A stretch of DNA of 64,000 nt from Chloroflexota bacterium (GTDB taxonomy: Bacteria; Chloroflexota; Dehalococcoidia; Bin125), in NCBI GenBank assembly GCA_003228175.2, contig QGNQ01000001.1:62001-126000 (forward strand), written 5' to 3'. The translations under genes and the position numbers were made by a program. Below the pieces are notes generated by a model that saw nothing but the letters and a program-made list of their open reading frames with translations, did not search any database and had not been told where the DNA came from. Below are positions 1-64,000 of the stretch, piece by piece (the stretch's first letter is position 1; every line of letters begins with the position of its first letter).

Positions 1-684
1 ATCCGCCTCGTTGAGATTGCGCTTGATGTGTTGCAGCGAGATCGGCGCGCGGTCGTGCAGCCGCTGGGCGATCTCGCCCACGCGCTCCAGGAACGCATCG
101 GCCGGGAAGACGTCGGAGACCAGGCCGATCTGCAGCGCCTGCTGAGCGTCAAGGGTGTCGCCCAGCAGGTACAGCTCGCGCGCTTTGGCGGGCCCCACGA
201 TGCGCGGCAGCGTCCACGTGCCGCCGAAGTCGCCCGACAGTCCCACGTTGCCGAAGGCGGTCAGGAACTTGGCCGAATCGGCCGCATAGCGCAGGTCGGC
301 GGCGCAGGCCCAGGCCAGACCCGCCCCGGCCACGGCGCCATTGATCGCGGCGATCGTGACTTTGCGCATCTCGCGCAGCATCTGCGAGGTCTGCATGTAC
401 GTGCGCAGAATGCTGATCCGCGCCTCCGTCGGCCCCTCGCCCAGGGTCCCGCTGGCACGCAGATCCCCGCCCGCGCAGAACCCACGCCCCGCCCCTGTCA
501 GGATCACCACGCGAACGCTGTCGTCGTTGTTGGCTGCGATGATCCCCGCCCGCGTCGCGTCCATCAGTGGACCATCCATCGCGTTGAGCGCTTCCGGACG
601 ATTCAGCGTGATCGTGGCGATGCCGTCCTGCACGGCATACCGGGCCGGCGCGTCCGGATCGTTGCTGGGGGTGGGATCGAGCAT
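1..684 (-). CDS. Enoyl-CoA hydratase/isomerase (crotonase family), PaaG-like, 3' end outside window
   Basis: Crotonase-fold enzyme acting on acyl-CoA thioesters in the cytoplasm. The protein starts MLDPTPSND and reads without interruption to the window edge, so the C-terminus is missing. Visible motifs are the first oxyanion-hole segment (GAGRGFCAGGDL), the second one (NGAVAGAGLAWACAADLRYA) and the active-site stretch GNVGLSGDFGGTW. Aligned by eye with rat enoyl-CoA hydratase, the first catalytic Glu (position 144) is not present, while an Asp sits at SGD as in PaaG-type isomerases and the second Glu position (KARELYLLG) is kept. This favours an isomerase or related reaction over simple hydration. 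It is divergent from the PH-domain gene at 860. ATG at 684 is the first start in frame. Confidence 0.85.
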   Translation of the reverse strand, partial: MLDPTPSNDPDAPARYAVQDGIATITLNRPEALNAMDGPLMDATRAGIIAANNDDSVRVVILTGAGRGFCAGGDLRASGTLGEGPTEARISILRTYMQTSQMLREMRKVTIAAINGAVAGAGLAWACAADLRYAADSAKFLTAFGNVGLSGDFGGTWTLPRIVGPAKARELYLLGDTLDAQQALQIGLVSDVFPADAFLERVGEIAQRLHDRAPISLQHIKRNLNEAD

Positions 685-859
685 GGGTACGGCCTTTCGG
701 GTCGCGCGGCCGTTCAGCCTCGCGCAGCGCTGTCGCTGGCGATGCTAGCTCACGGGCCCCGTTCGCGCGGGCTCCCTCCGCCCGGAACCCCCGGCCAACG
801 GAACTCCGCCGGCACCCGCTACGCTGCCACCGAATCGCCCTTGATGGGAGGAGCGCGTC

Positions 860-1408
860 GTGGCCCTGCCGGTGACATTGCAATCCGACGAACGACTGGT
901 GCTACGCAAGCGCCGCCACATGCTGTTCTTGACCTGGCAGATGGGCAGGGTCCTGCTCAGCGGCCTGATCCCAATCATCGTGCTGCTGATCGCGGTCGAT
1001 CAGATCACGGGCTTGGACGGCAACAACGGCACGATTACAGGCCTCGTCGCCGCCGTCTGGGGCGGCTTCTGGTTGGTCGTCGCCTACTTCACCTGGTACC
1101 GATACAACCGCGACGAGTGGGTCGTCACGAATCAACGGCTGATCGATTCCATCAAACACCACTGGTTCCACCACCAGATCTCGTCGGCCGACCTGATCCA
1201 GATCGAGGACATGTCCGTCAACCGCTCCGGCCTCCTGCAAACCATGTTCAACTTCGGCGATCTGCGCTGTCAGACGGCCGGCGCAACCCAGAACTTCGTC
1301 CTTCGTGGCATCCCGGACCCGGCCGGCGTGCTGGGCATCGTCGACGCCGAGCGCGACGCGGCACGGCGCGAGTTGGCGCACGGCATTGCGTCGGGTAGCA
1401 CCACCTAA
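860..1408 (+). CDS. PH (bPH2/YdbS-like) domain membrane protein
   Basis: A 182-residue membrane protein of unknown role. Two hydrophobic helices (about residues 31-48 and 62-80) are followed by a soluble part with the pattern of bacterial PH/YdbS-type domains: YRYNRDEWVVTNQRLID, then DLIQIEDMSVNRSG and GDLRCQTAG. Such domains sit on the cytoplasmic face of the membrane, and the substrate or partner is not known. The start is GTG with a strong GGGAGGAG 6-7 bases upstream (846-853). It stands alone: the upstream gene is divergent and the downstream one encodes a secreted protein. Confidence 0.75.
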   Translation: MALPVTLQSDERLVLRKRRHMLFLTWQMGRVLLSGLIPIIVLLIAVDQITGLDGNNGTITGLVAAVWGGFWLVVAYFTWYRYNRDEWVVTNQRLIDSIKHHWFHHQISSADLIQIEDMSVNRSGLLQTMFNFGDLRCQTAGATQNFVLRGIPDPAGVLGIVDAERDAARRELAHGIASGSTT

Positions 1409-1478
1409 TCGCCCGCGGGCCAGACCAGACCATCAGTCAGCACGAACAGTCAGCACGAAATTCGGCGAAGGATCCTCC

Positions 1479-2381
1479 ATGATGCTCGCTCCCCCCAAAT
1501 CGATTCTGGCGGCGCTGCTGCTGGGCGCGCTGGCGCTCACGATCGCGCTCTTCAGCACCTCCAGCCCAACCGGCGCGCAGGGCCTCAACGACGGCGAATC
1601 GGTCCAATTGCACCAGGGCGGCAATCTCGTCTCGTACCTCGGCCCCACGTCGCCCGTTGAGGTGGCGCTCAACGACGCCCTGATCTACGTCGACGTGGTC
1701 TGGTCGTTCCAGGCGCCCGTGCAGGAGTGGGCGCTGTGGTCGCCGGTGCTGCCGTCGGCGGTGCAAGGCATCAGCGAACTCGTCCAGAACGACGCCTACT
1801 TCATCTTCGTCTCGCAAGCCCTCACCTGGACCTTCCCCTTCCCGTTGCCACAAAGCTGCGCGGAACAGGCGGATCTGCGCGCGCAGCAGGCCGGCAGCTT
1901 CCCGGTCTTCTTCCTGATCGAGCCGGTCGAGTTCGCCGGCAACGCACCGGCCGTCTGTTCAGTGGACCGCGACCTGCCCGGCGTCGACCTGATCGCCGAG
2001 TCGGTCCAGGCGATGCTGGCCGGCCCCTCGCCGCCGGAGGCCGCGATCGGCGTGGCCTCGCGCTGGGCGGACGTCCTCTTCGATCCGTCGAACTGCGACG
2101 GCGCCGACTTCCAGATTGAGATCAGTGGGGGCTTAGCGACGATCCAGTTCTGCCGCGGCGTCATCCTGACCGGCGTCGTCGCCGACGCGATCATGCAGAC
2201 CCAGCTCAACGCCACCTTGACCGCCTGGGCCGACATCGACCGCGTCGCCATCCTCAATCAGGCCGGCGACTGCCTGTTCGATCTCTCAGGCCTCAACCTC
2301 TGCCTCGCGGGCGACACCACCGAGTGCCAGGGGCAGGCGTCAGACCCGCTGGACTGCCCCTTCCACGACCTTGAGGAATAG
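1479..2381 (+). CDS. Secreted GerMN-domain protein with one N-terminal 'GWN'-type module
   Basis: A 300-residue exported protein. Residues 1-38 form a signal peptide (MMLAPPKSILAALLLGALAL, ending after TGAQG). Residues about 45-125 contain one copy of a module that also occurs in the genes at 3679 and 27842: GGNLVSYLGPTSPVE, then VVWSFQAPVQEWALWSPVLP and a closing ALTWTFP. Residues about 160-285 fit the GerMN fold seen in spore-germination/LpqB-type lipoproteins: AESVQAMLAGPSPPEAAIG, a short GGLATIQF strand, and ADIDRVAILNQAGDCLFD. No lipobox Cys is present, so it is probably released or wall-held. ATG 1479 has GAAGGA 6 bases upstream. The following CoA transferase starts 9 bases after the stop. 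Confidence 0.7.
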   Translation: MMLAPPKSILAALLLGALALTIALFSTSSPTGAQGLNDGESVQLHQGGNLVSYLGPTSPVEVALNDALIYVDVVWSFQAPVQEWALWSPVLPSAVQGISELVQNDAYFIFVSQALTWTFPFPLPQSCAEQADLRAQQAGSFPVFFLIEPVEFAGNAPAVCSVDRDLPGVDLIAESVQAMLAGPSPPEAAIGVASRWADVLFDPSNCDGADFQIEISGGLATIQFCRGVILTGVVADAIMQTQLNATLTAWADIDRVAILNQAGDCLFDLSGLNLCLAGDTTECQGQASDPLDCPFHDLEE

Positions 2382-2390
2382 AGGCGCACG

Positions 2391-3596
2391 ATGACGACCG
2401 GCGCCAACATCGACACCGGCGTGCTGGCCGGCGTCCGCGTCCTCGACTTCGGGCGCTTCATCGCGGGGCCGTTCTGCGCCGCCCTGCTCGCCGACCTGGG
2501 CGCGGACGTGATCCGCATCGAGAAGGTCAGCGGCAGCGAGGATCGCTTCCTGCAGCCCGTCGCGGAGGACCACGCCGGCGCGATGTTCCTGCAATGCAAT
2601 CGCGGCAAGCGCGGTCTCACACTCAACCCCATGAAGCCCGAGGGCCAGGAGATCGTTCGCAAGCTGGTCAAAACCGCCGACGTCGTGATCGCCAATCTCC
2701 CGCCCGACACGATCCTGCGCATGGGCCTGGACTACGAAACCCTGCGCGAGATTCAGCCCCAGATCATCCTCTCCACCGTCTCCGCGCTGGGCACGAAGGG
2801 GCCCTGGGCCAACAAAGTCGGCTTCGACGGGGTCGCGCAAGCGATGTCCGGCAACGCCTTCCTCACCGGCCACGCGGACGAGCCCATGAAGGCCTGGGTG
2901 CCCTACGTGGACTTCGGCACGGCGGCGTTCTCCGCCCTGGGGATCGTCTCAGCGCTGCTGGCGCGAACGCAGGGGCGCGGCGGCCAGCGCGTCGAGGCGT
3001 CGTTGCTGCGCACCGCCCTCACGATTAACAACGCCACCCTGATCGAGCAGCACCTGCTGCATCCGGACCGCGTCGGCAGCGGCAACCGCGGGCAGACCGC
3101 CGGCCCCTCCGATGTCTTCCAGACGCGCGATGGCTGGGTGCTGATCTCCGTCTCCGGGCAGATGCTGTTCGACCGGATTGCGTCGCTGCTGAACGACCCC
3201 GGCCTGCTGGACGACCCTCGCTTCGCCGACGACCTGCTGCGTGGCGAGCACGGCGATGTCCTCAGCGAAATGATGACGCCCTGGTTCGCCCAGCGATCGA
3301 CGGAGGAAGCCCTGGCGGAGTTGGAAGTCGCACGAATCCCGGCCGGGCCCGTCTATTCACCCCAACAGGCCTTGGACGATCCCCACATCCAGGCCAGCGA
3401 GATCCTGGGCGGGATTCAGTACCCCGGCGCCGTCGCTGATGCGCCCATCGCGGGCTCGCCCATGGAGATGTCCGGTACGCCGGCCGCGCCGCAGGGGCGG
3501 TCGCCGCAGTTGGGCGAGCACACGGATGCGATCCTTCAGGACTTGGGTTACGACGCGGACACGATCGCGGCCTTGCATGAGGCCCGCGTCGTCTAG
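2391..3596 (+). CDS. Family III CoA transferase (CaiB/BaiF)
   Basis: Moves CoA between acyl-CoA and a free carboxylic acid in the cytoplasm; the substrate cannot be told from sequence. The 401-residue length is normal for the family. The family opening GVRVLDFGRFIAGPFCAALLADLGADVIRIE is split across residues 14-45, and the likely catalytic Asp is D174 in VPYVDFGTAAF (equivalent to Asp169 of formyl-CoA transferase). SVSGQMLFDRIASLL and ELEVARIPAGPVYSPQQALDDPH are typical of the second domain. It follows the secreted GerMN gene with a 9-base gap, so it may be co-transcribed, although the functions look unrelated. Confidence 0.9.
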   Translation: MTTGANIDTGVLAGVRVLDFGRFIAGPFCAALLADLGADVIRIEKVSGSEDRFLQPVAEDHAGAMFLQCNRGKRGLTLNPMKPEGQEIVRKLVKTADVVIANLPPDTILRMGLDYETLREIQPQIILSTVSALGTKGPWANKVGFDGVAQAMSGNAFLTGHADEPMKAWVPYVDFGTAAFSALGIVSALLARTQGRGGQRVEASLLRTALTINNATLIEQHLLHPDRVGSGNRGQTAGPSDVFQTRDGWVLISVSGQMLFDRIASLLNDPGLLDDPRFADDLLRGEHGDVLSEMMTPWFAQRSTEEALAELEVARIPAGPVYSPQQALDDPHIQASEILGGIQYPGAVADAPIAGSPMEMSGTPAAPQGRSPQLGEHTDAILQDLGYDADTIAALHEARVV

Positions 3597-3667
3597 CGGT
3601 GTGTCGCAAACAGCATCAGACGCGGAACCGCGGCTGACGGGGGGTCGTCCCGTTGTCGTAGCCACGC

Positions 3668-3673
3668 AGGAGG
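3668..3673 (+). promoter_or_regulatory. Strong Shine-Dalgarno (AGGAGG) that argues for a TTG start
   Basis: A perfect AGGAGG lies 5 bases before an in-frame TTG at 3679 but 17 bases before the first ATG at 3691. The spacing favours TTG as the initiation codon of the secreted protein that follows. Confidence 0.6.
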
Positions 3674-3678
3674 TTCCC

Positions 3679-5817
3679 TTGTCTCGACAAATGAAGTCTC
3701 TACGAACGAAGTCTCGACGAACGAAGTCTCGACGAATGAAGGCTCTACGAACGAAGCCCCGCCCAACGCACGATCGATTCACGATCTCCCGCCTCCCCCG
3801 CATCGCCGCATCGCGCTTGCTCGTCGCGACGCTGGCGGCGCTGCTGCTGTCGGTCGCCGCCCTCGCCCTGTCCGACGATCCCGCCGCCGCCGACGCTCCC
3901 ACGCCCGCCGATCAGACGGAGCTGGATTCGAATCGAGCGCTCTGGGACTCGCTGGGCATCCGCGACTATCGCCTGACGACGCGGCAGTCCTGCTTCTGCG
4001 TGTTCACGGAGCCGGTCCGCGTCACGGTCCAGAACGGCGTCGTTACGCAGACCGGCGATGCCTTCGGATTCGGCGACCCACCCCCTGACTTCGCCGTCTT
4101 CACCGTCGACGTTCTATTCGATCGGGTGCAGGAGTTGATCGATCTGCCCGCCGCCGACCTGGTTGTGGAGTACGACCCGGAAAACGGCATCCCGCGCTCC
4201 ATCAGCGTCGATCAGATCGCGCTCGCCGTCGACGATGAGTTCACGATCACCGTTCAGAACTTCCACGCGATCCCAGGCGCTGCCGAACGCGCGGAGCTGG
4301 CCGCGAACCTCGCGCTGTGGGAATCGCTGCGCATTCGCGACTATCGCCTCACGACCTTCCTGGGCTGCTTCTGCTTCGAGCCCGCGCCGGTCACCGTCAC
4401 TGTCCGCGACGGGCAGATCGTGGCGACGGATCCGGTCGACGCGTCCGCCTTCCTGGCGCTGACCGTCGAAAAGCTGTTCGACAAGATCGCCAGAGCCATC
4501 GACGGGCCGGTTGACTCGCTGCGCGTCACCTACGACCCGGACACGGGCATCCCGCTGACCCTCGACATCGACGAAGACTTCGGCATCGCCGATGAGGAAG
4601 AGTTCATCGAGGTGCGCGACTTCACCCCATTGAACGGGGCCGAGGACGCGTTCACGATGCCGTTCGGCTGGAACATCGTGGGTTGGAGCGGCGCAACGCC
4701 AGTCGAAACCGCGACGGAGTCGATCGCCGGCGCATTCGATGCGCTGTTCGGCTGGTCCGCCGCCGCGCAGGCGTTCAAGTCCTACTTCCCCGCGGCGGCG
4801 GGGCCCGCGAACAGCCTGGCCGAACTGGAGCAGGGCCAGGGCTACTGGGTCCGCGTCACGAATCCGGCAGGCGCACTGTGGCAACAACCGCCGCTCACGA
4901 TCGAGTTGGTGGCAGGCCTCAATCTCGTCATGTGGGGTGGCCCCAGCGGCGCCGCCATCGAGGATGTGGTCGGCGATCTGGGACGCGCGCTCCGCTCCCT
5001 GTCCGTGTGGGACGCGCGCGGCCAGCGCTTCCAGAGCTTCGCGCCGAACCGGCCCGCGTTCCTCAACACCGCGCGGACCCTGCTGCACGGCCAGGGCCTC
5101 TGGCTGGACGTCGACCGGGCGCTGACCTGGCGGCAGCCGTCCGCCATCCAAGGCGAGACGTTCGACGTGGCGGAGGGCGAGCCTGTCACGCTCGCCCCGG
5201 GCGACACCGCCGCCCTGACCAACTCGCCGCTGCGCATCCGCTTCGAGCGGGTCAGCTTCGACAACCGCTGCCCGTCCGATGTCGTCTGCATCACCGCCGG
5301 GGAAGTCCGCACGGAGGTCACCGCGACAATCGACGGGCAGCCTCAATCGCTCACGCTGACCGTCCCCGGCGATGGCTCGCAGGTCGAAATCGGCAGATTC
5401 ATTATTGAAGCGGTGGAGATCGCGCCGGGAGCGCTGAGCACCGTTGTGATCGCGCCGCGGGACTACCGGCTCAGCGTTCAGCTGCGCCGCGATGCGTTCC
5501 AGGCGGGGCTCGTCCCCGCCCAGATCGACTCCGTGGAGATCGTCGTGGCGGAGTCGTTCCCGGTGCAGATCTTCGTCCCGATCCAGTCGATCGCGCCCAG
5601 CTCCTGCGAGACCTTCGACCACGTCACCACCACCCGCCAGGGCACGACGATCACCATCGACGTCTGGAACCGGGGCCAGCCCCCCGCGATCCTGGCCCCC
5701 TGCTTAGCGGTGATTACGGAGTCCCAGCACAACGTCGCGTTGGGTAGCGACTTCGTCCCGGGTGTCGAATATCGCGTCCTCGTGGGCGACCAGGAGCGGC
5801 GCTTCACGACGCCCTGA
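3679..5817 (+). CDS. Secreted modular protein: two DUF6174 domains, two 'GWN' modules, C-terminal beta domains
   Basis: About 712 residues from TTG 3679. The first 40 residues are strongly basic and repetitive (SRQMK, SLRTK, SRRTK, SRRMK, ALRTK), followed by a hydrophobic export segment (LLVATLAALLLSVAALAL). Two tandem DUF6174 copies follow, recognised by LWDSLGIRDYRLTTRQSCFC and LWESLRIRDYRLTTFLGCFC, each ending in a YDPxxGIP motif. Next come two copies of the module shared with the 1479 and 27842 genes (GWNIVGWSGATPVE and GLNLVMWGGPSGA). A domain with paired cysteines follows (DNRCPSDVVC), and finally a strand-rich tail with SSCETFDHVTTTRQG and LGSDFVPGVEYRVLVGD. There is no sorting motif or lipobox. 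The function is unknown; it is probably extracellular. A strong terminator follows. Confidence 0.65.
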   Translation: MSRQMKSLRTKSRRTKSRRMKALRTKPRPTHDRFTISRLPRIAASRLLVATLAALLLSVAALALSDDPAAADAPTPADQTELDSNRALWDSLGIRDYRLTTRQSCFCVFTEPVRVTVQNGVVTQTGDAFGFGDPPPDFAVFTVDVLFDRVQELIDLPAADLVVEYDPENGIPRSISVDQIALAVDDEFTITVQNFHAIPGAAERAELAANLALWESLRIRDYRLTTFLGCFCFEPAPVTVTVRDGQIVATDPVDASAFLALTVEKLFDKIARAIDGPVDSLRVTYDPDTGIPLTLDIDEDFGIADEEEFIEVRDFTPLNGAEDAFTMPFGWNIVGWSGATPVETATESIAGAFDALFGWSAAAQAFKSYFPAAAGPANSLAELEQGQGYWVRVTNPAGALWQQPPLTIELVAGLNLVMWGGPSGAAIEDVVGDLGRALRSLSVWDARGQRFQSFAPNRPAFLNTARTLLHGQGLWLDVDRALTWRQPSAIQGETFDVAEGEPVTLAPGDTAALTNSPLRIRFERVSFDNRCPSDVVCITAGEVRTEVTATIDGQPQSLTLTVPGDGSQVEIGRFIIEAVEIAPGALSTVVIAPRDYRLSVQLRRDAFQAGLVPAQIDSVEIVVAESFPVQIFVPIQSIAPSSCETFDHVTTTRQGTTITIDVWNRGQPPAILAPCLAVITESQHNVALGSDFVPGVEYRVLVGDQERRFTTP
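3681..3755 (+). repeat. 15-bp tandem repeat, five copies, inside a coding start
   Basis: Five consecutive 15-base units of the form gtctcgacgaacgaa, differing at a few positions, run from 3681 to 3755. In frame they encode the basic pentapeptides SRQMK, SLRTK, SRRTK, SRRMK and ALRTK at the N-terminus of the secreted protein. Because the unit is a multiple of three, copy-number change would lengthen or shorten the basic n-region without a frameshift. Confidence 0.85.
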
Positions 5818-5880
5818 GCCTCCCCCCGCGCGCCCAATCGCGCCCAAGCGGGCCGGCGACGACGGACAATCTGTTCACAC

Positions 5881-5914
5881 GCGAAGCGGCCCGGCATACG
5901 CCGGGCCGCTTCGC
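5881..5914. terminator. Bidirectional hairpin terminator
   Basis: A perfect 15-bp stem (gcgaagcggcccggc with its complement) closes a 4-base loop (atac) between the convergent genes ending at 5817 and 5945. No clear T-run follows, as is common in GC-rich genomes. Confidence 0.8.
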
Positions 5915-5944
5915 TGTTGCGGGGGTTGCCGGGACCGCGGCAGG

Positions 5945-6679
5945 CTAGACGCCTGCCCGGGCCCCATTGCCACTGCGACTCCCGTTGCCGTTCGGGGCCG
6001 TGCGTGCCGGCTCAGTCCGGCTGGGCGTCGCGGCCAGCCGCTCCCGATTCGCGAGCACGCCCGCGAGCGGCGTCTCCGCGATCTCGTCCGTGCGAGGCAC
6101 GTCCGTGGTCATGTGTAGTTCGCCCTCATACGTCGCGCCGTCCTCGATCGTGATCCGCGCGGCGGTGGAAGAGCCACGAATCACCGCCGTAGGCAGCAGC
6201 TTGAGGCCACCGTGGCTGTGTACGTCACCCTGCACGTTGCCCGAGATCAGCACCTCGGCCGCCTCGATGCGCGCCTGCACGACGGCGCCCTCGGCGACGG
6301 TCAACTTGCCGTCGCAAACGATCTCGCCCTCCACGCGGCCCTCGATCCGCAGGTCCTTGGCGGAGCGCAGCGTGCCCTCCACCGTCGTGTGGCGGTCCAG
6401 GTACGTGTGCTCGGCCACGGGCCGTCGCCCCGACACTGCCGTCGGGCCCGCTTCCGTACGAGCGTCGGGGAGTTCGCTGGGGGTCGTGCGGGGCTCGCGT
6501 GCGGGCGGCGCGACGTCGGTTTCGTATGCGATGGGAGTGTCCTCACTGTGTGCTCGGGGGGAGGCAGGGCTGCTCAGGCTGGAGTGGCGGGCGGGTGAGC
6601 GATCCGCCACCGCCTGGCGCGGCGGCTGCAAGTCGCCGTAGCGCGGGGTAGGCGTGGTTGCGCGGAACGGGGTGCGCAT
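5945..6679 (-). CDS. Bactofilin-like cytoskeletal protein
   Basis: A 244-residue protein with a long low-complexity N-terminal part (residues 1-110, rich in Pro, Ser, Thr and Arg), then a bactofilin/DUF583 core of about 100 residues built from short beta-helix turns: THTTVEGTLRSAKDLRIEG-type strands, RVEGEIVCDGKLTVAEGAVV, VLISGNVQGDV and GATYEGELHM. Bactofilins polymerise without nucleotide into filaments that place cell-wall or polar machinery. The Pro/Ser-rich N-terminus is unusually long for the family, and a Gly/Asn/Arg-rich tail closes the protein. ATG 6679 was chosen over a longer frame because a GAGGAG lies just upstream. It is a single gene bounded by terminators on both sides. Confidence 0.85.
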   Translation of the reverse strand: MRTPFRATTPTPRYGDLQPPRQAVADRSPARHSSLSSPASPRAHSEDTPIAYETDVAPPAREPRTTPSELPDARTEAGPTAVSGRRPVAEHTYLDRHTTVEGTLRSAKDLRIEGRVEGEIVCDGKLTVAEGAVVQARIEAAEVLISGNVQGDVHSHGGLKLLPTAVIRGSSTAARITIEDGATYEGELHMTTDVPRTDEIAETPLAGVLANRERLAATPSRTEPARTAPNGNGSRSGNGARAGV

Positions 6680-6703
6680 AGAGCTCCTCTCAAGAAGCGA
6701 AAG

Positions 6704-6720
6704 CCCCCCGTCAGCGGGGG
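6704..6720 (-). terminator. Short GC hairpin before the bactofilin gene
   Basis: On the minus strand a 6-bp stem CCCCCG/CGGGGG with loop CTGA is followed by GCTTTC. It lies downstream of the hydratase stop (6903) and just ahead of the bactofilin ribosome-binding site, so it may end the selenoprotein-hydratase transcript. It could also be a leader structure. Confidence 0.45.
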
Positions 6721-6902
6721 ATCGGGTGTCGATGGGGCCGGCACACACCGCGGGCGTGCCCGGCGACCCCGGCAATGCCGAGATCGGCGGCGCAGGCAGG
6801 CGGCGCTACGAACGAGGCCCGACCCTCATGCGGCCTAACGTCGGCCGCGGCGTCTGGGTTCCCGGCCGGCGTTCGGCTGAGAGTGCGGGCGGGCGGCTGC
6901 GG

Positions 6903-7679
6903 CTAGGCGAGCTCGATCGCGACGCCGCCGATGTCGCGGAACTGCGCCGCGACCCGCGTTGGTCCGCTCACGGTCGTGCGCACGAGGGCGCCAGTGATCA
7001 CGCGCTGGCCCGGCTCCAGGCCCCGTCCGAAGCGGTCGAGCTGCTGCGCCAGACGGCTGAGCGAGAGAAAGTGGTCCTCAACGTGGCCTGCCGCCGCTTG
7101 TCGGCCCACCTCCGCGCCGTCCTGCTCAAGACGCACTTCCAGGGTGTCCAGATCCTGATCGACGGGGACCGGGCTGATCTCGTCCCCCACGACGATCCCC
7201 CAGTTGGTCATGTTGTTGGCGATCTGCAGGGCCGCCGACTTCCCCGTGTAGCGCCCTTTCGCGTTCAGCTCCAGCCCCGCCAGAACAGCCCCACCGGGTG
7301 CGCACACCGCGGCGCGAGCCTCGGCCGGGGTCACGCTGGGTCCGCGCAGCGGCGCGCCCAGGCGCACGCACAGCTCCCCCTCGACGCCGTCCAGCCCACC
7401 GCCCAGCATCGCCGTCGCGCCCGACGCGAAGATCCGGCTGGCCAGCAAGAAGCCGAAGGGCCGGAAGCCCGGCCCCATCCGGTCCAGCGCCGCGCCGGAG
7501 GTCAGGCCCACCTTCCAGCCCCCCAGTTGCTCCCCTTCGCCCTCCAAGCGTTCCAGTAGCTGGAGCTGAAGCGCCAGTCCGTCTTCCAGGCTCAGGTCGC
7601 CCTCGCTGGCCGGCGTGGCGTCGAAATGTCCGCTGTGCCAGCTCGCCAGCAGTCGATCGACGATCGCGCCCTCGTTCAT
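6903..7679 (-). CDS. 2-oxopent-4-enoate hydratase / fumarylacetoacetase-family protein
   Basis: A 258-residue member of the 2-keto-4-pentenoate hydratase group (MhpD/HpcG/XylJ type), which adds water to 2-hydroxydienoates at the end of meta-cleavage routes, or the related oxalocrotonate decarboxylases. Visible features are GGWKVGLTSGAALDRMG near residue 55, the acidic metal-site stretch DGVEGELCVRLGAPL, and the C-terminal LEPGQRVITGALVRTTV. It starts 10 bases after the stop of the upstream GrdB-like gene, so the two form one transcription unit. No ring-cleavage dioxygenase is nearby, so an aromatic-pathway role is not shown here. Confidence 0.8.
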   Translation of the reverse strand: MNEGAIVDRLLASWHSGHFDATPASEGDLSLEDGLALQLQLLERLEGEGEQLGGWKVGLTSGAALDRMGPGFRPFGFLLASRIFASGATAMLGGGLDGVEGELCVRLGAPLRGPSVTPAEARAAVCAPGGAVLAGLELNAKGRYTGKSAALQIANNMTNWGIVVGDEISPVPVDQDLDTLEVRLEQDGAEVGRQAAAGHVEDHFLSLSRLAQQLDRFGRGLEPGQRVITGALVRTTVSGPTRVAAQFRDIGGVAIELA

Positions 7680-7689
7680 GTGCGGGCGC

Positions 7690-8559
7690 TCACGAGCCGG
7701 CGCTGACCGCCGCCGCAGCGGCGCGGGCTTTGTTGTACGCCACGATCGGGCTGGCCTCCAGCGGCTGCCAGTCCCGATAGGCCGTCTTCGTGTCGATCGG
7801 CCACTCGATCGGGACATCCAGGCGGTACTCCGGCCCGGTCGCCTCAGACAGCGCTTGCAGCGCGTGCTCAGCGACGCTGCGCTGCATCGCGGCGTCGTTG
7901 GGCATGCCAAACGCGTGGCCGAACGGGAACTCCACACCAACCACGCGCGGCGCCCGCCACCGCTCCGCGACGGCCGGCATCATCGTCACGATCACGGTTG
8001 GGATTCCGGCCTCTTCAATGAAACGTGCCAGCACGGACACGTTGCTACAGCACGACGGTCAAGCGGGCGCGAGCACCAGCGCATCCACCTCCGCCGCTTT
8101 CATCCGTCGGGTGATCTCCGGCAGCGTCTCCTGCTTCCACGCCGCGCCGTCGTCCGACTGAAAGCCCATCACGCTGTAGTGGTCATCAGCCAGCCGACCG
8201 ATCCGGCCCTCCGACTCCAGCTCCGCGAATCGATCCAGCGGCAGCGCGATGTTGAAGTCCTGGTGATGGTCGCGCGTATTGATGTGCAGGTGTGCGAAGT
8301 CCATCTGCGCCTGTTGCGCGCCCCGCGGGATCACGCGGTAGCCCGGGTCCCCCCACGTCGGGTTGCGACGCTCTCCCTCCAGGTCGAACGACTCCTGAGT
8401 GCCACTCAGATAGACCCCCGCGGTCGTGAGCAGCGCCAGCCTCGCTTCCGGCAGCGGCGTCTGTAGCGGCGTCCAGATGGTGCTGGCGCGCTTCATGGGC
8501 GCGGCTTCGTGGTCCTTGCGCCAGTTGAGCGGGATGTATTTGTAACTGTCGACTGGCAC
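7690..8559 (-). CDS. GrdB/PrdB-like reductase family protein with in-frame UGA (probable selenoprotein)
   Basis: The frame is continuous from GTG 8559 to the stop at 7690 except for one TGA at 8059-8061. Read through, it gives a 289-residue protein of the glycine/sarcosine/betaine/D-proline reductase selenoprotein B family. The sequence around the TGA is DALVLAPA-U-PSCCSNVSVL, followed by ARFIEEAGIPTVIV. GrdB and PrdB carry selenocysteine in the same context (xxLTPxU-x-x-C), and many relatives keep Cys there. Other family marks are GDPGYRVIPRGA, HINTRDHHQDFNIALPLDRF and FPFGHAFGMPNDAAMQ. A SECIS-like hairpin lies just after the UGA. GAGGGG precedes the GTG start. It is coupled to the hydratase at 6903. 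It is an aerobic-type stand-alone relative: no GrdA, GrdC or PrdA is in the window. The alternative is a nonsense mutation, but the position and context favour Sec. Confidence 0.75.
8022..8043 (-). promoter_or_regulatory. bSECIS-like hairpin downstream of the in-frame UGA
   Basis: On the minus strand AACGTG (8043-8038) pairs perfectly with CACGTT (8027-8022) around the loop UCCGUGCUGG. Two more pairs (U-G, C-G) can close it to the apical loop CGUGCU, with a G in its second position, about 24 bases after the UGA. This fits the loose bacterial SECIS pattern, a small stem with G at the start of the apical loop at roughly 16-37 bases. The structure was judged by eye only. Confidence 0.55.
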
Positions 8560-8775
8560 GGCGCATTCCCCTCGATCCTGCGGACGGGGATCCCGTCCTT
8601 GGGACCGAGTCTAACGCCCCGCCGCCGCCCGCCGCAGGCGCAATGCAGCCCAGCCGCGACGGGCGTTTGCCGCGACAGGCCCCGCCGGCCCCGCCGACTC
8701 GCAACCGCCGCCCCGCGACGGCCCCTATCGCGCATCCACCCAGCGAGTAGCCTGCGTCTCGCAAAGGGGGATCAA

Positions 8776-9606
8776 ATGGGTGACGCAACACTGACCGGAC
8801 TCAGCGGCAAGGTGGCCGTCGTGACGGGGGCCGGGCGGATGCGCAGCATCGGCCGGTCGATCGCCGTCGATCTAGCCAAGGCAGGCTGCAACATCGTGCT
8901 GACAGGGACGGGGCGCGATCCGTCGCGCTATCCGGAGGATGAGCAGGCGGTGGGGTGGGGCGACATCGGCGCCGTCGCGAAAGAGGTCGAGGCGGCCGGC
9001 GCGGAAGCCTTGGCCGTCGTCAGCGACGTCCGCGACGCGGCCGCGATCGACTCGCTCGCCGACCAAACGATCGAGCGCTTCGGCCGCATCGACTTCGTGA
9101 TCAACAACGCCGGCGCGGCCCGCGGCGAGGATCGCAAGCCCGTCGCGGAGGTCGACATCGACGTCTGGCGCAACGTGATCGAGACGAATCTCTACGGCAC
9201 ATTCTTGATGTCGCGCGCCTTCGGGCAGCGCCTGATCGCGCAGGGCGAGGGCGGCGCGATCATCAACATCTCCTCGATCGCCGGCAAGGCGCTGCCGCCC
9301 AACACCTCCGCCTACGCGGCCAGCAAGGCCGGGATTCAGGCGCTCACGGCCTGCATGGCGCGAGAGGTAGGGCAGCACGGGGTCCGCGTCAACGCGATCT
9401 GCCCCGGCATCATCGATACCTTTCGCATGGACGACATCGGTCGCGGCGAAACCTGGGACGAGATGGTCCGCACCCGTATCCCCCTGGGCCGCGCCGGCCA
9501 GGGCAGCGACATCTCCAACATGACCGTCTTCCTCTGCAGCGACCAGGGCTCTTGGACCACCGGCCAGTCGATCAACGTTGACGGTGGTACCGTCGTCCAG
9601 CATTAG
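8776..9606 (+). CDS. SDR-family oxidoreductase (3-oxoacyl-ACP reductase-like)
   Basis: A classical short-chain dehydrogenase of 276 residues, NAD(P)-dependent, substrate unknown. The cofactor motif is TGAGRMRSIGRSIA, a variant with an inserted RM before the second glycine. It also has NNAGAA, the catalytic Ser in IINISSIAGK, YAASK (Tyr/Lys), and the ending GQSINVDGGTVVQ typical of FabG-like SDRs. ATG 8776 is preceded by GGGGG. The upstream 215 bases are shared with the divergent selenoprotein gene and hold no gene. The next gene is another Rossmann reductase, so the two may act on related substrates. Confidence 0.9.
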   Translation: MGDATLTGLSGKVAVVTGAGRMRSIGRSIAVDLAKAGCNIVLTGTGRDPSRYPEDEQAVGWGDIGAVAKEVEAAGAEALAVVSDVRDAAAIDSLADQTIERFGRIDFVINNAGAARGEDRKPVAEVDIDVWRNVIETNLYGTFLMSRAFGQRLIAQGEGGAIINISSIAGKALPPNTSAYAASKAGIQALTACMAREVGQHGVRVNAICPGIIDTFRMDDIGRGETWDEMVRTRIPLGRAGQGSDISNMTVFLCSDQGSWTTGQSINVDGGTVVQH

Positions 9607-9624
9607 GGCGTCCAGCACTAGGGC
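9595..9624 (+). repeat. 15-bp tandem duplication covering a stop codon
   Basis: gtccagcattagggc is followed directly by gtccagcactagggc (14 of 15 identical). The first copy contains the stop of the SDR gene, and the second carries a TAG in the same frame, so the duplication added a spare stop. Confidence 0.8.
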
Positions 9625-9724
9625 GTTCCGGACGAGTGGTACCGCTGGCTCACGACGAACCGCGCCACCAACCCAACACCTGCACGGAATCAGTCCCCCC
9701 TCAACAAATCCAGGGAGCACACGC

Positions 9725-10867
9725 ATGGCATCAATCACGCCCCAAGACGGCCCCGTCGCCGTCACCGGCTGCACGGGCTTCACCGGCGCGCACATGGTGC
9801 GCGAACTCATCCACCACGGCTACACGGTGCGCGCCTGCATCCGCGATGCGACCTCCTGGCGCGGGCAGGACGGCGTCGATTACCTCAACCGGCTGCCGAA
9901 CGTCGAGATCATCGACGGCTGCGACCTCTTCACGCCCGGCTCCTACGACGCCGCTTTCAAGGGATGCTCCGCGGTGTTTCACGTCGCCGCCGTCCTCGGC
10001 AACTCCGCCGACGGGAAGTCGCAACCTCTGGGCAGCGGTGATGTCTCGACGGACGTCTACGACGGCGGCATCGTCGGCACGCAGAACGTCATCGATGCGA
10101 TCAACGCCAGCGGCACCGTCCAGCGGCTGATCTACACCAGCTCCATGGCCGCCGTGACGCCCCCGGCGGATCCTCACGCCGGTCTGGGCCGCGGCGGCGC
10201 AAAGGGCGCAGCGCTGCCGGATGGCTACGAGTGGACCGAAGCCGATTGGGCCTCGGACGGCGTTGAGCCCCAGGCTTGGGCGGCTCCGCGCAACGCCTAC
10301 TCCAAGAGCAAGGTGGATACGGAGCGCTTCATCAACGACGCGGCCGATGCGAGTGACGGTCGCTGGGACGCGATCACGATCAACCCCGCCATGATCTGCG
10401 GCCCCATCCTGTTCAAGGCCCAAGTCGGGCAGTGGATCGAGCAGATCGGGCGCGTAGCGGGCGGGCTGGAGCCCACTTGGCCCGCCAAGTACGACCAGTA
10501 CTACAACATCATCGACGTGCGCGACCTCGTCGCCGCCCACCGCCTCGCCGCGGAATCGTCAGTCGATCACAAGGCGTCGCTGGGCGGCAATCGCTACCTC
10601 ATGCACGGCAGCGGCGGGCGCTCGCATCTGCGCTTGGGCACCGACGTCAAGCAGATCATCCAGGAACTCTTTCCCACCTTCGTGTTGGGATCCCCGGCCA
10701 CCGTCACCAGCAAGGGCGAGCCGATCACTGTCGAGTGGAAGTACACCAACGACAGCAAGAAAGCGAAGTCCGTCCTGGGTGCAACCCTGCGGCCCGTGCA
10801 GGACACGATCCGCGACGTCGTCGAGACATCGATCGAGCTGGGCGTCATCACGCCCACCTTGCGCTGA
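9725..10867 (+). CDS. NAD-dependent epimerase/dehydratase (extended SDR, dihydroflavonol-reductase-like)
   Basis: A 380-residue extended short-chain dehydrogenase. The N-terminal nucleotide motif GCTGFTGAHMV matches GxxGxxG, and the catalytic YxxxK is in RNAYSKSKVD; IYTSSMAAVTPP carries the Ser. This architecture is that of cinnamoyl-CoA, dihydroflavonol and aldehyde reductases, which reduce or oxidise carbonyls next to the nicotinamide. The substrate is unknown. The start at ATG 9725 is preceded by AGGGAG; longer frames upstream lack similarity. It lies 118 bases after the SDR in the same orientation and ahead of a strong terminator. Confidence 0.85.
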   Translation: MASITPQDGPVAVTGCTGFTGAHMVRELIHHGYTVRACIRDATSWRGQDGVDYLNRLPNVEIIDGCDLFTPGSYDAAFKGCSAVFHVAAVLGNSADGKSQPLGSGDVSTDVYDGGIVGTQNVIDAINASGTVQRLIYTSSMAAVTPPADPHAGLGRGGAKGAALPDGYEWTEADWASDGVEPQAWAAPRNAYSKSKVDTERFINDAADASDGRWDAITINPAMICGPILFKAQVGQWIEQIGRVAGGLEPTWPAKYDQYYNIIDVRDLVAAHRLAAESSVDHKASLGGNRYLMHGSGGRSHLRLGTDVKQIIQELFPTFVLGSPATVTSKGEPITVEWKYTNDSKKAKSVLGATLRPVQDTIRDVVETSIELGVITPTLR

Positions 10868-10891
10868 GGCCCAAGCCGCCACGCACACGAA

Positions 10892-10930
10892 AACGGGGCG
10901 GCCCGTGTTCGTACAACCGGCCGCCCCGTT
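10892..10930. terminator. Bidirectional hairpin terminator
   Basis: A 12-bp perfect stem (aacggggcggcc / ggccgccccgtt) with a 15-base loop lies between the convergent genes ending at 10867 and 10953. An A-run on the upstream side gives a short T-tract on the minus strand. Confidence 0.8.
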
Positions 10931-10952
10931 CGTCGCTGTCGCCAATCCGGCG

Positions 10953-11414
10953 TTAGCCGATCGTGGCCTTGAAGCTTGCGATGTGATCGCTCACGTGGCC
11001 GATCAAGATGCCCTGCGCGGCCTGCTCCGTGGTCATCGGGTTACCGATCACCTGCGCCGACTTGTCCAGATCCGCATCGCTGAGTGCCCGCAAGCCGGCC
11101 AGCGCGCTGGCGCTGCGCAGAGTCGCAAGCGTCTCCGCCTTCGGCGCCTTCGCGTTGGCGCTCGCGTTCTGGGCATTCTGCTCGTGCAGCATCTCCATCG
11201 TCAGCGCCGGCATCTCGGCGCCCTTGGCGATCCCCTGCACGAGCCCAGAGATCGGCTCCAGGCCCGTCGCGATGTGGTGCGCCAGGAAGGCGGCCGTCCA
11301 GCCCTCCTCGCCGCTCGTGTTCTGGAACTTCGACTCGTCCGCGGCCCCAATCGTGGCCAGGGCCTCGGCGGTGACCGTCTCAAACTGGCTGGCAATCTCT
11401 TCCACGCGACTCAT
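10953..11414 (-). CDS. DinB-like (maleylpyruvate isomerase-type fold) protein
   Basis: A small 153-residue alpha-helical protein with the outline of the DinB/YfiT four-helix superfamily: SGEEGWTAAFLAHHIATG in the first half, with His residues that could hold a metal, and QAAQGILIGHVSDHIASF at the end with a further His. Members are thiol-dependent transferases (bacillithiol or mycothiol) or of unknown role. The function here is not known. ATG 11414 has GGAGG seven bases upstream; the TTG two codons before is too close to it. Monocistronic: a terminator follows on the 3' side. Confidence 0.65.
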   Translation of the reverse strand: MSRVEEIASQFETVTAEALATIGAADESKFQNTSGEEGWTAAFLAHHIATGLEPISGLVQGIAKGAEMPALTMEMLHEQNAQNASANAKAPKAETLATLRSASALAGLRALSDADLDKSAQVIGNPMTTEQAAQGILIGHVSDHIASFKATIG

Positions 11415-11552
11415 GCTCAATCCTCCGCTGCGGTGCAGATGTACTTCCCTCGGCGGAACGAGACTAGCGAGCGCGCGAGTCGCATGTCTGCTGATTCGTA
11501 AGCATTCAGTTAAATAGGCTGCGACACTGCCGACGGCGATCCCTCGGCTGGT

Positions 11553-12197
11553 CTAGTCGTGGATCGCGATCGCCTGATTCTGGCAGCGGCTCACATCCGG
11601 GTTGCACCCCGAGAGGTACGAGCCCGGCTCGCTCAGCAACCCGGTCAGGCTGGGCCTGCCGTGATTGCGCAGCACCAGGTGCAACTCGGCGCCTTCGGGA
11701 TTCGTGAGCCCGCCGCCGAAGACCGTCGCGCCGGCCTGCCCGCCCGCCCGCATGAGCCCAAAGATCAGCACCGTTCCAGCGCTATCGGAGTTGGCCGAGT
11801 CCAGCCGGAACAGCGTGGGTTGCGTGTCCGGGTCACCCAGGTCCGCGGCGCCACAGGGCGAGCTGGCGCAGGCCTGGGGATTGTTAAACGCGAAGGCCCA
11901 GACTGTGTAGACGCGCAACCGCCCCAGACTCGCCCGAACGCCGTACGTGACCACGTTGTCGGCGCGGATGATCGATGAATGCCCGACCACCACGCAGCTC
12001 GTCTCACAGTCGACGGGCGACACCAGGGGCGCGTGATCGACCGTGAAGCCTTGCTGCGCATGCGTCTGCGCCGGACTCAGCCCGACGCTGGCGCCCAGCG
12101 CGACCGCTGCGGTGATGACCGCCATCGCCACTGCCAACAACACTGATCGGCGCCGCCGCCGTCGCTTTCGACCTCGATCTGGAGACAGTGCCGACAC
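11553..12197 (-). CDS. Secreted protein of unknown function
   Basis: A 214-residue exported protein. The n-region is highly basic (RGRKRRRRRRS), followed by a hydrophobic core (VLLAVAMAVITAAVALGASV) and cleavage near AQTHAQQG. The mature part has paired cysteines (PVDCETSCVVVGH; PQACASSPCGAADLGDPD; GCNPDVSRC) and a strand-rich centre containing AGTVLIFGLMRAGGQAG and GGGLTNPEGAELHLVLRNHG. No domain could be named; the layout suggests a beta-sandwich. It lies alone between the DinB-like gene and the enoyl-CoA hydratase, all on the minus strand. Confidence 0.6.
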   Translation of the reverse strand: MSALSPDRGRKRRRRRRSVLLAVAMAVITAAVALGASVGLSPAQTHAQQGFTVDHAPLVSPVDCETSCVVVGHSSIIRADNVVTYGVRASLGRLRVYTVWAFAFNNPQACASSPCGAADLGDPDTQPTLFRLDSANSDSAGTVLIFGLMRAGGQAGATVFGGGLTNPEGAELHLVLRNHGRPSLTGLLSEPGSYLSGCNPDVSRCQNQAIAIHD

Positions 12198-12347
12198 GTC
12201 GCGCCCCTCTCTGCCTCACATAACGAGAGAGCGTGAAGCGGCCAGAGTGTTACATAAAACCACCCAGATGGCTAGCCGAGCGGCCCGGTGGCCTCGTGCT
12301 TGGCCCGGTGGCTGGCTGGCGAGATGGCCAGCGCGACGGGTGCCGGC

Positions 12348-13205
12348 TTAGGTGTCGGTGAAGTGCGGGGCGCGTTTCTCGGCGAACGCGCGCGGCCCCT
12401 CCAGGGAGTCCTTCATGCCCGCCAGGTTCTGCTCCAGCGCGTCGCCATACGACCGGCCGACCAGCGGCTCCATGTAGTAGCCGCGGTACAGCGCTTCTTT
12501 GAAGTTGCGCACCGCGCGCGGCGCCATCTGCAGCATGCGCTCCGCGTACTCCATCGCGACGGGTAGCAACTGCTCCGCGGGAACGACGCGCTGCACCCAG
12601 CCCAGCGCATAGCAGCGCGCGGCGTCGTAGCGGGTGTCACCCCAGAGGATCAGCTCCAGCGCCGAAGGCAGGCCGATCTGCCGGGTGATGGGGATCATCC
12701 AACTCGCCCCGCCCATGTTCCAGCGCGCCTCCGCGATCCCCACCCAGGCGCTCTCCGACATGACCCGGATGTCGGCCTGCATCGCCAGGGCGAATCCGCC
12801 CGCTACGGCCGGGCCGTTGATCGCACCGATCACCGGCTTCCAGACCCCCATCCCTTCCGCCAGCGTCATACTGGCGCGCCACTCTGGCGATGGCGGCGCC
12901 GGCGGGTTCGCTGGGTCCTCCGCCGCCCGACGATCGGCCGTCTCGATCAGGTCGGCCCCGGCGGAGAAGGCGCGCCCCGCCCCCGTCAGCACCGCGACGC
13001 GGGCCGTCGGATCGTCGCGGAAGTCGGTCCAAGCCTGGAACAGCCCCTCGCGCAGGCCGCCGCCCAGGGCGTTCAGCCGGTGCGGGCGGTTCAGCGTGAT
13101 CAGATGGATCCGCCCCTCCGACCGCCGCTCAACGAGCACCTCCGGCCCGAACGTCTCCTGCGCGGTGTCGCGCCCGTGCTTGGCGGGATCGTACGGCTCG
13201 CTCAT
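12348..13205 (-). CDS. Enoyl-CoA hydratase (crotonase family)
   Basis: A 285-residue crotonase. The oxyanion-hole segments are GAGRAFSAGADLIE and NGPAVAGGFALAMQADIRV. Both catalytic Glu positions of classical hydratases look conserved: AEARWNMGG for the first and SALELILWG for the second. It is therefore likely a true hydratase, unlike the copy at the left edge. An insert rich in Pro/Ala follows the first oxyanion motif. It starts 15 bases after the MaoC-type gene's stop (13220) in the same direction, so the pair is probably one operon for 2-enoyl-CoA hydration. Confidence 0.88.
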   Translation of the reverse strand: MSEPYDPAKHGRDTAQETFGPEVLVERRSEGRIHLITLNRPHRLNALGGGLREGLFQAWTDFRDDPTARVAVLTGAGRAFSAGADLIETADRRAAEDPANPPAPPSPEWRASMTLAEGMGVWKPVIGAINGPAVAGGFALAMQADIRVMSESAWVGIAEARWNMGGASWMIPITRQIGLPSALELILWGDTRYDAARCYALGWVQRVVPAEQLLPVAMEYAERMLQMAPRAVRNFKEALYRGYYMEPLVGRSYGDALEQNLAGMKDSLEGPRAFAEKRAPHFTDT

Positions 13206-13219
13206 GGTCCTGCCTGTCG

Positions 13220-14065
13220 TTAGCGGCGCGCTGACGCGGTGGCGGTCAGCACCGTCGTGCCGTCCGGCTTCTCAACCCACACCGCGACGCTCTCGCGCGA
13301 CGAGTCGTCGCTGTGCGGCCCCGTCGTCACGCCGCCGGCGCGGATCGTGTCGCCCGGCCAGACGATGTTCGTGAACTTGCAGGCCAACCGGCCGTTCCGG
13401 AACCAGGCCTCGCCGAAGTGCTCCTGCAGCACTTCCGACGCGGCCGAGATCGTCATCCAGCCCCCCACCACCACCTCCTCGAACCCCAGCGCGTTCGAGG
13501 CCTGCAGGTCCGTGTGATAGTTCTTGTCGCCGTGGAAGAACTGGCCGCACATCTCCAAACTGATCGTGCGCTCGAACGTGGGCATCGGATCGCCGCTGGG
13601 GCGCTCGTAGATGCGTGCCCCGGCCTTCTGGCTGGGGTCGGTCAGCGGCACCATCCCCTCCGACTGGGTCGGCACGAAGCTCTGATGATGGTGGCTCTGC
13701 GCCACCAGATCGCCGTTCGCGTCCGTGATATCCGTCTCCGTCAGCACGATGGACCGCGCCCGACGCGGGAAGATGTCCAGCACGGTCGTCGTCGCCTGCA
13801 ACGTCTCCCCCACCGCCGCCGGCCGGAAGAAGTCCCAGGCCTGCCGCAGCCAGAGGTTGCCGTGGTTGTTCTCCGGGTGCCCCAGCTGCGAGAGCATGTT
13901 CTCCCCCTGGCTGAGCGCCATCGACGGGACGGGACGCTCGTCCCCAGGGGCCGGCAGTTGCAGGCCGGCGTAATAGTCGCCGACCATCTTCTCGTCGACG
14001 CTGAAGTCCACCGCCCCAACCTTCTTGCCGGGATAGGGATCGCCGGTCCATCCGGGAACGGGCAT
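13220..14065 (-). CDS. MaoC-like / (R)-specific hydratase hot-dog protein
   Basis: A 281-residue double hot-dog protein. The N-terminal half has a MaoC/FAS1-like dehydratase outline (PVPSMALSQGENMLSQLGHP, WDFFRPAAVGETL). The C-terminal half carries the hydratase-2 motif pattern N-x-H-x-D in FHGDKNYHTDLQASNALGF, followed by EEVVVGG. (R)-specific hydratases add water to trans-2-enoyl-CoA. The start MPVPGWTGDPYPG at 14065 is preceded by GGAAGGA; longer frames upstream have no family similarity. It pairs with the crotonase directly downstream, an S/R combination that could epimerise 3-hydroxyacyl-CoA (inference). Confidence 0.8.
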   Translation of the reverse strand: MPVPGWTGDPYPGKKVGAVDFSVDEKMVGDYYAGLQLPAPGDERPVPSMALSQGENMLSQLGHPENNHGNLWLRQAWDFFRPAAVGETLQATTTVLDIFPRRARSIVLTETDITDANGDLVAQSHHHQSFVPTQSEGMVPLTDPSQKAGARIYERPSGDPMPTFERTISLEMCGQFFHGDKNYHTDLQASNALGFEEVVVGGWMTISAASEVLQEHFGEAWFRNGRLACKFTNIVWPGDTIRAGGVTTGPHSDDSSRESVAVWVEKPDGTTVLTATASARR

Positions 14066-14180
14066 CAGGCTGGTCCTTCCATTCGCGGCCCAGGGGGCCA
14101 ATCGCTGCCCAGCATGACGGGTCGCTGGTGCGCGTCGGCAGGCTAGCGGAGCCCCTGCCATAAGGGGAGGGTGCGCCGCC

Positions 14181-14345
14181 TCAGTCGCAGGCGACCCGGA
14201 AGCCATCGTCCAGCGCCAGCGGATAGATCACCGTTCGCAGCCCCAGTCGTTTCGCCTCCGGGCAGATCGACGCGGCCAGCGCGCGGGCGCTCTCCGGGTC
14301 GTCCGCGTACTCCGCGTTCAGCACCACCTTGCCCGCCGCGACGGA
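14181..14345 (-). pseudogene. C-terminal fragment of a GH114-type polygalactosaminidase
   Basis: About 54 codons of the minus strand end with GKVVLNAEYADDP, then SICPEAKRLGLRTVIYPLAL and a terminal DDGFRVACD before a TGA. This is the signature tail of the GH114 (endo-alpha-1,4-polygalactosaminidase/TM1410) family: GK-x-V-x-x-EY, a Cys, then LD-x-x-x-x-C. Everything upstream of about 14345 on this strand is antisense of the histidine kinase, so the catalytic barrel is gone. The fragment has no start of its own. See the breakpoint finding. Confidence 0.65.
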
Positions 14346-15618
14346 GCCCGATTGGAGCGAGGTCGACTTCCTCCTGGACGATCTCGCCGATGAGTTCGAG
14401 ACCCGCATCGCCCTGACCACGCCCGGCGGCGCGGTCATCGCGGATACCGCCGTGCGCGGGCACGGTCCTCCCGCTCCCGCGCTGGCCGTCGCGCTCCCGG
14501 CCCGCGCGATCGACTCCATCGACGCGCGCAATCCGTTCGACCCGTTCGGGCCCTGTGTGCCGTTCGAGGACGAAGCGCTCGAGGACATCGTCTTCGTCGT
14601 CGAGGACGAAGACGGGGAGTTCGAAGAGATCGCATGCCTGACCGATCCCGCCCCGCCCGCCCTGCTCTACCTGGGCGACGCCGCCACCGGCGGCGGCATC
14701 ACGCTGCCAAGTGGCACGGACCTGCGCATCATCGTCGCGGTGCTCGCCGTCCTCGTCGTCGTCCTCGTCGTCACGGTGCTGGGCTCGCAGCGCATCCTGC
14801 GCCCCGTCGGCGATCTCACCCGCGCCGCACGGCGCATGGAATCCGGCAAGCTCGACGAGCGCGTGGCAACCGTCGGGGATGACGAACTGGGCCGTCTCGC
14901 GCATGCCTTCAACTCCATGGCGGCGTCGCTAGAGGCGAGCGAGCAGGAGCGGCGCACGCTGACCAGCGACATCGCCCACGAGTTGCGCACCCCGCTCTCC
15001 AACATTCGGGGATTTCTGGAAGCCATCCAGGACGGCCTCATGCAGCCGACCCCCGCCGTGATCGCCAGCGTGCACGAGGAGGCGCTGCATCTCCAACAAC
15101 TTGTCGACGACTTGCAGACGCTCTCCCTGGCGGAGGCCGGGCACCTGCGACTGCACCTGGAGGCCGTCGACCTGGACGCATTGGCGGTCCAGGTCGTGAC
15201 CGGGCATCAGGCGCAGGCTGAGGCGGCGGGCGTCGGCCTGACCGCGGTCGGGGAGCCCGTCGGCGATCAGCGCCTCGACCCCACCCGAACGCGGCAGATC
15301 ATCGGCAACCTGATCGGCAACGCACTGCGCCACACGCCTCAGGGCGGCGCCGTCGAGGTTCGCGTCCACTCCCACGACCGCGCGCTCACGCTCGCCGTCG
15401 CCGATACCGGCGAGGGCATCGCGCCGCAGCACCTGCCGCACCTCTTCGATCGCTTCTACCGGGCCGACCCCTCACGCGCCCGCGCGACTGGCGGCAGCGG
15501 CCTGGGCCTGGCCATCGTGCAGAAGCTGGCGCAAGCTCAGGGCGCCGAGGTCTCCGTGCACTCGGTCCTCGGCGAAGGGACCACGGTCAGCCTGCGCTGG
15601 CCGCCTGAGGACTCCTGA
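14329..15618 (+). CDS. Sensor histidine kinase, 5'-truncated
   Basis: The open frame (TTG at 14329) gives 429 residues. They comprise part of an extracytoplasmic sensor region from DWSEVDFLLDDLADEFETRI onward, one transmembrane helix (about residues 133-152, IIVAVLAVLVVVLVVTVLG), HAMP (RILRPVGDLTRAARRMESG), HisKA with phospho-acceptor H217 in SDIAHELRTPLSN, and an ATPase domain with N-box (IIGNLIGNALRHT), G1 (DTGEGI) and G2 (GGSGLGLAI). The usual first transmembrane helix and true start are missing. The reading frame meets a GH114 remnant on the other strand at about 14345, and no response regulator is beside it. Unless the TTG is used by chance the sensor would not insert normally, so it is probably inactive as a transmembrane sensor. 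Confidence 0.8.
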   Translation: MPAATEPDWSEVDFLLDDLADEFETRIALTTPGGAVIADTAVRGHGPPAPALAVALPARAIDSIDARNPFDPFGPCVPFEDEALEDIVFVVEDEDGEFEEIACLTDPAPPALLYLGDAATGGGITLPSGTDLRIIVAVLAVLVVVLVVTVLGSQRILRPVGDLTRAARRMESGKLDERVATVGDDELGRLAHAFNSMAASLEASEQERRTLTSDIAHELRTPLSNIRGFLEAIQDGLMQPTPAVIASVHEEALHLQQLVDDLQTLSLAEAGHLRLHLEAVDLDALAVQVVTGHQAQAEAAGVGLTAVGEPVGDQRLDPTRTRQIIGNLIGNALRHTPQGGAVEVRVHSHDRALTLAVADTGEGIAPQHLPHLFDRFYRADPSRARATGGSGLGLAIVQKLAQAQGAEVSVHSVLGEGTTVSLRWPPEDS

Positions 15619-15639
15619 TCGCCCAACCGGCGCTCCCCA

Positions 15640-16719
15640 TCACGGCAGAGCGCCCGCCTTGCGCAGCAGATCGAGCGTGCCCTCCAGGTCGGTCAAATCG
15701 TTGAGGTCCAGGTCGGGCGTTTGCAGCGACTCCAGCGTTGGCAGAGCGACGTTCGGCGTCACGCCCTCGATCAGCGGGTACTCGAAGCCATCGTCTTCCT
15801 GGGACGCGGCGAAGTACTGCTGAGCCGCGGGCGACAGCAGGTAGTCCACGAATCGCTCCGCCGCGGCAGTCCGGTCCGACGCCGCCAGCACACCCACGCC
15901 CGCCACATTCAGCAACCCGCCCGCGCCGCCCGCGTCGGTGTAGAGGTTGTCGACGGGAATCGCCGGGTCCTCCGCACGGAAGCGCCACAGGTAGTAGTGG
16001 TTCACGAGCCCAATATCGATCTCACCGTCCGCGACGGCCTGCACCTGGGGGGAGTTGCCAGAGAATTCCTTCACGTCGTTCGCCAGCATCGCGCGCAGCC
16101 ACTCCTCGGTCGTCTCGTCGCCGTGGATCACGCGCATCGCCGTCACGAACGACTGGAACGATCCGTTCGTCGGCGCCCAGCCCACGCGGCCCCGCCAGAC
16201 CGGCTGCGTGAGATCGAAGATCGATGCCGGCAGCTCCGCCGCGCTCACCCGCTCGGTGGAATAGACCAGGACCCGTGCGCGCCCGGAGACCCCCACCCAG
16301 GCGCCGGAAGTGGAACGCACCCGCGCCTCCACTCGCTCCAGCAGATCGGACGGCAGCACCCGGAAGGCGCCCGCCGCCTCCAGCGCGCCCAGCGCGCCCG
16401 CGTCCTGGGCCAAGAACACATCGGCCGGCGAGCGATCGCCCTCCTCCAGAATCGCGGCCGCCAGCGCGGAGGTCCCTCCGTAGCGAACGCGGAGATCGAT
16501 ACCCGAGTCGGATTCGAACTGCGCGAACAATGGCCCAACTAGCTCCTCCGCACGGCCGGAATAGACCGTGAGGGAACCGCCATCGGAATTGTCATCGGAT
16601 TCGTCATCGCCGCCACAGGCGGACGCGATGAGCGCCGTCACGGCGAGCGCGATGAGTAGCAGAACGCGCAGTCGGGGTGGAGAGGCGTCCCGATGAGGGA
16701 GGAGCGGGAGCAGCGGCAT
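15640..16719 (-). CDS. Iron(III)-type ABC transporter substrate-binding lipoprotein
   Basis: A 359-residue extracytoplasmic binding protein of the FbpA/AfuA (family 1) type. The lipobox is LIASAC followed by GGDDESDD. The mature part begins GSLTVYSGRAEELVGPLFAQF and continues with VRYGGTSALAAAI, ADVFLAQDAGALGALEAAG and NHYYLWRF, the last with the paired Tyr residues typical of ferric-ion sites. It probably binds Fe3+ for import. No permease or ATPase lies beside it, so it is an orphan here. ATG 16719 is preceded by AAGGA about ten bases away; GTG 16737 is an alternative. An inverted repeat upstream may be its operator. Confidence 0.85.
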   Translation of the reverse strand: MPLLPLLPHRDASPPRLRVLLLIALAVTALIASACGGDDESDDNSDGGSLTVYSGRAEELVGPLFAQFESDSGIDLRVRYGGTSALAAAILEEGDRSPADVFLAQDAGALGALEAAGAFRVLPSDLLERVEARVRSTSGAWVGVSGRARVLVYSTERVSAAELPASIFDLTQPVWRGRVGWAPTNGSFQSFVTAMRVIHGDETTEEWLRAMLANDVKEFSGNSPQVQAVADGEIDIGLVNHYYLWRFRAEDPAIPVDNLYTDAGGAGGLLNVAGVGVLAASDRTAAAERFVDYLLSPAAQQYFAASQEDDGFEYPLIEGVTPNVALPTLESLQTPDLDLNDLTDLEGTLDLLRKAGALP

Positions 16720-16750
16720 CGGACAGCAGTCCTTCACACTGCGTCTGTGA

Positions 16751-16766
16751 GTTAAGACGACTTAAC
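16751..16766. promoter_or_regulatory. Inverted repeat, possible operator
   Basis: GTTAAG-ACGA-CTTAAC, two perfect 6-base arms around a 4-base spacer, lies between the typA stop and the binding-protein start. It is AT-rich in a GC-rich surround and has no terminator features. It could be the operator of a metal-responsive repressor (DtxR/IdeR sites also contain TTA/TAA arms), but it does not match their full consensus. Confidence 0.4.
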
Positions 16767-16803
16767 CTACCGACATAGTGGAGGCTACGCAAATCGCAGG
16801 AGG

Positions 16804-18648
16804 CTAGCGAACCCCCGCCTTGTCCTTTTGCCGCGCGCGGTCCATCTGTCGCAGCACCACCTTGCGCAATCGCACGTGGCTGGGCGTGACTTCCAGGCAC
16901 TCGTCCTCAGAGACGAACTCCAGCGCCTGCTCCAGCGAGAGGCTGCGGGGCGTGTGCAATGACACCGTGAAGTCCTTGGTGGAGGAGCGCACGTTGGACT
17001 GCTTCTTCTCTTTCGTCGGGTTGACGTTCATGTCCTCCCGACGCGGATTCTCGCCAATGATCATGCCCTCGTACACATCAACGCCGGGACCCAGGAAGAG
17101 CGCGCCGCGCTCCTGCAGGCTCATCAGCGCGTAGGAGTTGCTCACGCCCATGCGGTCCGCCACCAGGCTGCCCGTGGGCCGCGCCCGAAGCTCACCAAAC
17201 CACGGCTCGTAACCGTCGAAGACGTGGTGCAGCACGCCCGTGCCGCGCGTCTCCGTGAGAAAGGCCGTGTGAAAGCCGATCAGCCCGCGCGACGGCACCA
17301 CGAAGTCGATCCGGACGCGGCCCGTGCCGTGGTTGACCATCCGCTCCATCCGACCCTTGCGCGGGGCCAGCAGCTGAGTCACCACGCCCATGTGCTCCTC
17401 TGGCACGTCCACGGAGAGGCGCTCCACCGGCTCCTGTAGCTTGCCGTCGACTTCCCGCGTGACGACTTCCGGCTTCCCCACGGTCAGCTCAAAGCCCTCG
17501 CGCCGCATCGACTCCACCAGGATCGCCAGTTGCAGCTCGCCCCGACCGCGCACCGTCCACGTATCCGGCCGGTCCGCCGGCAGGATCCGGATCGATACGT
17601 TGCCAACCGCTTCCGACTCCAGCCGGTTTTGCATCAAGCGACCGGTCAACTCCGTGCCGTCCTGACCGGCCAGCGGCGAAGTGTTGACGCCGATCGTCAT
17701 CGCCAGCGTCGGCTCGTCGACGCGGATCGCCGGCAGCGGCCGCTGATCCTCGATCTCCATCAGCGTCTCGCCGATCATGATGTCCGCGATCCCCGCCAGC
17801 GCAATGATCTCGCCCGGTCCCGCCTCCGCCGTATCAATCCGCTCCAGCCCGCGCGTCACGTACAGCTCCGTGATCTTCACGCGCTCCGGCTCTTGCGCAT
17901 CATCCCAGCCCTCGCCCACTCGCCAGCGCGCCACGGTGTCACCCTTGCGAATCGTGCCCTGGTAGACCCGGCAAAGCGCCAGCCGGCCCACGTACGGAGA
18001 GGCGTCCAAGTTCGCCACCTGCGCCTGCAGCGGGTGGCCAACGTCGTAGGTAGGGGCGGGCACGGTCTCCAGCAGCAGGTCGAAGAGTGGCGTCAGATCG
18101 GTCCCCGGCTGCGCCAGGTCACGCGTCGCGGTCCCGGCCCGAGCGTTCGTGTAGATCACCGGGAACTCAATCTGCGTCTCCGATGCATCCAGGTCGAAGA
18201 ACAGCTCGAAGACTTCCTCCAGCACCTCGCTGGGGCGCGCGTCGCCCCGGTCGATCTTGTTGATCACCACGATCACCGGCAGGCCGCCGTCCAATGCTTT
18301 GCGCAGCACGAAGCGCGTCTGCGGCAACGGCCCCTCCGCCGCGTCCACCAGCAAGAGCACGCCGTCCACCATCGTCAGGCCGCGCTCCACCTCACCGCCA
18401 AAGTCGGCGTGGCCGGGCGTGTCGATGATGTTGATCTTGACGCCCTCGTATTCGACGGACGTGTTCTTCGCCAGGATCGTGATCCCGCGTTCGCGCTCCT
18501 GATCCATCGAGTCCATCACCCGCTCGGTGACTTCCCGTCGCTCCGCGAGGGCGCCGGATTGTTGCAGCATGGCATCGACGAGCGTCGTCTTGCCATGGTC
18601 GACGTGCGCGATGATCGCCACGTTGCGGATGTCGGTGCGTGTGGGCAT
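16804..18648 (-). CDS. typA: Ribosome-associated GTPase TypA/BipA
   Basis: A 614-residue translational GTPase of full length. G1 is HVDHGKTT, G2 lies in ERGITI, G3 is [15 protein letters not shown], and G4 is [13 protein letters not shown]. Domains II, III and V follow, and the TypA-specific C-terminal region contains [17 protein letters not shown] and [15 protein letters not shown]. TypA binds the 70S ribosome at the EF-G site and supports ribosome assembly and stress or cold adaptation. ATG 18648 opens with [18 protein letters not shown]. The binding-lipoprotein gene follows on the same strand but with its own upstream inverted repeat. Confidence 0.97.
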
Positions 18649-18716
18649 CGAAGATCCTGGTCATTGCTCTTTGTGTCGAGGCTGGGTGAACAGCCCTTAC
18701 ATTACGCGTTACGTCC

Positions 18717-18754
18717 CGCGTAGTCTGTCGCCTGGCGCGTAGTCTGTCGCCTGG
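18717..18754. repeat. 19-bp perfect tandem repeat upstream of typA
   Basis: cgcgtagtctgtcgcctgg occurs twice in direct succession in the 118-base region between the typA start and the CapA stop. No palindrome or promoter element is obvious in it. It looks like a slippage duplication. Confidence 0.8.
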
Positions 18755-18766
18755 GCGCTCTTCACA

Positions 18767-20683
18767 TCACGAGCCCTGGCGAGCGTTCCAGGCGTCCGTC
18801 GCACCCCACAGCCGGGTCAAGATCTGGACGCCTTCCGCCCCCGCCGGATCGACCAACTCCGGCTGATAGTTGAAGCGGATCACCGACGGGCGGACGCGGT
18901 AGCCCAGCAGTCGTTCGGCGTTGAAACCGGCCTCCAGAATCACGCTCTGGGTGGTCTGCCGGGACCAGTCTTGGTCGAAGACGAAGTTGCCCAGCGCGAA
19001 TGCGGCGACCCGTCCCTCCTGCTCGATCAGCGGCTGCACCGTGTGCGGGTGGTTCCCGATCACCAACGACGCACCGGCCTCAAAGGCGACACGCACGGCG
19101 GCGTCTTGCAGCGGCAACGTCGTCTGCACGTACTCCTCGCCGGCGCTAAAAGCGACGATGACGTGGTCCGCGATCGCGAGCGCGGCGGCGACATCCTCGC
19201 GGAGGTTCGCTTCCGAAAACGCGGCCACGCCGGGCGCGTCGGCCGTCGCGAAGTAGTAGGCCGCTTGCAGCTCGTAGGACAGGATCGCCAGACGCACACC
19301 GTCGCGTTCGATCAGGACCGGGCGCCGCGCCGCCGTCAGGTTCTCGCCTGTACCGGTATGCGCGATGCCGGCCTCATCCAGGGTCTCGATCGTGTGCTGG
19401 ATCGCAACGGCCCGCCCGCAACCGAAGTAGCAATCCGCCGAGTGGTTGCCGGCCAGTGTGAGCGCATCGACCCCGGCCGCGGCCAGCGCCGGCACGGCTG
19501 CGATCGGACCGCTGAGGATGAACGTCTCCAGGCAGGGCGACACGTTCGCCTCCGGCACGATGGCGACCTCCATCGAGACAACAGTCACGTCCGCCGCGCG
19601 CAAGGCGTCGCCGACGCCCGCGAAGATCGAGTTGAAGTCGTGGTTGCCGAAGCGATGCACCGAATCGACGACGCAGCGGGCGGGAATGAAATCCCCGGTC
19701 GCCAGAAGCCCCAGGGGATTGTCGGCGGGGCGGGCCGCCCAGCCCAGCGCGTCGATCAGCGCCTGCCGAGTTGGGCCATCGGGCGCGCGCAGCCAGCGCC
19801 GCAGCCAGAGCGGGTTGTCGGCGTCGGGATCCCGCAGCGGATCGTAGCCGTCCACCACGATCGGCAGCAGGCCCGGTTGCAGCGCCGCCGGCGGCAGCAG
19901 GGCCAGCGCGCCCGGCGTCCCGCGGACCGCGGCCACGACATCGCGCAACGGAAGCTCGATCGCCACCAGGGCCGCCAGCCCCAGGCCGTTTCGCACCTGC
20001 GCCGATTCGCCCTCGGGCAGGAAGACGCGCAGCGCTTGCTCCACGCCGCCAAACGAAGACCAGTCCACGACGCTGCCACTCAGCGCCGACTCCACCTGCT
20101 GCCTGCTCAGCGCCAGCACATCTTGGCGCTGGTGCGCCACCACCACCCACGGTCGCACGTTGATGGCTTCCTGCGCAGGCAGCGGCGCGTCGCTCACGAT
20201 CACACCGCCGTCCCCATTGGCGTCCCCATCCGCGTTTGAGGTGGGCGCACCATCCGCCAGCAGCGCGAACCCCGCCCCCTCCAGCGCAGACGCGACGGCC
20301 TCACGTTCGCTCGCATCCGCGATGCGCAGGTCAACGCTGGTCGGCGGTGGCTCCGGCGTCGCCACCACTTCGTCCGCGACCGGCTCGGGCTCCTCGGGCT
20401 TCTCCGACTCTTCGGGCTCGTCAGCCACGGGCGCCTCCACCGCCACGGCTTCCTCGCTGTCCGCTGCGGCCCCGCTCGGGGCGACCTCAGTCGGGGCGCC
20501 CCCAGTCGTGGCAGGCGTGTCCGCGGCAGCCGCTGCGGAGGCCTCCTCCGACGCGAGCGCCTGATCCACATCGCTGGCCGTCACCCGAGTTTCATCGTTC
20601 ACGGGGCGCTCCCCGCCCGTCGTGCAGCCGGCGAGCAGGACGGCGCCCAGTATCAGCGTGCCTAGCACCCCTGCGCCTAGCAC
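18767..20683 (-). CDS. CapA-family lipoprotein with a binding-protein-like N-terminal half
   Basis: About 638 residues. It has a hydrophobic leader with lipobox (AVLLAGC), then a long Ala/Glu/Pro linker to residue about 115. The region about 117-330 resembles a periplasmic phosphate-type binding protein: VDLRIADASEREAVASALEG, ALSRQQVESALSGSVVDWSS and RGTPGALALLPP. The C-terminal 300 residues are the CapA/PgsA phosphoesterase-like domain of poly-gamma-glutamate export: LLATGDFIPARCVVD, VVSMEVAI, TLAGNHSADC, VIGNHPHTVQPL and FALGNFVFDQDW. The metal-site Asp and His residues are visible. The start is uncertain: GTG 20683 lies inside a 15-bp repeat, and the frame stays open about 11 codons further upstream to a CTG preceded by AGGGGG. 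It is divergent from the M23 peptidase gene. Confidence 0.8.
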   Translation of the reverse strand: MLGAGVLGTLILGAVLLAGCTTGGERPVNDETRVTASDVDQALASEEASAAAAADTPATTGGAPTEVAPSGAAADSEEAVAVEAPVADEPEESEKPEEPEPVADEVVATPEPPPTSVDLRIADASEREAVASALEGAGFALLADGAPTSNADGDANGDGGVIVSDAPLPAQEAINVRPWVVVAHQRQDVLALSRQQVESALSGSVVDWSSFGGVEQALRVFLPEGESAQVRNGLGLAALVAIELPLRDVVAAVRGTPGALALLPPAALQPGLLPIVVDGYDPLRDPDADNPLWLRRWLRAPDGPTRQALIDALGWAARPADNPLGLLATGDFIPARCVVDSVHRFGNHDFNSIFAGVGDALRAADVTVVSMEVAIVPEANVSPCLETFILSGPIAAVPALAAAGVDALTLAGNHSADCYFGCGRAVAIQHTIETLDEAGIAHTGTGENLTAARRPVLIERDGVRLAILSYELQAAYYFATADAPGVAAFSEANLREDVAAALAIADHVIVAFSAGEEYVQTTLPLQDAAVRVAFEAGASLVIGNHPHTVQPLIEQEGRVAAFALGNFVFDQDWSRQTTQSVILEAGFNAERLLGYRVRPSVIRFNYQPELVDPAGAEGVQILTRLWGATDAWNARQGS

Positions 20684-20689
20684 CCCTGG
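20660..20689. repeat. 15-bp tandem repeat in a signal-peptide coding region
   Basis: gcctagcacccctgc is repeated directly (29 bases plus one). On the minus strand it encodes the pentapeptide repeat VLGAG-VLGTL at the beginning of the CapA lipoprotein leader and thus lengthens its hydrophobic segment. Confidence 0.75.
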
Positions 20690-20859
20690 GCCCAGCAGCC
20701 ACGTTGGCGTGGTCGCGATTCGACGATCCAGCGGACACCCCCTTCACTCGCTCCGACTCTACCGTCGCTCACCATCCCGAGATCGCTCTGCGCTCCGCGC
20801 CTTCCAGCCGGCCGAACGCGATAGGCTCTCGATGGGTGGGCGGCGACGCGAGCGGGCCG

Positions 20860-21933
20860 ATGACCGACGACCAATCCGAAGCGCAGACCGGCACGGACAT
20901 CAGCGATCCGCCGGTGGAGGCGTTCCCGATCTCCCGCGACCTTCGCTGGCTCGTGATCGGCGTCCTCGTGCTCGCCGCCGCCGCCATCGGCGCGACGCTG
21001 GCGCTGCTCGCCGATGCTGGCGCCCCTCCCCCCGACGCCCAGAGCACGCTTGCCGCCACTGAGACGGCCACAACGACCGAGGCGCCCCCCCCAACCGAGA
21101 CGGAGCAACCGGCCCCCGCTGAGGACGAGGCCGTCGACGACGAATCGGCCTCGGAGGTGCAGTCGCAGTCGGCGCAGACGCGGCCGGACCAAGACCCGTC
21201 CCCGTCCCAGGCCCAGGCGGATCCAACCCGCGACCCGCCCCAAGCGGACGCATCCACCGATACGGATGCGGCCGAGGATTCCACAGCACCGCCCGACGCC
21301 GATGCACAAGCGGTCGCCGATCAGCCCCAGCCCGAACCAGACCCGGCGCCGGCCCCCATCGATGACGCGATCCTGGCGATTGGGCCGCTCAGCATGCCCA
21401 TCGCCGGCGCATGCTTCCCCGACTTCGCGGGCCAGCTGCCTGGCGCCCCGCGCGCCTATCGCAATGGCATCCATGAGGGTGTCGACTTCTACCCCGGCTG
21501 GGCCTGCGCCTCGATCGAACTGGGCACCCCGGTCCTGGCGGTCGGCGAGGGACGCGTGATCCGCGCCGACTGGAACTACGACGACCTCACCACCGACGCC
21601 TACTTCGCGATGGAGGCCCGCGGCTTCACCGGCCCGGACGATCTGGACACCTTCCGCGGTCGCCAGATCTGGGTGCAGCACGGCGACGGCGTCGTCGCCC
21701 GATACGCGCATCTCAGCGGCATCGCCGAGGGCATTGCCGAGGGAGCGCCGGTGGCCGCGGGCGACGTGCTGGGCTTCGTCGGCGAGTCCGGCACGCCCGG
21801 CTCCCTGCGCGAAGCTGGCAGCGAGATTCACCTGCACTTCGAGCTGCGCCTGGATGACGGCTACCTGGGCCAAGGGGAGCCGGCGGCGCGTGCCGTCCAG
21901 CTCTACCGCGCCGTCTTCTCAACAGTCCCCTAA
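20860..21933 (+). CDS. Membrane-anchored M23 (LytM) peptidase
   Basis: A 357-residue cell-wall hydrolase. A short cytoplasmic N-terminus is followed by one transmembrane helix (about residues 28-50, LVIGVLVLAAAAIGATLALL), a long Thr/Pro/Glu/Asp-rich spacer (residues 55-165), and the M23 domain. The zinc ligands are visible as H-x-x-x-D in GIHEGVDFY and H-x-H in EIHLHFELR, so it should be active rather than an EnvC-like regulator. The substrate is presumably peptidoglycan cross-links. ATG 20860 lacks a good ribosome site; an in-frame GTG at 20836 is the alternative. It ends against a convergent VWA gene with a shared terminator. Confidence 0.85.
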   Translation: MTDDQSEAQTGTDISDPPVEAFPISRDLRWLVIGVLVLAAAAIGATLALLADAGAPPPDAQSTLAATETATTTEAPPPTETEQPAPAEDEAVDDESASEVQSQSAQTRPDQDPSPSQAQADPTRDPPQADASTDTDAAEDSTAPPDADAQAVADQPQPEPDPAPAPIDDAILAIGPLSMPIAGACFPDFAGQLPGAPRAYRNGIHEGVDFYPGWACASIELGTPVLAVGEGRVIRADWNYDDLTTDAYFAMEARGFTGPDDLDTFRGRQIWVQHGDGVVARYAHLSGIAEGIAEGAPVAAGDVLGFVGESGTPGSLREAGSEIHLHFELRLDDGYLGQGEPAARAVQLYRAVFSTVP

Positions 21934-21946
21934 CGCCGCACGCGCA

Positions 21947-21972
21947 GGGGGCCCGCCCCGCGGCGAGCCCCC
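21947..21972. terminator. Bidirectional hairpin between convergent genes
   Basis: GGGGGC pairs with GCCCCC, with an inner CGCC/GGCG stem and loop CCGC, followed by CAAAA on the plus strand (TTTTG on the minus strand before the hairpin). It separates the M23 gene (stop 21933) from the VWA gene (stop 22009). Confidence 0.7.
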
Positions 21973-22008
21973 CAAAAGTCAACCCCATACGGTCGCACGA
22001 CCCTGGGC

Positions 22009-24534
22009 TCAGCTCGATCGTTGCCTGCCCAGACGCAGGCCCGCGCCTACCGCGATCAGTCCCCCGATCAGCGCCGCCACGATCCCGGCCCAAGCGCCGG
22101 TCGAGAGCCCGCCGCCACGGTCCGACTCCAGCGTCGCCGGCCCCGGCGGTGGGTCGTCCCGATCGTCACCCGCATCGGTGGCGTCGTCGGCATCCGGGTC
22201 CGGATCGGCGTCCGCATCCCCGTTCGCACCGTCGTCCCTGTCGTCGCTGTCCGGGTCCGCTGCGGCGTCGTCGTCGGCCTCGGTCCGCCCGTCGTCATCG
22301 GCGGCGTCGTCATCGGCCGCGTCGTCAGTCGATCCGCCGTCGTCGCCCGTGTCATCGTCGGTCGGGTCGCTCACGACGCCGGCGCCGATCGAGTCTGGCA
22401 CGACGATCTCCCCAACCTCGTCCGCACCCGGCCAGCGGATGCTGACGAAGCTGCCGTCGACGCGGGCGATCACCACCGGCCCCAGCGTCGCCACCGCCGC
22501 CAGTCCCGGATCGGCGGCCAGCAGCCGCGCGAACTCCTCCGAGCCCACGAGATGTTCCTCGACGCCCTCTCCGTCGTAGCCGGTCTCCGTCCAGGCCCCG
22601 TTCGAGAAGATGAAGCTGCGGTCGCCTACGACGCGCACCAGCTCGGCCCCGAGCCTCAGGTCGACATCACGCAACGCTTCCACGTCGCTGGCGGACTCCA
22701 CGGCCTGCTCGCCGCTGGCCGGTGCGGCCGCCGCCTGGTCGGCGACGGCGTCCTCGGCCTCCTCCTCCGAGAAGGCCAGCTCCGGCTCTTCAGCCAGGTA
22801 CGACGTGAACGGCGTCACGATCCCGAAGCGCGTCGCGATGGCCACGATCTCCGCGATCAGCGAGTCCCGCGCCCCCTCAATCCGCAGCTCGGTCAACAGA
22901 TCGGCCACACGCTGCTGCGCCCACAGCTGCGCCACTGTGGGGTCGGCGAAGTCGCGCTCCGGGAACGTCACCTCGTAGCGGAACGACTCCGGGCCGGCCG
23001 CCGTTTCGCCGCGCACGGTCACCGTGGCGTCGCCGGCCCGGCCGTAGCGACCGGTCAGCAGCACCTGCGTGCCCGCGAAGATGCCCGTCAGTCGTTCCGG
23101 GCCCAGGTTCGAGACGTCGCCCCCGTCGAAGCTCACCTGCACGTCGGTCAGGACCGGCGTCGCGATGCGCTCGAACAGCCGCCCGACTTCCGCGTCGATG
23201 CGTTCGTCCGGCGTCACGTAGTGGCTGCTGCCCAGGAAGTCGCGGGCCAGCGCGTCCAGAAGGATCGTGTCCACATCGAAGCCCACGCCGAACGTGAACA
23301 TCTGCGTGCGCGACTCGGCGCTGCCCTGGGCGATCGCCAGGATCGACTCCGCATCCTCCGGGCCCACCGTCGCCAGCCCGTCCGTCAGGAAGACCACGGT
23401 CGTCGGGCGCTCGCCCCCCGCCAGCTCCAGCGCCGTGCCCAGCGCCCCTGCGATGTTCGTGCCGCCGCCGGCCAGCAGCGCATCCACGTGCGCGATGCCG
23501 GCCTCGGCCTCGGCGGCGCGCTCCAGCCCTTCCCCGAACACGGTCACGCTGCGAGAGAAGCTGACAATGCCGAAGCGGTCGCCCTCGCCCAGCCGCTCCA
23601 GAATGAACTGGGCGGCGTCCTTCGCCTGGGCGAGCTTGTCGCCCTCCATGGAGCCGGAGACATCCATGACCACGATCACGTCCCGGTCAATACGGGCCGT
23701 GGGCTGCGTCTCCGGCGCGAACAGCAGCGCGAAGTAGCCATCCTCGTCCACGGGCCGGTACGTCAGGAGCTGCGTGCTCAGCAGGCCCTCGCCGCCGCTG
23801 AGGTAGAGCGTGAAGTCCGTCGCGGGCGACCACGTCTCGTCCGACTCCCAGCTCAGCGCCAGGTTGCCGTCCGAGTCGCGCAGCGAGGCCAGCGAGTACG
23901 TCGGCGCGACCGCCGCGCGGACCTCCCAGGACACATCGACATCAATGTTGACGACCGCACCGGCGGGCCGTGGTGACATGCGCGACCATGGCACGGAGAC
24001 CAGCACCTGGTCCCCCTCGGCGGTCAGCGGCGTGATCACGCTGAAGCTGACGCTGCGCTCTTCGCCCGGCGGCACCGGGAAGGCGCGCACTTCGTACAGC
24101 GTGTCGCTGATCGACTGCAGCAGCGCCGGATCGATCAACCGCCGCACGATGTCCTCGTAGATGCGGGCCGCGTCCCCCGAATCCAGAATGCGCCCCTCCA
24201 GCGTCTCCGGCCCGCCCGAGAGCACCAGGTCGCTGACCGCGCTGCCCGGCGGCACCGGCACGACGATGCGGCCCTCGGCGAGCACATCGCCGGGGTTGCT
24301 GAGGTCCAGCCGGTACAGCGCCACGGCCGCGCCGTCTTGGACCTGGAGGTCCACGTTGAGGCTGTCCAGCCGCGCTCCGTCGATGAAGATCGGCGGCGGC
24401 TCATCAATCGCGATCTGGGCCGCCAGGGGCGCTGGGATCAGCGTCGCGAGGGCAAGCAGGGGGATCAGCAGCCGGAGCGGGAAGCCCCGCGCTCCCAGTG
24501 GGATTCGCCGTCGGATCGCTCGTATGCGCGTCAT
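22009..24534 (-). CDS. VIT-VWA domain surface protein with C-terminal membrane anchor
   Basis: An 841-residue protein of the inter-alpha-trypsin-inhibitor-like class. It has a signal peptide (LRLLIPLLALATLIPAPLAAQ), a VIT domain (about 50-180; DLSNPGDVLAEGRIVVPVPP and YEDIVRRLIDPALLQ are characteristic), and a VWA domain (about 290-470) with the MIDAS motif DVSGS and FLTDGLATVG. A beta-rich region follows, then a helical stretch with ATRFGIVTPFTSYLAEE, a conserved VIT-VWA feature. A very acidic Asp/Ala/Gly linker and a single transmembrane helix near the end (GIVAALIGGLIAVGAGLRLG) with a basic stop-transfer close the protein. Metal-dependent protein binding at the cell surface is likely; the ligand is unknown. 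ATG 24534 has GGAGG five bases upstream. It is divergent from the DUF4344 gene. Confidence 0.88.
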   Translation of the reverse strand: MTRIRAIRRRIPLGARGFPLRLLIPLLALATLIPAPLAAQIAIDEPPPIFIDGARLDSLNVDLQVQDGAAVALYRLDLSNPGDVLAEGRIVVPVPPGSAVSDLVLSGGPETLEGRILDSGDAARIYEDIVRRLIDPALLQSISDTLYEVRAFPVPPGEERSVSFSVITPLTAEGDQVLVSVPWSRMSPRPAGAVVNIDVDVSWEVRAAVAPTYSLASLRDSDGNLALSWESDETWSPATDFTLYLSGGEGLLSTQLLTYRPVDEDGYFALLFAPETQPTARIDRDVIVVMDVSGSMEGDKLAQAKDAAQFILERLGEGDRFGIVSFSRSVTVFGEGLERAAEAEAGIAHVDALLAGGGTNIAGALGTALELAGGERPTTVVFLTDGLATVGPEDAESILAIAQGSAESRTQMFTFGVGFDVDTILLDALARDFLGSSHYVTPDERIDAEVGRLFERIATPVLTDVQVSFDGGDVSNLGPERLTGIFAGTQVLLTGRYGRAGDATVTVRGETAAGPESFRYEVTFPERDFADPTVAQLWAQQRVADLLTELRIEGARDSLIAEIVAIATRFGIVTPFTSYLAEEPELAFSEEEAEDAVADQAAAAPASGEQAVESASDVEALRDVDLRLGAELVRVVGDRSFIFSNGAWTETGYDGEGVEEHLVGSEEFARLLAADPGLAAVATLGPVVIARVDGSFVSIRWPGADEVGEIVVPDSIGAGVVSDPTDDDTGDDGGSTDDAADDDAADDDGRTEADDDAAADPDSDDRDDGANGDADADPDPDADDATDAGDDRDDPPPGPATLESDRGGGLSTGAWAGIVAALIGGLIAVGAGLRLGRQRSS

Positions 24535-24751
24535 CTCATCCTCCTTCGGGCCCCGCCTGCGTTTGTGTCGGCGGGGTGTCCGGTGTTGCAGAGTTGACGC
24601 GCCGCGTGTGGCGTTGGTTCCCATCCGGGCGCGCGATCTCCCTCGGCGATGCGCACGCATTGGCGATTGCTATTGCGGAAATCGACGGCGCGTTGGCGTA
24701 TGAGCCATATCGCCTCGCCGTCTCGGCGGCCCGATCGAGATAGGAATCCAC

Positions 24752-26530
24752 ATGCCGTCGTCGCTACCGCACTGCATGGCCCCCTCCCGATTCCGACTCG
24801 CCGGATCCCGGCTCGCGCTGCTCTTCGTGTTCGGTATCGCGGCGCTGCTGGTCGCCTGCGGCGGTGACGACGAGGACGCGCAAGTGCAATCAGATTCCGC
24901 TACCTCTGCGCCCGCCCAAGCCGAAGACGAACAGTCCCAGGCGGAGCAGCAGGCCGAGGAAGCGGAGCTACCCGTCAACGACGGCGACGAGCCGGCGCAG
25001 GACCAGGCGCAAGAAGAAGACGGCCAACAGAGCGCCGACGCTGGCGTTGTGGGCGAGCTGACCGACAGCGACGACGGCGACTTCGTCCTCGGCTTCGCCG
25101 AGCCCTCTGAGGCCTACCGGCCCCTGGCCGAGGCCCTGATCGAAAGCGGCGTCTTCGAGACCGTCATCACCGCCCTGAACAACCAGCTCCTGCTCCCGCG
25201 CAACATCGATGTCGTGTTTCAGGAGTGCGGTACCATCAACGCCTTCTACGACCCCGAGTCCGTCTCGATCGCGGTCTGCTACGAGCTCGTCGAGTGGCTG
25301 GTGCAAAACTTCTCCCAGATCGAGGAGGACCCGCAGGTCGCCTTCGGACGCGGGCTCGACTCCACGGTCTTCATCCTCAACCACGAAGTCGGCCACGCCC
25401 TCATCAACGTCCTCCAGCTGCCGACCACCGGGCGCGAAGAGGACGCCGTCGACGAGCTCGCCTCGATCCTCGTCATGGAGAGCTTCCCCGGCGGCGAAAC
25501 GACCGTACTCAACGCCGCCCAATCCTTCTTCCTCTCCGGCGCCCAGGTCACCGACCTCAGCGAGCTGGACTTCGCCGACGAACATTCCCTCGATCAACAG
25601 CGCTTCTTCGGCATCAGCTGCCTCGTCTTCGGCCGCAACCCGGACGGCAATCCGCAGTTGCTGGAGCTAGGCATCCTCAGTGAGGACCGCGCCTCGCTTT
25701 GCGTGCAGGAGTACCAGGACAAGCTCGACGCCTGGTCCGTGTTGCTCCTCTTCGAAGGCGACGAGGAGGAGGCCCTCAACGACATCCCGGATGAGGACTA
25801 CCTGCTCGTCGATGAAGGCGACTTCGTGCTCGGCTTCATCGAGCCCGAATCCGACGCCCTGCGTCCCCTGGCCGAGCGACTCCTGGCGACCGAAGACTTC
25901 ACCGTCGTCACACAAGCCCTCAATGACACTGTGGGCTTGCCCGCGGATCTCCCTATCACCTTCGCCGAGTGCGGCCTGATCAACGCCTTCTACGACCCCG
26001 AGCTGCGAGCCATCACGATGTGCTACGAGCTCTTCGACTTCATCCAGACCCAGTTCGCCAACGCCGGCCTGGACGACGACGACGCCTTCGCGCGGGCGCT
26101 GGACGCCAACATCTTCATCTTCTTCCATGAGGTCGGCCATGCCCTGATCCACGTCCTGGAGCTGCCCACCACGGGCAAGGAAGAGGACGCCGTTGACGAC
26201 CTCGCCACGATCGTCCTGATCGAAAGCTTCGATGGCGGCGACCAGGCCGTGCTCAACGCCGCCCAGTCCTTCTTCCTCTCCGGCAGCGAAATCACCGATC
26301 TCAGCGAGCTGGACTTCGCCGACGAGCACTCGCTCGATCAGCAGCGCTTCTTCTCCATCTCCTGCCTGGTCTACGGCTCCAATCCCGGCGGCCACGCCGA
26401 CCTGGTCGAAGCAGGTACCCTCTCCGACGACCGCGCCGCGCTCTGCGAGGAGGAGTACCCGCAGAAGCTCGACGCCTGGCTCGTCCTGCTCGACTTCGCA
26501 CTCAAGGCTGAGGAAGAATCCGCGGGCTGA
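24752..26530 (+). CDS. Lipoprotein with two tandem DUF4344 metallopeptidase domains
   Basis: A 592-residue lipoprotein. It has a leader with lipobox LLVAC followed by GGDDED, an acidic Gln/Glu-rich spacer to about residue 105, then two near-identical domains of about 240 residues. Each contains a zinc-protease motif, NHEVGHALINVLQLPTTG in the first and FHEVGHALIHVLELPTTG in the second, plus GTINAFYDPE/GLINAFYDPE, AAQSFFLSG, LSELDFADEHSLDQQRFF, and conserved cysteines. This matches DUF4344 putative metallopeptidases, normally a single domain. Both HExxH sites look intact. It is surface-anchored and the substrate is unknown. ATG 24752 is preceded by AGGA; Met9 is a possible alternative. The CDF gene follows after 22 bases. 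Confidence 0.85.
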   Translation: MPSSLPHCMAPSRFRLAGSRLALLFVFGIAALLVACGGDDEDAQVQSDSATSAPAQAEDEQSQAEQQAEEAELPVNDGDEPAQDQAQEEDGQQSADAGVVGELTDSDDGDFVLGFAEPSEAYRPLAEALIESGVFETVITALNNQLLLPRNIDVVFQECGTINAFYDPESVSIAVCYELVEWLVQNFSQIEEDPQVAFGRGLDSTVFILNHEVGHALINVLQLPTTGREEDAVDELASILVMESFPGGETTVLNAAQSFFLSGAQVTDLSELDFADEHSLDQQRFFGISCLVFGRNPDGNPQLLELGILSEDRASLCVQEYQDKLDAWSVLLLFEGDEEEALNDIPDEDYLLVDEGDFVLGFIEPESDALRPLAERLLATEDFTVVTQALNDTVGLPADLPITFAECGLINAFYDPELRAITMCYELFDFIQTQFANAGLDDDDAFARALDANIFIFFHEVGHALIHVLELPTTGKEEDAVDDLATIVLIESFDGGDQAVLNAAQSFFLSGSEITDLSELDFADEHSLDQQRFFSISCLVYGSNPGGHADLVEAGTLSDDRAALCEEEYPQKLDAWLVLLDFALKAEEESAG

Positions 26531-26552
26531 GCGCCGGCTGATCGGGGGGACC

Positions 26553-27515
26553 ATGGCGGGCGAAGAGAGCCGCAGTGCGGTCTTGGCGGCGCTGACCGCC
26601 AACGCCGCGATCGCCGTCGGCAAGCTCACCGCCGGCGCCGTCACCGGATCCGGCGCGATGTTCGCCGAGGGCGGCCACTCCATCGCCGACACCACCAACC
26701 AGGTCTTCCTGCTGGTCGGCATCAAGCGCGCCCAGACCAAGCCCGACGACGACCACCCGCACGGCTACGGCAAAGAGGCCTTCTTCTGGAGCTTCCTCGC
26801 CGCGATCTTCATCTTCGTCGCCGGCGCAACCTTCTCCCTCTTCCAGGGCATTCGCACCGTGATCGATCCGGGCGAGTTCCACGAGCGCACGTTCGCGGAG
26901 CTGGGGCTCGCCTTCGGCGTGCTCGGCGGCGCATTCGTCTTCGAGGCGATCTCGCTCGTCATCGCGATTCGGCTGCTGCTCCGGAGCGCGCGGGCACAGG
27001 GGTGGTCGGTGCTGCGCTTCCTGCGCGAGTCACCCGACATGACCCTCAAAACCGTCTTCTGGGAGGACAGCGCCGCGCTCCTCGGCCTCCTCCTCGCCGC
27101 CGTCGGACTCGCCGTCGCGGAGATCGCCAAAGATGAGACCCCCGACGGCGTCGCCTCGATCCTGATCGGCGTCTTGCTGGTGATCGTCGCCGTCGTCGTG
27201 GGCGCGCAGGCGCGCGGTCTCCTCCTTGGCGCCGCGGCCTCACCGGAGCTGCGCGACAAGCTGCGCCGCATCGCGCTCGATTTCGATGAGGTGGAGACCG
27301 TGCTTCGGCTCCTGACCATGCAGCTCGGCGCCCGCAGCGTGCTCGTCACCGGTGAACTCCAGATTGGCCAAGACCTCACGGTCGACCAGGCGGAGCACCT
27401 GATCGGCCAGATCGACCGCGAGATCGCCCGGCTCGCGCCGGAGGTCACCTCCACCTTCTGGGAGCTGCGCCGCAACCCCATCGATACGAGTGTCGGCCCG
27501 CGAATATTTAACTAG
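26553..27515 (+). CDS. Cation diffusion facilitator (CDF) transporter, ZnT9-like
   Basis: A 320-residue inner-membrane metal/proton antiporter. It shows the CDF pattern with six hydrophobic segments. The first metal site is in EGGHSIADTTNQ, and the family motif HPHGYGKEAFFW follows it. The second site, normally H-x-x-x-D, reads FWEDSAALLGLL (Glu/Asp) as in the SLC30A9-like branch. The soluble C-terminal domain is DFDEVETVLRLLTMQLGARS and onward. The likely cargo is Zn2+ or another divalent ion; specificity cannot be given. ATG 26553 has GGGGGGA upstream, 22 bases after the DUF4344 stop, so the two genes may be co-expressed: a zinc-type transporter with a zinc-type protease. Confidence 0.88.
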   Translation: MAGEESRSAVLAALTANAAIAVGKLTAGAVTGSGAMFAEGGHSIADTTNQVFLLVGIKRAQTKPDDDHPHGYGKEAFFWSFLAAIFIFVAGATFSLFQGIRTVIDPGEFHERTFAELGLAFGVLGGAFVFEAISLVIAIRLLLRSARAQGWSVLRFLRESPDMTLKTVFWEDSAALLGLLLAAVGLAVAEIAKDETPDGVASILIGVLLVIVAVVVGAQARGLLLGAAASPELRDKLRRIALDFDEVETVLRLLTMQLGARSVLVTGELQIGQDLTVDQAEHLIGQIDREIARLAPEVTSTFWELRRNPIDTSVGPRIFN

Positions 27516-27620
27516 CGCATCCCCACTGAGTACGCTATAGTGTCATCAAGTGACCGCTATACGCGATCCAAAAGGCATCCGGGCTGTGGCTCTCCTGCCT
27601 CGACAGCCCTGCTTACCGAG

Positions 27621-27660
27621 TCATGCACACTCGTGCACACTCGTGCACACTCGTGCACAC
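27621..27660. repeat. 10-bp tandem repeat (four units) in a 326-bp intergenic region
   Basis: tcatgcacac is followed by three perfect tcgtgcacac units, each containing the palindrome GTGCAC or TGCA. Further copies of the core lie at about 27713 (ggtgcacacc) and 27812 (ctcgtgcacg). The region 27516-27841 lies between convergent genes and holds no credible gene; apart from these repeats and two copies of cgctata near 27530-27560, nothing was seen in it. The 10-base period equals one helical turn. Confidence 0.8.
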
Positions 27661-27841
27661 CTGTGCCTGCCAGTGACAATGGATGCGCCCCGCTCTTCAC
27701 GACGTTCGGTTCGGTGCACACCATGGATCGCCCCTGAACGTTGGGAATCCGCCCCCCAGTCCGTACGCCAAGCACTCCCTGCTCGGCCCGACCCACCCTT
27801 CTCGTGCACGTCAGGCCGCGCAGTTCAGCGGCCCTTGCGCA

Positions 27842-30259
27842 TCAAGGACTGGGCTGGCTCCAAATCACGGGCGACGCCACCTCAATCCAGAACGGCAGAC
27901 CATGAACGAACGACTCCAGCGCGTTGAGCTGTGTTGGCAACGCTGGCCGGAACGTGACGAAGCCCTGCGTGCTCGCGTCCCAAGCGGAGACGCTCTCCGC
28001 GCCCGCGAGCGCCGCTCCCAGGCCGTCGGCGATCAGCACGCCGTCGCCGCCGCCCCACACCACCAGGTTGAACCCGGCCACCAGCGATAGCCGTGTCGGC
28101 AGAACTCCGTCCGGCTGCTCCCAGCGGATCGCTTCCTCACCGCTGATCAGGATCCAGATCGCGACGCCCGTCGGCAGCCGATCGAGGCTGTTGACGGCGT
28201 CGGGAAGCTGCGGGTTGAAGGCGCGGAAGCGCTCTGCGGCTGCGTTCCACGTGAACGCCGCCGACAGCGCGTCTCCGATGCCGGTGAACGCGTCCCGCAC
28301 CGGCGTCTCGGGCCCGAACCACGGCACAAGGTTCCAGCCCGGAAGCAGCGGGATCGCGCGGGCGACCACCGAGGCCGAAATCTGAATCGCCAGGCGGTTG
28401 TTGTCCGGCGTTGCCTCGCTGTTTGCCGCCGTCAGCGTGAACGTGAAGTCGAACGCGCCCGGCTCCAGCAGGTTCAGCGAGAGCACGACCGTCGTCGCGC
28501 TCGCGCCCGCCGGCAGATCGTCCAGCGCGCAGCGCAGGAGCCCCTGCCCCACCGAGCAGCCGGGACCGGCGTTGTCCAGTTCGACGCCGTCCGGAACCTC
28601 CGCGCGCAGCACCACCCGCTGCGCGTCGTCAGGACCCTGGTTCCCCACCTGGAGCTCCAGGGCGAGGATCCCCAAGTCGATAAGCCCGGGCGGCAGCGCC
28701 TCAATCGTCACGTCCAGGTCCACGATGCTGCGCTCGAACGCGCCAATGTCGGGCGTCGCCGCCGGACGCAGGACGCCGCGTTGGTCTCGCGGCGGGTGGT
28801 CGGCGGGGTTGGCGGTGTTGACCGCCGGCGATCCGGCCGGCAGCGCGTGCGTTTGTGTGGGCCCACCGTTGAGCGCCAGCGGCTCCAGCAGCGGATCGAC
28901 GTTGTTCTGGTCGCTGGCCCCGCCCAAGCCGCAGCTACCGTCGCTGTCCAGGTTGTGGTCGTTCGACGCGGGCGCGCCGCTGCAGTTGGCGCCCGTGTTG
29001 GCGTCCAGAACCGTGCCCTGCACGCTCACCGTCGTGTTCGTGACGACGTTGACTCCGCCGCCGTTGTCGGCTGCGACGTTGAGCGCCAGGGTCACATGCA
29101 CCAGCGTCATGGTCGCCCCGCTGGCGGTTTGAATGCCGCCGCCGTCGTCGCCCGCTTGGTTGCCGCTGATCGTGCTGTTCGTCAGGCTCGCCGTCGCCTC
29201 TTCGCCACTGGCGACCAGCAAGCCGCCGCCGTCGCCCGAGGCGACGTTGCCGGAGATCGTCGATCCGCTGACGGTCAGCAGGCCCACGTTGTGGATCCCG
29301 GCCCCGTTGCCGGACGGCGTCGTATTTAGGAACACGCTGGAGTCGGTCAGGGTGGCCTGGCCGTTGTTTCGCAGGCCGCCCCCGTCCGCGGCACTGGCGT
29401 TGTTGAGGCTGATCGAGGACTCCGTCAGGGCCAGCGTGGCGCCGCTGGTGTTGTAGACCCCGCCCCCACCCACGGCCCCGCCCTCGGCCGTGTTACTGAC
29501 GATGCTGCTGTTCAGCAGCGTCGTCAGGCCGCCGTTGCGCAGGCCGCCGCCGTCCAGACCCGCGCTGTTGGTCGTCACGATCGTGTCGGTCAGACTCAGC
29601 GTCCCCTCGTTCCAGATCGCCCCGCCGGAGCTGTCGGCGCGATTCCCGGACAGGACCGAGTCGTCGATCGTTACGACCGAGTCGCCGAAAGCGGCGATCG
29701 CCCCGCCGTTGGGGATGCCGGTGCCGGTCGCGACGCTGTCGTGCAGGCGCATCTGCGTCAGCGTCAGCGCCCCCTGCGTCAGTTTGATCGCGCCGCCGTC
29801 GCGGGCGGCCCCGTTCTGGATCACGAAGAGCGTCATGCTCACGGAGACCGGGTCATCAATGTCGAAGGCCCGGTCCAACGCGTTGCCATCCACGATCGTG
29901 CTGGGCAGTTGCCGCAAGCCGCCGCCGCTGATCGTCAGGTCATCGGTGATGTTGAGGTCACCAGTCTCGACGCCGTTCACGCCCGTCGGCGGAATCGTCA
30001 ACGTGTACGTGCCGGCGGGCAGCGTGATCGCATCCGCGCCCGCCAGGGCATTCGCTTCCTGCACGGCCGCGCGCAACGTGCAGTCGCCGGCGGCGCTGGC
30101 GCAGAGGCCATCACCGGGGCTGGCGTCGGTCGCGTCGGTCGTGCTGTCCACGGTGAAGCTGGCCGCATGCGCCACCGGCGGCGCGACCCCGCCCAGCGCC
30201 ACGAGAAGCCCCAAGATCAGGCTGACCATGGTCGCACGGAGCCATCGAGTGGAGGACAT
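27842..30259 (-). CDS. Secreted beta-helix protein with CSLREA-type start and two C-terminal 'GWN' modules
   Basis: An 805-residue exported protein. The signal peptide has the core VSLILGLLVALGGVAPPVAHA. A CSLREA-like motif follows (TTDATDASPGDG, then CTLRAAVQEANAL), then a parallel beta-helix of about 350 residues made of repeats such as NSTISGNQAGDDGGGIQTA, as in polymorphic outer-surface proteins. A 'choice-of-anchor' end (HPPRDQRGVLRPAATPDIGA-FE) follows, then a DUF11-like beta domain (LELQVGNQGPDDAQRVVLRA). Two copies of the shared module close the protein (GWNLVPWFGPETPVRDAFTG and GFNLVVWGGGDGVL, each ending in a W-x-x-P). It is an adhesin-like surface or secreted protein with unknown ligand. 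No Cys anchor or sorting signal is seen. Confidence 0.8.
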   Translation of the reverse strand: MSSTRWLRATMVSLILGLLVALGGVAPPVAHAASFTVDSTTDATDASPGDGLCASAAGDCTLRAAVQEANALAGADAITLPAGTYTLTIPPTGVNGVETGDLNITDDLTISGGGLRQLPSTIVDGNALDRAFDIDDPVSVSMTLFVIQNGAARDGGAIKLTQGALTLTQMRLHDSVATGTGIPNGGAIAAFGDSVVTIDDSVLSGNRADSSGGAIWNEGTLSLTDTIVTTNSAGLDGGGLRNGGLTTLLNSSIVSNTAEGGAVGGGGVYNTSGATLALTESSISLNNASAADGGGLRNNGQATLTDSSVFLNTTPSGNGAGIHNVGLLTVSGSTISGNVASGDGGGLLVASGEEATASLTNSTISGNQAGDDGGGIQTASGATMTLVHVTLALNVAADNGGGVNVVTNTTVSVQGTVLDANTGANCSGAPASNDHNLDSDGSCGLGGASDQNNVDPLLEPLALNGGPTQTHALPAGSPAVNTANPADHPPRDQRGVLRPAATPDIGAFERSIVDLDVTIEALPPGLIDLGILALELQVGNQGPDDAQRVVLRAEVPDGVELDNAGPGCSVGQGLLRCALDDLPAGASATTVVLSLNLLEPGAFDFTFTLTAANSEATPDNNRLAIQISASVVARAIPLLPGWNLVPWFGPETPVRDAFTGIGDALSAAFTWNAAAERFRAFNPQLPDAVNSLDRLPTGVAIWILISGEEAIRWEQPDGVLPTRLSLVAGFNLVVWGGGDGVLIADGLGAALAGAESVSAWDASTQGFVTFRPALPTQLNALESFVHGLPFWIEVASPVIWSQPSP

Positions 30260-30347
30260 GATTGATCCCGTCCAGAGCCGCCGGGGCCATCATATGCCCC
30301 GGCTGAGCGAGGCGGTGAGAATCCGTGGCTCTGCGGCATCCGACGCA

Positions 30348-30389
30348 GCAAGCGAATGGACCGCCCCTTCGGACGGCCCGTTCGCTTGC
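30348..30389. terminator. Long hairpin, probable terminator of the imuB-dnaE2 operon
   Basis: GCAAGCGAA pairs with TTCGCTTGC (9 bp). The stem continues with a wobble, two pairs, one mismatch and CCG/CGG around the loop CCCCTTCGGA. It lies about 300 bases beyond the dnaE2 stop and 90 bases before the beta-helix gene start, both on the minus strand. Confidence 0.55.
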
Positions 30390-30523
30390 AACGCGGCCTA
30401 CGAGGAAAGAAGCCCGGCGCTAGGCGCCATGTCGAGCGTTGCTCAGCAGCGAGGCGACCGCGTCACCCGCGATCCGCTGCTCGACCTGGACGACCGTGGC
30501 GCCCTGCCCGGCACCGGCGTTGC

Positions 30524-30692
30524 TTATTCCAGCGCGGTAGGCGTCCCGGTGACGGCCTCCACGATGACGACCGTCGGCCCCGCTCCCCGAGCGTCCTGTA
30601 CGCGATGTTCACGCCACCGTCGGTACGGCATTCCTGAATCGGCGGGCAGGTCATCGCGGAGTGTGGGGTTCGCGATGCCGAGCGCCGCGACG
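30524..30692 (-). other. Possible degraded coding remnant
   Basis: The 432-base gap 30260-30692 has no recognised gene. One minus-strand frame directly after the dnaE2 stop reads ADVAALGIANPTLRDDLPAD and ends ARGAGPTVVIVEAVTG-TPTALE with GC-rich third positions. A second, shifted frame beyond it ends GATVVQVEQRIAGDAVASLL. They may be pieces of one frameshifted gene, but no family was recognised and no start is evident, so this is weak. Confidence 0.2.
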
Positions 30693-33600
30693 TCAGCCCC
30701 ACGACTTCCCCGCCGGCGTCTGGAAGACCTCCGACGGCACGACTTCACGGATCTCCGCCGCGACCAGCGTGCGCTGCTCTCCCGCCCGCTTCTCCAGCAC
30801 CCCCCGCACACGCACGAAGGGCGCCGTCCGAATGATGTCCTTGCGCTGCTCGCCCAGCTCCTGGCCGACCAGCACATTGACCATCCCGAACTCGTCCTCC
30901 AGCAGCAGGAAGATGATCCCGCGCGCCGTCAGCGGTCGCTGCCGGCAGACCACCAGCCCCGCAATCTCCACGCTCTCCCCCGCCCGTAACGACTTGAGGT
31001 GCAGGCTGGAAGCCACGCCCTCCCCCAGCGCCGGTCGCAGGAACTGCATCGGGTGCGAGTCCGGCGAGAGCGCCAGCAGCGCGTAGTCGGCCGTCATGCG
31101 CTGGAAGGCGTCGAAGTCCGGCAGGGCGACTTCGTCCTGGGCGGTGGCCAGCGGCAAGCGCAGCTGCCGCTGCGGTGTCGCGACCGACTGCCGCAGCATG
31201 GCCCGCGCCATCCCCTCCCCAAAGAGGCCCAGCTGCCAGAGCAACTCACGCCGGTTGAGCCCGAAGACGTCGAAGGCGCCGACCCGAATCAGGTTCTGCG
31301 TGCTCTCACGACTCAGCCCCGTGCGCTGCACGAAGTCGAACAACGACTGGTAGTCGCCGCCGCGCGCCCGCTCCGCATCAATGCGGGCCCCGCCGGCCGC
31401 CCCCACGCTGCGCACATAGCCCAACCCCACCCGGACCGCGCCCAGCCCATCCGCCTGCGGCAGGGCGACCGTGCAGGCGGCGTGGCTGGCGTTGATGTCC
31501 GGTCGCAGCACTTCGATCTCGTGGCGCTTGGCGTCGTTGGTGAGCACGTGCGGCGGGTAGAAGCCCATCGGCTGGTTGTTGAACAGCGCGCAGTAGAACG
31601 GCGACGGGTGGTGGTGCTTGAGCCAGGTCGATTGATAGGCGAGCAGGCCAAAGGCGGCGCCGTGACTCTTGGGGAAGCCGAACTCGGCGAAGCCCAGCAG
31701 GTTCTGGAACATCCGCTCCGCCGTGGCGCGAGGGACGCCGCGTTCCCGCGCCCCGTCCATGAACTTCTCCTCATAGCGCTGCATCGCTTCCAGGGAGCGC
31801 TTGCGACTCATCGCGCGACGGAACTGCTCCGCCTCGCCCGTGCCGAAGCCGCCCATCGCCCGTGCCACCTCCACCACCTGCTCCTGGAACAGCACCACCC
31901 CCAGCGTCTCGGCCAGGATCGCATCGACGCAGGCGTGCACGTGGGGCGGCCGGTAGCGATCGCCCAGCGCGCGCTGCTTCTCGCGCTCGCGCACGTACGG
32001 GTTCACGGCCCCACCCACGATCGGCCCCGGCCGCACGATGGAGACTTGCACGGTGATGTCGTCCAGGCTGCGCGGCTGGGTGCGGGGCAGCATCGCGATC
32101 TGGGCGCGTGACTCGATCTGGAAGACGCCCACCGTGTCGCCGCGGCAGATGTCGTCGTAGACCTCCGCGTCCGCGAAGTCGATCCGCGAGAGATCGACAG
32201 GGCGCGCGCCCTGCTCCGCGATCAGCCCCGTGGCCTCCTCGACCATGGAGAGCATGCCCAGCGCCAGGAAGTCGATCTTGACCATGCGCGCGTCGTCGAT
32301 GCTGTCCTTGTCCCAGTGACACAGGTAGCGATTGGGCCAAGCCGCGGGCTGGCAGGGCACGTAGTCGATCAGCGGCTCTGAGGAGATCACGATGCCCCCC
32401 ACGTGCTGCGAGAGATGCCGCGGGAAGCCGGCCAACTGCTGCGCCAGCTCCGCCAGGTCGCGCCACCCGCGCGACTCCACCCGGTCGGCGTACTCCGGGT
32501 GCCGGGCCAGCTCGTCGGGCAGCTGGCCGATGCCGTCGTGGGGGTTGGCGCGCTTGGCCAGGCGATCCAGCTCCGCCCCGGGCAGGCCCAGCGCCTTGCC
32601 CACGTCGCGGATCGCACTGCGCAGCTGGTAGGTGGGGAAGATCGCGACGAGCGCCGCGTGCTCCTTGCCCCACTTCGCGTGTACCCGCTCGATCAGTCGC
32701 TCGCGGATGTCGCGCGCGAAGTCCAGGTCAATGTCGGGCAGGGTCTGCATCTCCTCATTCAGGAAGCGGTTGACCGTGAGGTTGTTCGCGATCGGATCGA
32801 TGTGCGACAAGCCAATGAGATAGCAGACGATCGAGGCCACGGAGGAGCCCCGTCCGCGCCCCGGCGGCAGCCCCGCCCGCGCCCGCGCCGTGCCCTCGCC
32901 GCGCACCTCCTTGGCTACCTCGTGCGCCAGCGTGAAGATCTCGTGATAGATCAGGAAGAACCCGCTCAGCTGCTGCCGCTCGATCACGCGCAATTCGTGC
33001 TCCAGCCGGGCGCTGGCACGTTCCTCCTCCGGGCTGCCGCCGTACTTGTCGCGCAGGCGCACGCGGCAGACGACTGCGAGTTCCTCGTGCGGCGTGCGGC
33101 CGCTCGCCACCGGTGGTGCCGGCAGCTGGTAGCCCATGTCCTGCGTCAGGTCGAAGCGGCAGCGCTGCGCGATACGCACGGAGTTGGCCGCCGCCTGCGG
33201 GTGGTAGCGCGCGAAGCGCCGCGCCTGGCGCTCCGGAGCGCGCAGGTAGAACTCGGGGTTGGGACGTCGTTCGCGGTGGCTCTGGTCCAACGTCTTGCGA
33301 TGCTTGATCGCGACCATCACGTCTTGCAGGCGATGTCGCTCACGACGGTGGTAGTGCACGTTGCCCGTCCCCACCACGCCCACCCCCGCCGCCTCCGCCA
33401 GCTCGACCAGCGTGTGGTTGCGGGGCCGGTCGTTGAAGACCAGGTTGTCCTGCAGCTCCACGAAGACGTTCTTCGCCCCGAACCAGCCGATCAGGCGTTG
33501 CAGCTCCTGCCGGGCGTCGCGCAGGCGGCCCGCCTCGGCCAGGCGCGGGATGCGGGCATCCCGGCAGCCGCTGAGCACGATCAGGCCGTCGCTGTGCTGG

Positions 33601-34163
33601 GCCAGCCGGTCGATAGGCAGGCAGGGGTCCAGGCGTCGTTCCTGCTTGCCGGCGTCGCTCTCTTCCTCCAGCCCAAAGGCGATGCTGGAGAGACGGCAGA
33701 GGTTGGCGTAGCCACGCTGATTTTCCGCCAGCAGCGTCAGATGCGAGCGCAGCGGCTCGGCGACTGAAGCCCCCGGGTCCGGGGGATAGGCGAGCGTGAG
33801 CTCCAGGCCGGTGATCGGTTGCAGCCCCGCCTCCTTGGCGGCGCGGGCGAACTCCATCGCGCCGAACATGCCGTCGTGGTCGGTCAGGGCCAGCGCCCGA
33901 TGCCCCTGCGACTGCGCGGTCCAGATCAGCTCGTCAATGCTGGAAGCGCCCTCCAGCAGAGAGTAATTGGAGTGCAGGTGCAGCTCCACGTAGGGCACGC
34001 CCTGCAGCACGTTGGCAGACAGAGGATCGGTGGGCTCGCGCGGGGCCATGGAGCGCGGCGTGTCCGGCTCCAGCCACTGCTCCAGATCCTCCCGACGCTC
34101 CTGCCAGCGTTGCCAGCGCAGATGATCCTCGGGGCGGTTGGAGACATGCGGGCGCGTGCCCAT
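30693..34163 (-). CDS. dnaE2: Error-prone DNA polymerase III alpha subunit DnaE2 (ImuC)
   Basis: A 1156-residue C-family polymerase used in SOS mutagenesis and lesion bypass together with ImuB. The PHP domain opens with VELHLHSNYSLLEGASS and TDHDGMFGAMEFA. The polymerase active site shows GRGSSVASIVCYLIGLSHID and the catalytic Asp pair in LPDIDLDFARDIRERLI. The DnaE2-type centre includes HLSQHVGGIVISSEPL and FGFPKSHGAAFGLLAYQSTW. A C-terminal OB fold (SVEIAGLVVCRQRPLTARG) is present. The N-terminal 50 residues (HLRWQRWQERREDLEQWL) precede the PHP domain, as in many relatives. It is third in an operon with imuB and a DUF6504 gene, 1 base after the latter, controlled by the LexA-type box at 35750. 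Confidence 0.95.
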   Translation of the reverse strand: MGTRPHVSNRPEDHLRWQRWQERREDLEQWLEPDTPRSMAPREPTDPLSANVLQGVPYVELHLHSNYSLLEGASSIDELIWTAQSQGHRALALTDHDGMFGAMEFARAAKEAGLQPITGLELTLAYPPDPGASVAEPLRSHLTLLAENQRGYANLCRLSSIAFGLEEESDAGKQERRLDPCLPIDRLAQHSDGLIVLSGCRDARIPRLAEAGRLRDARQELQRLIGWFGAKNVFVELQDNLVFNDRPRNHTLVELAEAAGVGVVGTGNVHYHRRERHRLQDVMVAIKHRKTLDQSHRERRPNPEFYLRAPERQARRFARYHPQAAANSVRIAQRCRFDLTQDMGYQLPAPPVASGRTPHEELAVVCRVRLRDKYGGSPEEERASARLEHELRVIERQQLSGFFLIYHEIFTLAHEVAKEVRGEGTARARAGLPPGRGRGSSVASIVCYLIGLSHIDPIANNLTVNRFLNEEMQTLPDIDLDFARDIRERLIERVHAKWGKEHAALVAIFPTYQLRSAIRDVGKALGLPGAELDRLAKRANPHDGIGQLPDELARHPEYADRVESRGWRDLAELAQQLAGFPRHLSQHVGGIVISSEPLIDYVPCQPAAWPNRYLCHWDKDSIDDARMVKIDFLALGMLSMVEEATGLIAEQGARPVDLSRIDFADAEVYDDICRGDTVGVFQIESRAQIAMLPRTQPRSLDDITVQVSIVRPGPIVGGAVNPYVREREKQRALGDRYRPPHVHACVDAILAETLGVVLFQEQVVEVARAMGGFGTGEAEQFRRAMSRKRSLEAMQRYEEKFMDGARERGVPRATAERMFQNLLGFAEFGFPKSHGAAFGLLAYQSTWLKHHHPSPFYCALFNNQPMGFYPPHVLTNDAKRHEIEVLRPDINASHAACTVALPQADGLGAVRVGLGYVRSVGAAGGARIDAERARGGDYQSLFDFVQRTGLSRESTQNLIRVGAFDVFGLNRRELLWQLGLFGEGMARAMLRQSVATPQRQLRLPLATAQDEVALPDFDAFQRMTADYALLALSPDSHPMQFLRPALGEGVASSLHLKSLRAGESVEIAGLVVCRQRPLTARGIIFLLLEDEFGMVNVLVGQELGEQRKDIIRTAPFVRVRGVLEKRAGEQRTLVAAEIREVVPSEVFQTPAGKSWG

Positions 34164-34164
34164 C

Positions 34165-34500
34165 TCAGTACGCCTGCGCGAACCAGGCCCCGCCCAGAGC
34201 CGAACCTGCGTCGGCGCTGGGGCCGTTGGGTTGTGCCAGCGTCTCGTCGTAGAAGCAGGTCAGCCGGCGCCCGTCCTCCAGGCGCAGCTGGTAGTAGGTG
34301 CGCATCAGTGGTCGCTCCCGCCACCACTCCTCGGCGATGCGCCAGATCTGATCGATGGCGCTCACGGCCACCGTGGCGCCGCCGGGGAAGCGCACCTGCG
34401 CCGGCAGGCCGCTGGCGTCGCGCGCGACTTGGAGCGCGCGCGGCTGCCCCAACGGGCGCAGTCCGGACGCGGCGGCGGCCTGTGCTGCCGGGCGACTCAT
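34165..34500 (-). CDS. DUF6504-like small protein of the imuB-dnaE2 operon
   Basis: A 111-residue protein with no known activity. The conserved part is residues 35-110: VRFPGGATVAVSAIDQIWRI, then EEWWRERPLMRTYYQLRLED and RLTCFYDETLAQ, ending GGAWFAQAY. This WRxxxxWW / Y-Y-x-L / W-x-x-Y pattern is that of DUF6504 proteins regularly found between the Y-family-like gene and dnaE2. Its ATG overlaps the imuB stop by four bases (ATGA) and dnaE2 begins one base past its stop, so the three are translationally coupled. A role in assembling the mutasome is plausible but is inference. Confidence 0.7.
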   Translation of the reverse strand: MSRPAAQAAAASGLRPLGQPRALQVARDASGLPAQVRFPGGATVAVSAIDQIWRIAEEWWRERPLMRTYYQLRLEDGRRLTCFYDETLAQPNGPSADAGSALGGAWFAQAY

Positions 34501-35684
34501 GGGTCGTAGTCCATCAGCGCGTAGCGTCGCTCCGGGATGCGCGACCAGGGCTCCAGCGGCACGATCTGGCTGAGCGGGCTGCGCCCGTGCTGCGCCTTCA
34601 GGTGCCGGGCCATCTCATTGAGTTGCTCGCGGCGGCGGGCCCCGTCGCGGAAGAGCGACGGTTGCCGACCGCTCTCCGCCGTCAGCGCGCCCAGCTCCAG
34701 CTCCAGCTCCACCACGGGGCCCGCCAGCTCGGCCCGCTCCAGCGCCGAGCGGATCGGCAGCCAGAGACGGTCGCGGTCGCTCATCGGCTCCCGCAGCGCC
34801 TGGCTGCGCTCCCACAGCCGGTCCTCCTCCATGACCAGCCGCAGGCGCAGCCGTCGCACGAAGCGGCCGGAGGCGCGTGGGTGTCGCAGCGCCCGGCGCA
34901 GGAGTTGCTGGGTGCTGTGCAGGATCGCCTCCCGACTGACCAGCGGCGGCTCTGCCCGGCTGCTCTCCACGACGGCCGTGTGCACGAATGGGTCTGGCGC
35001 GACCGGGGTGGGGTCGGCGCCGCTGGCGGCCAGCCAGGCGGTCTCGCCGGCGAGGCCGAACTGCGCCGCCACGGCGTGCCGGGGCAGTTCGGCGAGCGCG
35101 CCGATGGTGTGGATGCCGAAGAGGTGCAGGCGTTCCTGGTCGTCGGGGGGGAGGGGGAGCCAGGCAGTCGGCTTGTCGGCCAGGAAGGCGGCGCTCTGTC
35201 CGGCGGGAACTCGGTGGGCCTGCCCTTGCTGCGCGCTGCGGGCCGCCACATAGGCCGTGAAGCGCTCATCGGCGACGCCCAAGCGGGCCGCTGGGGCGGG
35301 GGGCGCGGCCTGCAGAATGGCGCGCTCCACGTCGCCGGGTTGGGGGTAGAGCAGGTCCAGCCCGCGCAGGTCGGCGCAGACCGCGCCCGGCTCCGGCTGC
35401 TCCACGATGGGGCTGACGCTGGCCATCGCGTCGCGCAGGGCGTCGGCGAAGCGGCGGTTCTGGGCCGGGTGCGGCTCCAGGATCGTGATCCGGGGGCAGA
35501 GCGCCGTCGCCTCCCGCAACGTCTGGCCGGGCCGCACGTTGCGCTGGGCGGCAGGCGCGGTCAGCTCCGCGACGCGCAGCCCCGCCGCGTCCGTGAGGAC
35601 AACGGGGTGGTCCTGGAGTTGGGGTCGGTGGGCCAACTCGCAAGCGAGCGCCAGTGAGGGCACCACCAGACAGGCAACGGGCAT
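34497..35684 (-). CDS. imuB: ImuB: catalytically dead Y-family polymerase-like protein
   Basis: A 395-residue Y-family DNA polymerase relative that acts as the adaptor between the beta clamp and DnaE2. The start MPVACLVVPSLALACELAHR shows that the metal-binding Asp of active Y-family enzymes (DxDxFFA) is replaced, as expected for ImuB. It has YPQPGDVERAILQAA in the palm, an HhH-like segment HLFGIHTIGALAELPRHAVA, and the C-terminal ImuB tail SRIPERRYALMDYDP. ATG 35684 has a strong GGGAGGAA. It is the first gene of the operon; the usual third partner imuA (SulA/RecA-like) is not upstream, where only a 271-base region with the LexA-type box is found. Confidence 0.9.
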   Translation of the reverse strand: MPVACLVVPSLALACELAHRPQLQDHPVVLTDAAGLRVAELTAPAAQRNVRPGQTLREATALCPRITILEPHPAQNRRFADALRDAMASVSPIVEQPEPGAVCADLRGLDLLYPQPGDVERAILQAAPPAPAARLGVADERFTAYVAARSAQQGQAHRVPAGQSAAFLADKPTAWLPLPPDDQERLHLFGIHTIGALAELPRHAVAAQFGLAGETAWLAASGADPTPVAPDPFVHTAVVESSRAEPPLVSREAILHSTQQLLRRALRHPRASGRFVRRLRLRLVMEEDRLWERSQALREPMSDRDRLWLPIRSALERAELAGPVVELELELGALTAESGRQPSLFRDGARRREQLNEMARHLKAQHGRSPLSQIVPLEPWSRIPERRYALMDYDP

Positions 35685-35749
35685 GATTCCTCCCGCATGG
35701 CGCTTCCGGCGGATGCACCGGTCGCGGTCGGCAGGAGGGGTATGCTATA

Positions 35750-35761
35750 GAACATGAGTTC
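35750..35761. promoter_or_regulatory. LexA-type SOS box of the imuB operon
   Basis: GAAC-ATGA-GTTC is a perfect match to the Gram-positive type LexA consensus GAAC-N4-GTTC, within a longer palindrome TAGAACATGAGTTCTA (35748-35763). It lies 66 bases before the imuB ATG, next to a TATAGCATAC stretch on the minus strand that could be the -10. SOS control of an imuB/dnaE2 operon is the known pattern. Confidence 0.8.
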
Positions 35762-35830
35762 TAGATCGCAAGGGCCACGGGCGAAGGGGGGAGGGGATGC
35801 CGAAGAGTCGATTCTCGACCCGATGCTGGC

Positions 35831-35941
35831 GAGCGTGTGGGGAACGCGGATCCCACGGGCGAGGTGATCGTGGAGTTCCGCGACAATTTCCTGATCGACG
35901 GGGAGGACATCGATCTGTGGATCTTTGAGGTCGTTCGGTAG
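35831..35941 (+). pseudogene. Fragment of a secreted beta-domain ('DN-x-x-x-DG' type)
   Basis: A 36-codon plus-strand frame without a proper start reads NADPTGEVIVEFRDNF, then LIDGEDIDLWIFEVVR and a stop. The pattern G-x-(I/V)-x-(V/L)-x-F-x-DN-x-x-x-DG-x-x-x-DL-x-x-FE is that of a beta domain common in large surface proteins, where it never stands alone. Upstream (35754-35830) the frame is broken. It is probably the remains of a deleted surface-protein gene. Confidence 0.4.
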
Positions 35942-35956
35942 CCAGAGATCGCCCGG

Positions 35957-37216
35957 CTAGAGGTCAATCGTGGGGTCCAGCCCCAGCGCGACTTTGCCCG
36001 CGTACTGCTGGATCTCCGCTTCCTGCGGCGCCATGAACGGGAAGGCGCGGACATCGCGGTAGGCGCGGGCCAGCTCGCTGGTGGCGATGAAGGAGCTGCC
36101 GCCCGCGATGCTCATGGCGCGATTGACGACTTCGGCCGCGGCGCGATCCACGGTCAGCTTGGTCAGGCGCGTGGCGGCCACGGCCTCTCGCAGTTCCGCG
36201 ATCTCGGCGCGCTGCGGCGCCTCCAGCGTGAGCACGCGGTCGATGTCGAGCAGGTTCTGGCGCAGCATGCCCGTGGCGGCGAGCAGCCCCCGGTCCATCT
36301 CCGCGACGGCCACCTGAATCGTGGGGCGATGTGCGGTGGGCGTCGTCGCGGGAACACGCACGCGGGTTCGTGCGATCTCGATCGCGCGGTCGCGCGCGGC
36401 CCGGGCCACACCCAAGGCCGCAGTGCTCAGTCCGGCTCCACCGCTGAGCTCGAAGAGCAGGCCGCGGCGGGTCTCGACTCCCACAGGGTCGCCGGGAACG
36501 AGTTCCACATCGCTGACAAAGACATCGCGCAGTTGCACGGTACCGCTGCCGGAGCCGCGCATGCCCAGACCGTCCCAGTCGTCGATCACGCTGAGGCCCT
36601 CCCGGTCGACGGGGATGGTGACGATGCCGCGCCGGTCGGGTCCGGCGGTCGCATCGGCCGGAGTGACGCGGAGCGGCACGTTGATGTGTGTGGCGGCGGG
36701 GGAGATGGTGGCGAAGATCTTCGTGCCGTTGATCCGATAGCCCCCGTCCACGGGGCGGGCTTCGGTCAGCGGGTAGTGCGTCGCGTAGCTGCCGGGCTCC
36801 GTGCCCGCGATGGCGAAGACGACTTCCCCGGCGCCGACGCCGCGCAGGAAGGGGACGAGCCGGTCGGCGGCCTCGTTCTGGCCGCGTGCCCGCAGCGCCA
36901 GCCAGGCGCCGGTGAATTGATGCCCTGCGCCAACGTGCATCCAGCTGGCGATCGCGGTGGATGCGCAGCCCTGCGCGAGTTCGTACATGCCCGCCGCGAG
37001 GTCGTGGAGCGAGCGCACGCCCAGACCCCCGAACTCGACCGGCACGGACGCGGCCAGCACGCCGGCGCGACTCAGGCCCGCGATGCTCCCGGCGACGAAG
37101 CGGCCCTGCTGGTCCGCCTCCGCGGCCCGCGCGGCGATCGCCGGGCGGGTTTCCCGGCACAGTCCAACGAAGCGCTCTCCGCCCTCGCTGACTGGGGTGA
37201 GCTGGAAGAGGCTCAT
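35957..37216 (-). CDS. Acyl-CoA dehydrogenase-family flavoprotein
   Basis: A 419-residue member of the acyl-CoA dehydrogenase superfamily. The N-terminal helical domain contains AGVLAASVPVEFGGLGVRSL; the central beta domain contains VFAIAGTEPGSYATHYPLTE, INGTKIFATISPAATHI and DWDGLGMRGSGSGTVQLRDV. The C-terminal helices end with AGGSSFIATSELARAYRDVR, a layout closer to the DszC/HpaH-like hydroxylase side of the family than to fatty-acid dehydrogenases, since the usual C-terminal YGG-x-G Glu motif is not evident. It could therefore oxidise an acyl-CoA or use reduced flavin. Its start overlaps the stop of the upstream CoA transferase by 4 bases, so it is the last gene of a coupled three-gene operon. 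Confidence 0.8.
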   Translation of the reverse strand: MSLFQLTPVSEGGERFVGLCRETRPAIAARAAEADQQGRFVAGSIAGLSRAGVLAASVPVEFGGLGVRSLHDLAAGMYELAQGCASTAIASWMHVGAGHQFTGAWLALRARGQNEAADRLVPFLRGVGAGEVVFAIAGTEPGSYATHYPLTEARPVDGGYRINGTKIFATISPAATHINVPLRVTPADATAGPDRRGIVTIPVDREGLSVIDDWDGLGMRGSGSGTVQLRDVFVSDVELVPGDPVGVETRRGLLFELSGGAGLSTAALGVARAARDRAIEIARTRVRVPATTPTAHRPTIQVAVAEMDRGLLAATGMLRQNLLDIDRVLTLEAPQRAEIAELREAVAATRLTKLTVDRAAAEVVNRAMSIAGGSSFIATSELARAYRDVRAFPFMAPQEAEIQQYAGKVALGLDPTIDL

Positions 37217-38508
37217 GCGATGGTTCCGGCGCGACGCAGCGCTTCGATCTCGTCGTCGCTCAGCCCCAGTTCGGCGAAGACGTCCGCGTTGTCCTCGCCG
37301 ATCAACGGCGCCCGCCGGCGCACGGCCCAGGGGGTGGCGCTGAACCGGTACGGTGCGCCGGGGTAGCGGATCTGCCGACCCACCTCCGGGTGCTCGACCT
37401 CAACGGGGAAGCCGCGCGCTTCGATGTGGGGGTCGGCCATGATCTCCTCTGGCGAGTAGATGATGCCGCACTGGAAGCCGCGTTCTTGGCCGCCGCGAAA
37501 GAACGCATAGGCGCCGATCGCGCCGGCGATGCGCAGGATCGCGTTGCGGCCGGCGGAGAACATCGCGCGCAGCAGGTCGTCCTCGCGGATCTCCGCGAAG
37601 GAGAGCTTGCCCAGGGAGGTCGCTTCCTCCAGCAGCGCCGCCTCCGCGAAGTCGTCGCGCAGGCCCAACTCCTCCAGCCAGTCCAAGACGGACTGGAACT
37701 GAGCGCCGCTGCGTGGCGGCATACCGGTGTTGACCCAGCGGCCATCGGCGCACTGGGTCATCGTCGCCTGCGTGGGGAGGACGGCGGCGTGGCGGCCGGT
37801 CTGTCGCTGCACGGTCTCCCCGGCGACGTTCCAGACCGTGCTCGCGGCCTCCGTCGTGACGTTGCTGGCGGCGTGCATGTTCACGTCGATGCGCTGCCCG
37901 GGACCGCCGGCGTCGCGATGCAGCACGGCGGTGAGCAGGCCCATCACGGCGAAGTGGCAGGCCGTCTGGTAGCCCTGGTAGCCCCCGCCAGCGATGGGCG
38001 GCAGCGTGTGGTCGTCGTAGCCACAGCTCCAGGCGGGGCCACCGCCGGCCAGCAGGGTCAGGTCCGTGGCCTCCTCCCCGGCGCGCGGCCCGTCGCGACC
38101 AAAGGCCGACATCGACACGTGGATCAGGCCGGGGCGGTCGGCACGCAGGGTGTCATCGTGCAGGCCGTGCGACGCCAGCACGCCGGGACCCTCGGCCTCG
38201 ATCAGGGCGTCGGCGCCGTCCAGTAGGCGCAGCAGCAGGTCGCGCCCGGCGGGCGTCGTCCAGTCCAGCGTGATCGCGCGCTTGTTGAGGTTGTAGTGCC
38301 AGAAGTGCAGGCTGCGCTCGGGGTGGGGTTCGTCGTTCAGGAAGGGCGGGATGTTGCGCGTCGATGCCCCACCGGGTGGTTCCACCGTGACGACATCCGC
38401 CCCCATGTCGGCCAGCAGCTTGCCCGCGAACGCGCCCGCTTCCGACTGCAGCTCCACAACGCGCAGATCGGACAGGGCCGCGAGGCCGCTGAGGGGCAGA
38501 CCGCTCAT
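37213..38508 (-). CDS. Family III CoA transferase subunit lacking the catalytic aspartate
   Basis: A 431-residue CaiB/BaiF protein. The family features are DLRVVELQSEAGAFAGKLLA, ADMGADVVTVEPPGG and HYNLNKRAITLDW. In the position of the catalytic Asp (D174 in the 2391 gene, D177 in the next gene) it reads PIAGGGYQGYQTACHF, with no Asp between about residues 167 and 188. It also carries an inserted segment near residues 250-340. It overlaps the neighbours by four bases on both sides. The simplest reading is a non-catalytic partner in a heteromer with the gene at 38505, as described for paired family III transferases such as benzylsuccinate CoA-transferase; this is inference. Confidence 0.85.
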   Translation of the reverse strand: MSGLPLSGLAALSDLRVVELQSEAGAFAGKLLADMGADVVTVEPPGGASTRNIPPFLNDEPHPERSLHFWHYNLNKRAITLDWTTPAGRDLLLRLLDGADALIEAEGPGVLASHGLHDDTLRADRPGLIHVSMSAFGRDGPRAGEEATDLTLLAGGGPAWSCGYDDHTLPPIAGGGYQGYQTACHFAVMGLLTAVLHRDAGGPGQRIDVNMHAASNVTTEAASTVWNVAGETVQRQTGRHAAVLPTQATMTQCADGRWVNTGMPPRSGAQFQSVLDWLEELGLRDDFAEAALLEEATSLGKLSFAEIREDDLLRAMFSAGRNAILRIAGAIGAYAFFRGGQERGFQCGIIYSPEEIMADPHIEARGFPVEVEHPEVGRQIRYPGAPYRFSATPWAVRRRAPLIGEDNADVFAELGLSDDEIEALRRAGTIA

Positions 38509-39743
38509 ATCACACCCTCCGCATGCAGCTGGGCCCGCTCCGACGCTTCGATCCCCAACAACTCGCCGAAGACGAGATCATTGTCTTGCCCCAGCAGCGG
38601 CGTGCCCCGGGCGATCTCCCAATCCGTCTCCGAGAGATGCAGCGGCATCCCGTCGACGCGGACGGCGCCCATCGCGCCGTGCTGCACGGTGGGCCAGAGT
38701 CCCCAGGCGGCCGTGTCCGGGTCCTGCTCGATGCGCTGCTGCGGCGTCTGCACCCGGGTCGCGGGGACATTGGCCGCCTGCAGGCTGGCAGCCAGCGACG
38801 TCGCGTCGTGCTGCCGCGTCCACGTCGCGATCGACGCCTCCAGCGCATCGAGATCGGCGAGGCGGCCGGCAAGCGTGGCGAGGTTGGAGGTGGCCGCCCA
38901 GGGCTCGCTGATCTCGTCAGCGAGCGCGGCCCAGTCGGTGTCGTCCCGACAGGCGATCGCGATCCAGCAGTCGTCGCCTTGGGCCGGGAAGATGCCGTGC
39001 GGCGCCATCCGGCCGGGCCAGCCGCGATTGCTGTGCGGCATACCCTCCCGTCGCAGCGGCCGCTCGTTGACCGCGTGGTCGAGTAGCGCGGGCCCATTGA
39101 GCGTCGTCGCGGCCTCGACCGTGGAGAGGTCGACCCACTGGCCTTCACCGCTGCGATTGCGGTGGTGCAGCGCCATCATCGTGGCGATCGCCATGTAGTA
39201 GCCGCCCGTGTGGTCCATGTAGGAGTAGCCCCAGCCGGCGGAGGCCTCGTCGGGCAGGCCCGAGCTGAAGGTCAGTCCCGAGATCGCCTGCACGATGGGC
39301 CCCCAGGTCTTGAACGATTCGTAGGGGCCGCTGTGCCCAAAGCCGCAGTTGGACACGTAGACGATGTCCGGCTTGATCGCGCGCATGTCCTCGTACGAGA
39401 AGCCGAGCCGCGCCATCACCCCGGCCGAGAAGTTTTCGGTCACGGCGTCGGAGATGGCAATGATCTCCCGCAGCAGTTCCCGCCCGCGTTCTGTCCGCAG
39501 GTTGAGCGTGACGCCGAGTTTCTCAACGTTGTGATTCTGGAACTGGCCGCCGAACTCCACCCCGCGTCGTTCGTCGACGTAGGGCGGGCTGCCGCGCAGG
39601 ATGTCCCAGCGGCCCTCGTTGGTGGGGTCCTCAACGCGGATCACCTGCGCGCCGAACGCGGCCAGGAAGCGCGTCGCGCCCGCCCCAGCGAGCTGCCCGC
39701 TGAAGTCGCAGATGCGGAGGTGCGAGAGGGCCTGAGACGGCAT
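38505..39743 (-). CDS. Family III CoA transferase (CaiB/BaiF), catalytic partner
   Basis: A 412-residue family III CoA transferase. The opening is HLRICDFSGQLAGAGATRFL and AAFGAQVIRVEDP. NHNVEKLGVTLNL and SNCGFGHSGPYESFKTWGPI follow, and the likely nucleophile Asp177 is in GWGYSYMDHTGGYYMAI. It transfers CoA between dicarboxylic or other acids and acyl-CoA in the cytoplasm. ATG 39743 was chosen because a GAAGGA precedes it and the longer frame upstream is low-complexity. It is first of a three-gene, translationally coupled operon that ends with an acyl-CoA dehydrogenase: activate, then oxidise. The neighbouring divergent MFS carrier could supply the substrate. Confidence 0.9.
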   Translation of the reverse strand: MPSQALSHLRICDFSGQLAGAGATRFLAAFGAQVIRVEDPTNEGRWDILRGSPPYVDERRGVEFGGQFQNHNVEKLGVTLNLRTERGRELLREIIAISDAVTENFSAGVMARLGFSYEDMRAIKPDIVYVSNCGFGHSGPYESFKTWGPIVQAISGLTFSSGLPDEASAGWGYSYMDHTGGYYMAIATMMALHHRNRSGEGQWVDLSTVEAATTLNGPALLDHAVNERPLRREGMPHSNRGWPGRMAPHGIFPAQGDDCWIAIACRDDTDWAALADEISEPWAATSNLATLAGRLADLDALEASIATWTRQHDATSLAASLQAANVPATRVQTPQQRIEQDPDTAAWGLWPTVQHGAMGAVRVDGMPLHLSETDWEIARGTPLLGQDNDLVFGELLGIEASERAQLHAEGVI

Positions 39744-39768
39744 ACGGGCGTGTCCTTCAGGCCCGTAT

Positions 39769-39797
39769 GCGCGCGTGCTGCGCGCGTGCTGCGCGCG
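39769..39797. repeat. 11-bp direct repeat upstream of the CoA-transferase operon
   Basis: gcgcgcgtgct occurs twice and continues partly into a third copy, in the 120-base divergent region between the CoA transferase and the MFS carrier. Probably a slippage product; a regulatory role is not shown. Confidence 0.6.
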
Positions 39798-39864
39798 ACT
39801 AGCGCTCGGGGCCGGGCGGCAGGATAGCGTGCCCGGCTGCCCCGCTCCCTGGCCGGGACCTCTG

Positions 39865-41244
39865 GTGTCCGACGGCCTCCTGGGGTATGCCGTGCGGGTG
39901 CTCCCCCCCACGCTGCGCGCGCGCCTCAGTGTCACCGGGCTGCCGTTCTACTACGGCTGGGTCATTGTGGGCGCCGCACTGGCGACCCAGTTCATCGCCA
40001 TCGGGGCGCAGACGGGGGTGATCGGCGCCTTCACGAAGCCAATGACGGAGGCGCTGGGCTGGAGCCGCAGCGAGCTCTTCCTGTCGGAATCGATTGCCCA
40101 GTTGGTGATGGCGGCGATCGGGATCCGTCTGGGCCCCTACGTCGATCGACTGGGGCCGCGTCCGGTGATGCTGGTGGGCATCGTCATTCTGGTGCCCGCC
40201 TTGTTGCTGATCAGCCAGGTCACGGAGCTCTGGCAATGGTTGATCCTGCGCGGCTTCATTCTGGCCGCCGGGGCCGCGTTTCTGGGGCTGTTCGTGGCGT
40301 CGGTTGCGGTCTCGAAGTGGTTCGTGACCTTCCGCGGCCGCGCGCTCGGATTCGCTTCCATGGGCGTGTCGCTAGCGGGCGTGGTCTGGCCATTGTTGGC
40401 GACAGCGTCGATCGATGGGCTGGGCTGGCGCGGCGCCTGGGCGCTGGTCGCCGGAGTCGCCCTCGTGATGCTGATCCCCGCCTCCCTGCTGATGCGCCGT
40501 CAGCCCGAGGATTACGGCCTGCTTCCGGACGGCGGCGCCGCACCGACGCCGCAGCAACGCGCCGCCGCCGATCTGGATTACCGCGAGTCGATGGACCGAC
40601 GTGCGGCGGTGCGCACGCGGGCGTTCTATTTGATCACGCTCTCTTTTGGACTCTCGATCGTCGGGGTCTTCGGCATCCTCACGCAGGGCATTCCGTTCCT
40701 CACCGATAACGGATTCAGCGCTGGCGAGGCCGCCGCGCTCTCCTCCACGATGTCGTTCTTCGCGATGGTCACGAAGCCGCCTTGGGGCGCCGCTGCCGAC
40801 CGCTGGAACCCCAGGGTCCTGGCCGCGGTGGGATTCGTTATCGCCGGGACGGGCACGGCGGTGCTTGTGCCCGCCACGCAGAGCGGGTCGCTGCCGCTTG
40901 TCGCCTTGGCGATGACCATCGTCGGGATCGGCTGGGGTGGCAATATCCCAATCCACGAGGTGCTCTGGGCGTCCACGTTCGGGCGCCGGCACCTGGGGGC
41001 CGTGCGTGGGCTTGGCTTTCCGTTCGCGGCCGGCATCGCCTCGGTCACACCGCTGGGCCTGGCCACCTATTTCGATCAGGTAGGCGACTACGCCGGCGCG
41101 TTCTATTTCTGTGCCGGACTCTGGTTCATCGCGTTCTTCTTGATCCTCTTCCTGCGCCGTCCGCTGCGCCCGTCGGCGCCGCCTGGGACCGATACCGAGG
41201 TGAGTGTGGCCGGATCGCACGGCAGTCCGCCGCCTGACGGCTAA
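39865..41244 (+). CDS. MFS transporter (12 TM)
   Basis: About 459 residues. It is a major facilitator carrier with twelve hydrophobic segments. The loop 2-3 motif is seen as GPYVDRLGPRPVML, and the loop 8-9 counterpart is AADRWNPRVLAAVG. The first helix begins FYYGWVIVGAALATQFIAIG, as in the monocarboxylate/oxalate-formate type carriers, so an organic anion is a fair guess. The true start is unsure: GTG 39865 (VSDGLLGYAV) or GTG at 39892 are both possible, and more upstream codons are low-complexity. It is divergent from the CoA-transferase operon, which may process its substrate (inference). Confidence 0.8.
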   Translation: MSDGLLGYAVRVLPPTLRARLSVTGLPFYYGWVIVGAALATQFIAIGAQTGVIGAFTKPMTEALGWSRSELFLSESIAQLVMAAIGIRLGPYVDRLGPRPVMLVGIVILVPALLLISQVTELWQWLILRGFILAAGAAFLGLFVASVAVSKWFVTFRGRALGFASMGVSLAGVVWPLLATASIDGLGWRGAWALVAGVALVMLIPASLLMRRQPEDYGLLPDGGAAPTPQQRAAADLDYRESMDRRAAVRTRAFYLITLSFGLSIVGVFGILTQGIPFLTDNGFSAGEAAALSSTMSFFAMVTKPPWGAAADRWNPRVLAAVGFVIAGTGTAVLVPATQSGSLPLVALAMTIVGIGWGGNIPIHEVLWASTFGRRHLGAVRGLGFPFAAGIASVTPLGLATYFDQVGDYAGAFYFCAGLWFIAFFLILFLRRPLRPSAPPGTDTEVSVAGSHGSPPPDG

Positions 41245-41355
41245 CCTGCGCACAAGCGCGGACCTCGCCGACGGGCGGGGCCCGCGAGCGAAACGGGCAA
41301 TCTCCTGGGCATCGATCTTCCCGTCCTAGCCAGCACAGACGTCGCAGGCGATCTC

Positions 41356-43002
41356 GTGATCCTCGTGGCTGCCGCCGTGGCCGGGGGCTACTTGGCCGGG
41401 CTGGCGCGCCAGCCACTGGTGGTCGGCTACATCATGGGCGGGATGGTGATCGGCCCCATCACCGGAATCGTCGAGGAGATTGAGGACGTCAAGTTCATCG
41501 GCGAGCTCGGCGTCGCGCTGCTGCTGTTCACGATTGGGCTCGAGTTCCCGCTGTGACAGTTCCGCGCGCTGGGAGCGAAGCTGGTCGTCGCGGCGGCCGT
41601 GCAAATCTGCTTCATCGGCGCGGTGGGATACGCGATCGCCGTTTCGCTCGGCTTCTCCGCGGCCGCGGCCACGCCGATCGCCGCCGCGGTCGCGCTCTCG
41701 TCAACGGTGCTGCTCGTGCGGCTGCTGGGCCAGCAAGGCAATCGTCGCGATGCGCACGGGCAGTGGGCGCTGGGCATCGCCCTGGTGCAGGACCTCGTCG
41801 CTGTGCCGGTGCTGGTGGTGCTGCCGCAGCTCGGCGACACCACGGGCGCGGCGCTGGCGGAGGATGTGCTGATCGCCTCCGCCAAGGGCATTGGCATGGT
41901 GATCGTGGTGTTGGCCGTTGGGCGCTTCGTGGTGCCCTGGTTCTTAGGCCAGGCGCTCGCGAATCGCTCGCGGGAGCTGTTCCTCATATCGGTCTTCGCG
42001 CTGGCCAGCGGGGTCGCGCTGGGCAGCTTCGCGGCGGGCCTCAGTGTGGCCTTTGGGGCGTTCTTAGCCGGAATCGTGACGGCACAGTCGATCTACGCGA
42101 CGCGCGCCTTGCAGGAGGTCGTGCCGCTGCGCGACCTCTTCGCAGCGACATTCTTCGTCAGCATCGGTGTGCTCTTCGATCTCGATGTCGTGGTTGACGA
42201 GTGGCGCATCTTCCTCGCCGTGCTGCTCTGGGGCGGGCTGGGCAAGGTCGCCTTGATCTTCGCGCTGGCGCGTTGGTCCGGCTTCGACGCGAAGCGGTCG
42301 TTACGCACGGGTCTGCTGCTGGGCCAGGTAGGCGAGTTCTCCTTTCTCTTCGCGGAAGCGACGAGCGGCTCCGCGGGAGAGGAGGCGAGCGGCATCTTGA
42401 TCGCGACCGGCGCGGCCAGTATGGCGATCTCGGCGGCGCTGATTGGGCAGGCCGACCGGATTGAGCGCGGACTGCTGCGCATCCCCAAGGTGCGGGACTG
42501 GTGGACGTTCGAGCCCGTAGCGGAGGTAGAGGGCGAGCGGCGGCAGCACACCGTGATCGCCGGCTTCGGCCATTCCGGGCAGGAGGTCGCCCACGCACTC
42601 ACGGCGCGCGACTTCTCCTACCTGGTCGTCGATTCGGACCCGGCCTTGCCCGCGCGAGCGAGGGCGGCGGGTGTGCCCTTCATTTGGGGTGACTTGGCCA
42701 ACGCCGCCACGATGGATGAGGCGGGACTCGATCACGCGCGCATGCTGCTGCTGACGATCGCCGACAGCGTGGTCAGCGAGATGATCGTGCGGCAGGCCCG
42801 CGCCGATCACCCGCGGCTGCGCATCGTGGCGCGGGCCGACAACCCCGAGGCCGCCGCGCGCCTGTTGGATGCGGGCGCCAACGCGGTCGTGCAGCCGCTG
42901 CTGGAGATCGGGCTGGAGCTGACCTACCAAGCGCTGCACGGCTACGGCGTGCCCTCGAACGAGATTCGCCAGGCGCAGGCCCGACGGCGCCGGGAGAGCT
43001 AG
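41356..43002 (+). pseudogene. CPA2-type cation:proton antiporter with TrkA-N domain, interrupted by one TGA
   Basis: Read through, this is a 548-residue KefB/CPA2 antiporter. It has about 12 membrane segments (GGYLAGLARQPLVVGYIMGG; ALSSTVLLVRLLGQQGN; VAFGAFLAGIVTAQS) and a C-terminal NAD-binding TrkA-N domain (HTVIAGFGHSGQEVAHALTA). A single in-frame TGA at 41554-41556 splits it after TIGLEFPL; the next codons are QFRALGAKLVVAA, exactly where relatives carry a basic residue (GLEFS-x-x-x-L-R), so CGA to TGA is the likely change. No other defect is seen, which suggests a recent mutation or a sequencing error. GTG 41356 is the nearest start; no ATG lies ahead. It is convergent with the GNAT gene, sharing the stop region. 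Confidence 0.75.
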
Positions 43003-43472
43003 CCCGCTTCGCTCTTGGTGGGACGCCAGTGGTACTCGACATCCGGGGCGCTCTCCGGCGGCGGGCTGATGCCGTACTTCACCGCCACGAATCCGTGCTT
43101 CTCGTAGAACGCGCAGGCCTGCGTGTTCTGCTGATGCGTGTGCAGCGCCAACTCGTGGGGCGAACGTGCGCGTGCCGTGACCAGCAGCGCCGTCCCGGCG
43201 CCCGACCGCTGCACGTCCGGGTGGATGTACAGCCGGTCGATGTAGCTGCCCTTGAGCGCCATGTAGCCCAGGAGCGCGCCGTCCGCCTCTGCGACGAAGA
43301 GGTCATGGGTCGGTGCGATGTGGTCTCGGAAGAACGCGCGTGCGTCGTCCAAGGTGTGCGCTTGCTCGGTCGGCAAGTAGGGATAGGCGACGCGAGTGGT
43401 CGCGTGCCAGAGCCGAACGACGGCGTCGGTCTCGTCGGGCCGCATGGGGCGAACGGTGATGCGATGTGACAT
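42999..43472 (-). CDS. GNAT-family N-acetyltransferase
   Basis: A 157-residue GNAT enzyme using acetyl-CoA, acceptor unknown. The fold elements are visible in order: ITVRPMRPDETDAVVRLWHA (beta1/alpha1), DLFVAEADGALLGYMALKG (beta2-3), IDRLYIHPDVQRSGAGTALL (beta4 and the acetyl-CoA loop, here Q-R-S-G-A-G), LALHTHQQNTQACAFYEKHG and FVAVKYG. It ends on the antiporter's stop with a 4-base overlap on the opposite strand. ATG 43472 is used; a longer start is not needed. Confidence 0.88.
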   Translation of the reverse strand: MSHRITVRPMRPDETDAVVRLWHATTRVAYPYLPTEQAHTLDDARAFFRDHIAPTHDLFVAEADGALLGYMALKGSYIDRLYIHPDVQRSGAGTALLVTARARSPHELALHTHQQNTQACAFYEKHGFVAVKYGISPPPESAPDVEYHWRPTKSEAG

Positions 43473-43639
43473 GGGGCGTCTTCGTGACGAGGGCGCAGTG
43501 GTGAAGAGGGGCGCCCTCGATCGAACCGGTGCTCAAGGGTGGGACGGTGAGCGGACGCGACGCCACCGAGGCCGCGCAAGCGGCGAAGAAACCAGCGTCC
43601 GAAGCGGTGACGCGCGGGGAATAGGCCAAACGGGACGCG

Positions 43640-45427
43640 TCAGCCATCCCCTCCCGGCCTGACCCCCACCGCGGGACTTGGGGCGGGAGACGGCAGCGGA
43701 GGTTCTTGACCCGGTGGTGCGCTTTCCCGGTCGCCCGGTGGGGCGCCGCCATCGCCGGCCATCTCGCTTTGTCCGCGCACGGTCACATGGGGCAGCGCCA
43801 ACGCGACGATCGTGGTCACGACCCCCAGCACCGTCGCGATGATGAAGATGTCGGTCGTCGCTCCCGCGAGCGCCTCCCGCGCGGCCGCGACGGCGGCATC
43901 GGCGCTTCCGGGAGTTTCGGCTTCGGCGTCCACCCGGAATCGATCGAGCGCGTCCGGATCGAGCAGGATCTGGGGGCGCTCCGCCAGTCGTTCCGAGCCG
44001 GCCACGTCGTTGCTGTTCAGATTCGTGGCGAAGGTGGAGAGGAGGATCGCGCCGAAGATCGCGATGCCCATCGTGCCGCCGATCTGGCGGAAGAATTGTA
44101 CCGAGGACGTGCCCACCCCCAGCAACCGATGCGGCAGTGCGTTCTGCACGATGATCGAGTGCATCGGCATCGTCGTGCCGGTGCCCAGCCCGATCAGCGC
44201 CATGTAGCCACGGGTCAGATTCCTCGAGGAGTCGGCTTCCAGCGTCGAAAGCAGGTAGATGCCCACGGTCATCACAATCAGTCCGCTGATCGTGGGCATC
44301 CGGTAGCGGCCCGTGCGATGGACGACCTGGCCCGCGAAGATTGAGCCGATGACGACGCCGCCCATCATCGGCATCATGACGATGCCGGAGTTCGTCGCGG
44401 AGGCGCCCTGTGCGCCTTGCAGGAAGAGCGGGATGTACTGCAGGGCGCCGAACATGGCGAGGCCGGTCATGGCCGTGACGAGGATCGTGACGCCGTAGGC
44501 GCGATTGCGGAACAGGCCGAGCGGGAAGATGGGCTCCGGGACGCGACGCTCGTTCCAGATGAACGCCGTCATCGCCACGGCTGCGATCGCGAAGGAGAGC
44601 ACGACCGGGAGTTCGCCCCAGCCGTACTCATTGCCGGCCCAGGAGAAGCCCAGGAGCAGGGGCGTGGCCGCCCCGGCCAGCAGCAGACCGCCTCGCCAGT
44701 CCAGCGGAACCGGGCGTCGCAGGCTGCTGTTGGGGATGTATCGCATCGCGACAGGGAGGGCGATCAGGACGAGCGGAATGTTGATGTAGAAGACCCAGCG
44801 CCAGGAGAGATTGTCCGTGATCCCACCGCCGACCAGGGGGCCGATCACGCTGGCCAGTGCCCACGTGCCGGAGAACAGCCCCATCCAGCGTCCGCGTTCG
44901 CGGGGGCTGAAGAGGTCGCCGATCAGCGTGAAGGCCATGGCATTGGTGAAGCCCGCGCCCAGCCCCTGAACTCCCCGAAACAGAATCAGCTCCGTCATGG
45001 AGCCGGCGGCGCCGCTGAGCACGGAGCCGATCAGGAAGACGACGATCCCGGTGAGCAAGATCGGCTTGCGGCCGCGGATATCGGAGAGCTTGCCGATCAC
45101 GGGCACGGTGACCGTGGAGGTCAGCATGTAGGCCGTGAAGGGCCAGGCGAAGAGGTCCAGGCCGCCAAGGTCCGCCACGATGCGTGGCATGGCGACGCCC
45201 ATGACCGTCTGGTCCAGGGCGGCCAGGAACATAGCCAGCATGAGCGCACCCATGATGACGGCCTTCTGCCGAGGGGGCAGGAGCATCATTGGGGGCAGTT
45301 CGTGCTCGTCCGTGCTCGCTGGCGGATCGAGCGCCGGATCGAGCGGCGGAGCCGCGGCGACTGCCCTCGGGGCGCTGCCAGTGTGTGCATCACGATGGGC
45401 GGATCGGTGTCGGAAGAACTGCGGCAC
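43640..45427 (-). CDS. DHA2-type MFS efflux pump (EmrB/QacA, 14 TM)
   Basis: About 595 residues. Drug:proton antiporter family with fourteen segments. Motif A is GKLSDIRGRKPILLTG; motif C lies in the fifth helix (WALASVIGPLVGGGITDNLSW, then RWVFYINIP). The first helix has the D-x-T-V family mark (MFLAALDQTVMGVAMPRIVA). The tail after the last helix is Pro/Gly-rich. The substrates are probably toxic organic compounds. The start is uncertain; GTG 45427 (VPQFFRHRSAH) gives a normal N-terminal extension, and the Met-Met 60 codons on is the latest possible start. It is separated from the next, divergent MFS gene by 119 bases. Confidence 0.85.
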   Translation of the reverse strand: MPQFFRHRSAHRDAHTGSAPRAVAAAPPLDPALDPPASTDEHELPPMMLLPPRQKAVIMGALMLAMFLAALDQTVMGVAMPRIVADLGGLDLFAWPFTAYMLTSTVTVPVIGKLSDIRGRKPILLTGIVVFLIGSVLSGAAGSMTELILFRGVQGLGAGFTNAMAFTLIGDLFSPRERGRWMGLFSGTWALASVIGPLVGGGITDNLSWRWVFYINIPLVLIALPVAMRYIPNSSLRRPVPLDWRGGLLLAGAATPLLLGFSWAGNEYGWGELPVVLSFAIAAVAMTAFIWNERRVPEPIFPLGLFRNRAYGVTILVTAMTGLAMFGALQYIPLFLQGAQGASATNSGIVMMPMMGGVVIGSIFAGQVVHRTGRYRMPTISGLIVMTVGIYLLSTLEADSSRNLTRGYMALIGLGTGTTMPMHSIIVQNALPHRLLGVGTSSVQFFRQIGGTMGIAIFGAILLSTFATNLNSNDVAGSERLAERPQILLDPDALDRFRVDAEAETPGSADAAVAAAREALAGATTDIFIIATVLGVVTTIVALALPHVTVRGQSEMAGDGGAPPGDRESAPPGQEPPLPSPAPSPAVGVRPGGDG

Positions 45428-45546
45428 GCGCGCTCCAGCCGCCACTGGGCGGACCGCGAGCAGGATAGCTGCGCGAGGCCTCGCAGCGTCGTAACGCACG
45501 TATCAGGCGCAGGCCGGGCCCGGCCCCGCAGGCCTAGACTGGTCCG

Positions 45547-46887
45547 GTGTCCCGACAAGAACCCGGCGGCTGGAGGAGCGTCTTCCGTGATCAGAACACG
45601 GGCGGTGTCTTCTATGGCTGGTGGATGGTCGCCGCCGCCTTCTGCATGCAAGCGCTCTATGCAGTGCTCGTCTTCCAGTCCTTTGGGGCCTACGTCGCGG
45701 TCCTTCGCGACGAATTCGGCTGGAGCAAGACGCTCTTCTCGGCCGCCTTCGCCATGGCCCGCGTGGAGAGCGGCGCCTTGGGCCCCGTGCAGGGCTGGAT
45801 GGTCGATCGCTTTGGTCCGCGAGTGGTGATGCGGATCGGGCTGGTGATCATGGCGCTGGGCTTCTTCGGTTTCAGCCAGATGAACTCACCCGCCACCTTC
45901 CTTTTCACCTTCTTCGTGGTCTCGGTGGGCGCCGGCCTGGCCGGCTTCATGACCCTCACGACGGCCGTCGTGAAGTGGTTCGAGCGACGCCGCGGCATGG
46001 CGCTGGGCCTGATGTCGACGGGGCTAGCGCTGGGCGGGCTGCTGGTGCCGGTGATGATCTTCGCGCTGGACGAATTCGGCTGGCGCGACACCGCGATGGC
46101 CTCCGGCGTGCTGGTCCTCATCCTGGGCTTCCCGCTCTCCATGGTGATGCGCCGCGCACCGGAGGAGCACGGCTACCAGGTAGACGGGCGGCGCGAGCCG
46201 CCGCGCGCCCACACCACGGACGCGATCCACAGCGGCGATTTCACCGCCCGCCAGGCGCTGCACACCCGCGCGTTCTGGTACATCGCGCTGGGGCACGCCT
46301 CGGCGGTGCTGATCGTTTCGGCGGTGATGGTGCACATGGTCGTCTACATCAACGAGGAGTTGGAGTACTCGCTCGGTGTGGCGGGCGCGATGGTGGCGCT
46401 GATGACCGCGTTCATGATGCTCGGCCAGGTGGGCGGCGGCATACTGGGCGATCACATCAACAAGCGTCACCTCGTGGTTGGCTGCATGGGCCTGCACGTC
46501 GGGGCGCTGCTGCTGTTGGCCTATGCGACCGCGCTTTGGATGGTGGCGGTGTTCGCCATTGGGCACGGGCTGGCCTGGGGCACGCGCGGGCCGCAGATGG
46601 CGGGCATCCGCGCGGACTACTTTGGTCGCAGCTCGTTCGGCACGATCCTGGGCTTCTCCTCGCTGATCGTGATGATGGGCATGATCCTGGGCCCGATCAC
46701 GGCCGGCGTGCTGGCCGACAGCACCGGGAGCTACACCACCGGATTCACGATCCTGGCCGGTGCGGCGGCAGTCGGTTCCATCTTCTTCGTCATCGCGCGG
46801 CCGCCGGCGCGCCCGAGCCAGGTGGCCGCGGTGGCGGCCGTCGACGCACCGCTGGCCGCCGAGCCGGTGCTCGCTCGCGACGCCTGA
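45547..46887 (+). CDS. MFS transporter (OFA/monocarboxylate-like)
   Basis: A 446-residue carrier with 12 segments. FYGWWMVAAAFCMQALYAVL in helix 1, the loop motif GWMVDRFGPRVVMRIG and the second-half counterpart GDHINKRHLVVGCMG fit the oxalate-formate/monocarboxylate porter group. It is related to the carrier at 39865 but clearly distinct. GTG 45547 begins MSRQEPGGW. It is directly upstream of the first carboxyltransferase gene on the same strand, but a GC hairpin follows its stop, so the carboxyltransferase probably has its own promoter. Confidence 0.85.
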   Translation: MSRQEPGGWRSVFRDQNTGGVFYGWWMVAAAFCMQALYAVLVFQSFGAYVAVLRDEFGWSKTLFSAAFAMARVESGALGPVQGWMVDRFGPRVVMRIGLVIMALGFFGFSQMNSPATFLFTFFVVSVGAGLAGFMTLTTAVVKWFERRRGMALGLMSTGLALGGLLVPVMIFALDEFGWRDTAMASGVLVLILGFPLSMVMRRAPEEHGYQVDGRREPPRAHTTDAIHSGDFTARQALHTRAFWYIALGHASAVLIVSAVMVHMVVYINEELEYSLGVAGAMVALMTAFMMLGQVGGGILGDHINKRHLVVGCMGLHVGALLLLAYATALWMVAVFAIGHGLAWGTRGPQMAGIRADYFGRSSFGTILGFSSLIVMMGMILGPITAGVLADSTGSYTTGFTILAGAAAVGSIFFVIARPPARPSQVAAVAAVDAPLAAEPVLARDA

Positions 46888-46893
46888 CCCTTT

Positions 46894-46912
46894 GCCCGCG
46901 CCGCCCGCGGGC
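46894..46912 (+). terminator. GC hairpin after the MFS gene
   Basis: GCCCGCG pairs with CGCGGGC around the loop CCGCC, 7 bases after the MFS stop. GCTATACC directly after it could be the -10 of the following carboxyltransferase gene. Confidence 0.5.
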
Positions 46913-46962
46913 GCTATACCGAACCCGCCCCGGTGTTCGTCGCCGCGACGATGGAGGACGTG

Positions 46963-48507
46963 ATGACTCAAGCCCCGACGCGTGACGGCATGACCGAGCT
47001 CTCGCACCGGCGCAGCGTGGCGGCCGGGCTCGGCGGGCCTGAGCGCGTGCAGCGCCAGCACGAGCGGGGGCTGATGACGGCGCTGGAGCGCGCCGAGATG
47101 CTGCTCGATCCCGGCACCCGGATCCCCTTCGGGCCGCTGGTCCATTCCGGAGTCCCGGGCGAGGAAGACCGCACCATGGGCGACGGCATGCTGATCGGCT
47201 TCGGCCAGATCGACGGCCGCTGGGTGGGCTACGAAGCGAGCGACGCGACGATCAAGGGCGCATCCGGCGGCGCGGGATCGGCGCGGCGGCGGCGAGCCTT
47301 CCATCGGGTCATGGAGGAGGCGGGCCTGCCAATGTTCGGGCTGATGCAGGGCGGCGGCGCGCGCATCACCGACATCGTCACGTCACGTTTCGCCGGATTT
47401 CATGGCCCCAGCGTGGGAGATCGGCTGGCGTTCCCTCGGCGCGGTGCGCACTTGATCGCCGTGCTGGGGAACTACTACGGTCCCGGACCCACGATCGACG
47501 GCGACTACCGGGTCATGACGGCGCCGTCGAACTTCTCGGTCAGCAGCCCGCCGATCGTGGAAGAGGCCACGGGCGAGAAGGTCTCCGCTTTCGACCTGGG
47601 CGGCGCCGCCGTGCATAGCAAGATCACCGGCGAGATCGATGCTGTCGTCCCGGACGACGAGGCCGCGATCGCACAGTTGCGCCGCGTCTTCTCGTACTTC
47701 CCCGCGAACGCCTGGGAGGAGCCACCCGTCGTGCGCACCGGCGACCCCTGGGACCGCACGGAAGAGGCACTCAGAGATCTGATTCCGGCGCGGGCCAGTC
47801 GCGTCTACGACGTCAAGAAGGCGATTAAGGCCGTCGTCGATCGCGACTCCTATATCGAATGGATGCCGGACTTCGCGAAGCAGTTGACCTGCGGCATCGC
47901 CCGGCTGGACGGGCACAGCGTTGGCATCATCGCCAACCAGCCCGGCGTACGCGCCGGGTCACTCGACGTGGACTCAGGCACGAAGGTGCGTCGCATCCTG
48001 CAAATCTGCGAGTTCATGCGCCTCCCGCTGGTCTCCTTCATCGACGTGCCGGGGGTCCTGCCCACGGTGGAGGAAGAGCACCGGCGGCTGCAGGACGCCG
48101 TCTGGGGCTTGGGCATTGACCGGGTGCGACTGCCCCAGCCCAAGCTCAGCGTCATCCTGCGCAAGGCTTACGGATTCGCGATCTTCGCGATGAGTGGGGC
48201 GGACCCCGAGTGGTACTCGTACGCGTGGCCCAGCGCCCAGATCGCCTTCGTGGGACCGGAGCCGGGTGTGCGGGTCTCGTACCGCAAGCAGTGGCAGGCG
48301 GCGGAGGACAAGGACGCGTTCGTCGCGAAGTACGCCGAGCAGATCCGTCTCGACTCCGAACCCTGGAACGGCGCCAAGCTGGACTTCTTGGACGACGTGA
48401 TCGATCCGGCCGCCACGCGACCCATTCTCATCAAGGCGCTGGCGGTTGCGCGGGAACGGACCCGGAACTCCGAGACGCAGCGCGGGTGGGAACGGCCCCG
48501 TGCCTAG
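46963..48507 (+). CDS. Acyl-CoA carboxyltransferase beta-like protein (copy 1)
   Basis: A 514-residue carboxyltransferase of the acetyl/propionyl-CoA carboxylase beta family, which moves CO2 from biotin to an acyl-CoA. The N-half has GASGGAGSARRRRAFHRVME and MFGLMQGGGARITDIVTSRF; the C-half has FIDVPGVLPTVEEEHRRLQD, where normal enzymes read PGF-x-x-G-x-x-Q-E, and GADPEWYSYAWPSAQIAF before VGPEPGVR. It is about the usual length (500-540). ATG 46963 has GGAGGA four bases upstream; ATG 46951 is possible. It is the first of three tandem relatives; copy 2 is very similar throughout. No biotin carboxylase is adjacent. Confidence 0.9.
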   Translation: MTQAPTRDGMTELSHRRSVAAGLGGPERVQRQHERGLMTALERAEMLLDPGTRIPFGPLVHSGVPGEEDRTMGDGMLIGFGQIDGRWVGYEASDATIKGASGGAGSARRRRAFHRVMEEAGLPMFGLMQGGGARITDIVTSRFAGFHGPSVGDRLAFPRRGAHLIAVLGNYYGPGPTIDGDYRVMTAPSNFSVSSPPIVEEATGEKVSAFDLGGAAVHSKITGEIDAVVPDDEAAIAQLRRVFSYFPANAWEEPPVVRTGDPWDRTEEALRDLIPARASRVYDVKKAIKAVVDRDSYIEWMPDFAKQLTCGIARLDGHSVGIIANQPGVRAGSLDVDSGTKVRRILQICEFMRLPLVSFIDVPGVLPTVEEEHRRLQDAVWGLGIDRVRLPQPKLSVILRKAYGFAIFAMSGADPEWYSYAWPSAQIAFVGPEPGVRVSYRKQWQAAEDKDAFVAKYAEQIRLDSEPWNGAKLDFLDDVIDPAATRPILIKALAVARERTRNSETQRGWERPRA

Positions 48508-48511
48508 TCAT

Positions 48512-48531
48512 CTCGCCCGCCGTCGGGCGAG
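48512..48531 (+). terminator. Hairpin between carboxyltransferase copies 1 and 2
   Basis: CTCGCCCG pairs with CGGGCGAG around the loop CCGT, 4 bases after the stop of copy 1. A GCTATACAAAG stretch about 50 bases further on resembles a -10 for copy 2. Confidence 0.55.
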
Positions 48532-48615
48532 GCTGGCGCTGCGCGTTCCCTGGACCCACGGTCGGGCCGCCGCTATACAAAGGCCGCGGTTAGGCAACGA
48601 GACAAGGGGGACCGC

Positions 48616-50163
48616 GTGACACTAGCGCGCGCCGAATCAGGTGCGGCCGAGCTGGAACTCCGTCGCACGATCGCCGCTGGGCTCGGGGGGCCGGAGCGCA
48701 TTCAGCGCCAACATGACCGCGGATTCCTCACCGCGAGGGAACGCGTGGCCCTCCTCTTGGACCCCGGCACCAATGTCCCATTTGGCCCGCTCGTCAACTC
48801 CGGCGTGCCCGGCGAAGAGCATCGCACCATGGGCGACGGCCAGCTCATGGGCTTCGGGAAAGTCGACGGGCGCTGGGTCGCCTACTCGGCCAGCGACGCC
48901 ACCATTAAGGGCGCATCGGGCGGGGCCGGATCGATGCGGCGTGGTGGCGCGTTTAGCCGCATTGTGTCCGCCGCCGGCCTGCCCAAGATCGGCCTCATGC
49001 AGGGCGGGGGCGCGCGCATCACGGATATCGTCTCGTCGCGCTTCTCCGGCTTCCCCGGGCCGTCCACCATGGGGCGGCACCAGGGGTTCCCGCGTCGTGG
49101 GGCGCTGCTCACGGCGGTCATGGGCAACTACTACGCCCCCTGGACCGTGGCCGACGCCGACTTCCGTCTGATGACGGAGGCCTCCAACTTCTCGATCAGC
49201 AGCCCGCCGATCGTTGAAGAGGCGACCGGAGAGGTCGTGACGCCGTTCGAGCTTGGCGGGCGCGATATCCACGCCAAGGTGACGGGTGAGATCGACAACA
49301 TCGTTGATGATGATGCGGCGGCAGTCGCCCAGCTGCGTCGCGTATTCTCGTATTTCCCGGCGAACGCCTGGGAGCAGCCGCCGGTTGTGCGGACGGGCGA
49401 CCCGCCGGAGCGGATCGAGGCGTCCCTGCGCGATCTCGTGCCGGAGAAGCCGCAGCGCCCGTTCAACGTCAAGAAGGCCATCAACGCCGTGATGGATCAG
49501 GACTCGTTCATTGAATGGATGCCGGACTACGCCAAGCAGCTCGTCTGCGGGATCGCCCGACTGGACGGGCACACGGTCTGCGTAATCGGCAATCAACCCT
49601 CCGTGCGGGCGGGCTCGCTGGATGTGAAGTCCAGCATCAAGCTGCGACGCATGATGCGAGTTGCCCAGGCCCTGCGTTGCGCCACCGTCTCCTTCATCGA
49701 CGTGCCGGGCGTGTTGCCCACCGTTGAGGAGGAGCATCAGCGGCTGCTGCAGGGAATCATCGACATGTTCTCGGAGCGCAACGCCCTCAGCCAGCCGACC
49801 ATCGGCGTGCACATGCGCAAGGGATACGGGGCCGCCGTCTGGGCGATGCACGGCGCAGACCCGGAGTGGTACTCCTTCGCGTGGCCCAGCGCACAGATCG
49901 CCTTCGTGGGGCCGGAGCCGGGCGTGCGCGTCGCCTTTCGCAAGGAGTGGCAGGCATCCGAGGACCAGGAGGCCTTTGTTGAGCAACACGCCAAGGTGAT
50001 TCGCAAGAACTCCGAGCCCTGGCTCGGCGCGCAGATGGACTTCATGGACGACGTGATCGATCCGGCCGCCACTCGGCCCATCGTCATTTGTGCGCTGGCG
50101 ACCGCCCGCGCGCGCGTCCGCAATTCGGAACAGCAGCGAGGCTGGGAGCGACCACATGCCTGA
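48616..50163 (+). CDS. Acyl-CoA carboxyltransferase beta-like protein (copy 2)
   Basis: A 515-residue close paralogue of copy 1, collinear with it: LGGPERIQRQHDRGFLTARE, GASGGAGSMRRGGAFSRIVS, GLMQGGGARITDIVSSRFSG, FIDVPGVLPTVEEEHQRLLQ and HGADPEWYSFAWPSAQIAFV. Both share the T-V-E-E-E variant of the C-half oxyanion region and so form one subfamily. It probably carboxylates, or forms a heteromer with copy 1. GTG 48616 has AAGGGGG upstream. Its stop overlaps the start of copy 3 by 8 bases, which ties those two together. Confidence 0.9.
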   Translation: MTLARAESGAAELELRRTIAAGLGGPERIQRQHDRGFLTARERVALLLDPGTNVPFGPLVNSGVPGEEHRTMGDGQLMGFGKVDGRWVAYSASDATIKGASGGAGSMRRGGAFSRIVSAAGLPKIGLMQGGGARITDIVSSRFSGFPGPSTMGRHQGFPRRGALLTAVMGNYYAPWTVADADFRLMTEASNFSISSPPIVEEATGEVVTPFELGGRDIHAKVTGEIDNIVDDDAAAVAQLRRVFSYFPANAWEQPPVVRTGDPPERIEASLRDLVPEKPQRPFNVKKAINAVMDQDSFIEWMPDYAKQLVCGIARLDGHTVCVIGNQPSVRAGSLDVKSSIKLRRMMRVAQALRCATVSFIDVPGVLPTVEEEHQRLLQGIIDMFSERNALSQPTIGVHMRKGYGAAVWAMHGADPEWYSFAWPSAQIAFVGPEPGVRVAFRKEWQASEDQEAFVEQHAKVIRKNSEPWLGAQMDFMDDVIDPAATRPIVICALATARARVRNSEQQRGWERPHA

Positions 50164-51535
50164 GCAGAACGAACCGACTGGCCTGGAGCGCGTCTTCGCC
50201 GAACACGCCGCTGTGGAGGCCTTCGATAGCGAGCGCACGCTTGGCCCCGGCGAGACCTCGCCGCGCTCGCGCGTGCAGGCCCTCATCGATGCGGGCAGTG
50301 ACAGCTTCATGGAGCTGGGCGCCCGCACACGCTCGCAGCGGCCGGAAGCGCGGGACTCCAGCTACGGCGATGGCGTGGTCACGGCGTTCGGCGAGATCGG
50401 CGGTCGTATGACGGCCGTTCTGGCGGATGACCCCGTCGCAATGGCCCAGAGTGACGGCGGCGTGGGCAAGAACAAGCGCATCCGCACACTGATGCATGCC
50501 GCGCAGGGACACTTGCCGATCGTCTACTTCGCGCAGGCGGTCGCCACGGACTTGCCGTCGCCCGAGGAAGGCGGCCTGCTCGGTCGCTACTCGGACGGCC
50601 CCTCGATCGTGCCAGAGGTGCACTTCGATGATCGCGCGGCGCCGATCGTGACGATCCTTGGGGGTGAAGTGGCCCCGGAGTTGGAGGCGCTGGCCCTGGA
50701 CTCGGATGTGGTCCTGGCCACACCGGGCGGCGCGGGCATGCCGATCCCGGCCGATCTGGCAGTGCCCGACGATGCGAGCGCGATCGCCATGGCGAGAACC
50801 CTGCTGCACTTGATTCCGACTCGCGATACGACCGCGCTGTCCCCGCTGACCGACGCGCCCGCAGCGCCCAGCCGGAACGTGGGCGACCAAGGCGGGTCAG
50901 AGCTGGGGGCGGCGGCGGTGATTGAGTCGATCTGCGACGGAGGCAGTATTGTCCCGTTCGCTGGGGACGACGATTTCGCGGCGGGCCTCGGGGCGATGAA
51001 CGGCTACCCAATCGTCTACGCCGTGGGCGGCGGGCAGGTCTTCACGCGCCCACAGCTGGAAGTCTTCCGCCGCGTCGTGGCGCTTGGTGCGCGATTCCAG
51101 ATGCCGATGGTCTTCGCGCAGCATGGGATCGCCTACGACGAGGAGGCGCTGAGCACGACCGACTACCGCCGCCTGGTCGGCCAGATCGCGGCGATCATCC
51201 ACGGCGCGGACACGCCGAAGTTCTCGATTATTTCAAAGCGCGGCCAGTCCGGCGGTGACTTCATTCTGGGTGGGCGCGAGCTTGGCATTCACTACGTTGT
51301 TGCCTGGCCCGACGCCGATGTCTCGACGAGCGAGGCGTCGCCATTCACGGCCGCGCGGGCGTCGGCTGTGGAGGGGACCGGCCCCTGGATCGCCTCCGGC
51401 CTAGCGCTGGTCGACGATGTGATCGCGCCGACCGAAACGCGCGAGCGCCTGGGCACGATGATGGAGATCATGGCGGCGACTCGAGCGCTGCCGCCGGTGA
51501 TCGAGGATAAGAAGGGTCGCGTCCCCTACCGGTAG
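50156..51535 (+). CDS. Divergent carboxyltransferase-like protein (copy 3)
   Basis: A 459-residue protein of the carboxyltransferase superfamily, much diverged and about 55 residues shorter than copies 1 and 2. SRVQALIDAGSDSFMELGAR and SSYGDGVVTAFGEIGGRMTA match the N-terminal start; VGKNKRIRTLMHAAQGHLPI replaces the G-A-S-G-G-A-G loop, and MVFAQHGIAYDEEALSTTDY replaces the PGV-LPTVEEE region. GQSGGDFILGGRELGIHYVV follows, and GTGPWIASGLALVDDVIAPT is recognisable as the D-D-V-I-D-P end. It may be a non-catalytic or differently specific partner subunit. Its ATG lies inside the end of copy 2. A convergent DUF3179 gene follows. Confidence 0.8.
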   Translation: MPEQNEPTGLERVFAEHAAVEAFDSERTLGPGETSPRSRVQALIDAGSDSFMELGARTRSQRPEARDSSYGDGVVTAFGEIGGRMTAVLADDPVAMAQSDGGVGKNKRIRTLMHAAQGHLPIVYFAQAVATDLPSPEEGGLLGRYSDGPSIVPEVHFDDRAAPIVTILGGEVAPELEALALDSDVVLATPGGAGMPIPADLAVPDDASAIAMARTLLHLIPTRDTTALSPLTDAPAAPSRNVGDQGGSELGAAAVIESICDGGSIVPFAGDDDFAAGLGAMNGYPIVYAVGGGQVFTRPQLEVFRRVVALGARFQMPMVFAQHGIAYDEEALSTTDYRRLVGQIAAIIHGADTPKFSIISKRGQSGGDFILGGRELGIHYVVAWPDADVSTSEASPFTAARASAVEGTGPWIASGLALVDDVIAPTETRERLGTMMEIMAATRALPPVIEDKKGRVPYR

Positions 51536-51558
51536 ACTGCCGGCCCGGCTCTGCGCGG

Positions 51559-53064
51559 CTACGGCTCGTAGAGGCGCGCATCCGGCACCAGGTTTGCGAC
51601 CGCGAACCAGAAGGCGTTGCTGCCATTCACACGGGGCAGGATCTCGCCGCCCGGCGATCGCAGTCCGGTCTCCTCGATCGTCCAGTCGACGCCATCCGCG
51701 TCGGTGACGACGCCGGCGGCGAGATCGGCCGCGACGAACTCGCGTGCGCCCCGCTCGAAGGCCCGCCCGCCCATGCCGTCCGGCGTCGCGATGGCCACGA
51801 TGGGCCGGTCAGCCAGCGTCTCGTTGACCAGGGATGCTTGGGCCAGCGCCGTCACCGGGAACGCGATCAGCGCCTCGCCCTCGGTGACGACGAACACCTC
51901 GTCCTTCTGCGCCAGTCGGTCGTCGGTCACGGGCACTTGGAAGATCAGATCAGGGCTGCTGTTGTAGCTGGCGTACGCCGCGCCGGGCGAGTAATCGAAC
52001 GGGAAGCCGGTGTTGACGTCGAGCACCGTCGTGTTGGGGTTGGCGGCGACCCACTCCCCCCAGGTCGTGTACGTGGAGGGGATCGCGGTCAACCGCAGCC
52101 CCTGATCCACCAGGCTGCCCCAGGCCGGCTGGCCGGTGAACTGGTTCCAGAGGGTCCTGGTGGTGCGGTCATACATCAGCTTGTTGGAGCGGTAGAGCAG
52201 GCCGCTGGTGCCGAAGCGGTAGAGGGCCCCATCCAGGCGCCCGTCGTAGACGATGGCGCTCCCGCAGAGCGTGCAGTAGGCGAGCGAGATGGGGACGCCG
52301 CCAACGGTGTCGTTGAGCATCTCGTGCCAGCCGAGGATGCGGAGAGGGAAGGCGCGCACGTCGCCTTCGATGGAGACACCGACGACCTCGTCGTCCGCGT
52401 TCAGCCAGGCCGACGCTTCGTCCGCGCTGACGTAGCCGGGGAACTCCAGCGGCGGGATCACGTCAACCCCAACGCCGCCGTAGCGCACCTCGCGCGCGTC
52501 CAGCGTGTGCGGGAAGCGTTCGCTGAGGAAGATGCCGAACGTGGGGTCGATGGACCCGAACAGCGTGCGCTTGAACTCCAGATACCGGGGTGTCTGCGTG
52601 TCGCCCTCGGGGAGCACAGCGAGCTCTGGGAAATCGGACAGGGTCATCGCGTCCGGGCGGTCGAAGCGGACGCGTAGGTGCTCGATGATGCGCAGCGCGT
52701 AAGGGGTAGGCACGTTGGCCAGATCGACGAGGTATTTATCGGCGCCGGGGTGACCGGACGTGGCCAGCGTGTCGAGCGCCTCCAGCAGGCTGTCGGGCGC
52801 GGTGAGGAACCCTTCGCCGGTCAGCGAGTCCCAGAAGAGCAGGCCGCGCTGATCGATGGCGTCGGGGTCGTAGGTGCCGGGCTCGGCGTTCGCGGTGGCC
52901 GCGGGGGTGTCTGCTGCCTGCGCGGGGGCGTCGGGCTGCGCGGCCTGATCCTCCACGACGGACTGCTCCGCAGGGTCCGACCGGGCAGTGTCGTCCGACG
53001 ATGCAGCGCCGCCACAGGCAGCAAGGACGAGGGCTGGAACCGCGAGAAGCCAAAGACGATGCAT
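51559..53064 (-). CDS. DUF3179-domain lipoprotein
   Basis: A 501-residue lipoprotein of unknown function. The leader ends with lipobox VLAAC and GGAASSDD; an Ala/Pro/Asp spacer follows to residue about 60. The DUF3179 core is unmistakable: AFPLRILGWHEMLNDTVGGV, SLAYCTLCGSAIVYDGRLDG, YRFGTSGLLYRSNKLMYDR and TLWNQFTGQPAWG. It contains the conserved CTLCG cysteine pair, suggesting a metal- or disulphide-dependent site. It is surface-exposed. It is monocistronic: convergent with carboxyltransferase copy 3 and separated from the permease gene by a hairpin. Confidence 0.9.
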   Translation of the reverse strand: MHRLWLLAVPALVLAACGGAASSDDTARSDPAEQSVVEDQAAQPDAPAQAADTPAATANAEPGTYDPDAIDQRGLLFWDSLTGEGFLTAPDSLLEALDTLATSGHPGADKYLVDLANVPTPYALRIIEHLRVRFDRPDAMTLSDFPELAVLPEGDTQTPRYLEFKRTLFGSIDPTFGIFLSERFPHTLDAREVRYGGVGVDVIPPLEFPGYVSADEASAWLNADDEVVGVSIEGDVRAFPLRILGWHEMLNDTVGGVPISLAYCTLCGSAIVYDGRLDGALYRFGTSGLLYRSNKLMYDRTTRTLWNQFTGQPAWGSLVDQGLRLTAIPSTYTTWGEWVAANPNTTVLDVNTGFPFDYSPGAAYASYNSSPDLIFQVPVTDDRLAQKDEVFVVTEGEALIAFPVTALAQASLVNETLADRPIVAIATPDGMGGRAFERGAREFVAADLAAGVVTDADGVDWTIEETGLRSPGGEILPRVNGSNAFWFAVANLVPDARLYEP

Positions 53065-53143
53065 CGAACCCCCACCGACCGATGGCTCCGTGAAGCCGCC
53101 ACCACCTCAGACTGTGCCCCCCGGGGACATACAGCAATACGTG

Positions 53144-53176
53144 AACAGGGCGACCGCGGATGGCGGCCGCCCTGTT
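53144..53176 (-). terminator. Hairpin terminator after the permease gene
   Basis: AACAGGGCG pairs with CGCCCTGTT (9 bp), with an inner CCGC/GCGG stem, 28 bases past the permease stop and ahead of the DUF3179 gene on the same strand. Confidence 0.7.
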
Positions 53177-53203
53177 GCGATGTTGCGCGGACCGATCGGC
53201 GGG

Positions 53204-53887
53204 CTACCCCTGACGGCGTCGTACGGGGTCGAAGCGCTCCGACATCACATCACTGAGGAAGTTCAGCGAGCCCATCAGCAGGGCCAGGATGAGGGTGGGC
53301 CCGATCACGTAGTGCGGGTTGTCCCGCATGAAGCGGCTGCCGTCCAGCAAGATCTGCCCCAGGGTGGGGTTCGGCGGCCTTGCGCCCAAGCCCAGGAAGT
53401 TCAGCGCCGCCATCGTGAGCACAGACGCGACCACGGCCAGCGGCAGCTGCACAGTGAACGGTCCGAAGGTGTTGATCGCCACGTGCCGGAAGAGGATGCG
53501 GCGGCCGGAACAGCCGATGGTCCGCGCGGCCAGCACGTAGTCTCGTCCGCGCTCACGCAACACCCCGGCCCGGGCCAGTCGGGCGACCCAGGGGATGTTG
53601 AAGATGGCGATCGCGGTGGCCAGTGGCAGGAGGTCCCAACCAACGTTGATTTCGCGCAGGATGGTGATCAGGACGATGGCGAGCAGGATGCCCGGGAAGG
53701 CGAGCAGCGTGTCAATGGCGCGCATGATGATGATGTCGGTCTTGGCGCCGCGCCAGCCCGCGATGTAGCCGATCACGATGCCGGCGAACCAGCCCACGAT
53801 CACGGCGCCGACGCCGTTGACGATGGTGCGGCCCAGCCCAATGGAGTTGCGCGCCAGCAAATCGCGCGAGAGGTGGTCGGTGCCCAT
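53204..53887 (-). CDS. Oligopeptide/dipeptide ABC permease (DppC/OppC-like), 5'-truncated
   Basis: What remains is the C-terminal 228 residues of an inner-membrane permease. It starts at the conserved PMGTDHLSRDLLARNSIG, which in full-length relatives (about 290-300 residues) is preceded by a first transmembrane helix and a loop. The rest is complete: TIVNGVGAVIVGWFAGIVIG, the EAA loop ARAGVLRERGRDYVLAART-IG, and GARPPNPTLGQILLDGSRF. Codons upstream of SWANPMGTDHL are out-of-frame halogenase sequence. No partner permease, ATPase or binding protein is present. It is probably non-functional. See the breakpoint finding. Confidence 0.8.
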   Translation of the reverse strand: MGTDHLSRDLLARNSIGLGRTIVNGVGAVIVGWFAGIVIGYIAGWRGAKTDIIIMRAIDTLLAFPGILLAIVLITILREINVGWDLLPLATAIAIFNIPWVARLARAGVLRERGRDYVLAARTIGCSGRRILFRHVAINTFGPFTVQLPLAVVASVLTMAALNFLGLGARPPNPTLGQILLDGSRFMRDNPHYVIGPTLILALLMGSLNFLSDVMSERFDPVRRRQG

Positions 53888-55271
53888 GGGGTTGGCCCAG
53901 GATCGGCTTTTGCTCCAAGCGCACGTGCCCGGGCAGTGTGGGGACGGCGCGCAGGAGCGCGGTGGGGTCCTGCAACATGGCGTCGGTCGCTTGCTTGCGG
54001 TCCTTGAACCAATCCTCCATGCGGTGGATCTCGTCGGCGAGACCGGTGGGGAGTTCGCCACGCTCGATCACGGCGCGCTCGTAGCCCTGCGGTGGCTGTC
54101 CGCCCACGATCTTCACGAACGCTGCGCGCGGGGTCGCGTCGTCGTCACCCAAGATGCGGCGGGCCTCCCAGAAGTAGGAGTCGGCGCTGCGGTTGGACCC
54201 GTAGAAGAGCTGCGCAGTGAGGTGGAAGTATTGGTATTGCTTCTCGTAGACCGACTGGTAGGCCTGGGCCGCCTGCTCGCGGCTGGCGGGGTTGCTGAGC
54301 GCGGAGCGGACGTAGGTGGCGGCCAGCGTCGCGCCGCCCAACGCCAGGTGCACGCCGGAGGAGAAGAGCGGGTCCACGAAGCAGGCCGCGTCGCCGACCA
54401 GGACGAAGCCGTCGCCGGCGAAGGAGGAGGAGCTGTAGGACCAGTCGCGCTCGATGTTGGCCTCACCGACGAAGGTCGCACCGGCCAGCAGTTCTCGCAT
54501 GTGCGGGGCCTGCGCCACATGCGCCTCCAGGAAGCCTTGGGCGCCGTGTTCGCGCAGGCCTTCCTGCGCGACCTCCTGGTCGACCACGACGCCGACGCTG
54601 GTGACACCCGTGTGCAGCGGGATTTTCCAGAGCCAGCCATGGGCGAAGGATTCGATGAAGATGTTGCCGTCGTTGGGTGGGTCCAGGTGTTTGGCGTTCG
54701 TGTAGTAGCCGTAGACGGCGAGGTTGCGGAAGAACGTGTCCCACTGCCGCAGGTCTCGCTTGCGCCCAATGATGGCCGCCTGGCCGCTGGCGTCCACGAC
54801 GAAGCGGGCCTCGATCCGGCCCTCATCGCCATCGTGCAAGAAGCGCACGGCGTGGGCCCGATCGCCCTCGAAATCGACATCCAGAACGTGGTGCTCTTCC
54901 CGCACGTCGACGCCGCGCGCCCGAGCGTTGTCCAGCAGGATCTTGTCGAACTCTGGTCGCACGACCTGGAACGAGGTAGGGCGCTGCTCGGGGTCGTCGG
55001 CGAAGTACCAGCTCCACGGATCGGCGTCCTTGCCCCAGACGAGCGTCGCGCCACGTTTCGTCACGAAGCCCGCGGCCTCCACGGCCGGCATCACACCGAG
55101 TTTCTCCAGCACCGGGATGCTGGCGGGCAGCAACGACTCGCCCACGTGCTCGCGGGGAAACGTCGTGCGCTCCAGCAGGACCACCTTGAGTCCGTCGTCC
55201 GCCAGCAGGGTGGCTGTGGCGCTACCGCCGGGACCACCACCGATGACGACGACATCGCAGGATTCGCTCAT
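53712..55271 (-). CDS. Flavin-dependent halogenase-like / FAD oxidoreductase, 3' end replaced
   Basis: An FAD enzyme related to tryptophan-halogenase-type and geranylgeranyl-reductase-type flavoproteins. It has the dinucleotide site VVIGGGPGGSATATLLADDG, the ERTTFPREHVGESLLPAS motif of halogenases, the W-x-W-x-I-P signature as GWLWKIP, and the second FAD motif DGFVLVGDAACFVDPLFSSG. The true protein runs to about LPGHVRLEQKP (residue about 455). The following 60 residues (GQPHGHRPPLARFAG and His/Arg-rich text) are an out-of-frame reading of the permease gene, so the real C-terminus has been lost. Whether it still folds is unknown. ATG 55271 has a GGAGAG upstream. Confidence 0.8.
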   Translation of the reverse strand: MSESCDVVVIGGGPGGSATATLLADDGLKVVLLERTTFPREHVGESLLPASIPVLEKLGVMPAVEAAGFVTKRGATLVWGKDADPWSWYFADDPEQRPTSFQVVRPEFDKILLDNARARGVDVREEHHVLDVDFEGDRAHAVRFLHDGDEGRIEARFVVDASGQAAIIGRKRDLRQWDTFFRNLAVYGYYTNAKHLDPPNDGNIFIESFAHGWLWKIPLHTGVTSVGVVVDQEVAQEGLREHGAQGFLEAHVAQAPHMRELLAGATFVGEANIERDWSYSSSSFAGDGFVLVGDAACFVDPLFSSGVHLALGGATLAATYVRSALSNPASREQAAQAYQSVYEKQYQYFHLTAQLFYGSNRSADSYFWEARRILGDDDATPRAAFVKIVGGQPPQGYERAVIERGELPTGLADEIHRMEDWFKDRKQATDAMLQDPTALLRAVPTLPGHVRLEQKPILGQPHGHRPPLARFAGAQLHWAGPHHRQRRRRRDRGLVRRHRDRLHRGLARRQDRHHHHARH

Positions 55272-55344
55272 GACGCACTCTCCAGCGGCGGCCGCGCTCC
55301 GAGTGTAGGCCGGGGCGCAGCTCGCGATTAGCGACGGCCAGCCG

Positions 55345-55683
55345 CTAGTAGATGTCGTCGCAGCCCAGGACCTGGCTTTGGAAGCAGATCTCGCTGACTT
55401 CCATCAGTTGGCCCGTATAGAGGTTCGGCACCAGCCGGACCCCTGCGCGCGGGCCCGTGGGTGGCGGGGTGGCCACCGGCGCCGGCTGGGCTGCGTCGGC
55501 CACCTCCAGGGCGGCAGCGAAGCCGTCCTGGTAGGCCTGCGCGACGGCACGATCGTCGGGGCCTTTCTGGAACGCGCCCACGCTCCCCAGGAGCACGATC
55601 AGGCCGATACCGACGGTGAACGCCGCGGCGCTCAGCAGCCGCCAGCTGCGCAGGTACACATGGGGAACGACTACATACGGCAT
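55345..55683 (-). CDS. Small membrane-anchored protein of unknown function
   Basis: 112 residues. A short basic N-terminus (MPYVVVPHVYLRSWR) is followed by one transmembrane helix (LLSAAAFTVGIGLIVLLGSV), then an outside part with a Pro/Ala stretch and a terminal pair of cysteines (ICFQSQVLGCDDIY). No family was recognised. It sits between the halogenase-like gene and the long carboxylase operon, on the same strand as both. ATG 55683 lacks a clear ribosome site; the reality of the gene rests on the clean signal-anchor layout. Confidence 0.5.
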   Translation of the reverse strand: MPYVVVPHVYLRSWRLLSAAAFTVGIGLIVLLGSVGAFQKGPDDRAVAQAYQDGFAAALEVADAAQPAPVATPPPTGPRAGVRLVPNLYTGQLMEVSEICFQSQVLGCDDIY

Positions 55684-55854
55684 TGACTGTCCACGGCGCG
55701 GTGGCGCGGATCGATTCTACGCTTTTGCCGGGCGACCGAGCGCGATGGGATAGAAGGAATGCGCCGTCCGGCGGAACCGGGGCTCCGAGCGGCTCGCGGG
55801 GCGATGGACCGATCTCCCCCCCGGGCAACGCTTTGGAGCGACGCGAACGCCAAG

Positions 55855-56628
55855 CTAGACTTTGTAGCCGCCGTCGACGCTGATCACCTGCCCGGTGATG
55901 CCGGCCGATTCGGGCGCCGCCAACAGGGCGGCCATGGGCCCCAGTTCGCTCGGTTCCAAGATGCGGTTCTGCAGCGAGTCCGCCTCTGACGTCGCCCGCG
56001 CGCTCTCGGCCGACACGCCCCGCGTCGCCCCGATCCGATCCCAGTCCACGAGCGCCGTGTTGGTCCAGCCCGGGCAGAGGCAGTTCACCGTGATCCCATG
56101 GGGCGCTGCGCTGGCCGCAAGGGCTCGGGTGAAGCCGATCAGCCCGTGTTTGGCGGTGCTGTAGGCGAGGCCGCCGCCGCTGCGCTTGGCGTAGCCGGAG
56201 CCGATGCTGATCACGCGCCCGAAGCCAGCCTCGCGCATGTGCGGGAGCGCAGCGGTGGTCGTCCAGTAGGCCGAGGTGAGGTTGAGGACGAGCGTCCCGG
56301 TGAAAGCGTCGTCCTCGTGCGCGAAGGGGTCGTGGCCCGTGCCGACGCTTCCCCCCACGTTGTTGACCAAGATGTCCAGGCGGCCGTAGCGCTCAATCGC
56401 CGCCGCGACCGGCGCGCGTGATCCGTCGGCGTCCATGGCGTCGGCAACGACGGCGAGTCCGTCGCTGCCGAGGGCCGTGGCTTCGCGGACCACGCTGTCG
56501 AGCTCTGCCTGGGTCCGCGCCGCCACCACGATCGTGGCGCCCTCGCGCGCCATCTCCAGCGCAATCGCACGACCGATACCGCGCCCACCGCCGGTGATCA
56601 GCGCCACCCGTCCGTCGAGACGACCCAT
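55855..56628 (-). CDS. SDR-family oxidoreductase
   Basis: A 257-residue classical short-chain dehydrogenase. Its marks are ITGGGRGIGRAIALEMAREG, NNVGGSVGTGHD, Ser in VISIGSGYAKRSGG, Y-S-T-A-K, and the ending GITGQVISVDGGYKV. It is NAD(P)H-linked and probably acts on 3-hydroxyacyl/3-oxoacyl-CoA or a terpenoid alcohol, as AtuB and AtuG are presumed to do. It is the last gene of the long minus-strand operon, 37 bases after the enoyl-CoA hydratase stop. ATG 56628 has GGAG upstream; the longer frame has no family match. Confidence 0.9.
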   Translation of the reverse strand: MGRLDGRVALITGGGRGIGRAIALEMAREGATIVVAARTQAELDSVVREATALGSDGLAVVADAMDADGSRAPVAAAIERYGRLDILVNNVGGSVGTGHDPFAHEDDAFTGTLVLNLTSAYWTTTAALPHMREAGFGRVISIGSGYAKRSGGGLAYSTAKHGLIGFTRALAASAAPHGITVNCLCPGWTNTALVDWDRIGATRGVSAESARATSEADSLQNRILEPSELGPMAALLAAPESAGITGQVISVDGGYKV

Positions 56629-56665
56629 GACGCGCTCCAATCTGTCGAGTTCCGGGTCCGCGCGC

Positions 56666-57451
56666 CTAGGCGTTCGTTTGCCAGGAGGGCTTGCGCTTCT
56701 CCGCGAAGGAGGCAAATCCCTCCCGCGCCTCCTCGGACGCGAAGAGATTGGCGGAGAACTTGGCCGCCCAGTCGAAGCCGTCGTCGAGCGACATCTCAGG
56801 CACGTCCCGGACCAGTTGTTTGCAGGCGCCGAGCGCGTTGGGGCCACCCATGCGGAGCGACTCGAGATAGCTCTCGACCCGGGCGTCCAATCCGTCGTCC
56901 GGGGCGGCGGCGGTAATCAGGTTCATCTCGGCCGCTTCCTGCGCCGTGAATGTGTTGCCCGTGATGAAGTACTCCATCCCGCGGGTGATGCCGACCTTGG
57001 GCAGAATCACCGTGGAGATGATGGCCGGCGAAACGCCGATCCGGACCTCGCTGTAGGAGAAGTTGACGCGCTCCGCGGCCACGGAGATGTCGCAGGCCGC
57101 GACGAGGCCAATGCCGCCCGCCCGCGTGGGCCCCTGCACGCGACACACGACGGGCTTCGGGGAGCGCCAGATGTCCTTGAGGATCTCGACGAAGGGGTTC
57201 AGACCACCGGACTGCTTCTCCTGGTTCTCGTTACGCTGCCGTGCCTCCTTGAGGTCAGCGCCGGCGCAGAAGGCGGGGCCGGTGGCCTGGAGCAGGATCG
57301 CACGGGCGCTGTCATCGGCCAGGGAGGTGTCGAGGTGGGCGCGTAGTTCGCTCACCAGTTGCCGCGAGAGCGCGTTGCGATTGTGGGGTGAGTCGAGTGT
57401 GATCGTCGCGATCCCGCGGTCGATGTTGAGGTGGACCAGCTCGTCGATCAC
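56666..57451 (-). CDS. Enoyl-CoA hydratase (crotonase family), AtuE/LiuC-like position
   Basis: A 261-residue crotonase. The oxyanion hole is seen in TGPAFCAGADLKEARQRNE and QGPTRAGGIGLVAACDISV; both catalytic Glu positions are kept (SYSEVRIGVSPAI and TRGMEYFITG). In leucine and acyclic-terpene degradation the carboxylated 3-methylglutaconyl-type CoA is hydrated by such an enzyme (LiuC/AtuE), which fits its place downstream of the carboxylase genes. GTG 57451 overlaps the TGA of the upstream gene (GTGA). Confidence 0.88.
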   Translation of the reverse strand: MIDELVHLNIDRGIATITLDSPHNRNALSRQLVSELRAHLDTSLADDSARAILLQATGPAFCAGADLKEARQRNENQEKQSGGLNPFVEILKDIWRSPKPVVCRVQGPTRAGGIGLVAACDISVAAERVNFSYSEVRIGVSPAIISTVILPKVGITRGMEYFITGNTFTAQEAAEMNLITAAAPDDGLDARVESYLESLRMGGPNALGACKQLVRDVPEMSLDDGFDWAAKFSANLFASEEAREGFASFAEKRKPSWQTNA

Positions 57452-58248
57452 GACGGGTCTCCTTCGTTCTCACCGGGGAATTGGCCGGGCTTGCGCCCTT
57501 GTCCGGGAGGGCCCGCGAATGTCTGGGCGATGTCCATCCAGCTCTGCGCCGCTTCCCCTTCCACGACCAGTGCGGTGTCGGCGAGGTGGCGCCGCTGAGC
57601 CGCGACGCGGCAGAAGTGGCTGGCCGGGCCGGTGATGCGGCTGGGGGCGTCCGGGGCGCCGTTGGTCCAGTGGGCGCCGGAGGGCAGCGTGAGGTCCAGG
57701 AAGACCGGCTCGTCGTTCGGTTCCAGGCCGCGATTGATGTAGGAGAACTTGCGCGTCTGCACGCCGATCATGCAGACGTGCCGGATGCGGTCCGTGTCCG
57801 GCCGCTCCGCGGGCACCACGTCGACGATGTCGAGCCCGTGCGACCACGTCTCCATCAGCCGGGCGGTGATATATGAGCTGGCGCTCATGTCGGGGCCATA
57901 CCAGGGCAGGCGGGCCTTGGGGTCCACGGGACGGGCGTCACGGATCAGGCCGCTGCTTGCCTCGCGCCACCAATTGAGCAGGTCCTCGTGGGAACGCGCG
58001 CGGTTCCGCTCCAGATACTTGAGCCCGTCCTGCTCGGCCATGCTCTGCTTAAAGGCTTCCACATCGCGTAGCCCAATGGCGGCCACCTCATCGATGTAGG
58101 CGAGGTGCGCGCATTGGTCGCGGACCTTCCATCCCGGCGCATGCGAGTCGCGCTCCCAGTCGTCGGGGCCAAGCGAGGCCAGCACCTGCTCCAGGTCGCG
58201 ATGCTCGCCTTCCAGATCGTCCACGAGGCCTCGATAGTCAACGGCCAT
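57448..58248 (-). CDS. TIGR03084-type DinB-fold (mycothiol/maleylpyruvate isomerase-like) protein
   Basis: 266 residues. The N-terminal four-helix DinB-type domain carries the metal-ligand pattern WKVRDQCAHLAYIDE and ARLMETWSHGLDIVD. A C-terminal beta-rich SCP2-like part contains ITGPASHFCRVAAQRRHLAD and TALVVEGEAAQSWMDIAQTF. It fits the TIGR03084 family (about 250-270 residues), related to mycothiol-dependent maleylpyruvate isomerase. The reaction is not known; its repeated association with acyl-CoA/AtuA genes suggests thiol-assisted isomerisation or a CoA-linked step, which is inference. ATG 58248 has GGAGAG upstream. It is coupled to the enoyl-CoA hydratase. Confidence 0.8.
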   Translation of the reverse strand: MAVDYRGLVDDLEGEHRDLEQVLASLGPDDWERDSHAPGWKVRDQCAHLAYIDEVAAIGLRDVEAFKQSMAEQDGLKYLERNRARSHEDLLNWWREASSGLIRDARPVDPKARLPWYGPDMSASSYITARLMETWSHGLDIVDVVPAERPDTDRIRHVCMIGVQTRKFSYINRGLEPNDEPVFLDLTLPSGAHWTNGAPDAPSRITGPASHFCRVAAQRRHLADTALVVEGEAAQSWMDIAQTFAGPPGQGRKPGQFPGENEGDPS

Positions 58249-58278
58249 GATCGCTCTCCTTTATTCGGTGCCCTCGCG

Positions 58279-60024
58279 CTAGCCCAGCAGTGACTCGGGG
58301 ATCGGCACGACGACGCGCCGCAATTCCTCGCAGAGCACCTTGGCCTGCGCGTCGGTGCGCAGCGACGCGGAGACGCCATCGCCAAGCAGTCCATGGACGA
58401 CGAAGTTCAGCGAGAGAATGTTGGGCAACTCGAAGCGCTCGACCTTCATCTGCGCCGCTTCGGGATACATCTCGCGCAGCTTGTCTGCTGTGAGGAACTG
58501 TTCCAGCCAGAGGTACGCTTCATCGCTCCGGGTCCAGAATCCCACGTTGGCGTTGCCGCCCTTGTCGCCGGAGCGCGCCCCGGCCACGGTTCCCAGTGGG
58601 ACGTTACGGGTTGGGCCGCTGGGCACCTTCCCCGCCGGCGCGGACGGCACGGGGATATCGTCCGTGATCGGTGCGGTCTGCGGCGGCGCGACGGGCGTCT
58701 CTTTACCGTCGAAGACGACGCGCTCGTCGATCACATCGGAGGAGACCAGAGCCGGCCAGTAGACCGTGATTTGGTTCGCGCCGCGGCTGGAACTGACGGT
58801 CTTGAAGCCCGGATAGTTGGCCAGCCCCATCTCGACGCCGGCGTTCCAGAACTTCCGGCCCACCGGCCCCTCTTCCGCCGCGCGCGCGCCCAAGGTCAGC
58901 AGTCCGAAGGCTTCCGTCTCGGCGGGGCCGCCATGGGCCAGCGTGGACCGCGTCTCGATGAACTGGTCCTTGCCGCCAGCGTAGCCCCAAAAGGCGTTCT
59001 CGGCGACGCGTGCCTTGGCCTCCACGTCTGGGCCGGTCATGGCGAAGGTGGTGCTGTTCTTGTAGCCGCCCTCGTAGTTCATGCAGACCTTCGTGGTCGG
59101 TGGGGCCGGTTCGCCGCGGATGCCGCTGACGAGGACGCGGTCCGGACCTTCTTGCTCGAGCTGGATCGTGTCGAAGCGCGAGATCACATCGGGGTTGGCG
59201 TAGCGCGTGCTGCCGATCTCGTAGAGCAGTTGCGCGGTGACCGTCCCGACCGAGACGAGCCCGCCCGTTCCTTCGTGCTTGGTGACGACGAAGGAGCCGT
59301 CCGCGTACATCTCGGCGATCGGGAAGCCCGGGTGCGAGAGGTCCGGCACCTCGTTGTAGAACGCGTAGTTGCCACCGGTGCACTGCGAGCCGCACTCGAT
59401 GATGTGGCCGGCGACGACGCCGGCGGCCAGTTGGTCCCAATCGTCGCGCGCCCAGCCAAACTTCCAGGCGGCGGGCCCCAGCGTGACGGCCGCATCAGTC
59501 ACGCGCGGGCAGATGACGATGTCGGCCCCCTGGTTGAGCGCTTCAACGATGCCGAACGCGCCCAGGTAGGCGTTGGCGCTGAGCACGGGCGACCCCAACT
59601 CCGAGAGCGGGATGCCCTTGTCGAGGTGGGCGAGCGCTTCGCCACGGTCCTGCAATTCGTCCAGGCGCGGCAGCAGGTCGTCACCGGTCGTGTAAGCGAC
59701 TCTGGCTTGCAGTCCCAGCTCGCTGTAGATGTTCTCGGAGGCCTGTGCGAGCCCGCTGGGGTTGAGGCCGCCGGCGTTGACGACGATCTTGATGCCCTTC
59801 TTGGCGCACGTCTCCGCGACCTCGCCCAGCTGACGCAGGAAGGTGCGGGCGTAGCCCAGATCCTCCTTGCGGGTCTTGTCCTTGAGCAGGATCATCATGG
59901 TCAACTCGGCGAGGTAATCGCCGGTGAGGAAGTCGATCGGGCCGTCTTCAACCATCTCTTTGGCGGCCGCGATGCGGTCGCCGTAGAAGCCGCTGCAGTT
60001 CGCGATACGGAGCGATTCGGTCAT
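58279..60024 (-). CDS. AtuA-family (DUF1446) protein
   Basis: A 581-residue homologue of AtuA, the first gene of the Pseudomonas acyclic terpene utilisation cluster; the biochemical role of AtuA is not established. Features are RIANCSGFYGDRIAAAKEMV, GDYLAELTMMILLKDKTRKE, KKGIKIVVNAGGLNPSGLAQ, GAFGIVEALNQGADIVICPR, IECGSQCTGGNYAFY and, in the C-terminal domain, ARSGDKGGNANVGFWTRSDE. The family is found as one or two polypeptides; here both parts are fused, as in the long form. ATG 60024 overlaps the stop of the biotin carboxylase gene (ATGA), so its product is made with the carboxylase and may be needed for it. Confidence 0.92.
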   Translation of the reverse strand: MTESLRIANCSGFYGDRIAAAKEMVEDGPIDFLTGDYLAELTMMILLKDKTRKEDLGYARTFLRQLGEVAETCAKKGIKIVVNAGGLNPSGLAQASENIYSELGLQARVAYTTGDDLLPRLDELQDRGEALAHLDKGIPLSELGSPVLSANAYLGAFGIVEALNQGADIVICPRVTDAAVTLGPAAWKFGWARDDWDQLAAGVVAGHIIECGSQCTGGNYAFYNEVPDLSHPGFPIAEMYADGSFVVTKHEGTGGLVSVGTVTAQLLYEIGSTRYANPDVISRFDTIQLEQEGPDRVLVSGIRGEPAPPTTKVCMNYEGGYKNSTTFAMTGPDVEAKARVAENAFWGYAGGKDQFIETRSTLAHGGPAETEAFGLLTLGARAAEEGPVGRKFWNAGVEMGLANYPGFKTVSSSRGANQITVYWPALVSSDVIDERVVFDGKETPVAPPQTAPITDDIPVPSAPAGKVPSGPTRNVPLGTVAGARSGDKGGNANVGFWTRSDEAYLWLEQFLTADKLREMYPEAAQMKVERFELPNILSLNFVVHGLLGDGVSASLRTDAQAKVLCEELRRVVVPIPESLLG

Positions 60025-62036
60025 GCTGACTCTCCAGTTTCGGCCTCTTCCAGCACGACGAGCAGCGCACCGTTCGCAACTTGCTCCCCGGGGCTGACGC
60101 GCACTTCGGTGACAACGCCGGCGGCTGGCGCAGTGATGCGGTGCTCCATCTTCATGGCTTCGAGCAGCAGCAGCAGGTCGCCCGCCTGGACGGTAGCGCC
60201 CGGCACGACGAGTACATCGACGACCTTGCCCGGCATCGGTGCGACGAGGCCGCCGGCGGGGCCCTCCAGGTGGCGATCGGGGAAGCGAGGCAGCTGCGTC
60301 AGCCGGACATCGCCCTCCGGGCCCTGCACATGCCAGCGGTCATTGTCGGCGACGAGGGCGAAGCGGCTGCGACGCCCGTCGATTTCGAGGGTGACGGAGT
60401 CGTCACCGCGCGCGCTGACGAGCACGCGTTGGTCGCCGGCGCCGGCATCGACCCAGAACGAGCCGTCGCGGCGCGATTGATAGCGCACGACGATCTCATT
60501 GTCGTCCGGCCCGTCACCACCCCCGATCTCGTAGTGGACCTCTTCTGGCGGCATCTGCGAGTTGCGCCACCCGCTGGTGAAGGAGGCCAACACGGTGGCT
60601 GCGGCGCGGCGGTCCGATTGCGCGGCCATCGCGGCGGCGATCGCCGCGCTACGCAGCTCAGAGTCGGAGGGGACGCGCACGCGCGCGGGCGCGACGCGCT
60701 CGATGAAGTCGGTCGTCGTGTCGCCTGCCAGGAAGGCGGGGTGCCGCAGCGTCGCGACGAGGAAGTCACGATTCGTCGTGAGGCCCTGCACGCGCGTGCG
60801 TTCCAAGACGCGCGCCAGCCGGGCAGCGGCTTGCTCGCGGGTGGGGGCGTGTGCGATCACCTTGGCCAGGATGGGGTCGAACTCGATCGACACCTCGGAG
60901 CCGGTCTCGATGCCGGAGTCGAAGCGGGCCGCCGGCGAGGAGGGCGGCTCCCAGGCAAGGACGGTGCCAGTCGCCGGCAGGAAGTCGTTGTCGGGGTCTT
61001 CGGCGTAGAGGCGCGCTTCGATCGCGTGGCCGTTGATCTGGAGGTCGGATTGGGTGACGTCGAGCGACTCCCCCTGCGCGACGCGAATCTGCTCGCGCAC
61101 CAGATCGAGGCCGGTGATCGCCTCGGTGACCGGGTGCTCGACCTGCAGGCGGGTGTTCATTTCCAGGAACCAGAACTGCCGACCACTGAGCAGGAACTCC
61201 ACGGTCCCGACCGACGTGTAGCCGATCGCCGCGGCGGCTTGGACGGCGGCCGTGCCCATGGCGGCACGCAAGCCCTCATCCAGCGCGGGTGAGGGCGCCT
61301 CCTCGATGATCTTTTGATGGCGGCGCTGAATGGAGCACTCACGCTCGAAGCAGTGGATCACGTTGCCCAGGCTGTCGCCCAGGATCTGCACTTCGACGTG
61401 TCGCGTCTGCGCGAGCCAGCGTTCGAGAAAGACGGTGTCGTCGCCGAAGGCGCCGGCGGCTTCGCGGCGGGCGGCGTCGATCGCGTCGCTCAGCTCGCCG
61501 GCGCTCTCTACGACCCGCATGCCCTTGCCGCCGCCGCCGGCGGAAGCCTTGACGAGTAGCGGGTAGCCGATCGCGTCGGCGGGCCCGCTGGGGTCTTGCC
61601 CCGCGACGACCTCATGCGAAGGCAGGGTGGGGACTCCGGCTTCATCCATCGCGCGCTTCGCAGCCAGCTTGTCGCCCATTGAGGCGATCGCGTCCGCGGA
61701 CGGTCCCACCCAGACGAGGCCCGCCTCAACGACCGCTCGCGCGAATTCCGCGTTCTCGGAGAGGAAGCCGTAGCCCGGGTGGACTGCCTCGGCGCCGCTG
61801 CGCCTCGCGGCGTCGAGGATCTTCGCCACGTCCAGGTAGCTCTCGGCCGCCGTGCGACCGCCCAGCGCGACCGCCTCGTCCGCGTCTTGGACGAAGGGGG
61901 CGTCGGCGTCGCCATCGGCGTAGACGGCGATGGTGCGCAGGCCCATCGCCTGCGCGGTGCGCATGATGCGTCGGGCGATCTCCCCGCGGTTGGCGACGAG
62001 CAGGCTGGTGATTGGTTGTGTAGTGGTCACGATCAC
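60021..62036 (-). CDS. Acyl-CoA carboxylase biotin carboxylase/BCCP subunit (MCC/GCC alpha type)
   Basis: 671 residues. ATP-dependent carboxylation of biotin. The biotin carboxylase part has LLVANRGEIARRIMRTAQAM, the Gly-rich ATP loop KASAGGGGKGMRVV, FLERWLAQTRHVEVQILGD, ERECSIQRRHQKIIEEAPSP and EMNTRLQVEHPVTEAITG-LDLV. A linker of about 170 residues is followed by the biotinyl domain with acceptor Lys in LLLLEAMKMEHRITAPAAGV. This alpha-subunit layout is that of methylcrotonyl- and geranyl-CoA carboxylases. GTG 62036 overlaps the carboxyltransferase stop (GTGA), which decides the start; the much longer frame upstream runs across the neighbour gene and is not real. Confidence 0.93.
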   Translation of the reverse strand: MIVTTTQPITSLLVANRGEIARRIMRTAQAMGLRTIAVYADGDADAPFVQDADEAVALGGRTAAESYLDVAKILDAARRSGAEAVHPGYGFLSENAEFARAVVEAGLVWVGPSADAIASMGDKLAAKRAMDEAGVPTLPSHEVVAGQDPSGPADAIGYPLLVKASAGGGGKGMRVVESAGELSDAIDAARREAAGAFGDDTVFLERWLAQTRHVEVQILGDSLGNVIHCFERECSIQRRHQKIIEEAPSPALDEGLRAAMGTAAVQAAAAIGYTSVGTVEFLLSGRQFWFLEMNTRLQVEHPVTEAITGLDLVREQIRVAQGESLDVTQSDLQINGHAIEARLYAEDPDNDFLPATGTVLAWEPPSSPAARFDSGIETGSEVSIEFDPILAKVIAHAPTREQAAARLARVLERTRVQGLTTNRDFLVATLRHPAFLAGDTTTDFIERVAPARVRVPSDSELRSAAIAAAMAAQSDRRAAATVLASFTSGWRNSQMPPEEVHYEIGGGDGPDDNEIVVRYQSRRDGSFWVDAGAGDQRVLVSARGDDSVTLEIDGRRSRFALVADNDRWHVQGPEGDVRLTQLPRFPDRHLEGPAGGLVAPMPGKVVDVLVVPGATVQAGDLLLLLEAMKMEHRITAPAAGVVTEVRVSPGEQVANGALLVVLEEAETGESA

Positions 62037-63661
62037 ATCCGCCAAACGCCGTAGCCGGCCGCGCCCTTGACGTCGTTGTTGTGGCAGGCGGAGAGCGCGA
62101 GGCCGATGGCCGTGCGCGTGTCGCGTGGATCGATGATGCCGTCGTCGGAGACGCGGGAGCTGGCGTACAGACCCAACGAGCGCCGCTCCATCCAGTACTC
62201 CACGCCCTCGGCGCGCTTGCGATCCGCCTCCTCGTCCCATTCCTGCCCGCGGCGCTCGGCCGCGGCGCGCTGCACGATCGACATCACGCCCGCCATCTGC
62301 TTCGGGCCCATGACGGCGATCTTGGCCGTCGGCCAGAGGAAGGTGAAGCGGGTGTTGTAGGCACGACCGCTCATCCCGTAGTTCCCCGCCCCGTAGGACG
62401 CCCCCACGATCACGGTGATGTGCGGCACCGTGGAGTTGGACACGGCGTTGATCATCTTGGAACCGTTTTTCGTGATGCCGCCCTGTTCGAAGTCGGTCCC
62501 CACGATGTAGCCGGTAATGTTCTGCAGGAACAGGATCGGCACATCCACCTGGTTGCAGAGCTGGATGAACTGGGCCGCCTTCTCTGCCGACTCCGAGAAC
62601 AGCGCACCGTTGTTGCCAACGATGCCAATGGGGTAGCCGTGGATGGAGGCCCAGCCCGTCACCAGCGTGGGGCCGTAGAGCGGCTTGAACTCCTCGAAGC
62701 GGGAGCCGTCGACCACCCGGGCGATGACCTCGCGGATGTCGAGCGGCGATCGCAGGTCCCGCGAGACCATGCCCAGCAGTTCTTCCGGGTCGTGCACGGG
62801 GGCGTCGGCGGGGAGGCTGGGGCCCGGGCCCAACTTGCGCCAGTTGAGGTGCGCAATCACATCCCGGCACATGCGGATGCCCTCTTCCTCATCCTCCGCG
62901 AGGTAGTCGGCCAGGCCGGAGATGCGAGCGTGCATGTCGCCGCCGCCGAGCGCCTCGTCGTCGGCGTCCTCACCGGTCGCCATCTTGACCAGCGGGGGGC
63001 CGCCCAAGAACACCTTGGAGCGGTTCTGGATGAAGATGTTGTAGTCGCTCATGCCGGGTTGATACGCGCCGCCGGCGGTGGAACTGCCGAAGACGACGGA
63101 GATCGTGGGGATGCGCATCTTCGAGAGCTCAGTGATCTCGTAGAACAACCGGCCCGACTCGGCGAAATGGCCGGTGTCCTTGAGCATCTCCTCTTCGGGG
63201 TCGCCGGTGACGCCGCGCAGGTCGGCCCCGGCCGACTCGACGAACTGCACATAGGGGAGACGGTTCTCCCGCGCGATTTGCAGACCGCGCATGAGCTTCT
63301 TGCCGTTGAAGGGGTTGAAGGCGCCGGCACGGACCGACGGGTCGTGGCCCAGGATCAAGCACTCGACGCCAGAGATGACGCCGATCCCCAGGACGAATCC
63401 TGACCCCACCGGGTAATGCGATGACCAAGCCGCGAGCGGGCTGATCTCCAGGAACGGCGTATCGCGATCCAGCACCATGGCAATGCGTTCGCGTATTGGC
63501 AGCTTGCCGCGGCTGCGCAGCCGCGTCATCGCCTCTTCGCCGCCCCCGCGCGCCGCCTCGTGCAGCAATTCGTCGATCTGCCCGACCATCTCGACCATGT
63601 CGTCGCGGTTCTTCTGGAACCCCTCGACGCGGGGGTCGATGCCCGATGTCAACGTGACCAT
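62033..63661 (-). CDS. Acyl-CoA carboxyltransferase beta subunit (MCC/GCC/PCC type)
   Basis: 542 residues. The partner of the biotin carboxylase that follows it. Marks are RSRGKLPIRERIAMVLDRDT, VGSGFVLGIGVISGVECLIL, FVESAGADLRGVTGDPEEEM, FGSSTAGGAYQPGMSDYNIF, FLQNITGYIVGTDFEQGGIT and VIVGASYGAGNYGMSGRAYN. The F-L-Q-N-I-T-G-Y and G-A-G-N-Y-G-M-S-G-R motifs point to the methylcrotonyl/geranyl-CoA carboxylase branch rather than acetyl-CoA. It differs clearly from the three tandem copies at 47-51.5 kb. ATG 63661 has GGAGGGAA upstream. It is the first gene of the six-gene minus-strand operon. Confidence 0.93.
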   Translation of the reverse strand: MVTLTSGIDPRVEGFQKNRDDMVEMVGQIDELLHEAARGGGEEAMTRLRSRGKLPIRERIAMVLDRDTPFLEISPLAAWSSHYPVGSGFVLGIGVISGVECLILGHDPSVRAGAFNPFNGKKLMRGLQIARENRLPYVQFVESAGADLRGVTGDPEEEMLKDTGHFAESGRLFYEITELSKMRIPTISVVFGSSTAGGAYQPGMSDYNIFIQNRSKVFLGGPPLVKMATGEDADDEALGGGDMHARISGLADYLAEDEEEGIRMCRDVIAHLNWRKLGPGPSLPADAPVHDPEELLGMVSRDLRSPLDIREVIARVVDGSRFEEFKPLYGPTLVTGWASIHGYPIGIVGNNGALFSESAEKAAQFIQLCNQVDVPILFLQNITGYIVGTDFEQGGITKNGSKMINAVSNSTVPHITVIVGASYGAGNYGMSGRAYNTRFTFLWPTAKIAVMGPKQMAGVMSIVQRAAAERRGQEWDEEADRKRAEGVEYWMERRSLGLYASSRVSDDGIIDPRDTRTAIGLALSACHNNDVKGAAGYGVWRM

Positions 63662-63692
63662 GTACGACTTCCCTCCGAATACCGAAGCGATG

Positions 63693-64000
63693 CTAACGCA
63701 GGGAGCCCCAGCGCAGAATCCCAACGTCCTCTTCCAGCTCGATGCCGGCGTGTACCGCCCGCAGGACGGAGCGCGCCTGGGTGCTGGGGCAGAGCCGCGG
63801 CTGGAAGGCGATGTCCTGGTTGTCGGTCAGCAGGCATCGGAGCTCAGCGTGGATGCCGCCCTCATCGATGATGGTGCGCAGGAGCAGCGAGACACCCGTC
63901 GCGTCGGGCCCGTATCGCCCCGGGGTGCCGAAAACGAAGTTTCCCAGGGAGTAGATCACCGGCATGCTGCCGCCGGAGTCCGTTGGGATCAGGGCAATGG
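63693..64000 (-). CDS. CapA-family protein, C-terminal part (5' end outside window)
   Basis: The last 102 residues of a CapA/PgsA poly-gamma-glutamate synthesis-type protein: DSGGSMPVIYSLGNFVFGTP, GVSLLLRTIIDEGGIHAELR and CLLTDNQDIAFQPRLCPST. The YSLGNFVF segment is the conserved last metal-site region of the family (compare FALGNFVFDQDW in the 18767 gene). The gene ends 31 bases before the carboxyltransferase start, in the same orientation. Confidence 0.75.
   Translation of the reverse strand, partial: IALIPTDSGGSMPVIYSLGNFVFGTPGRYGPDATGVSLLLRTIIDEGGIHAELRCLLTDNQDIAFQPRLCPSTQARSVLRAVHAGIELEEDVGILRWGSLR

Follow-up and report, generated by a model that had tools for sequence, protein, structure and literature searches.

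A stand-alone PrdB/GrdB-superfamily gene with a predicted selenocysteine codon in a Dehalococcoidia genome

A bacterial gene interrupted by a single TGA may be broken, may belong to a genome with an altered code or may encode a selenoprotein. The window, a 64,000-nucleotide stretch of a Chloroflexota genome, poses this question at 7690–8559, together with a second one: if the UGA is read as selenocysteine (Sec), what kind of protein results? An earlier note on this DNA had proposed a GrdB/PrdB-like selenoprotein that functions with a hydratase-like neighbor. We followed up that proposal computationally. The features concerned are as follows.

7690..8559, minus strand: predicted PrdB/GrdB-like selenoprotein gene; GTG start, 289 residues, Sec at 167, TGA terminal stop
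8059..8061, minus strand: in-frame UGA, predicted Sec codon; UxxC motif (U-P-S-C), UGA at this column in 34/34 site-spanning homologs
8022..8043, minus strand: candidate bSECIS hairpin; 8-bp stem, 6-nt loop CGUGCU
6903..7679, minus strand: hydratase/decarboxylase-superfamily protein (2-oxopentenoate hydratase / 4-oxalocrotonate decarboxylase-like); its ATG lies 10 bases past the stop of the selenoprotein gene

The minus-strand frame from 8559 to 7690 comprises 289 codons with a single internal TGA, codon 167 (8059–8061), between the residues DALVLAPA-U-PSCCSN. Both the otherwise continuous frame and the context quoted in the earlier note (DALVLAPA-U-PSCCS) were reproduced, and ordinary ORF calling does cut the gene in two, as had been anticipated for standard gene callers. 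Codon comparison with the same-genus ortholog gives dN 0.17, dS 0.66 and dN/dS ~0.26 before the UGA, and dN 0.13, dS 0.67 and dN/dS ~0.19 after it; the latter ratio indicates that the downstream half of the gene is coding. The true stop is the TGA at 7690–7692. Since the gene itself terminates with TGA, UGA would act as both stop and Sec codon in one message.

Homologs were collected from a sample of 100 related genomes, the window's own included. The PrdB-like family is present in 42 of these, and only two matches lack an internal TGA, both ending short of the Sec site. Thirty-four homologs that span the site were extracted as sequence, 33 from the same class and one from an alphaproteobacterial MAG. 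All 34 have TGA at the identical column, always in UxxC and in all but two in UPxC, and nearly all are free of additional stops within the aligned stretch. Named homologs outside the class come from a plasmid collection. Five of them have U at the Sec column (UGTCHR), namely PrdB of Peptoclostridium acidaminophilum, Enterococcus gilvus, Terrisporobacter, Ligilactobacillus salivarius and Acetoanaerobium noterae; three, from Roseomonas haemaphysalidis, Haematobacter massiliensis and Paraclostridium bifermentans, have C. The alignment thus places the UGA on the same column as the U of PrdB, the known GrdB/PrdB Sec column named in the earlier note, and displays the U/C alternation for which that note had advised looking.

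A contig-wide genome scan found one relative only, in the alphaproteobacterial MAG. This UGA-bearing homolog (L015 6001–6816, JASLMH010000001.1) is 56% identical and lies in a MAG labeled Alphaproteobacteria, reflecting either inter-phylum transfer or a mis-binned contig.

The window's genome has two more PrdB-like genes, at C3:110081-110710 (L052 6082–6708) and C20:35663-36292 (L053 6067–6708), with one in-frame TGA each. Within the window's bacterial family, genomes have one to five PrdB-like copies. Two or three PrdB-like UGA genes are clustered at L056 (G007:C27 8973–13233), G010:C10, G011:C2, G015:C51 and G016:C59; these clusters are a lineage-specific expansion within the family. A PrdB-like gene of G087 is cut by the end of contig C68 and the start of C159 (L058 and L051, covering query residues 1–158 and 113–280), which is either an intragenic assembly break or two copies.

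The window's genome is a 2.45 Mb draft in 76 contigs, 85% complete. The earlier note had reasoned that it must carry selA, selB, selC and selD, and we found SelA, SelB, SelD and a 5'-truncated tRNA-Sec(UCA).

C2:17295-18362: SelA; profile match of 444.5 bits
C2:98966-99214: SelB; barrel match inside a 711-aa frame
C8:27124-28056: SelD; 358 bits, own in-frame TGA
L011:1-83, start of contig C61: tRNA-Sec (UCA anticodon); 45.6 bits, E 2.9e-8, 5' end lost at the contig start

Neither ARAGORN nor Rfam at gathering level calls the tRNA-Sec of C61, because the contig break cuts its 5' end. The candidates from a first tRNA-Sec scan (48 and 47.6 bits) were discarded; ARAGORN types them as tRNA-Ser and tRNA-Gly. 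The SelD gene is itself a selenoprotein gene, with its TGA, in LATCGG-U-ASKYG, where the active-site residue is expected.

Across the sample, SelA occurs in 38 of the 42 genomes with a PrdB-like gene versus 23 of the 58 without (Fisher p = 1.3e-7, or 0.001 outside the window's family; weak matches with E above 1e-20 are excluded, and p-values overstate the evidence since the genomes are related). SelB is present in all four gene-bearing genomes that lack a full SelA (G034, G037, G047 and G059). The missing SelA probably reflects assembly gaps, and possibly an alternative route of Sec synthesis. One of these genomes, G037, which has SelB and a PrdB-like UGA gene with no full SelA detected, is 95% complete.

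A SECIS-like stem of 6 bp had been noticed 15 bases past the UGA. It is present and lengthens to 8 bp, including one U-G pair, drawn as AACGUGUC-CGUGCU-GGCACGUU; the loop starts 23 nt past the UGA and has a G within its first two positions. A 12-bp alternative is the MFE structure of a short fragment, but its outer pairs are, by inspection, lost in the same-genus sequence, and we therefore prefer the 8-bp hairpin. Compared with synonymous-codon shuffles, the hairpin reaches p = 0.02 here and p = 0.017 in a sister gene, and it ranks 34th among the 267 codon positions of its own gene. The suggested bSECIS check thus yielded a hairpin with a G-bearing loop, of modest significance when taken alone: by itself the hairpin of the window's gene is weak evidence, only modestly better than chance. 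In the eight closest homologs, six of the eight stem pairs form in every sequence; the region is nearly invariant, and 132 of 500 shuffles did as well in the covariation test. In the other branch, that of the paralogs, a hairpin occurs at a constant position 10 nt past the UGA; its stem is 8 bp long and its 3-nt loop starts with G. Pairing is seen in 89% of the cells of that branch and two-sided changes in 25 cells, and the covariation score reaches 0.579, versus 0.184 for shuffled alignments and at most 0.131 in slid controls. Covariation of the hairpins downstream of the UGA in these paralogous genes is strong.

To which family does the protein belong? The readthrough product scores 31 bits with Pfam GRDB (PF07355), above the gathering cut-off of 22, which places it in the GRDB superfamily; with Sec predicted at the family's Sec column, the GrdB/PrdB-superfamily identity given in the earlier note holds. 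The best NCBIfam model is TIGR04483 (PrdB), at 140.9 bits under a cut-off of 300. Curated GrdB/F/H models score 46.7–51.7 bits against cut-offs of 602–800. Like GrdB, GrdF and GrdH of glycine, sarcosine and betaine reductases (PF07355, TIGR01917/01918), the protein has a homologous Sec region, and its Pfam GRDB match covers the C-terminal part; unlike them, it has ~290 residues rather than ~430, no GrdE-type partner and scores under all curated cut-offs. Proteins of Roseomonas and Haematobacter named ‘Glycine/sarcosine/betaine reductase selenoprotein B family protein’ are also stand-alone and PrdB-like, with ~300 residues and no reductase partner among their neighbors, but they are only ~30% identical and have CPxC at the Sec site (Cys for Sec).

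The PrdA/GrdE family (PF09338) was not found in the window's genome, an absence that is not proof at 85% completeness, and it agrees with the earlier claim that the protein works apart from the clostridial amino-acid-reductase subunits. In 19 other genomes of the same bacterial family, PF09338 has no match over the cut-off and one weak match below it (G010). The search detected the family in two PrdB-bearing positive controls. These results make a conventional amino-acid reductase unlikely, and the selenoprotein is probably not one.

The hydratase-like protein encoded at 6903–7679 has no Pfam match. The curated models closest to it, those for 2-oxo-3-hexenedioate decarboxylase, 2-oxohept-4-ene-1,7-dioate hydratase and 2-oxopent-4-enoate hydratase, are matched far under their cut-offs (best score 62.9 of 350 bits); it matches NahK-type decarboxylases with E 5e-10. 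With scores this far under the cut-offs, ‘hydratase/decarboxylase superfamily’ is the limit of naming. The gene is a probable operon partner of the selenoprotein gene in the window's genus only. At six other close homologs examined (G040, G093, G094, G073, G087 and the alphaproteobacterial MAG) the pair is absent, and the selenoprotein gene has no constant neighbor, its surroundings differing from locus to locus. The earlier suggestion that the selenoprotein works with a 2-oxopentenoate-type hydratase was not borne out as a general arrangement: the pair occurs only in the window's genome and one of the same genus. Elsewhere in the window, a long plus-strand frame at 3439–5817 contains two similar repeats (LWDSLGIRDYRLTTRQSCFC / LWESLRIRDYRLTTFLGCFC), and its product is probably secreted.

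How, then, should the internal UGA be read? A lone stop in the frame of a 76-contig draft is what a nonsense mutation, a sequencing error or a pseudogene remnant would leave, but none of these would put TGA at the same column in 34 homologs, and purifying selection past the UGA and the full Sec machinery of the genome also speak against them. The conserved UGA column rules these explanations out, and we give them almost no weight. Reassignment of UGA throughout the genome to an ordinary amino acid, Trp or Gly for instance, would equally have the codon read through in the PrdB-like gene. It is contradicted by the gene's own terminal TGA, and the dedicated Sec machinery, together with homologs that have Cys rather than Trp or Gly at the column, eliminates it to much the same degree. 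We put the probability at about 0.97 that, as judged from sequence, the gene at 7690–8559 encodes a PrdB/GrdB-superfamily selenoprotein in which UGA codon 167 is read as Sec.

The identity of that selenoprotein has rivals of its own. A genuine D-proline reductase subunit PrdB would explain why TIGR04483 is the best NCBIfam match and why Sec occupies the same column; like the clostridial and enterococcal PrdB proteins of that model, the protein has a single domain of ~240 residues (aligned over residues 26–253, 30–34% identity) with Sec in UxxC. However, its 140.9 bits fall far short of the equivalog cut-off, a threshold that true PrdB proteins exceed with 380–401 bits, its motif is UPSCC where PrdB has UGTCHRS, and it has N- and C-terminal extensions. 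There are also no prd neighbors, and no PrdA-family partner gene was found in the genome, nor any above the cut-off in the 19 family relatives. On score, motif and the absence of the PrdA family and prd neighbors we reject this identification as very improbable. A further proposal, compatible with a Sec-decoding PrdB relative and adding a function to it, is that the selenoprotein and the hydratase-like enzyme catalyze a pair of linked catabolic steps, for instance by reducing a substituted 2-oxo or enoic acid that is then hydrated or decarboxylated. Only 10 bases separate stop from start, and G001, the same-genus genome, has the two genes in the same order (~76% and 68% identity). Yet the pair is not found beside the six other close homologs, and the order is uninformative because the two congeneric genomes are too close, with the next neighbors, a CoA-transferase and bactofilin, also kept in G001. 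We consider this pairing of steps rather unlikely.

For the favored reading, a Sec-containing stand-alone relative of PrdB, we propose the following. The tRNA-Sec(UCA), SelB and the bSECIS hairpin just downstream would decode UGA 167 as Sec, and the UGA at the end of the gene would still work as a stop. The protein would act alone, as no pyruvoyl subunit of the PrdA/GrdE type was found in the genome. By analogy, the Sec167 selenolate would attack an electrophilic atom of the substrate, Cys170 of the UxxC motif would resolve the adduct to a selenenylsulfide, and a thioredoxin-type reductant would regenerate the selenoprotein. We give this chemistry roughly even odds; the most economical mechanism that we infer from GrdB/PrdB chemistry has Sec167 as the nucleophile and Cys170 as the resolving thiol. 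It would make the selenoprotein a small-molecule or thiol reductase. D-proline is an unlikely substrate because no PrdA was found. The AlphaFold model of the selenoprotein has a pLDDT of 93.5, and a Foldseek search with it gave no significant match in PDB or BFVD, so the fold is uninformative on function; no solved structure is related to the selenoprotein by sequence.

PrdB-like UxxC selenoproteins have been on record since 2005, and the window's gene is unsurprising as a selenoprotein. In the Sargasso Sea survey they ranked third among the families by abundance, with 42 sequences (PMC1088965), and PrdB was among the commonest selenoproteins of the GOS survey, with 235 Sec and 110 Cys forms (pfam07355, UxxC; PMC2398784). 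UxxC proteins are summarized in PMC13188914. The marine ‘proline reductase PrdB’ as described in both surveys resembles the window's protein in its pfam07355 match, its UxxC motif and the occurrence of Sec with Cys variants (PMC1088965, PMC2398784), and by that description the two very probably belong to the same broad family. The surveys deal with metagenome sequences, apparently without an analysis of partner subunits (PMC1088965, PMC2398784). To account for monofluoroacetate cleavage in Synergistota, a GrdB-like Sec protein whose substrate is altered has been put forward (PMC10838667), a case that suggests, by analogy, that the GrdB-like scaffold can be redirected. Tentatively, the stand-alone PrdB-like selenoproteins of the UPxC/UPxCC type, a large branch with 1–5 copies per genome in this lineage, may catalyze a reduction whose substrate is not an amino acid, relying on Sec with no pyruvoyl partner and, in the window's genus, coupled to a 2-oxo-acid hydratase/decarboxylase; this seems possible to us, if somewhat doubtful.

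The present analysis contributes genome context: a partner subunit was not found, genomes of the family have between one and five copies, and the gene lacks constant neighbors. The label ‘proline reductase’ would mislead for this PrdB-like gene. The locus provides a worked case in which Sec is present in every fetched class homolog spanning the site, the reductase partner is missing and copies have multiplied in one bacterial family. With it, what one of the commonest marine selenoprotein families does becomes a concrete, testable question.
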